Virus record (IMG/VR): IMGVR_UViG_3300005613_003220
Coordinates: 1-23,654 of that record
Length of the DNA: 23,654 nucleotides
From: a virus
Reading direction: 5' to 3' (one strand)
Shown piece after piece: positions 1 through 23,654 of this stretch. The notes beneath the pieces are model-generated. The model saw only the letters and a program-made list of their open reading frames with translations, had not been told where the DNA came from and ran no database searches. The position numbers and the translations under genes are program-made. Numbering within the stretch: the first letter of the stretch is position 1; every line of letters starts with the position of its first letter.

Positions 1-1469
1 AATTGTTTATCTATAGCTTTGCTGATATCGTGAGATTTTGGAAAACCAGAATTGCCAGTAATAAAAATTTTGCCTTTTCTTCTAGCAACAAAAGCACCAG
101 TTGGTACAGAGACACACCACATTCTACCTTTGTACCAAATAGGACTTATGGTTGCCAAAGTGGTAGAGGGAATCCCGAGCCTTCGTATTTTTTGTGTGCT
201 GTATTGCTGGAAAATAGCATCAGATTTTCTATCCGATTGTCGTTTGGGTCGTGATTGATATGATGAACTACTTCTGAGCGCTTCAACATTCTCCCCAAAT
301 GTTGAGCCATAATCAACCGATGTTCCATTATATAACCGTCTTTCCGAGCCATCGACTTGAACTCTTCTGGACAACGAACATACTTGATGGGTGCATAATT
401 TCCATGCTTTCGGAAATATGTCACACCCCCCTTCCAAGCAGGGTTGTCCGATCCAGACATTTTTTCTCTGCAACTGCGTAGACTTTCGGTTGTCCAACCA
501 GCTCTGCCTTTGTGGCCATGCTTCTTCCACTCCTCGCCTCGAATAATACCATTGCAATGACTGGAGCAGAACGAAACTTTTACTTTTTTGACCCAAGCAT
601 CTGGTCTCCATACTTGTTTTCCACAGACTGGACATGTTATCAATGTCATTTTTCGTTGTTCTGGAGGTTTGCGGTTTCGTGGTTTGTGGAGGGCTTCCGA
701 AATACATTTTTTTGAGCAGTACTTGTTTCTGTCTGCTTGCATTCTCGTCTGGCACATAAAAGGACTTGAGCAAATCTGACAGATTTTCCAGAATGGGTAC
801 CTTCTCTTGGCGTTTGCATGTTTCGGGGTAGATGAATACCTCTCTTCCATTGCGTTCAACAATGCAACGATGATTTCTGGAGACAATTTGCTCTGTAAGA
901 TCAGATTTAATTCTGTATGCGGTATCTTCGTAATCATAAACAAAAACTCGATTAACTGGAAGAAACTCAAAAGTTCCTTTATTTAGAGTGTAGGCCATAA
1001 CCATAGACCCACTACTAATAGTATCGGAACTTTTCCAGCCATCTATAGTCAAAATTTCAGTATCTTCTGATAAACAACCGTAAGTCCAAGCTAAAGGACT
1101 AGCCACACCTATTGAATCTCTTATCTCCCAACCAGCATCTTCAATTGCACACATCATTCTATGGAATGTTCTGGTTCCACCGCAGGCAAGTAAAAACGCC
1201 CCTGGTTTTGCTACCCTTAGCATTTCTTCCCATAACTTAACATCAAATGTAATAGCTGTTCCATCCCAAAGCTTGCCGCAGAATCCAGTGCTGTGTCGCT
1301 GAAACGCTCCGTCTTTTCCATATTTAGCAGGAGCTGATCCCTCTTTACCAAATCTCTTTACAATGCTGGTAAGGTTATATGGTGGGTCAGTTACAACAGC
1401 ATCAAAGGTATTGTCATCAAACCTCTTCATTGCCTCTATACAATCAGAGTGGATAACCTCAGCCTCCAT
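1..1469 (-). CDS. Partial DNA methyltransferase interrupted by an intein (3' end beyond window)
   Basis: This reading frame is open from an ATG at 1469 to the window edge. The ATG at 1469 is preferred to the adjacent ATG at 1472 because AGGAGG lies 4 nt upstream of it. Residues 1-131 are the N-terminal part of a SAM-dependent DNA methyltransferase, with the catalytic motif DPPY at residues 28-31 and a typical segment VAKPGAFLLACGG at about 86-98. After WTYG an intein of 342 residues begins (1076 to 51). It is followed by the resumed host sequence SGFPKSHDISKAID, the usual continuation of W-YG-SGFPKS-type phage methylases. The SAM-binding motif is not seen and presumably lies beyond the edge. 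It starts 25 nt after the preceding small gene. The product would methylate a base in phage or host DNA after splicing; the target is unknown. Catalytic class is inferred from the motif only. Confidence 0.88.
   Translation of the reverse strand, partial: MEAEVIHSDCIEAMKRFDDNTFDAVVTDPPYNLTSIVKRFGKEGSAPAKYGKDGAFQRHSTGFCGKLWDGTAITFDVKLWEEMLRVAKPGAFLLACGGTRTFHRMMCAIEDAGWEIRDSIGVASPLAWTYGCLSEDTEILTIDGWKSSDTISSGSMVMAYTLNKGTFEFLPVNRVFVYDYEDTAYRIKSDLTEQIVSRNHRCIVERNGREVFIYPETCKRQEKVPILENLSDLLKSFYVPDENASRQKQVLLKKMYFGSPPQTTKPQTSRTTKNDIDNMSSLWKTSMETRCLGQKSKSFVLLQSLQWYYSRRGVEEAWPQRQSWLDNRKSTQLQRKNVWIGQPCLEGGCDIFPKAWKLCTHQVCSLSRRVQVDGSERRLYNGTSVDYGSTFGENVEALRSSSSYQSRPKRQSDRKSDAIFQQYSTQKIRRLGIPSTTLATISPIWYKGRMWCVSVPTGAFVARRKGKIFITGNSGFPKSHDISKAIDKQ
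51..1076 (-). mobile_element. Intein in the methyltransferase, with an out-of-frame HNH gene nested inside
   Basis: The intein frame encodes 342 residues with no stop. Splicing block A begins CLSEDTEILTIDGW at residue 1. The block B region is around residues 61-73 with His69 in SRNH. The C-terminal block runs over residues 309-342 (WYKGRMWCVSVPTGAFVA, then KIFITGN), followed by Ser as the first C-extein residue. The penultimate residue is Gly instead of the usual His. The middle, about residues 105-305, is Ser/Gln/Arg-rich and does not look like a folded domain. In the +1 frame the same DNA encodes a well-formed HNH endonuclease. No endonuclease motif is seen in the intein's own frame. The identification rests on both terminal splicing blocks and on the precise joining of the two host halves. 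Confidence 0.85.
146..970 (-). CDS. HNH homing endonuclease encoded in the +1 frame inside the intein
   Basis: The open frame is 274 residues and lies wholly within the intein-coding DNA. From the TTG at 970, two Cys4 zinc-ribbon-like units appear: C64-x2-C67 with C85-x3-C89, and C113-x2-C116 with C135-x3-C139. These are followed by a segment with SGSDNPAWKGG, as found in nuclease-associated modules of homing enzymes, then a classical HNH core (MEHRLIMAQHLGR, VVHHINHDPNDNR at about 234-246, ENL). It ends at a TAA at 146-148. The TTG is preceded by AAAGGA 4 nt upstream; the RNA ligase in this window has a comparable TTG start. ATGs at 937 and 850 are alternatives, and the domain proper begins only near residue 58, so the first 40 residues may be untranslated overlap with the intein's N-terminal block. 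It would be expected to cleave intein-less methyltransferase alleles and drive spread of the intein. Confidence 0.8.
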   Translation of the reverse strand: MSFFQLIEFLFMITKIPHTELNLILQSKLSPEIIVALLNAMEERYSSTPKHANAKRRYPFWKICQICSSPFMCQTRMQADRNKYCSKKCISEALHKPRNRKPPEQRKMTLITCPVCGKQVWRPDAWVKKVKVSFCSSHCNGIIRGEEWKKHGHKGRAGWTTESLRSCREKMSGSDNPAWKGGVTYFRKHGNYAPIKYVRCPEEFKSMARKDGYIMEHRLIMAQHLGRMLKRSEVVHHINHDPNDNRIENLMLFSSNTAHKKYEGSGFPLPLWQP

Positions 1470-1493
1470 CATCCCTCCTTTCTTCTATAACTG

Positions 1494-1769
1494 TCATCTT
1501 TTATCATTCTCCTCTTCTTCCTCCTCTTCTCCAATATTCATAATAGCATCACGATATTCCATAGAAACATCTTGGAGTAATCCTAAAGCTTCCCAATAAC
1601 TCCTACTAGCCCAATTTACGATCTCAAATAGAAGTCTTGCAGCAGCTACAGGGACCATTTGTGGGTCCATTCTTTTGAATAGCGATTCAATTAGTTTGCA
1701 CTCTTTCTCAATCTGCTGCCATTCACTTATATCTTCAAGCCCCTTCTTTGGCTCATTCTCATTATTCAT
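1494..1769 (-). CDS. Small acidic hypothetical protein
   Basis: This gene encodes 91 residues from the ATG at 1769, which overlaps the end of the upstream CxxCxxCC gene by 8 nt. A GTG at 1796 in the same frame would add 9 residues but lies deeper in the upstream gene, so the ATG is preferred; GGGAG lies 10 nt before it. The protein is charged and probably helical, with a run of seven Glu near the C-terminus and no Cys-based or catalytic motif. No family was recognised. Its overlap upstream and the 24-nt gap before the methyltransferase suggest co-translation with both. Confidence 0.65.
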   Translation of the reverse strand: MNNENEPKKGLEDISEWQQIEKECKLIESLFKRMDPQMVPVAAARLLFEIVNWASRSYWEALGLLQDVSMEYRDAIMNIGEEEEEEENDKR

Positions 1770-2142
1770 CTTCTTTTTGCTCCCTTCTAAAGGCACATTC
1801 CTCTGGAAGTCTAGAGGTAATAAACGGGCTTTTTTGATTCATTTGTATGCTTTTTGGTTTATGATAATATGGAAAGCCCTTACACATTTCTGGTCTGATT
1901 TTATAAATACCGCACGTAGCTTTTTCGTTTTTATCAAAACTAACATGAACACAACGATAGGTATAACCATAATCACCTGTCTTCTTTACCAGTCTAAGCA
2001 TAGGATAAAGTAAGTGTATATCGTTTGGTTTCCAACTATCGTCCTTTCCATTTATCCAATCATTATATGCGCTTCTTAGTTCAGTAGGAGAATAAGGTAG
2101 GTGAAGCTCAGAACAACATTTGCCACAACGATTACATTTCAT
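1762..2142 (-). CDS. YkgJ-type CxxCxxCC metal-binding protein
   Basis: The protein has 126 residues. The start is placed at the ATG at 2142 because GAGGAG sits 7 nt upstream; an ATG at 2157 would add five residues without a better site. The N-terminus MKCNRCGKCC carries the CxxCxxCC signature. Further conserved-looking positions are YRCVHV, the segment C-GIYKIRPEMCKGFP near residues 86-101, and a late Cys near EECAF. This arrangement is that of the YkgJ/UPF0153 family, proposed to bind Zn or an Fe-S centre; its biochemical role is generally unknown. It overlaps the 3' end of the helicase gene by 11 nt, so it is translationally coupled to it. A role in modifying or chelating a metal during infection would be speculation. 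Confidence 0.82.
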   Translation of the reverse strand: MKCNRCGKCCSELHLPYSPTELRSAYNDWINGKDDSWKPNDIHLLYPMLRLVKKTGDYGYTYRCVHVSFDKNEKATCGIYKIRPEMCKGFPYYHKPKSIQMNQKSPFITSRLPEECAFRREQKEDE

Positions 2143-3523
2143 CCTCTTGCTCCTCATTTTCTTTTTTAGGCTCTAATTCCCAATCTGCTCTACTCCACAT
2201 GCAGAATTGACCTATATCCAAATTCATGTGAATAGCTGAATATCTATCCATGCCTCCTCCTCTACTAGCCACAACATACAACCGCGCTCTATCTACTTTT
2301 ATTTGGGCATCTGTTTGGCATACAGCAATAGCAAGGTCAACGTTGGCTGCTTTTCTGATGTCCTCAGCGAAGTCCTTAAGCGTCAAAATAGGCCTCCTAA
2401 TGGCCTCTCGTCGCACTTGACTGGCTGTCACTACCAATATAGACCTATCATCAGCCAAGCCTTTGTGGGCCATATACAAATCATTTAACTTATGACGCGT
2501 CTCCTGCCCATCCTGTCCTTTCATAATGTCAACATAATCATTCAATAAAATATCAGGGACAAAGCCTTCAAAGTCTTCTAAGTGATCCAGGAGCCTGTAG
2601 ATTTCACTCATACTACAACCACCCATAGGATACTTTTTTATGACGAGTCTCCCACCAAAACTTTGCATCGCCTCTCTAGCTCTAGCAACTGCTTTAGTAT
2701 CATATACAGTATTATAGGTACGTTGTATCTTTTCTGTTACTCCTTGTTCGTTTCTTATCTCCACAGTTACTTCTTGCGGTTCTTTCTCCTTAACAAGAGC
2801 ACCAAACATTCTATCATATCTGCGTTGAACTTCTTCATCTGTCATTTCATGACTTATATGCAGAACATTCAAACCATGAAGTAGAGCGGGCTTTGCTACG
2901 TGCATAAGAGCCCAAGACTTTTTACCCTTTGGACCACCCATGAAACAAAGAAGTTGTTTTCTTTTGTAGCCTCCTATGATTCCATTCAATGCTGGGATAC
3001 CTGTTGGTGTTAAGATTTCACCATTATCAGTGCTACGATGCATAAATGATTTATCTGTGAAATAATCAATACCTACATTTTCTTCAGGAACACCAGCCTT
3101 AAGTGCTTTCCTCATTGCTCCTTCAGCACTTGCAAAGTCCCCATCAGATACATCCTGAGCAAACTTAACAGCTACACGAGATAGCTCAGAGGCTCTTACA
3201 AATGTATTTAGACGATGTAATACATAACTGTCATTTAATACTTTTTGCTCTAATAGCCTATCCAAGTAAGCAAACTGAAGCTCCCGTCTTTCTAATGGCA
3301 TTCCTATCAGTCTATGACCTAGTTCTTCACGAAAGTTCCCCTTCGGTGCATATTGAAATTTGTCAAAATAGTCATAACAAATTTCAACAACTCGCATAGT
3401 AACTGGTTCTGTCAGGAAGGTAGGATCAAGGGCATGTTTGCATTTTCGTAGAAAATCGTCTGATGTAATGCAAAGGTGCGCAATTGCGTCTTGTAGAGTC
3501 TGAGAGAGAGCTGATTCATGCAT
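2132..3523 (-). CDS. dnaB: DnaB-like replicative DNA helicase
   Basis: This 463-residue protein has the general layout of DnaB-family helicases. A helical N-terminal domain covers about residues 1-140 and a RecA-fold ATPase follows from about 170. The phosphate-binding loop is GGPKGKKS at 196-203, where the Gly of the usual GK[ST] is Lys. A Walker B-like strand ILLNDYVD is at 325-332, and a sensor-like strand ILVVTASQV at 362-370 is followed by RRE. The family unwinds DNA at the replication fork as a hexamer and would act with the clamp, loader, polymerase and SSB encoded upstream. The start has only a weak ribosome binding site (TGAAG). The last codons overlap the CxxCxxCC gene. A recombination-type KaiC/RecA ATPase is a less likely alternative. 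No primase domain is fused. Confidence 0.8.
   Translation of the reverse strand: MHESALSQTLQDAIAHLCITSDDFLRKCKHALDPTFLTEPVTMRVVEICYDYFDKFQYAPKGNFREELGHRLIGMPLERRELQFAYLDRLLEQKVLNDSYVLHRLNTFVRASELSRVAVKFAQDVSDGDFASAEGAMRKALKAGVPEENVGIDYFTDKSFMHRSTDNGEILTPTGIPALNGIIGGYKRKQLLCFMGGPKGKKSWALMHVAKPALLHGLNVLHISHEMTDEEVQRRYDRMFGALVKEKEPQEVTVEIRNEQGVTEKIQRTYNTVYDTKAVARAREAMQSFGGRLVIKKYPMGGCSMSEIYRLLDHLEDFEGFVPDILLNDYVDIMKGQDGQETRHKLNDLYMAHKGLADDRSILVVTASQVRREAIRRPILTLKDFAEDIRKAANVDLAIAVCQTDAQIKVDRARLYVVASRGGGMDRYSAIHMNLDIGQFCMWSRADWELEPKKENEEQEDEM
3353..3387. repeat. 11-bp perfect inverted repeat near the helicase 5' end
   Basis: The arms TTGAAATTTGT (3353-3363) and ACAAATTTCAA (3377-3387) are separated by 13 nt and lie in the N-terminal coding part of the helicase. 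The arms are A+T rich, so chance occurrence is not excluded. The transcript could form a hairpin about 140 nt into the helicase coding sequence. Confidence 0.35.
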
Positions 3524-3532
3524 TTAGTTACT

Positions 3533-4354
3533 TCACATAATTTGTTCAAGATACTGAGGCATAATCACGTTCCACGTATTATCGCTGCACAGTGCTCCTA
3601 CAAAAACAACACTCCCCTTACTTTCATTCCGTAAACCAGACATAAGAAGATCAATAACAGTATCTTCAGACACGGAAGGATAATTTGAGACCACTTGTTG
3701 AGTCTTTAGAGCCGCCTGTACCAAAGAATTACGTTGCTTAGGGCCTTCCCAGAGTTGATCTGATCTACCACGAGAGGCCATAAATTCTGAGCAAAAGGCT
3801 TTAGCTATTTTCTTAGCTAAAGCCTTTGTTGCATCATCTATGCTGAGTAAATCTTCATCAGTAGCATCTTTCCACCAAGGGGCTCTATTGTCTTTATCAA
3901 ATCGTATAAGAGCACGTAAAAAAGTAATCAATGTAGAGTATGAGTAATCATGTCCATTACAGTTATGCTTTCTGGATTCACAAGCACTAAAGTAAAGACC
4001 CATTTCATGTTGAACTGCTTTGAATAACTCTTTTGACATCTGCCTGAGTTCAGTCAAAACAGAAGTAGTTGTACTCCCAACTTTCTGAGACCTGACTTTG
4101 ATATTCAATTGGTTCAGTTTTGAAATATGGTTATCCCACTCTTCTATGATCTTCTGCTCTGTCCCAGATGGTATTACAGCCCTTCGAGTTTCAACCTTTC
4201 GCTTTTCTGCTCTAATAACATCTTTACTATCCAGAAGTATGTTGCGCTTCCCTCCTTCCTGGATACGTAATTCTACACCATTCTTTTGTAGAACTCCCTT
4301 TTCAAGCAGCTCTTCAGCAGTTTGTCGAGTAATAGTTATTACTAAGAATGGCAT
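3533..4354 (-). CDS. Hypothetical protein upstream of the helicase
   Basis: I do not recognise this 273-residue protein. The start is placed at the ATG at 4354; the frame extends to a TTG at 4384, inside the end of the preceding gene, but without a better binding site. The N-terminal 60 residues look like a small alpha/beta unit (FLVITITRQTAEELLEKGV), followed by a charged helical middle. A segment around residues 120-155 has several Cys and His (FSACESRKHNCNGHDYSYS) that could bind a metal. The C-terminus looks globular. Its position directly before the helicase makes a helicase loader or primase-associated role possible, but nothing in the sequence proves it. The coding region contains a perfect 14-bp inverted repeat at 3794-3827. 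Confidence 0.7.
   Translation of the reverse strand: MPFLVITITRQTAEELLEKGVLQKNGVELRIQEGGKRNILLDSKDVIRAEKRKVETRRAVIPSGTEQKIIEEWDNHISKLNQLNIKVRSQKVGSTTTSVLTELRQMSKELFKAVQHEMGLYFSACESRKHNCNGHDYSYSTLITFLRALIRFDKDNRAPWWKDATDEDLLSIDDATKALAKKIAKAFCSEFMASRGRSDQLWEGPKQRNSLVQAALKTQQVVSNYPSVSEDTVIDLLMSGLRNESKGSVVFVGALCSDNTWNVIMPQYLEQIM
3794..3827. repeat. Perfect 14-bp inverted repeat (hairpin) inside a coding sequence
   Basis: The arms are AAAGGCTTTAGCTA (3794-3807) and TAGCTAAAGCCTTT (3814-3827), with a 6-nt loop. In the minus-strand transcript the hairpin is followed by UUUUGCUC, so the U-tract is short and partly within the stem. It encodes part of an Ala/Lys helix in the hypothetical gene. A weak attenuator, an RNase processing site or coincidence from repeated Ala-Lys codons are all possible. 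Confidence 0.6.
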
Positions 4355-4380
4355 AATGTCTTCAAAACATCCACGAAAAG

Positions 4381-5658
4381 TCAAGGAGAAACTGTATCAT
4401 TTCTCCGATTTTCCCCCAGATTAAATGGAACCTCATTGAAAACACCATGTTTTTTGTGGATTAAAAAAACTGTCTGAGAGGGGTTAGCAAATCGTCCAGC
4501 AGCCCCATCATACTCTGAGGCCCCCGCAAGACACCCATTCACAAACATCTCTGGGAAGGGCCTGACTGGCACATGCCAGTGGCCTACGAGCATGTAATCA
4601 AACCTGTCTCCCATTTGCTGACGTTTCCATGCTTCTCTTCCCTTTTTCCTTTGCCAGCCATACCAAGGAAGCCCCATCCATGCCCTAACATTATCACCAT
4701 GTTCGATGAGAACCCGCCACCCTTCAACCTCCATGATATATTGTATAGATTTAGGACGATTGAATGAAATTGAGGAGTGCTTGGCAAGTGCTGTTTCAGC
4801 AATATGGTAGACTACATAGTTCCAATTACGTTCTCCTCTTTGCTTACAAGGCTTTTTCCTATCCAAACGACCATGATTATCTGCTGTTACACACTCACAT
4901 CGAACATTTGAGAAGGATTGAGATAGTTTTGAAATGAGTTCAGCAGCTAGATCCCCCGCCTTAGCTGCTGCTACTGGTGGAGGAAATTCATTTGTTCTAA
5001 TGAACTCATCATGAATTTCTCCTGATACCATGTCCCCAAGAAGGGTCACTACAAGATTGTCAATTTTATAGCCTTTTCGTTGTGTATCTATATAATTCAA
5101 GAATGCTGGCATATAGATATCAAACAGTCTACTTCGTGCAACCTCATAATTATAGATATTATAACCTTCAGTTTCTTCAGGGTCAATCACTTCTCCTATA
5201 TGCCAATCACCAAAAGCAGCAACTGCTGTAACAGATGGAGTCGTTTTTGACTTTGTCCACACAAACTTAGGCCACGGTGCAGTAGCTTTTATTGATTCAA
5301 GAAGTATTGTATCCATCTCTGCACGAGCGCCTAGGCGCTCCCTTAGTATATCCATCTGTCTACTGAGAAGCTTATTTTCAGCTCGAAGGTAGGCAAGCTG
5401 GTCCTCCGTTGTGGGGTCTGTTGATTGCTCCTCAACCTTTGATTCCTCACATAATTGTGTAGGCCCTACTACTTGCTCCTTCAGTTTGGTTAAATTGAAA
5501 TCATGTCTAAGACACAAATGCCTCAATGACATAACAGACCTAGTATAACCAATACCCTTACGAATTTGAGCCCAAGTGGCTTTTGGGTTATTTTGCAGAA
5601 AGTCAAATAATAGTTTCTTTACCTGCTCCCATTGAGTTTCTATAGAATCGTTTGGCAT
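4381..5658 (-). CDS. Calcineurin-like metallophosphoesterase with N-terminal HTH-like region
   Basis: This 425-residue protein starts at an ATG behind AGGA. Residues about 10-60 form a short helical, HTH-like region (NNPKATWAQIRKGIGYTRSV), and about 85-115 a Glu/Leu/Arg coiled-coil linker. The phosphoesterase domain follows with the metal-binding series in order: GDWHIG at 150-155, LLGDMVSGEIHDE at 207-219, ADNHGR at 259-264 (where GNHD/E is usual), IEHGDN at 318-323 and VGHWHV at 358-363. The fold hydrolyses phosphoesters, often nucleic acid or nucleotides. The DNA-binding-like N-terminus suggests a nuclease acting on DNA, but this is inference. It is separate from the SbcD-like nuclease at 9403-10353 and differs from it by its N-terminal extension. 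A GC-rich 16-bp palindrome at 5325-5340 falls in the linker. Confidence 0.82.
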   Translation of the reverse strand: MPNDSIETQWEQVKKLLFDFLQNNPKATWAQIRKGIGYTRSVMSLRHLCLRHDFNLTKLKEQVVGPTQLCEESKVEEQSTDPTTEDQLAYLRAENKLLSRQMDILRERLGARAEMDTILLESIKATAPWPKFVWTKSKTTPSVTAVAAFGDWHIGEVIDPEETEGYNIYNYEVARSRLFDIYMPAFLNYIDTQRKGYKIDNLVVTLLGDMVSGEIHDEFIRTNEFPPPVAAAKAGDLAAELISKLSQSFSNVRCECVTADNHGRLDRKKPCKQRGERNWNYVVYHIAETALAKHSSISFNRPKSIQYIMEVEGWRVLIEHGDNVRAWMGLPWYGWQRKKGREAWKRQQMGDRFDYMLVGHWHVPVRPFPEMFVNGCLAGASEYDGAAGRFANPSQTVFLIHKKHGVFNEVPFNLGENRRNDTVSP

Positions 5659-5687
5659 GGTTTTTTCCTAAATAAATGACAGGACTG

Positions 5688-6590
5688 CTACTTCTTTGCA
5701 GCACTCATCTCTTCTATGAGAATTGCAGCAATCAATGAATAGTTTGCATTGTCAATGAGAGTATCAATTATAGTCTCATCAGATACAGCCAGGGTTTCCT
5801 TTTTTGCAAAATTCTTTAATCTAGAGTACTTATCCCCTAATCTTACTAAAACACCCTTCCATGCTGGAACATTAAAGTCTTCACACTCACGGAAGTTAGA
5901 GAATGGATCTTCCCCTTCACCAGAATAATCATGATTTTTACGCTTGTAGATGTCTTTCATCTTGTCAAGTAGTTCTTCAAATCGTGAAGAGGGACTAATT
6001 GTCTTATCGTATAACTCTGTGCCAACATAATATAAGAGATAATCCCAAGCATAAACAAAACGAATTGAGTTTCTATATGATGATTTACTTTTCACATAAT
6101 TAACATTGTATGGGCGTGCATAAAGAAACACAGCACGCCTAGGCAGAATATCATGGACGGCTTCGCAGTTTTCAGGCTTATCGTCAACAAATATATCAGC
6201 ACCCCATCTAGCTACCTGCTGCGCTTTATCTTTTGCTCCAATACAATAAGTGATATCTACACGGTAGTTTCCATCAGAACTAACCCAAATGTGGGTGCTC
6301 TCTGGACGATGTGTGAAAAAATGAACTTCGTGCCCTGCATTTATCATTTGTTTAACGGCTTCTTCTGCTTCAGGGTAATTCTTTTGTAATGCAAAAAGGT
6401 TTTGATCCCAATATTCTTGAAAGGCTTCTTCAAAATGCTCTTTAGATATATTAAAATCAGGGCACTTCCACCAATCCCAATCAGTTGGCTCTGTTTCTGG
6501 AAGAGAGAATCCTTTACTATTATGTAAATAAAATTTCATCCCACTATCAAAATCAGAAACAACTCCGTCTAAATCCAAAGCAATTTTCAT
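5688..6590 (-). CDS. HAD-family nucleotidase fused to a DUF1599-like domain
   Basis: The protein has 300 residues. The N-terminal half is a HAD-superfamily phosphatase. The nucleophile motif ALDLDGVVSDFD contains Asp6 and Asp8; motif II is FFTHRP with Thr93; the lysine of motif III is in GAKDKAQ at 118-124; and motif IV is DIFVDDKPEN at 132-141. This pattern resembles 5'(3')-deoxyribonucleotidases. The C-terminal part from about residue 205 has MKDIYKRKNHDYSG, NF, WKGVLVRLGDKYSRL and IIDTLIDNANYSLIAAILIEE, resembling the DUF1599 domain of phages, which is a predicted nucleotide-modification-associated or MazG-like all-helical fold. The fusion would act on nucleotide pools or on modified nucleotides; the substrate is unknown. 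The AGGAG site lies 10 nt before the ATG. Confidence 0.78.
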   Translation of the reverse strand: MKIALDLDGVVSDFDSGMKFYLHNSKGFSLPETEPTDWDWWKCPDFNISKEHFEEAFQEYWDQNLFALQKNYPEAEEAVKQMINAGHEVHFFTHRPESTHIWVSSDGNYRVDITYCIGAKDKAQQVARWGADIFVDDKPENCEAVHDILPRRAVFLYARPYNVNYVKSKSSYRNSIRFVYAWDYLLYYVGTELYDKTISPSSRFEELLDKMKDIYKRKNHDYSGEGEDPFSNFRECEDFNVPAWKGVLVRLGDKYSRLKNFAKKETLAVSDETIIDTLIDNANYSLIAAILIEEMSAAKK

Positions 6591-6651
6591 AGGTTACCCA
6601 CTCCTTCTAACTTAATAGATAGGCACCATCCATTATGTATCCTTTCTGAAA

Positions 6652-7053
6652 TCAGTACTCATTCCCATCACCTGACTGCTCATCAGAACGTGGTTCTTCT
6701 TCCTCTTTTTGCTGAGGCTGCGCTTGAACAATCTTCATGCTAGGGGGCAATTTTTGAGGACCGGCCCCACCACCAAATGTCGGCATTTGAACAACTTGAA
6801 CCTGCTCAGGCTTCGATTCACCCTCTTTTGGCTTTTTCTCAATATCAGGAGCAAACTCCATGTACCTAGCACACCACCAAGAAGGGTCTACAGGAGGAAA
6901 ACCAGATTTGCTATCAACAAAACTAGCCTCATGCTGTCCTTGATGTTGCTCTAAATGCCCAGGCACTGCCCAAACAGCAGGGGGGTTCGCCCTACAAGTC
7001 TGATCTGTCCGTTCAAAAAACATACATGTAAAGCACTTCGCTACTGTTGCCAT
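6652..7053 (-). CDS. Small Cys-containing hypothetical protein
   Basis: This gene encodes 133 residues from the ATG at 7053, with AGGA 9 nt upstream. An in-frame ATG at 7113 would add a 20-residue lysine-rich leader but has no ribosome binding site and sits in A-rich spacer, so it is not used here. The N-terminal 65 residues hold CFTC, TCRANPP and WWCARY, a four-Cys pattern common in small bacterial and phage proteins and probably Zn-binding. The remainder is disordered: Pro, Glu, Gln and Lys rich, with a short Gly run. No function is known to me. Confidence 0.7.
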   Translation of the reverse strand: MATVAKCFTCMFFERTDQTCRANPPAVWAVPGHLEQHQGQHEASFVDSKSGFPPVDPSWWCARYMEFAPDIEKKPKEGESKPEQVQVVQMPTFGGGAGPQKLPPSMKIVQAQPQQKEEEEPRSDEQSGDGNEY

Positions 7054-7123
7054 TTTTTCTTTTCCTAAATAACTACTTTTTTGTTGTTTTGTTTTTTTGT
7101 GTTTTCGTTTCATTTTTTCTTTT
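7054..7123 (-). other. A-rich intergenic leader
   Basis: On the transcribed strand this 70-nt spacer is almost entirely A with scattered G, C and T. It separates the 91-residue gene from the Cys-containing gene. It contains no convincing hairpin or promoter. Such A-rich tracts often act as unstructured translation enhancers ahead of a gene; that role here is inference. Confidence 0.4.
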
Positions 7124-7399
7124 TTACTTCACTGCTTTTCCCCTCATTCCATCCCTTTTTCTACCCTCCTTCCATCCTGCACGCCTCTGAAATTGGTCTC
7201 CTGATATAATTCTTACTACAGCTAACCGTTGATTATTAACAAAACCAAAAGTACATCCATATTTACAATCATCCCAATGAGGGCACTTCTTCCAAGAAAG
7301 TTTTCCATTAAAAGGCTTTACCTCAATATGAGTAGTCCCAAAATCAGGATGTTCACAAACCCATTCTCTTCTATTTCTCAAATACTCCCATTTTGGCAT
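7124..7399 (-). CDS. Small hypothetical protein with four cysteines
   Basis: The gene encodes 91 residues, starting at an ATG behind AGGA. Cysteines at 15, 39, 45 and 49 (VCEHPDFG, KKCPHWDDCKYGC) with nearby His suggest a small zinc site. The N-terminus is Trp/Arg rich and the C-terminus is strongly basic. I do not recognise the family. It follows the RuvC-like gene after a 20-nt gap and probably belongs to the same transcript. Confidence 0.65.
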   Translation of the reverse strand: MPKWEYLRNRREWVCEHPDFGTTHIEVKPFNGKLSWKKCPHWDDCKYGCTFGFVNNQRLAVVRIISGDQFQRRAGWKEGRKRDGMRGKAVK

Positions 7400-7419
7400 T
7401 TATCATCCTATCGTAGTTG

Positions 7420-7914
7420 TCAATTCGCAAAAAGCAATCCATAAAAAGCAATCAATAATGCGGCTGCCCTATTGTGGTCTTTTTTTAGTTGTAGATTTAC
7501 TTCAGGAAACATCCTGACAGCAGCAGCACGTATAAATTCATGGTTTTTACCTGCTGTTCTTTCAAGAATAACCTTTTGCCATTTAGTTGGTGTGACAAAA
7601 TAATAAGGGATAGAAAGAGCTGCAATAACCCCTTCTACAGCACCCAAAGAATGACCAAAGGCAAAAGCAGACTTTACACCATCTCTCGGCATTGAATGCA
7701 CATCTTCAAGCCACGCCTCAGTAGGCATATAGTTAAGCGACTGTAACCACTGATTAAACCCAACCGGGCTTACTCGTGAGCTTCCTCCTTTTTTAACTAT
7801 AGGTAAGTCAATAGCAATAGCTTGAGTCGCACTATCACTGCTTGTGTACTCAATAATAGCTGCTGCTCCACTTTTGCTCCCTGGGTCTATGCCTAAGACT
7901 ACTCTTCGTTCCAT
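7420..7914 (-). CDS. ruvC: RuvC-like Holliday-junction resolvase
   Basis: This 164-residue protein has the RNase-H fold signature of RuvC: GIDPGSKSGAA with Asp10, AWLEDVHSMPRDGVKS with Glu70, and a C-terminal helix KKDHNRAAALLIA with Asp146. A central segment FAFGHSLGAVEGVI and VTPTKWQK also match phage RuvC-like proteins. Near the C-terminal catalytic Asp, Asn148 sits where an acidic residue or Gly is often found. The family cleaves four-way DNA junctions, which would resolve recombination and replication intermediates made by RecA and SbcCD here. The start overlaps the end of the VWA gene by 16 nt, with a GGAAGG site 10 nt upstream. Confidence 0.85.
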   Translation of the reverse strand: MERRVVLGIDPGSKSGAAAIIEYTSSDSATQAIAIDLPIVKKGGSSRVSPVGFNQWLQSLNYMPTEAWLEDVHSMPRDGVKSAFAFGHSLGAVEGVIAALSIPYYFVTPTKWQKVILERTAGKNHEFIRAAAVRMFPEVNLQLKKDHNRAAALLIAFYGLLFAN

Positions 7915-8561
7915 TTATCATCTACCTTCCCGCTTGTTCTATAAGAACTCACAGCATCATTCATACTAGAAAATGCAGATTGTGTTCCAACAGCAGTGTG
8001 CGCAAAGTTCTTAGTCATTTTGGTTTGAACCCCAAGTGTCATGGCTTCCTTAATTGACCCTAACCCTGCTCCAAGAAAAACAAACTGCCAACCATCTTTG
8101 TCTTCTCGCTCTTTAATCATTTCTTGTATTCGACTACGAGTGTAATCTTTACTGGCGTTTTCTAAACCGTCTGTTAAAATTGCTACGATTGCAGTTGGTT
8201 TGGTTTCTTCTTTCTTAGAATCACCATCAACTTCTACAATAGACATTCTATTCTCAATTGGAGCTTTAGTTTCTTTCCTTTGTTCGGCTGTATGTTCAAT
8301 AGTACGTCCTATTGCATCTAAGAGAGCGGTTTGCCCACGAGGAACATAAGTAGCCTTAGAGAGAGTTTCAGCCTGAACAAGAGGTATCCTATCATGGACC
8401 ATGATGTATTCATGGTCAAAGAGCACCAGCGTAAACAAAGCATCATCAGGAATTTGCTTTTGTTGCTCCAAAAACGTATTGAAGCCTCCAATTGAGTCCT
8501 CAACTATAGAAGACATCGAACCAGACCTGTCAATAATACAAACAACATCAACTGGCTTCAT
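7899..8561 (-). CDS. von Willebrand factor type A (VWA) domain protein
   Basis: The gene encodes 220 residues. The ATG at 8561 overlaps the TGA of the preceding SbcC C-terminal half (TGATG); an in-frame GTG at 8564 is next to it. The MIDAS metal site is complete: DRSGS at 11-15, the Thr in RGQTALLDAI at about 88, and the Asp in ILTDGLEN at about 133. An insertion between these, around IENRMSIVEVDGDSKKEETK, is hydrophilic. The domain binds a divalent metal and mediates protein-protein contacts. In bacteria VWA proteins often partner with MoxR-type AAA ATPases, but none is encoded here. Its partner may be one of the DNA-processing ATPases of the cluster; this is inference. Confidence 0.85.
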   Translation of the reverse strand: MKPVDVVCIIDRSGSMSSIVEDSIGGFNTFLEQQKQIPDDALFTLVLFDHEYIMVHDRIPLVQAETLSKATYVPRGQTALLDAIGRTIEHTAEQRKETKAPIENRMSIVEVDGDSKKEETKPTAIVAILTDGLENASKDYTRSRIQEMIKEREDKDGWQFVFLGAGLGSIKEAMTLGVQTKMTKNFAHTAVGTQSAFSSMNDAVSSYRTSGKVDDKWNEE

Positions 8562-9178
8562 CACTTTACCTTTTCAACTACACTTGTTCCATCAATAAGT
8601 GAGACTTCCCATGCTCTTTCTGCACAGTCTATAAGCTCACTTTCATGTGATACCATAATAATCTGTGCCCCTAAAAGCTCAACGATCTCTTCCAACAGCC
8701 CTTTTACCATAGGCAGTTTATCTTTGCTCACGTACTTAAAAGGCTCATCAAGCAAAAATGTAGCTCTGCTTCTTGGAGTTCTTAAGCTCCATAACGCTAA
8801 TCTCATACTGAATGAGACTACATCAACTATGCCTCCCCCCAAGTTATCTCGTAACGTGAAGTCATTTTCATTGATTACAACTACAGGAGTCATTTCAGTT
8901 TGGTTACGTTTTGTTTCAACATCTAAACGAAATGAGTAGTCATTTCCATATACTGTTGACAATGATAATGAAACAATCTCTTCAATTGAGCCTTTTACCT
9001 GCTCTTGAGTTCCAGCAAGTACTGCTGCTACAGTATCCCGCGCTTCAGCAAAAACAGCAGCCTTGTGTTCAAAATCGAGAGCAGACTCTTGTGCCTCGTC
9101 ACGCCTGCGAGTCAGTGCAGCAATCTCACCCTTACGCCTCTGGATCTCGTCTTCTAATTGTTTTAGTTTTAGTACCAT
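8561..9178 (-). CDS. C-terminal half of an SbcC/Rad50-like ATPase
   Basis: The protein has 205 residues. It begins with a coiled coil (about 1-70), followed by the C-terminal ATPase lobe of SMC/Rad50 proteins: the ABC signature LGGGIVDVVSF at 113-123, Walker B ATFLLDEPF at 139-147, and the H-loop MVSHESELI at 175-183. Walker A is absent, so this cannot hydrolyse ATP alone. The matching N-terminal lobe, with Walker A and the zinc hook, is a separate gene at 14212-15297. The two would have to assemble in trans. It overlaps the upstream coiled-coil gene by 47 nt, and its stop overlaps the VWA start, so all three are coupled. With the SbcD-like nuclease it would process DNA ends. Confidence 0.87.
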   Translation of the reverse strand: MVLKLKQLEDEIQRRKGEIAALTRRRDEAQESALDFEHKAAVFAEARDTVAAVLAGTQEQVKGSIEEIVSLSLSTVYGNDYSFRLDVETKRNQTEMTPVVVINENDFTLRDNLGGGIVDVVSFSMRLALWSLRTPRSRATFLLDEPFKYVSKDKLPMVKGLLEEIVELLGAQIIMVSHESELIDCAERAWEVSLIDGTSVVEKVK

Positions 9179-9431
9179 AAACCTCTTCTTCTAGCTCTCC
9201 AAGCAGAATCTCTCGTTCTTCTATAAGCTCTGCTTCCATACTTTTCCACTCTTCCAGTTTTTCAGTAGCCTCTTCTAAGCTACTCAAATTGAAGTCAGTC
9301 TGTAGCTGCCTCAACAACTGGTCTCGTTGCCCCTCAGCCCGTGCTCTTTCATTTTCGGCATTGCGTAGTTCTACTGTAAGACTTGCAATTCTCTTTGCAG
9401 AACTATCTACCTGTCTTCTGTTCGACCCCAC
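9132..9431 (-). CDS. Small coiled-coil protein, possibly the descending coil of the split SbcC
   Basis: This 99-residue protein begins at a GTG supported by AGGAG 9 nt upstream. Its sequence is an almost continuous charged helix with Leu heptads (RIASLTVELRNAENERARAE, LEEATEKLEEWKSMEAELIE). It overlaps the SbcD-like gene by 29 nt upstream and the SbcC C-terminal gene by 47 nt downstream. From position and composition it could supply the returning coiled-coil arm of a Rad50-type protein, but it has no CxxC hook. It could instead be an accessory factor. Function is not established. Confidence 0.65.
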   Translation of the reverse strand: MGSNRRQVDSSAKRIASLTVELRNAENERARAEGQRDQLLRQLQTDFNLSSLEEATEKLEEWKSMEAELIEEREILLGELEEEVYGTKTKTIRRRDPEA

Positions 9432-10353
9432 TTGATGTTGCTCCTATCTCATCCATTGTTTCAGAAATAACCACTTGAACTTCTTCACTCGTATTGTGGT
9501 CAACAAAATAGTTTGTTAGATTATGTTCAAAATTGACCGTTGATTCTGCACTTTGAAATGCCTGTGATAATGAGGACTTCTCTTGTAATTGTACATCATT
9601 TTTCCAGTTTGTCAAGTCAAATACCGACTCAACGGGCTCTATTTCCAAAGGAATCTGCTTATATTCTAACGTATCAGTATCAAAAACCACAACGCCGGGC
9701 TTATGTGCCAAGTCATTCTTACTGCGTGATAGCCTTACCAAAGCACCTGGGTTTATAATATACCTATCATCACTGTGATGTATAAAGGGATAATGATAAT
9801 CACCACATACAATCAAATCAAACTGTGAGTAAGCATCTAAAAACTCTCTTGGTGATTGAATCTTATGGTCATGGAATAAAGGATATCCTATAGCAGCGTG
9901 AACAACAAGAATATCAAATGTGTCTTTGTTTGGAATAAAGTCTGGTACCGACTGACCAAAAGACGCTCCCCAAAGCCGCCACCCCCCTCCACAAATCCAT
10001 TTACCACCAATAATAGACAGAACACCAGAACTTTCTACTACATATAGTGCCGTTCTATCAATGTTTGTACTGCCCATATACATATCATGCTGACCAAGAA
10101 CTGCATAGATCAGCCTAGTTGGGTTTGCGCCAACCCAATCATATAAAAGTCTAATATAAGTACTAAGAAGCACATTAGACGGATTAGGACTATCGAAAAA
10201 GTCCCCTACTTGAAGAACTATTCCACAATCGTGTTCTTCAGAAATACTTAAAACCTGCTTGAACTTCCTAAGCTGTGTTTGAAAGAAGTCGTCAATACGT
10301 CCAGCAGGTGAGCGCATACGTAGGTGTGCATCACCTAAGAGTAGGAGCTTCAT
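9403..10353 (-). CDS. sbcD: SbcD/Mre11-like nuclease subunit
   Basis: The 316-residue protein carries the calcineurin-type metal motifs in order: GDAHL with Asp8 and His10, VGDFFDSP with Asp51, GQHDMY at 87-92 (in place of GNHD), VVHAAIG with His152, and CGDYHYPF with His187. The length and order match phage gp47/SbcD nucleases. The C-terminal 90 residues are probably helical and could bind the ATPase partner. The family forms a complex with SbcC/Rad50 and degrades or opens DNA ends. Here the partner is split across separate genes, two of them directly downstream. The start overlaps the RNA ligase stop in an ATGA arrangement. Confidence 0.9.
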   Translation of the reverse strand: MKLLLLGDAHLRMRSPAGRIDDFFQTQLRKFKQVLSISEEHDCGIVLQVGDFFDSPNPSNVLLSTYIRLLYDWVGANPTRLIYAVLGQHDMYMGSTNIDRTALYVVESSGVLSIIGGKWICGGGWRLWGASFGQSVPDFIPNKDTFDILVVHAAIGYPLFHDHKIQSPREFLDAYSQFDLIVCGDYHYPFIHHSDDRYIINPGALVRLSRSKNDLAHKPGVVVFDTDTLEYKQIPLEIEPVESVFDLTNWKNDVQLQEKSSLSQAFQSAESTVNFEHNLTNYFVDHNTSEEVQVVISETMDEIGATSSGVEQKTGR

Positions 10354-11237
10354 AATTCTACTCCAGAAAAAGCCCTACTCTTTACCCATTCCTTAAACAT
10401 CAGCGCTGTCTTTCTTCCTATCTCTCTGTTTACAGACTTATTTTCTAAAATCTCCCCCTTTGCCTCTCTCGTAACATCCTCAATCATTGCCTTTATTACA
10501 TCACCAGTATCTTCAATTGAAAAGTCAAACTGACCACCATGAACAGCACGTATTTTATCCATTACGTGGGTTAGTCTCATATGAGTTACCCACTCTTCAG
10601 CAATCTCCCGCGCCTCAATCATTACCTCATTTTGTTCTTTCTTCACTTTGGGTTGGTGATGTCGTTCTGCAAAAGCATCACTTTTATACTTTGCTACAAT
10701 GCGTTTCCCATTGTTCTTCCTAAGTTCAATAAGTGGTCGCAGGACAATTCCTTCCCGTAACTTATCTGCCCCACAACCCCTCCTAAAAGCAACCTCAGAC
10801 GGCAAATCACGAATTGAATTGAGTGTATCTATATTTGTTGGTACCCTAATAAATGGAACAAACTCAAGCCCTAAACTTTCAACAAATGCGCACGCATCGG
10901 GCACATTAAGCCAAACATCACCAATCTTTACTTCAAAGGCAATAAATTGTATTTCTTTTCCATAAGTATCAGACATCTTCATAATCTTACCGCCATAGGC
11001 TTCACCATAAACTGTGGCAGAAAGAACATCAATGTTTCTAAAACGCTGTAGAAGATCTTCTTGATCAAATATAGCAACAAACCCCTCATGGCCTGTTCCA
11101 CCAGCAAAGAAAGACAGAGTTCCTTCATTGTAGCTAATATGAGCTGAAGTCCCATGTACTTTCTCAGTAGCAAAGCACTCCCTAAAGAACAAAATATCTT
11201 TGTTCTTATACAAATTGTCAATATGCTTATATGCCAA
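10350..11237 (-). CDS. Rnl2-like RNA ligase
   Basis: This 295-residue protein has the nucleotidyltransferase motifs of RNA ligases: motif I EKVHGTSA with the adenylated Lys26, motif III VYGEAYGG with Glu79, motif IIIa FIAFEV at about 98-103, motif IV EGIVLRP at 162-168, and motif V IVAKYKSD at 180-187. The C-terminal 100 residues are helical, as in Rnl2-type enzymes. It would seal nicked or cut RNA using ATP. No polynucleotide kinase or tRNA gene is seen nearby, so the RNA substrate is unknown. The start is a TTG behind AAGGA at a 7-nt spacing. It is coupled to the SbcD-like gene by a 4-nt overlap. Confidence 0.9.
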   Translation of the reverse strand: MAYKHIDNLYKNKDILFFRECFATEKVHGTSAHISYNEGTLSFFAGGTGHEGFVAIFDQEDLLQRFRNIDVLSATVYGEAYGGKIMKMSDTYGKEIQFIAFEVKIGDVWLNVPDACAFVESLGLEFVPFIRVPTNIDTLNSIRDLPSEVAFRRGCGADKLREGIVLRPLIELRKNNGKRIVAKYKSDAFAERHHQPKVKKEQNEVMIEAREIAEEWVTHMRLTHVMDKIRAVHGGQFDFSIEDTGDVIKAMIEDVTREAKGEILENKSVNREIGRKTALMFKEWVKSRAFSGVEL

Positions 11238-11258
11238 ATTATATTCCTTTATCGCAGA

Positions 11259-13799
11259 CTACTCAAGCAGTGAGCCAGAAAGATGATTACTTTTTGAGTA
11301 TTCCCAAGGCATATTAGCTACTCTATCAGTAGCCAATTTAAGATATTCAGTAGATAAATCAAGACCAATACCAGTGCGCCCAAGGTCATTAGCAGCCTTA
11401 ACTGTGGTCCCACTTCCGACGAATGGATCTAAAACAATGCAAGGCCGAGTGTCTTGTTTATCATATTGTGGCTTCAAATCACTCCACCGCCTATGCCAGT
11501 CAATAAGTTTGACTTCAAACTCTGCCAACTTTCGTTGTTTTTCTTCTTCTGTATCATCCTTGTTTTCATGGTATACAGGCACATCTTCAATAATAGGAAG
11601 ACCATAGCAGGCACAACTAGGACGCCAACCGAAAGTCTTACCACCAAAAACAGGCTCATGTCCTTCTTTACGTTGTGCCTGTCTTGCTAAACTAATACGA
11701 TTACCAGTGGTCCCTTTCTCATAAAGAGACCCTGTTGTAGAATCATGAGAGGCAGGCAGTTTTTCAACTACCCTTCTCCAAGGTGCTCCACATTTTGGAC
11801 ACGCTCCTTTTTCTGATGTAGTAGCAATTATTGCTTTTTGTGGTATCTCAGGAGGGAAGACAGCAAAATGGGCCTCTTTATATCCTTTTGGTGATATTGT
11901 CCACACATTTCTCCAATTTCTCGTTCCACTGTACTCAGCATACTCATTTGGTCTTGCATTTACTCCTTCTTCAAGAAGTCGTTCTTTACTGCCTTTTGCT
12001 GCTTTTGTTCCAACAGGATATATTCCTTTTTCTCTTGCAGCAAACCAATCATAATAATAGTGTTGTGATTTAGTAAGCATGAAGATCATTTCATAACCAC
12101 TTGTTGGCCTGTCTCTACATGAATTATGGGTTATGAGGCCATCACCAATAAGAAACTGACCACCATCAACCTCAATGTCTATCATTTCACGTTCATTATC
12201 TAATTCGCGCCGAGTGCGTGGGGGTACTTGGTACACTCCCGGCATTCCAGATTTTGTTTTCCGCCGAGTAATATATGGAGTCCATAAACTGTGTGAGTAA
12301 TACGTATTGCCTGTTCGTTCGTCAGTTACAGTATGAGAACCCTTAGATGTGATAATCCCAAGACTACTTGCTAAAGTTGATATGTCATCTCTTAGACGAC
12401 GTGATGCAGAGGCTATTCTCCATCCTTGATTCCTTGATTTTTCTTTAGGTCTCCAACCATCGCCTTCAACATATCCATCCAAAAGCCCTTGTCGAAATGT
12501 TTCAGGGACATTAAGGAGTAATTCAATGTTCAGTGCCTTTGTCCGTACCTTCCCACTAACAAAGCTATCTATAGTACGGGTAAACCACTCTGCGCTAACT
12601 CTTAAGTCTCGTGATGTCCCAACAGCAGCTAATTTGTCTGAAAATTTAAGCCCAAACTCTTTACCGTAGTCCCGAATTCTCTCAGCAAAATCATTCTCAT
12701 TTGCGCCTAGAGTTAGTTTGATTCCCCAACCCCTAACATCAGAATGTCCTCCCTCAGCTACATATGCTCCTATCAGATAACCCATTTTATAATCTAAAGA
12801 GCGTCCTAGCCACTCTGTTATTGTAGGTGTTAAGTATTTCTGAATTGGACAATAAAGCAAATAATCTGCGTAACCCTCATGTCGAATGTCAGCCGCTCGT
12901 TCTAGTCGTACTCGTTTGCGCCGCCTGTCCGAAGAAATTGGAAAACGATGATCAAGGGAGCAGATTATTTTTTCTACTTTACTAGCACTAAAATATAATG
13001 CTCGCTTAGTTGTACTCCAAATACGCTTGATAGAAACCCAACCACTTGGCCCTAAAATCTCTGGCCTTTTAGGAAGCATAGCTAATTCAGCCAACGAAAC
13101 TCGTGATATCCACCCATTTTGTCGTATAAAAACTCGCGTTTTTGGGTCTAAACATTCTGGCATGACTGGACCACTATATGTAGGACAAAAACTTAAACCT
13201 TTTGCCCATGTAATTGCTGACCTTAAGTACCATCCATCTGCTTGAAGTGCAAAAGCACATCTCCAAGGAACTCCACATAAATCTTTAGGCTTGAGGCCCG
13301 AGAGACCTTTTGATGTTAGACACTGCCCTTGACTTCCCGCTACGCCATAATTGCCAGTATGGGCCTTATTGTTACCTCCGCCAGCATAACTATCTCCAAG
13401 TACAATAAAGAAAACCCCATCATCTCTTAATACTCGTTTGACTTCTTGACCAATTTGAACTATATGATCAACAAACATATCTAATTGAGGTTCAAGACCT
13501 AATGCCCCTTTCCAGGCGTTGCAGAGGGTGCAAAAAAAGCCTGAACATCTACGTTCTTGTTGTTTACGTTTTGTTTCATAAGACGGCTCGTTAGTTCCTG
13601 TACTAAGCCCTGCTCCATTCACATTGCCTCGAAATAGTACTTTGTTTCCCCACACATGCTCGCACTCAGGCTCGCCTCCCCAAACTCGTTCTTGATTTCC
13701 TACATAGTTTCTTAGACCCCAATAGGGCGGAGATGTGACACAACATTGGACTATACCATCTTCTAAAGGAATCATAGATGCATCTGCTTGGATTAACAC
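11259..13799 (-). CDS. DNA methyltransferase (N4/N6 type) interrupted by a LAGLIDADG intein
   Basis: The 846-residue precursor has an extein of 502 residues. The N-extein (1-215) holds the catalytic motif TSPPYWGLRNY near residue 23 and a Cys-rich insertion (CEHVW, FFCTLC). The C-extein (560-846) has SCRDRPTSGYEMIFMLTKS, a CPKCGAPW zinc knuckle and the SAM-binding motif DPFVGSGTTV at 791-800. Motif IV preceding motif I marks a beta-class DNA methylase. An intein interrupts it between Glu215 and Ser560. The start is a GTG sharing a base with the TAG of the preceding gene. The target sequence is unknown. It may protect phage DNA from host restriction. Confidence 0.92.
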   Translation of the reverse strand: MLIQADASMIPLEDGIVQCCVTSPPYWGLRNYVGNQERVWGGEPECEHVWGNKVLFRGNVNGAGLSTGTNEPSYETKRKQQERRCSGFFCTLCNAWKGALGLEPQLDMFVDHIVQIGQEVKRVLRDDGVFFIVLGDSYAGGGNNKAHTGNYGVAGSQGQCLTSKGLSGLKPKDLCGVPWRCAFALQADGWYLRSAITWAKGLSFCPTYSGPVMPECLDPKTRVFIRQNGWISRVSLAELAMLPKRPEILGPSGWVSIKRIWSTTKRALYFSASKVEKIICSLDHRFPISSDRRRKRVRLERAADIRHEGYADYLLYCPIQKYLTPTITEWLGRSLDYKMGYLIGAYVAEGGHSDVRGWGIKLTLGANENDFAERIRDYGKEFGLKFSDKLAAVGTSRDLRVSAEWFTRTIDSFVSGKVRTKALNIELLLNVPETFRQGLLDGYVEGDGWRPKEKSRNQGWRIASASRRLRDDISTLASSLGIITSKGSHTVTDERTGNTYYSHSLWTPYITRRKTKSGMPGVYQVPPRTRRELDNEREMIDIEVDGGQFLIGDGLITHNSCRDRPTSGYEMIFMLTKSQHYYYDWFAAREKGIYPVGTKAAKGSKERLLEEGVNARPNEYAEYSGTRNWRNVWTISPKGYKEAHFAVFPPEIPQKAIIATTSEKGACPKCGAPWRRVVEKLPASHDSTTGSLYEKGTTGNRISLARQAQRKEGHEPVFGGKTFGWRPSCACYGLPIIEDVPVYHENKDDTEEEKQRKLAEFEVKLIDWHRRWSDLKPQYDKQDTRPCIVLDPFVGSGTTVKAANDLGRTGIGLDLSTEYLKLATDRVANMPWEYSKSNHLSGSLLE
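12123..13154 (-). mobile_element. LAGLIDADG intein within the second methyltransferase
   Basis: The intein spans precursor residues 216-559 (344 residues). It begins CLDPKTRVFIRQNGW. The block B region, around IICSLDHRFPISS, includes the conserved His. Two LAGLIDADG-type helices are present, MGYLIGAYVAEGG at 339-351 and RQGLLDGYVEGDG at 436-448. It ends FLIGDGLITHN with the canonical His-Asn, followed by Ser560 as the +1 nucleophile. It therefore appears to be a complete, probably active intein with an in-frame homing endonuclease. Insertion falls in the PMPE/S-RDRPT motif of the methylase, a conserved site. Confidence 0.92.
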
Positions 13800-14212
13800 T
13801 ATATTACTTTTCCCATCTCCAATATCCCTGCTTTTTGTAAAGGATCCTTTAGCTCAGCCGCAGCACCCTCTAATGAAACATCACCACGTTCTATTCTAAT
13901 CTTTAGATAGTCATATACACATTTAGCTGCTTTTGCCACATCTTCCAGTTTTTTTAGTTTGTCCTTTAATTTCACAAACTCTCGAAGATTTGCACCTCTA
14001 TAATCTTGATCTCCTGAACCCCAACAAAGATCACAGACACCACCAGTTATTATTTGTCCACCAATACCACCAGACCACTTTGCTGTACTAGAATAAGCCC
14101 TAACTCCAGAACCATGACACCGCTCACAAGGATTTTCAACCCGACGCCATTCCAAGAATCGAGCATAAATTTCTTCATTGGGTATCATAATCTCCTTTTT
14201 GTTTTTATTCAT
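13799..14212 (-). CDS. CxxCxGxG zinc-finger protein (DnaJ-type motif)
   Basis: The protein has 137 residues. Two CxxCxGxG units, CERCHGSG at about 29-36 and CDLCWGSG at about 60-67, are like half of the DnaJ zinc-binding region. They are separated by a Gly-rich loop. The C-terminal half is a charged helix (EFVKLKDKLKKLEDVAKAAK). There is no J domain. The start is placed at the ATG overlapping the preceding TAA; an ATG at 14188 behind AAGGAG at only 3 nt is the alternative. Its last base overlaps the methyltransferase start. It lies between the SbcC N-terminal half and the methyltransferase, so a nucleic-acid-binding or chaperone-like role is possible but unproven. Confidence 0.75.
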   Translation of the reverse strand: MNKNKKEIMIPNEEIYARFLEWRRVENPCERCHGSGVRAYSSTAKWSGGIGGQIITGGVCDLCWGSGDQDYRGANLREFVKLKDKLKKLEDVAKAAKCVYDYLKIRIERGDVSLEGAAAELKDPLQKAGILEMGKVI

Positions 14213-15297
14213 TACTTCCCACCATAATTAGTAAGCACCTGACTCTTTCCTTGCTCATTTAGCTCTTGCCCACATGTAGGACAATATACTAATTTAGGCA
14301 GCTCCTCAGATAATGTCTCTTTTATTCTTTTTTCATTAATTACTGCATCATGCAAGAACATAATACGCCTGTCTATTTCTTTGCACATCTCATCTAGGAA
14401 TGTTTCTTGTTTTTGAAGGCTTTCTATCTTTTTATTGATATCTTGAATAGGCTCAATGTCTTTTAGTTTTGGTTTACTATCAATCTCTTTTATTTTTGCT
14501 GTAGCGTCGTTCACTGAACAGACTATGGTGGAAAGCCTATGAAAGCTTTCTTCTTGCTTTGCCTGCTCTTGTAGCTTTTCAAGCCCAGCGTTCAGTTTTG
14601 GTATAAAACCAAGCTTAGATAATAGTTTATCACACTCAATAATAGTTTTGACGGCTGAGGCTACTACTGTAACAGCCCTCTCGACTTTCACCAAATCGTC
14701 TTCTACTTTTTGAGCCTCAGCCGCCAGCTTCTCGGCTTTTGGAATACAAGCTAATCTTGGTTCATCCAGTAACTTCTGAACTTTTGCCTTCTCTTCTTGT
14801 TGTCTTTCAGCCTCCCTTCCAGCATTTCTACTCTTAGCATTTAAGGCAGAAACTAATTCCCCTGCCTTATCCAACTTGACTGCCTCCATAACAGCAACTG
14901 CAATACGACCAGGAGAAGAAAAGGCTAAAAAAGGCTCATCAAACTGCCGCTGAACATTGATGTCTTCAATATTGAGCAAGGAAGCAATGCTATCAGGAAC
15001 TTCTCCATGAGGTGTAGAAAACTCTAAATCATCATTCAGAGTATACTTATTTTCTGCACGAGAACGAACTCTTTCTATTTCAGAGTTATCTATGATGAGC
15101 TTTACAGAAGCAGCCCTTGTCCCTTTCTTCTGAAAGGTGCTTCCAAGTGGCCGGTTTCTGCGTACCCAATCAAACGCCCTTATGATTGCAGTTTTGCCTG
15201 AGTTGCTTGTACCAACGATTGCATTGATTGTAGGAGCAAACTCAATGTCAGTGAGCCCATGACTTTGGAAATTCTTGATGTGAAGAGACTGAATCAT
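14212..15297 (-). CDS. N-terminal half of an SbcC/Rad50-like ATPase, ending after the zinc hook
   Basis: The gene encodes 361 residues. It starts like Rad50/SbcC proteins (MIQSLHIKNFQSHG). Walker A is GTSNSGKT at 29-36, and a Q-loop-like segment NVQRQFDEPFLAF is near 133-145. A long coiled coil follows from about 160 to 330. It ends with YCPTCGQEL, a CxxC zinc hook at Cys339/Cys342, only 19 residues before the stop. The returning coil, signature motif and Walker B lobe are missing and are found about 5 kb away at 8561-9178. It is not a random truncation, since it ends just beyond the hook. It lies directly after RecA in the transcript. Confidence 0.88.
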   Translation of the reverse strand: MIQSLHIKNFQSHGLTDIEFAPTINAIVGTSNSGKTAIIRAFDWVRRNRPLGSTFQKKGTRAASVKLIIDNSEIERVRSRAENKYTLNDDLEFSTPHGEVPDSIASLLNIEDINVQRQFDEPFLAFSSPGRIAVAVMEAVKLDKAGELVSALNAKSRNAGREAERQQEEKAKVQKLLDEPRLACIPKAEKLAAEAQKVEDDLVKVERAVTVVASAVKTIIECDKLLSKLGFIPKLNAGLEKLQEQAKQEESFHRLSTIVCSVNDATAKIKEIDSKPKLKDIEPIQDINKKIESLQKQETFLDEMCKEIDRRIMFLHDAVINEKRIKETLSEELPKLVYCPTCGQELNEQGKSQVLTNYGGK

Positions 15298-15328
15298 CTA
15301 TTATGGTCTCAAAACTAAATAAATCATG

Positions 15329-16351
15329 TCACCTTTTCCTTGGCTTCCTATCTAAAGACTTATATACTTCTGCCCATCGTTTTGCAACTGCCCCTCTTAA
15401 CTGCTCTTCAGCATTATTATCTTCAACCCACTTAATAGCATCTTCAAGCTTTTTACACTCAAGCAAACCAGCTATTGGTTCTCCCCATCCGTCACCATAA
15501 TTTTCCCAATCTAAGTCAGGGTCAATGTTATCCTTCAGCCACTCTAAGTTGCTTCCAACATCATCTATACCATAATCAAATAAGATGCGAAACTTCCCGT
15601 CTCTGAATGGAGGAGCAATCTTGTTCTTGTCCACCTTGAACTTGATGATTACCCCAATAACCTTATCCGCCTTGTTCTTGATTTTCCCACCATCTGTGCA
15701 TAAAACACGAGTTGAGGCGTAGAACTTGACTGCCTCTCCACCACTAGTTGTAAGCTTATTACCAAACATAACACCAATATTTTGACGAGTCTGGTCCACA
15801 AAAATAACAGACAGCTTCTTACTGTAAAGGTCATCTAGGCGTTTGCGAAAGGCCATCGAAAACTGCCTTGCTCTTGACACACCATAACTAGCATCTTTGA
15901 GTTTGGCCTTTTTCTCTGCTTCACTAGGAAGAGCACTCAAACTATCAACACCCAATGCTCCTGGTTTGCTACGTTTGGTTCTCTTCTTCAGAATCTCTTC
16001 AAGCCATCTATCAAATAAGTCCTCTATGCTCGTGGGTTGATCATATTGCCATAGTTTTTCATTAGTGACATCAACACCATAAAGCCCAAAGGCTCGCTGA
16101 AAGTCAAGAGTACGCTCTGCATCCCCAAAATAGGCGACCCCACCCTTTCTCTGAGCTGACCCAAGAGTTTCAGCTAGCAAGACTGTTTTGCCAGATGAAG
16201 GCACCCCATAAATCTGACTAATACAGCCTACACCAAACCCCCCAGGAAGTTGATTAGCAATAGCCAAATCTAAAATAGTACAGCCTGTAGACAAAAACTC
16301 AGTACATAAAGGAGTGTCTATTCGTTGAAGACCATCACTTGGGTTTGTCAT
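15329..16351 (-). CDS. recA: RecA-family recombinase
   Basis: This 340-residue protein has the RecA core: Walker A GVPSSGKT at 49-56, the catalytic Glu79 in YFGDAER, Walker B LGVDSLSAL at 133-141, the sensor DQTRQN at 186-191, and an L2 DNA-binding loop NIGVMFGNKLTTSGGEAVKF at 191-210. FKVDKNKIAPPFR matches the distal core of RecA. It lacks the long N-terminal helix of bacterial RecA, as do many phage versions. It would form filaments on ssDNA and carry out strand exchange, probably with the SSB and the coiled-coil protein encoded just upstream. Its start overlaps the small membrane protein gene by 17 nt. Confidence 0.93.
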   Translation of the reverse strand: MTNPSDGLQRIDTPLCTEFLSTGCTILDLAIANQLPGGFGVGCISQIYGVPSSGKTVLLAETLGSAQRKGGVAYFGDAERTLDFQRAFGLYGVDVTNEKLWQYDQPTSIEDLFDRWLEEILKKRTKRSKPGALGVDSLSALPSEAEKKAKLKDASYGVSRARQFSMAFRKRLDDLYSKKLSVIFVDQTRQNIGVMFGNKLTTSGGEAVKFYASTRVLCTDGGKIKNKADKVIGVIIKFKVDKNKIAPPFRDGKFRILFDYGIDDVGSNLEWLKDNIDPDLDWENYGDGWGEPIAGLLECKKLEDAIKWVEDNNAEEQLRGAVAKRWAEVYKSLDRKPRKR

Positions 16352-16505
16352 TGCTTGTTCCTACTCCTAACAACCAAATAATAGAAACTCCTATGATTGC
16401 CCAACCAATACCAGATGCTCCGTCAGAAGCAAACATAGAAATAGCCCCCAAAGAGCATATAGCTATGCTTGCAACTGTACGTACAATCACCTCTCCTTTA
16501 TTCAT
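16335..16505 (-). CDS. 56-residue membrane protein overlapping recA
   Basis: The ATG at 16505 directly abuts the TAA of the preceding gene, with GGGAG 8 nt upstream. The stop TGA lies 17 nt inside recA. The product (MNKGEVIVRTVASIAICSLG at its start) has two hydrophobic segments, about residues 6-26 and 32-49, separated by FASDGASG, and a polar tail TSNDKPK. That is a helical-hairpin membrane protein pattern. I do not recognise a family. Good translation signals and the exact fit into the gap between two genes support it being real. It is unusual in a replication cluster. Confidence 0.68.
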   Translation of the reverse strand: MNKGEVIVRTVASIAICSLGAISMFASDGASGIGWAIIGVSIIWLLGVGTSNDKPK

Positions 16506-17102
16506 TTATTCTTCTCCCATACGTCCTTGTTTGCTTCTACTAACAATTTCATCTTCCATTAACTGTGCATCACTCTTGTTAGTCTTAACGTTGACTTCAC
16601 CCCAGTAGTTAGCTGAATAAAGCATTGTTTCATTTCTAAGCATGGATTTTCTATGCTCAAAGGCGTCTTTTATCGCAGAAGCCTTGTTAGCAGCTCTCTT
16701 TAACCTAATTACCTCACGCGATACCTCCTTTACTAGTTCGTTGTTATCAACAACAGCAGCAACGACGCTTTCAGTCACCTTTGCTACACCAAAACTTTTT
16801 GGGTCAGCACGACACTGAAGGGCAATTTCAGCCCTAACTTCTTTCTCTTGAAGCCTCTTCCTCTCAGCCTGCGCTTGAAGATCTGCTGCATAATCGGAAG
16901 CACGTCTGAACAAATCTGCTTGGTCTGCACAATGTTCATGAAGTTTATTTATACTGATAGGCAATAAACTAATCAACTCATCTGCGTCGGGGCTGCTCAG
17001 TTCTTTCTCCTCTTCCTCTTCCTCGTGTAATGGCTTCTCTGGCTCCTGTGACTGCTTCTCTACGCTCCTCATCCGACGGACCGGGATTTCGTCTTCTGGC
17101 AT
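16506..17102 (-). CDS. Coiled-coil protein, possible recombination mediator
   Basis: This 198-residue protein starts at an ATG with AAGGAG 9 nt upstream. The first 42 residues overlap the SSB tail in another frame and include a run of six Glu. The body is helical: DLFRRASDYAADLQAQAERK, then a predicted mixed segment FGVAKVTESVVAAVVDNNEL, then a long charged helix and a conserved-looking end around LYSANYWGEVN. Its location between SSB and RecA, its size and helical nature recall T4 UvsY-type mediators that load recombinase on SSB-coated DNA. Sequence identity to UvsY is not evident to me, so the role is inference. Confidence 0.7.
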   Translation of the reverse strand: MPEDEIPVRRMRSVEKQSQEPEKPLHEEEEEEKELSSPDADELISLLPISINKLHEHCADQADLFRRASDYAADLQAQAERKRLQEKEVRAEIALQCRADPKSFGVAKVTESVVAAVVDNNELVKEVSREVIRLKRAANKASAIKDAFEHRKSMLRNETMLYSANYWGEVNVKTNKSDAQLMEDEIVSRSKQGRMGEE

Positions 17103-17937
17103 CTTGGTCTACTCCTTCATCATCTTCAACATCATTATCGTAGGTATTAGCTTCTTCCTCATCTTCTTCTATTTCTACTCCACCGTGAAACTCAGCATCA
17201 ATCTCTTCAGCAGTTGCGTGAATAAGAATATCAAGCAGGCTAGGAACCTCATAATGTTCTTGTGGAAGTGGGGCTCCTCTTTCCTCCCTAGTGAAGGTAG
17301 AATATCGTGTATTAAACCTTGTTTTCCCAGTCTTTTGGAACTGTATGTCATAACCATACCCTCGTCCACCCTGTGGGTCACTCAGTACAATTATATCTTC
17401 AGGGCGTCTTGGGTCACTAGCTAGATTAAGAATCCCATCAGCAACAGACCCAGCGGCAACAAACAGCTTAATGCCTTCCTGTTCAGTCTCAACATTATTA
17501 GTGTCAATCACAAAAAACATGTGACGATGAGAGGCCTTCACCTTTTGTACAGTTTCTTTATCTATCCCCTCTTGCTGTGACAAATTAAAAAACTCTTGAC
17601 ACACAGGACAGGCAGTATTACGCCAAAGACGCCCTTCAATATCCCATCTAGGGCACAAGAAACTCATACCATTGGGACCAATACCATAATGAACAGCAAT
17701 ATGAAGCCCAAAATAACGGTCAATCTCTTTTGCTGGGAGAATAGCAATAAAGTTAGAGCCCTCTTTTGGTTTGTATGCACCAATAGAAAACTCCCTCAAA
17801 AGGTCATTGTCTAGAAAAGAGGCTCCTCTTTTTGCTCCCTGTTCTCGTGCCTCTCTTTCTCTCCTAATTGCATCCGCAGCCGCTGAAGAGGGCTGACTTC
17901 CTTTTCTCTGACTACTTGTCTGCCTTCGATCTGCCAT
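16978..17937 (-). CDS. gp32-like single-stranded DNA-binding protein with Arg-rich tail
   Basis: The protein has 319 residues. A basic N-terminus (1-40) resembles the cooperative-binding region of gp32-type SSBs. A core follows with a candidate zinc site: His79 or His83, Cys95 (FLCPRWD), and Cys110/Cys113 (TACPVCQEF). Residues 255-278 are strongly acidic, as expected for the protein-interaction tail. Unusually, 41 more residues follow, with 13 Arg and an RGRGRG stretch, and these are encoded in DNA shared with the next gene. It would coat ssDNA at forks and recombination sites and contact RecA, polymerase or helicase. Position next to RecA and the clamp loader supports this. Confidence 0.82.
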   Translation of the reverse strand: MADRRQTSSQRKGSQPSSAAADAIRREREAREQGAKRGASFLDNDLLREFSIGAYKPKEGSNFIAILPAKEIDRYFGLHIAVHYGIGPNGMSFLCPRWDIEGRLWRNTACPVCQEFFNLSQQEGIDKETVQKVKASHRHMFFVIDTNNVETEQEGIKLFVAAGSVADGILNLASDPRRPEDIIVLSDPQGGRGYGYDIQFQKTGKTRFNTRYSTFTREERGAPLPQEHYEVPSLLDILIHATAEEIDAEFHGGVEIEEDEEEANTYDNDVEDDEGVDQDARRRNPGPSDEERREAVTGAREAITRGRGRGERTEQPRRR

Positions 17938-17940
17938 TAC

Positions 17941-18219
17941 CTATGCTCCTTCTTTAACTAGTTCTACTGTAATTTCATATTCTCTAATTGCTTTTGGGCC
18001 GCCCTTGAGTCTTTTAACTTCTGGGAAAAGCGACTTCAAATGATAAAGCCAAAAAGATTTACTTGTTGACCTCCAATAAACCTCTTCTGGGAAACCCTCT
18101 TCTCCTACTGTTGGTTCTGGTTTACTAAAATGCAAGCGGGGACTATCTAAACTTAAATAATCTTTAGTCACCCAAACTCTTATTTTCTTCTTTGCCTTCT
18201 TTTTTACTGCTTTTTTCAT
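17941..18219 (-). CDS. Small basic hypothetical protein
   Basis: The gene encodes 92 residues from the ATG at 18219, which overlaps the clamp-loader TGA (ATGA). A longer frame upstream to 18282 lies inside the loader gene and is not used. The N-terminus is lysine rich (MKKAVKKKAKKKIRVWV). The rest looks globular, with WRSTSKSFWLYHLKSLFP. I do not recognise it. The tight coupling to the clamp loader raises the idea of a loader accessory, but at 92 residues it is much smaller than T4 gp62, and nothing else supports that. Confidence 0.7.
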   Translation of the reverse strand: MKKAVKKKAKKKIRVWVTKDYLSLDSPRLHFSKPEPTVGEEGFPEEVYWRSTSKSFWLYHLKSLFPEVKRLKGGPKAIREYEITVELVKEGA

Positions 18220-19163
18220 ATTGCACAAATTTTCCAAATCATATTTACCAACTCTCCTGCTGTGTAAACAGGAGGGCCACAAAGTTCATCTAAAATTGCA
18301 CTGAAATGCATTCCGTCAGGCAGCCCTCGTGTTTTGATTAAACATGTCCTGAAATATCCGATGAGACCACGCCTCATAGATTCTGGTTCTTGGTCCTTCA
18401 TCTGTTCAAGGATTGCTGAAACCCTCTTCCACTTGTCCCATTGCTTAATTCGAAGGTCAGTCAACAGTCTCGCAAGGTCAATTAGCCCCTTCTCGTCCAG
18501 AGTAGCCTGAACAACCGCTTCCTTAGCGTCTTCCAGCGCGAGCCCTTCAACCATTTCCCGCAACACCAAAGCAGCTCTCGGGCAACCATCTACTGCTGTA
18601 ATTATATCACTCATCAATTCATTGTCAAGTATTTCCATGCCAGAAAACTTCTCAGCCCGCTCAATTATTTGCCGTAGTTGCGACGGTCGCAGTCGTTGTA
18701 GCTCAAACGTGGTACATCTATTCCTGATTGTTTTGAGCAGCCCGTTTGGGTTTGTTGTACAAACACAAATAAAGGTTTTTGACGGTGTATCTTCGAGCAA
18801 TTTAAGCATAGCATTTTGAGCATCAGTTGTGATTTTGTGAGCCTCATCAAAGATATATGCTTGATTTCCTCCACTTAAAACAGGAACACCTGCGCGGTCT
18901 ATCACTTGGCGAATAGTATCAATGCCTCGTGTGTTAGCTGCATTGAGTTCTGTTATGTCCATATCATCACAACCAAGTTCACGAATGAGAATACGAGCAA
19001 GAGTCGTTTTTCCACAACCGGTAGGGCCTTGGAATAGAAACGAATGTGGAATATCCTTTTCAGCTATATAATCTGTGATGATCTGTGTAAGAGAGGAGAC
19101 GACCCCTTCATTCCCCACCACATCAACAAGCTCTTTCGGTCTAGCTCTTGTGTACAAAGACAT
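18216..19163 (-). CDS. AAA+ sliding-clamp loader (DnaX/RFC/gp44-like)
   Basis: This 315-residue AAA+ protein begins with the loader signature SLYTRARPKELVDVVG. Walker A is GPTGCGKT at 46-53, Walker B YIFDEAH at 103-109, and the SRC-like arginine-finger motif appears as IRNRC at 146-150. The lid and a helical C-terminal collar follow. It loads the ring clamp onto primed DNA using ATP. The size matches a single loader subunit. No second loader gene such as a delta or gp62 equivalent was recognised here, so it may work as a homo-pentamer or use host subunits. It starts 2 nt after the polymerase stop. Confidence 0.92.
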   Translation of the reverse strand: MSLYTRARPKELVDVVGNEGVVSSLTQIITDYIAEKDIPHSFLFQGPTGCGKTTLARILIRELGCDDMDITELNAANTRGIDTIRQVIDRAGVPVLSGGNQAYIFDEAHKITTDAQNAMLKLLEDTPSKTFICVCTTNPNGLLKTIRNRCTTFELQRLRPSQLRQIIERAEKFSGMEILDNELMSDIITAVDGCPRAALVLREMVEGLALEDAKEAVVQATLDEKGLIDLARLLTDLRIKQWDKWKRVSAILEQMKDQEPESMRRGLIGYFRTCLIKTRGLPDGMHFSAILDELCGPPVYTAGELVNMIWKICAI

Positions 19164-19165
19164 AC

Positions 19166-21622
19166 TTAATCTCCTTTTATCGTTTCCATTTCATACCAAT
19201 TAGGACCGGCCTTCCACTCTACTTCCATAGGTAGAATCTGCCAATCATGCTTTGGCCTAGCTATTGAGTCATTAACAAGTAAGAGCACTCGTCTCCTTTC
19301 ACTACGCACTGCATCTAATCCGACACTATCATGAATTTCAAATATAATCTTTGTTTTCATACCAGCTTGTTGAAGTGCTCTGTCTGCCTCCACAATTCCT
19401 TCTAGAACCAAATGAAAGCTTGTTCCTTGCACTGGAGTATTTATAATTTTCTTGCGGTCTAATGGGGCATGTCTCCTGAACCCAAAAGGCATTTCAACAT
19501 ATCCATGCTTCCAATAGAAGTCTTCAGTTGCAATCTGCCACTCCTTAATTCCCCTGTACCCTTTCCAGAACTGACGCTCAACTCTTTGAACATGTGTTGG
19601 ATCAAGGTTCAAACTTCTAGCTGCTGATTTATAGTATGAACCATAAATAATTGCAAAAACAAAGAACTGTTTTGCATAGAATCTTTGATTCTTAGTAACC
19701 CGCTCCTCTGGTATTTCATAAAGGATAGAGGCCCAAAGTCTGTGAATGTCTATCCCAGATTGTATCTGTCTTAAAAGCTTTTTATCGCGTGATAGCATTG
19801 CAATTACACGTAATTCTGCACCAGTTACGTCACACTCTAGTATTTCCCCATAAGGGGGGTCAGTAGAGGGGATAAAACACTTCCTGATGGCCGCTTGCGC
19901 GTCATCACGAGTAGGCTGGTTTTGGAAATTAGGCTTCTCACTGCTGGAGCGATATGTTTCAGTTGTATTCATTGAAAATGTAGGATGAAGCCTACCATTA
20001 GTTGCCTCTAAAATAGGCTTGAGATAGGTACGTAAAACTTTATCGCATTTGCGGTACTGCAAAATCAAGTCTACAATCTCGTGCCACATTTTATCATCAG
20101 TAGAAGATTTAATGGCTTCCAAAGCAATGATGTCTACTTTCATCTTGCCTGTAGGTGTAGTAGGGATTAGACTCTTATCAAGACCAGGAATCTTTGATAG
20201 TATAAACCTAAGCTGATCATCAGAGCCTGGGTTGAATCGTTTTGCTTTAGACATCTCCCATTCAATGATTGGCTGTTTGTTTAACAACCTCTTTGTGGCT
20301 TCTTTTTGTTGATGCTCTTGATCTTTTTGCTGTCTACGAGCCTCTTCAATATCAACCCTTACACCTCTGGACTCCATATGAGACAAAACTGGGAGTGCTG
20401 AATGTACAAAGTCTACGGCTTTCTGCAAATTCTTATTTTCAGGCTTCTTTAGTTCTTCTTGTTGATGCTCAAATAACATATATGTAGCACGAGCATCCAA
20501 CATATTGTATTTGTATAATTGTTGAGCATCTGCTTCAGTAATTTTTGCCCTATCAATCATCCCTTTATGGCTCTCACCAGTAAGACAAAACGTCTGAAAG
20601 TCTAGGCTTGTGGTCTTTGGTCGCTCATCCAAGATATGAGCAACATTCATAGTACACCAAGTTTGCGGGGTTACATCAATGTCTAATGCCTGTTCAGACC
20701 ACAAGCGCTCAAAGTTTATGTTGTGGGCAATCTTGAAATAGTGCTTAAATTCCCACTTCTGGAGTATAGTACACATAAACGATTGTAGATCCTTGCTCCC
20801 TTTTACTGGTATGCATACCTCACCCTTTTTTCCTGCAAGACCTACACACACCAATTCTGCTTCAGAGTTGAACGGACTTAAAGATGTTGCCTCATAATCC
20901 CATACAACGTGCTGTGGGTGCAGCCCATGAAACGTCTTCCAAGGATCCTTAGAAATGAGCGGATAAAGAAGCCCGAGCTTCGGCATTTCAGGAAAACCAT
21001 TGTCCAGTGCCTGTACTGCCTTTCTCAAATCACGCTGGAATACATCTCTGATTTCAGGAAACTTTTCATTCCCATCATCATCCTCACATATACGTTTGAT
21101 ATAAGAAGGGTGAAAATGACAAGAAACCCAACAATTGTGCTCATGTGAAGGAACTAAATAACCACGCATTTGAGAAATACTAAACCCAAATGGTGGCTGT
21201 AGTATTGCCTCAACAGCATGTTTACCAAAAGCCATTATAAGTTGCGGTTTGTATTCTTCAATCTGCTTTAGTAGTCTTGGGCGACAATGGTCAGCAACTA
21301 TACTTCCAGGCCATGCATTACCTGCTGGACGACACTGAATCACATTTGTAGCCCAACAATCTCTATCTAAATTGATGTTCTCCATTCTGAGACAAGTACG
21401 TAAAAGCTGACCCGCTGATCCTACTAGTGGGCATCCTTTTTCGTCTTCAGTTCTACCAGGAGCCTCAGCTACAATAAGAATCTTCTTTTCACCCCTACCA
21501 GAAGGATTCATCTTCTTTGTCTTATTTGGAAGTTTGTTAAGAGGGCAACCAACACACCCTTGACCTACCCCCATATTTGACCACATCTTATCTGTAGGTG
21601 CTTCAACGAGATTCTTAGACAA
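19166..21622 (-). CDS. polA: Uracil-DNA glycosylase / 3'-5' exonuclease / family A DNA polymerase fusion
   Basis: The protein has 818 residues in three parts. Residues 1-200 are a family 4-type uracil-DNA glycosylase: Cys23, Cys26, Cys97 and Cys113 fit the Fe-S cluster spacing, with VAEAPG at 51-56, GCPLVGSAGQLL at 63-74 and HPSY at 171-174. Residues 235-390 are a DnaQ-like exonuclease with WDYEAT (Asp242, Glu244), HNINFERL (Glu where Asp is usual) and YNMLDA (Asp376). The polymerase has motif A ECDVTGAELRV with Asp598, motif B RFYAKQFFVFAIIYG at 647-661, and motif C IHDSVG with Asp765 (HDS in place of HDE). It would be the replicative polymerase, with uracil removal linked to synthesis. A 5' nuclease domain is absent. 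Confidence 0.9.
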   Translation of the reverse strand: MSKNLVEAPTDKMWSNMGVGQGCVGCPLNKLPNKTKKMNPSGRGEKKILIVAEAPGRTEDEKGCPLVGSAGQLLRTCLRMENINLDRDCWATNVIQCRPAGNAWPGSIVADHCRPRLLKQIEEYKPQLIMAFGKHAVEAILQPPFGFSISQMRGYLVPSHEHNCWVSCHFHPSYIKRICEDDDGNEKFPEIRDVFQRDLRKAVQALDNGFPEMPKLGLLYPLISKDPWKTFHGLHPQHVVWDYEATSLSPFNSEAELVCVGLAGKKGEVCIPVKGSKDLQSFMCTILQKWEFKHYFKIAHNINFERLWSEQALDIDVTPQTWCTMNVAHILDERPKTTSLDFQTFCLTGESHKGMIDRAKITEADAQQLYKYNMLDARATYMLFEHQQEELKKPENKNLQKAVDFVHSALPVLSHMESRGVRVDIEEARRQQKDQEHQQKEATKRLLNKQPIIEWEMSKAKRFNPGSDDQLRFILSKIPGLDKSLIPTTPTGKMKVDIIALEAIKSSTDDKMWHEIVDLILQYRKCDKVLRTYLKPILEATNGRLHPTFSMNTTETYRSSSEKPNFQNQPTRDDAQAAIRKCFIPSTDPPYGEILECDVTGAELRVIAMLSRDKKLLRQIQSGIDIHRLWASILYEIPEERVTKNQRFYAKQFFVFAIIYGSYYKSAARSLNLDPTHVQRVERQFWKGYRGIKEWQIATEDFYWKHGYVEMPFGFRRHAPLDRKKIINTPVQGTSFHLVLEGIVEADRALQQAGMKTKIIFEIHDSVGLDAVRSERRRVLLLVNDSIARPKHDWQILPMEVEWKAGPNWYEMETIKGD

Positions 21623-21633
21623 GGCGAAACCTC

Positions 21634-21873
21634 TTATTCGGAGACTAAAAGACGACCGAGATACTCTACAGCAACATTAGGTCTAAGGCAGCTAACTGCT
21701 CCATTCATATCTACAAAAGCAACATTAAAATTGGGAGCTGTTTTCACATACTCTCCTGTAATCACCATCATAGGCCCAAGAACCTTCCCATCATAATTTG
21801 AGTATGTAAAGATATCTCCAGAAACAAGACCGCCTGCAATACTCTTTCCACCTGAACTCAACTCAACTTTCAT
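21634..21873 (-). CDS. Small hypothetical protein between clamp and polymerase
   Basis: This gene encodes 79 residues from an ATG with AAGGGA 8 nt upstream. The sequence looks like a small beta-rich fold (MKVELSSGGKSIAGGLVSGD, then FNVAFVDMNGAVSCLRP). It has no catalytic motif or transmembrane segment. The gene fits exactly between the clamp and polymerase genes with gaps of 11 and 14 nt, which supports it being real and co-transcribed. I do not recognise the family. Confidence 0.7.
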   Translation of the reverse strand: MKVELSSGGKSIAGGLVSGDIFTYSNYDGKVLGPMMVITGEYVKTAPNFNVAFVDMNGAVSCLRPNVAVEYLGRLLVSE

Positions 21874-21887
21874 TTTTTATTTCCCTT

Positions 21888-22997
21888 TTATGTAGCAATC
21901 AGCATTTCACGCCTGATATTCGATTCATCATCTTTCCCAATAAAGTAAAGTTTAGTGGGTTCTTTCTTATCAAACCTCACCTCTTGAGCATCCTTTAGAA
22001 TAGCTGCAAGTTGTCCAGCAGATACCTCAATAACTACTCCATTAAGTTTGTTGACTGCCTCCAAATCATCAATTGGCGTAAGTTCTGTCAGTTCCCCAAC
22101 AATGCGATTCTTTAGAAATAGACCGATTTTATCATCTTGGAAAACAAGACTGAAGTTAGTTTGCTTAAAGTGATCCAATTTCTCAATTTCAACAAACTTC
22201 CTAAGACTCTTTCCTAACCCTTCAGGAATCATTAGAGATGTGATATTTACATCAGGATTCTTGAAAGGTCTTAAATGTTCATCAATCTTATCAGTAGGAA
22301 AAGCCCCTAATCTATCTGTTGAAACTGGGACACTAACTTCTCCATCATTAAGCTTAAATGCAAGTCTACTTCCTTTTTTGTTTTCAACCAAGGATATGCT
22401 TTGTGCATGGTCCTTCAATAATGCCAGTTTTGCAGAAGTCATTACAGATGCAGGAAGAAGAAAAGCTTCTGCCGGAAGAGTCTGTTCAGTCGTAACATGA
22501 GCAATCCTATTCCCATCACAGGTTGAAAATGTCGCAAATTTGTCACTTTGACGACAAACAATGCTCCCTAAGATTCCCTCACATTTGACAATTTCTGACC
22601 AAAGACAAGCAGAGAAACAATCACAGATTTCACCAACATCAACGGCTCCTGCAAAGTCTGTTTGAATCCATTCATCAATCTTAGGGTAATCATCCAAAGA
22701 CTCAATAGGGTACTTTGCACTAACAGTTCCAGCAGAGATTTTAAGCTCATTATCGGTTTGCTCAAAGTCAACCTCCTCAGAGTCTATCTGAGAAAGCAGT
22801 TTGAGGAATGGCGTTCCCTGGACAACGCCCGTAATTCCAGTCTTCTGCACGAACTCAAGCCGAATTGCACAGAAGCCATCAGATGCCCAAACTTCGGTAT
22901 CATGGATGGAAAGCCCACCCCAAACACCCTCAGTTACGCCACTGCCCATAAATGAGGAAGCGGCTTTTATTGTCTCAACAAAAGATTTCGTCTCCAC
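21888..22997 (-). CDS. dnaN: DnaN-like sliding clamp
   Basis: The protein has 369 residues from a GTG at 22997 with GGAG 9 nt upstream. A GTG five codons earlier at 23012 has no binding site. Bacterial beta-clamp features are visible: EVWASDGFCAIRLEF near the N-terminus, resembling the conserved SDG-R-A loop; a repeat of this pattern in ATFSTCDGNRIAHV; and three repeated beta-alpha-beta units over a length matching the 366-residue beta subunit. It would form a dimeric ring that tethers the polymerase to DNA and is loaded by the AAA+ protein at 18216-19163. Overall similarity is distant. A bacterial-type clamp beside a family A polymerase is a known phage arrangement. Confidence 0.85.
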   Translation of the reverse strand: METKSFVETIKAASSFMGSGVTEGVWGGLSIHDTEVWASDGFCAIRLEFVQKTGITGVVQGTPFLKLLSQIDSEEVDFEQTDNELKISAGTVSAKYPIESLDDYPKIDEWIQTDFAGAVDVGEICDCFSACLWSEIVKCEGILGSIVCRQSDKFATFSTCDGNRIAHVTTEQTLPAEAFLLPASVMTSAKLALLKDHAQSISLVENKKGSRLAFKLNDGEVSVPVSTDRLGAFPTDKIDEHLRPFKNPDVNITSLMIPEGLGKSLRKFVEIEKLDHFKQTNFSLVFQDDKIGLFLKNRIVGELTELTPIDDLEAVNKLNGVVIEVSAGQLAAILKDAQEVRFDKKEPTKLYFIGKDDESNIRREMLIAT

Positions 22998-23071
22998 GCT
23001 ATTTTTCTCCACTTAGGGTCTTTAGACACGAGGTATGCACACAAAACGCCGTACAGGGCAAGTATGGTGCC

Positions 23072-23413
23072 TTAAACGGCATTGTGAAGGATGTCAGACA
23101 GCCTCTTAAATACCCTTTCAACGACCATATCAGCCAGCTCCTCCATATTTTCAGAAGGCAGGCCTGGAACAAACTCAGAATCAGGACCAGAGCCGGAATT
23201 AGATTCAGGCTCTGCAACCGCAGTCGCAACAGCATCATCTGCTCCAGAACCACGGTCTGCTGTACACGCCTTCCGGCAAGCCTCATATTCCACCTGAAAT
23301 TGTTTAGCGCATTGAATGCACGCCTCATCTTTTGGGTCCCAATGTTTCTTGAAGCTTGGACAATCAGATTGAATATCTTCATCTGCCTCTGGAATCGAAC
23401 TACGCTTTACCAT
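23072..23413 (-). CDS. Cys-rich small hypothetical protein, first gene of the cluster
   Basis: The gene encodes 113 residues from an ATG with AGGAG 10 nt upstream. The first half contains Cys18, Cys32, Cys35, Cys46 and Cys50 in a spacing (CPSFKKHWDPKDEACIQC, then EYEACRKAC) that suggests a zinc-binding unit. The middle is disordered and rich in Gly, Ser, Asp, Ala and Pro. The end is an amphipathic helix (MEELADMVVERVFKRLSDIL). It lies about 40 nt downstream of a good promoter, so it is probably the first product of the transcript. Function is unknown; a regulatory or host-interaction role would be a guess. Confidence 0.72.
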   Translation of the reverse strand: MVKRSSIPEADEDIQSDCPSFKKHWDPKDEACIQCAKQFQVEYEACRKACTADRGSGADDAVATAVAEPESNSGSGPDSEFVPGLPSENMEELADMVVERVFKRLSDILHNAV

Positions 23414-23457
23414 TTTTGCTTTGCTCCTATGAAGGGGGTGTAAAACTTTCTGCCCCT

Positions 23458-23486
23458 ATCCTATCACGCTCCAAGGGTGAAGTCAA
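23458..23486 (-). promoter_or_regulatory. Sigma70-type promoter for the leftward cluster
   Basis: On the minus strand TTGACT (23486-23481) and TAGGAT (23463-23458) are separated by 17 nt. TG lies one base upstream of the -10 element, giving an extended -10. Transcription would start near 23451 and run into the gene beginning at 23413. The -35 matches 5 of 6 consensus bases and the -10 matches 4 of 6. It is the best candidate promoter found in the window. Confidence 0.68.
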
Positions 23487-23543
23487 AAAAAAGCGTGATG
23501 TTTTGAAGATTTTCTTTGCCAAGAGAAGGCTTGAGGTCTGACC

Positions 23544-23581
23544 AGGTGAAGTGTAGGTGAGTTTCTACCTGATTTTAGGTG
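23544..23581. repeat. Four AGGTG/TACCT boxes at exact 11-bp steps
   Basis: AGGTG occurs at 23544, 23555 and 23577, and the related box in opposite orientation, TACCT, at 23566. Each starts 11 bp from the last. A weaker box, AGGTC, lies 10 bp further at 23534. The spacing places all boxes on one face of the helix, 58 bp or more upstream of the -35 element. This fits an activator or repressor array, or iterons of an origin. Confidence 0.5.
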
Positions 23582-23594
23582 GTTTTTAGCTTTA

Positions 23595-23612
23595 ATACCT
23601 TGTTTTTGGTAT
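23595..23612. repeat. Short inverted repeat in the upstream region
   Basis: ATACC at 23595-23599 and GGTAT at 23608-23612 form a 5-bp dyad with an 8-nt spacer next to the phased boxes. It is short enough to be chance. It could be an operator. The rest of 23414-23654 shows no gene on either strand that I can support. Confidence 0.25.
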
Positions 23613-23654
23613 GTATTTGTACTAGCTCAGGTTACTAAACCCCAAAAACACAAA

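Follow-up and report, generated by a model that had tools for sequence, protein, structure and literature searches.

A phage methyltransferase intein with a putative HNH homing endonuclease gene in its +1 frame

Inteins are usually described as one chain, with the splicing and endonuclease domains in a shared frame. An IMG/VR virus record of 23,654 bases (the whole stretch of DNA analysed, here called the window) raises the question of whether the two functions can be carried by two overlapping genes. The gene of interest runs off the left window edge. The original prediction, made from the sequence alone, was that a complete HNH gene lies out of frame inside an intein that stays open, at 51-1076.

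Two genes on the same DNA

On the minus strand, the methyltransferase/intein frame has no stop between an ATG at 1472 and the window edge (ORF 3-1472). The first 132 codons of this ORF gave tblastn matches to annotated phage methylases and to LR756508.1, and the Pfam model N6_N4_Mtase matched the N-extein with an E-value of 6.7e-05, slightly under the gathering cut-off. An insertion of 342 residues, from Cys C1 (1076) to Asn N342 (51), lies between ..AWTYG and SGFPKS. These data confirmed the out-of-frame HNH gene inside an open intein, and the proposed flanks, WTYG and SGFPKS, were also borne out. The features of both frames are listed in Table 1.

The insertion meets the intein criterion of a nucleophile at position 1, a block B His, a terminal Asn and a +1 Ser, the last being the Ser of SGFPKS. 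C1, H69, C321, T340, G341 and N342 were invariant among 27 aligned inteins. A penultimate His is usual in inteins but not universal; here it is replaced by the invariant Gly341, and LAGLIDADG inteins at the same site also have Gly before the last Asn. No Pfam or NCBIfam intein model matched the window intein sequence alone, which was recognised only by the family profile and by structure. AlphaFold predicted a Hint fold formed by the two ends of the intein (residues 1-106 and 303-342), with a pLDDT mostly >85 in the N-terminal region and of 88-97 in the C-terminal region. Solved inteins were the top Foldseek matches of this model (6zgq, E 1.9e-5, prob 1.00), so that the Hint criterion was met by both methods. 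Residues 128-299 had a pLDDT <50 and are predicted to be disordered, in agreement with the earlier view that the intein-frame product of the shared part has no endonuclease fold.

In the +1 frame, the same DNA holds an ORF that extends from stop to stop over 982-146, with a listed TTG at 970. The two Cys4 units, NPAWKGG segment and HNH core attributed to this frame were all recovered. HNH_3 matched with a Pfam E-value of about 1.6e-11 to 1.7e-11, above the gathering score in the window, and the presence of an HNH core with conserved catalytic residues meets the criterion for an HNH homing endonuclease. The AlphaFold model of the protein (mean pLDDT 86.7) consists of two N-terminal helices, the two Cys4 units and the HNH core. 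Its best VIA-align match was I-HmuI (PDB 1U3E; Z 5.6), a modest score that agrees with the HNH_3 assignment. I-HmuI shares the HNH core but is encoded by a phage group I intron, not by an intein, and has other flanking domains. Plain Foldseek of the HNH model gave no significant match, and the HNH alignment profile found no match among solved structures.

Table 1. Features of the methyltransferase/intein frame and of the putative HNH gene in the window
Feature	Positions	Strand	Support or remark
N-extein: N-terminal part of a phage N6/N4-type DNA methyltransferase, ending ..LAWTYG	1077..1472	-	Pfam, tblastn
Intein N-terminal splicing region, residues 1-106 (block A CLSEDTEIL; block B TEQIVSRNH)	759..1076	-	
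Dual-coding stretch: HNH codons 1-60 (two predicted helices, first zinc strand) over intein block B and the following strands	758..937	-	
HNH homing endonuclease gene (putative), +1 frame, 263 aa, most likely from ATG 937 to stop 148-146	146..937	-	
HNH protein zinc unit 1 (C53, C56, C74, C78)	704..781	-	4 Cys invariant in 29 aligned HNH proteins
Intein-frame linker, residues 107-302, DNA shared with the HNH gene in the other frame	171..758	-	
HNH protein zinc unit 2 (C102, C105, C124, C128)	554..634	-	4 Cys invariant in 29 aligned HNH proteins
NPAWKGG segment and HNH core	194..445	-	H225, N238, H248 invariant; I-HmuI structural match over residues 169-256
Intein C-terminal splicing region, residues 303-342 (WCVSVPTGAFVARRKGKIFITGN), block F Cys321, terminal Asn342	51..170	-	
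C-extein start (SGFPKSHDISKAIDKQ), cut by the contig edge	3..50	-	ORF exits the window

A second, ordinary intein is also present in the window. It comprises 344 residues (12123-13154, minus strand; ..MPE^CLDPKTRVF ... LITHN^SCRDRP), has an in-frame LAGLIDADG endonuclease and sits inside a second methyltransferase (11259-13799). The two methyltransferase inteins of this phage fragment thus differ in how their endonuclease is arranged. The ordinary one served as an internal control and had 27 and 37 stops in its other frames.

Relatives of the HNH gene and of the intein

The uncultured 484-kb phage LR756508.1 gave overlapping matches to the intein frame and to the HNH frame. In this phage, 783 codons without a stop take the methyltransferase-intein frame through to the end of the methyltransferase; the intein occupies the corresponding site (..VSG^SGFPKS), and the HNH, also in +1, shares 47% identity with the window's. 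When viral contigs were then searched with the HNH alignment alone, 75 loci were obtained. At 73 of them the HNH has the same phase and the host frame is without stops in a long ORF (415-1191 aa), whereas the third frame contains 3-24 stops; GC content ranges over 0.34-0.72. All 73 host ORFs belong to the same methyltransferase family. The two exceptions are a free-standing HNH (L082, 11 stops in the host frame) and an HNH antisense to a methyltransferase (L038, 16 stops). Stops in the intein frame of homologues would have spoken against the prediction, but they were found only in these two of the 75 HNH relatives. The HNH at L038:2980-3699 is a close relative in an orientation unlike all others, and the methyltransferase sense frame there has a nearby stop.

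The 73 loci fall into two classes. Class 1, in which the HNH is borne by an intein, comprises 42 of them and, with the window and LR756508.1, 44 loci. In the other 31 (class 2, ShiLan-like), the HNH is inserted directly, slightly downstream of SGFPKS, and no intein motifs are present. The sister set of direct insertions, counted together with Cupriavidus necator chromosome 2, consists of L043, L046-L050, L052, L055-L059, L061-L066, L069-L081, L088 and L089; the same HNH is again in +1 and the host frame is open without an intein, an arrangement that resembles the ShiLan domain (described below) in a different phase. Eight further loci were found in bacterial genomes, including a class 2 case on chromosome 2 of Cupriavidus necator.

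A separate search with the N-intein collected inteins regardless of endonuclease type. It yielded 78 distinct complete inteins at the site, 55 with the HNH and 23 without. A classical intein has its endonuclease in the same frame and chain; this criterion was not met by the HNH inteins, since the HNH was in +1 in 55/55 and in frame in 0/55. The 23 HNH-less inteins mostly carry an in-frame LAGLIDADG endonuclease, a type known from mycobacteriophages (LAGLIDADG_3 was above the cut-off in L135 and just under it in L157), and one is a 140-aa mini-intein (L148). An HNH in frame would likewise have counted against the prediction, and no such homologue was found among the HNH relatives or the inteins at the site. 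All the examples of HNH inteins come from metagenomic contigs or MAGs. As judged by comparison of sequences, the two-in-one arrangement is maintained and is not a sequencing slip, because it recurs in all 55 distinct HNH-bearing inteins. One variant HNH, at L042:2560-3612, has several extra cysteine-rich repeats; its intein is 427 aa long and the intein frame is still open.

Constraint, start signals and stop avoidance

The conservation of each frame was compared with simulations that preserved only the protein of the other frame, using 36 class 1 loci. The simulations assume saturated synonymous sites, an assumption supported by the near-background middle of the element. The two ends of the HNH gene showed host-frame conservation far over expectation, with z 15-58 across the first ~60 codons and z 10-14 across the last ~13. 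Over the ~190 codons between them it was near the HNH-only expectation (z about 0-5), suggesting that the middle of the intein is a linker that mainly needs to have no stops. The linker thus appears to be constrained almost only in this respect. Upstream of the window codons MITK, conservation of the +1 frame was near background except in one bin, and stops occurred at about the chance rate. From MITK on, conservation jumped (z 13-54) and 0 stops were seen against 78 expected.

The point at which +1 conservation switches on, with stops at the chance rate upstream, indicates that the HNH gene starts at ATG 937. The gene had been predicted to occupy 146-970; its end stands, but the comparative data favour 937-146 over 970-146 as the most likely extent. 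A start at the aligned downstream ATG 850 (MEERY) was dropped, as +1-frame conservation reaches up to 937. With the start at 937 and host-frame conservation this strong, the first ~60 HNH codons are constrained in both frames, and both frames of this dual-coding stretch are conserved beyond simulations retaining only the other. The original prediction held that the HNH frame is constrained and the intein-frame product is not. This applies to the shared middle, where conservation is about that expected from the HNH alone, but overlooks the double constraint on the first ~60 HNH codons.

An ATG lies 49 (or 51) codons ahead of the W of zinc unit 1 in roughly half of the loci (~22-25 of those aligned). 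The anti-Shine-Dalgarno energy at this conserved ATG was below that at other +1 ATGs (p 1.4e-4) and modestly below a host-synonymous control (p 0.016); both p values are optimistic because the loci are related. Contrary to expectation, a Shine-Dalgarno site is not universal. Strong Shine-Dalgarno-like sites precede the conserved ATG in L042, L024, L030, L017 and L041, but the site at ATG 937 of the window is weak and no better than the host-synonymous control. In L019 and L039, a +1-frame stop lies one codon ahead of the conserved ATG; in L017, L024, L029 and L042 such a stop is found within 3-6 codons. Internal initiation is the best reading for the family; for the window copy it is an inference.

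Another possible explanation is that ribosomes undergo programmed +1 frameshifting from the intein frame, which would give a fusion of N-extein, N-intein and HNH besides the full-length precursor. The +1 phase of the HNH is compatible with this, as is the lack of an ATG at the conserved start position in about half of the loci. Against it, +1-frame conservation starts at the conserved ATG, stops lie just upstream of this ATG in six loci, and several of the loci with such stops are among those with strong Shine-Dalgarno-like sites. No conserved slippery motif was seen, although this was judged by eye only. Frameshifting is not excluded, but we regard it as unlikely compared to internal initiation.

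A spliced RNA within the intein, such as an intron containing the HNH region, would be in keeping with the common occurrence of HNH genes in phage group I introns. For a group I or II intron, Rfam gave no match at E <= 1 for the window or, at the gathering thresholds, for 12 relatives, although such an absence is not proof. In addition, the host frame is open throughout the HNH region, and the intein-frame ends of this region are conserved splicing-domain sequence. We regard an RNA intron as very improbable. For a single contig, a decayed ordinary intein whose formerly in-frame HNH was displaced by two indels or assembly errors would suffice, but 55 distinct inteins and LR756508.1 share the phase, both open frames and the invariant zinc Cys and HNH residues, and no in-frame HNH relative was found. 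Sequencing indels or decay are ruled out for the family by these many independent homologues, and we give this explanation almost no weight.

The open intein frame could also be a functionless by-product of codon bias in the HNH gene, since long open alternative frames are frequent in high-GC phages. A null model was used in which the HNH protein was fixed and synonymous codons were resampled from the HNH's own usage. For the window, ~17 intein-frame stops were expected over 234 codons, and the exact probability of no intein-frame stop in 263 codons was 2.7e-10; it fell to 7e-19 when codon usage was taken from the other genes of the window. The earlier claim that the second frame is open beyond chance was therefore upheld, but the figure of 2 in a million given for it was too mild once the HNH protein is taken as given. 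Over the intein class, 10.7 host-frame stops were expected per locus, or 470 in 44 loci, and 0 were seen. Codon bias alone is ruled out by this resampling and has next to no credibility: the frame stays open across the whole GC range of the relatives, carries splicing motifs and a predicted Hint fold, and contains stops in the free-standing L082 and the antisense L038.

In the +1 phase, the only source of host-frame stops is T + AA/AG/GA spanning an HNH codon boundary, which can always be avoided. Unavoidable host-frame stops numbered 0 in +1 for 36/36 HNH proteins, compared to a mean of 2.1 in +2. A reason for the +1 phase is suggested by this: this phase would be favoured since a synonymous change at the third base of an HNH codon is enough to remove any stop that it creates in the intein frame.

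A proposed mobile element and its relation to known systems

We consider it quite probable that the element is a mobile intein and that its homing endonuclease, instead of being an intein domain, is encoded by a separate gene overprinted in +1 of the intein's endonuclease slot, although splicing, expression and cutting are all inferred. The likeliest reading is that the HNH acts as a homing endonuclease with its own translation start and that the intein removes itself by splicing; here too, translation of the HNH, splicing and cutting remain inferences. In the proposed mechanism, translation of the long frame would give a methyltransferase and intein precursor from which 342 aa are spliced out, and a second initiation inside the N-intein would give a free 263-aa zinc/HNH protein. 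This protein would cut intein-less methyltransferase genes near the SGFPKS codons, and repair of the cut allele would copy the whole element in.

Mobility predicts a patchy distribution and a history unlike that of the host gene. When a query spanning the site was used, 77 of the 80 closest methyltransferases had no intein. Of 19 supported splits in the extein tree, the HNH tree shares only 1, which fits a mobile element. The criterion was met, with moderate strength given the short alignments. A natural deletion is seen at L091:2080-2900, where the HNH core is lost and the gene is cut to the zinc units, but a 199-aa intein and the methyltransferase frames are intact. This is the pattern expected if splicing of the host protein is retained while the nuclease decays.

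We also lean, with less confidence, towards regarding these elements as a distinct and widespread type of mobile intein, defined by an internally initiated +1 overprinted endonuclease, a linker shaped by the avoidance of stops and ~60 dual codons. It may have originated by collaborative homing, in which an intein without an endonuclease would have captured a free HNH gene that targeted the methyltransferase site where this intein lay.

Phage methylases with an HNH out of frame have been described before. The ShiLan domain is a stop-free, non-splicing insertion of phage methylases with an out-of-frame HNH, and the same paper notes a second case, Pacc40 (Arsenault, Gosselin, Gogarten; PMC11855218). 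The window element and ShiLan share the broad methylase family, a hidden zinc-motif HNH, an open host frame and a patchy mobile distribution. In contrast to ShiLan, which has no splicing domain and another insertion site, the window element has a real-looking enclosing intein and lies before SGFPKS. The HNH of ShiLan and Mantra is in the third frame (+2) and that of the window element in +1, so that the ShiLan criteria (no splicing domain, own site, third frame) are not met. Leaderless initiation was proposed for the ShiLan HNH as no RBS was seen (PMC11855218), whereas several relatives of the window element have Shine-Dalgarno-like start signals. The LAGLIDADG inteins of Lilac, Atcoo and Dorothy (PMC9957025) sit at the same point and have almost the same splicing ends (WC..VPTGAFVARR.G..FITGN^SGFPKS), but their endonuclease is in frame and forms one chain with the intein.

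Genes nested within another gene in a different frame are known from phages, for example phiX174 E in D and lambda Rz1 in Rz. As proposed for the window element, a complete gene is internally initiated in another frame of a host gene, but E and Rz1 are not mobile elements and do not lie within a protein-splicing element. Split inteins can have a free-standing endonuclease gene between their halves, also apart from the splicing domains; there the host ORF is broken and splicing occurs in trans, whereas the ORF of the window element is unbroken and splicing would be in cis. No report of an out-of-frame endonuclease inside an intein was found in the searchable literature, which did not include a preprint from the group that described ShiLan, "Actinobacteriophage Inteins ... 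Non-Canonical Architecture" (bioRxiv 10.1101/2025.01.02.630785), that could contain related cases.

Since the two functions are split into two overlapping genes, the nuclease dosage could be set apart from host-protein synthesis and splicing. The family offers a clean natural example of long gene overlap, whose many independent homologues allow the constraint on each frame to be measured by codon. It also forms a link between inteins and the non-splicing insertions of phage methylases that hide an HNH. The predicted disordered, stop-free linker should make such inteins natural mini-intein scaffolds. Annotation pipelines that keep one ORF per locus will miss such nucleases.

Two further arrangements of coding sequence were observed. 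One methyltransferase gene, in L152, holds an intein with a +1 HNH (3826-4512) and, downstream, a second HNH in +2 (4985-5554), which amounts to two hidden nucleases in one ORF. Elsewhere in the window, a single minus-strand ORF (19166-21622) encodes a uracil-DNA-glycosylase-superfamily domain and, after it, DNA polymerase A (Pfam UDG 7e-20, DNA_pol_A 1.4e-63).
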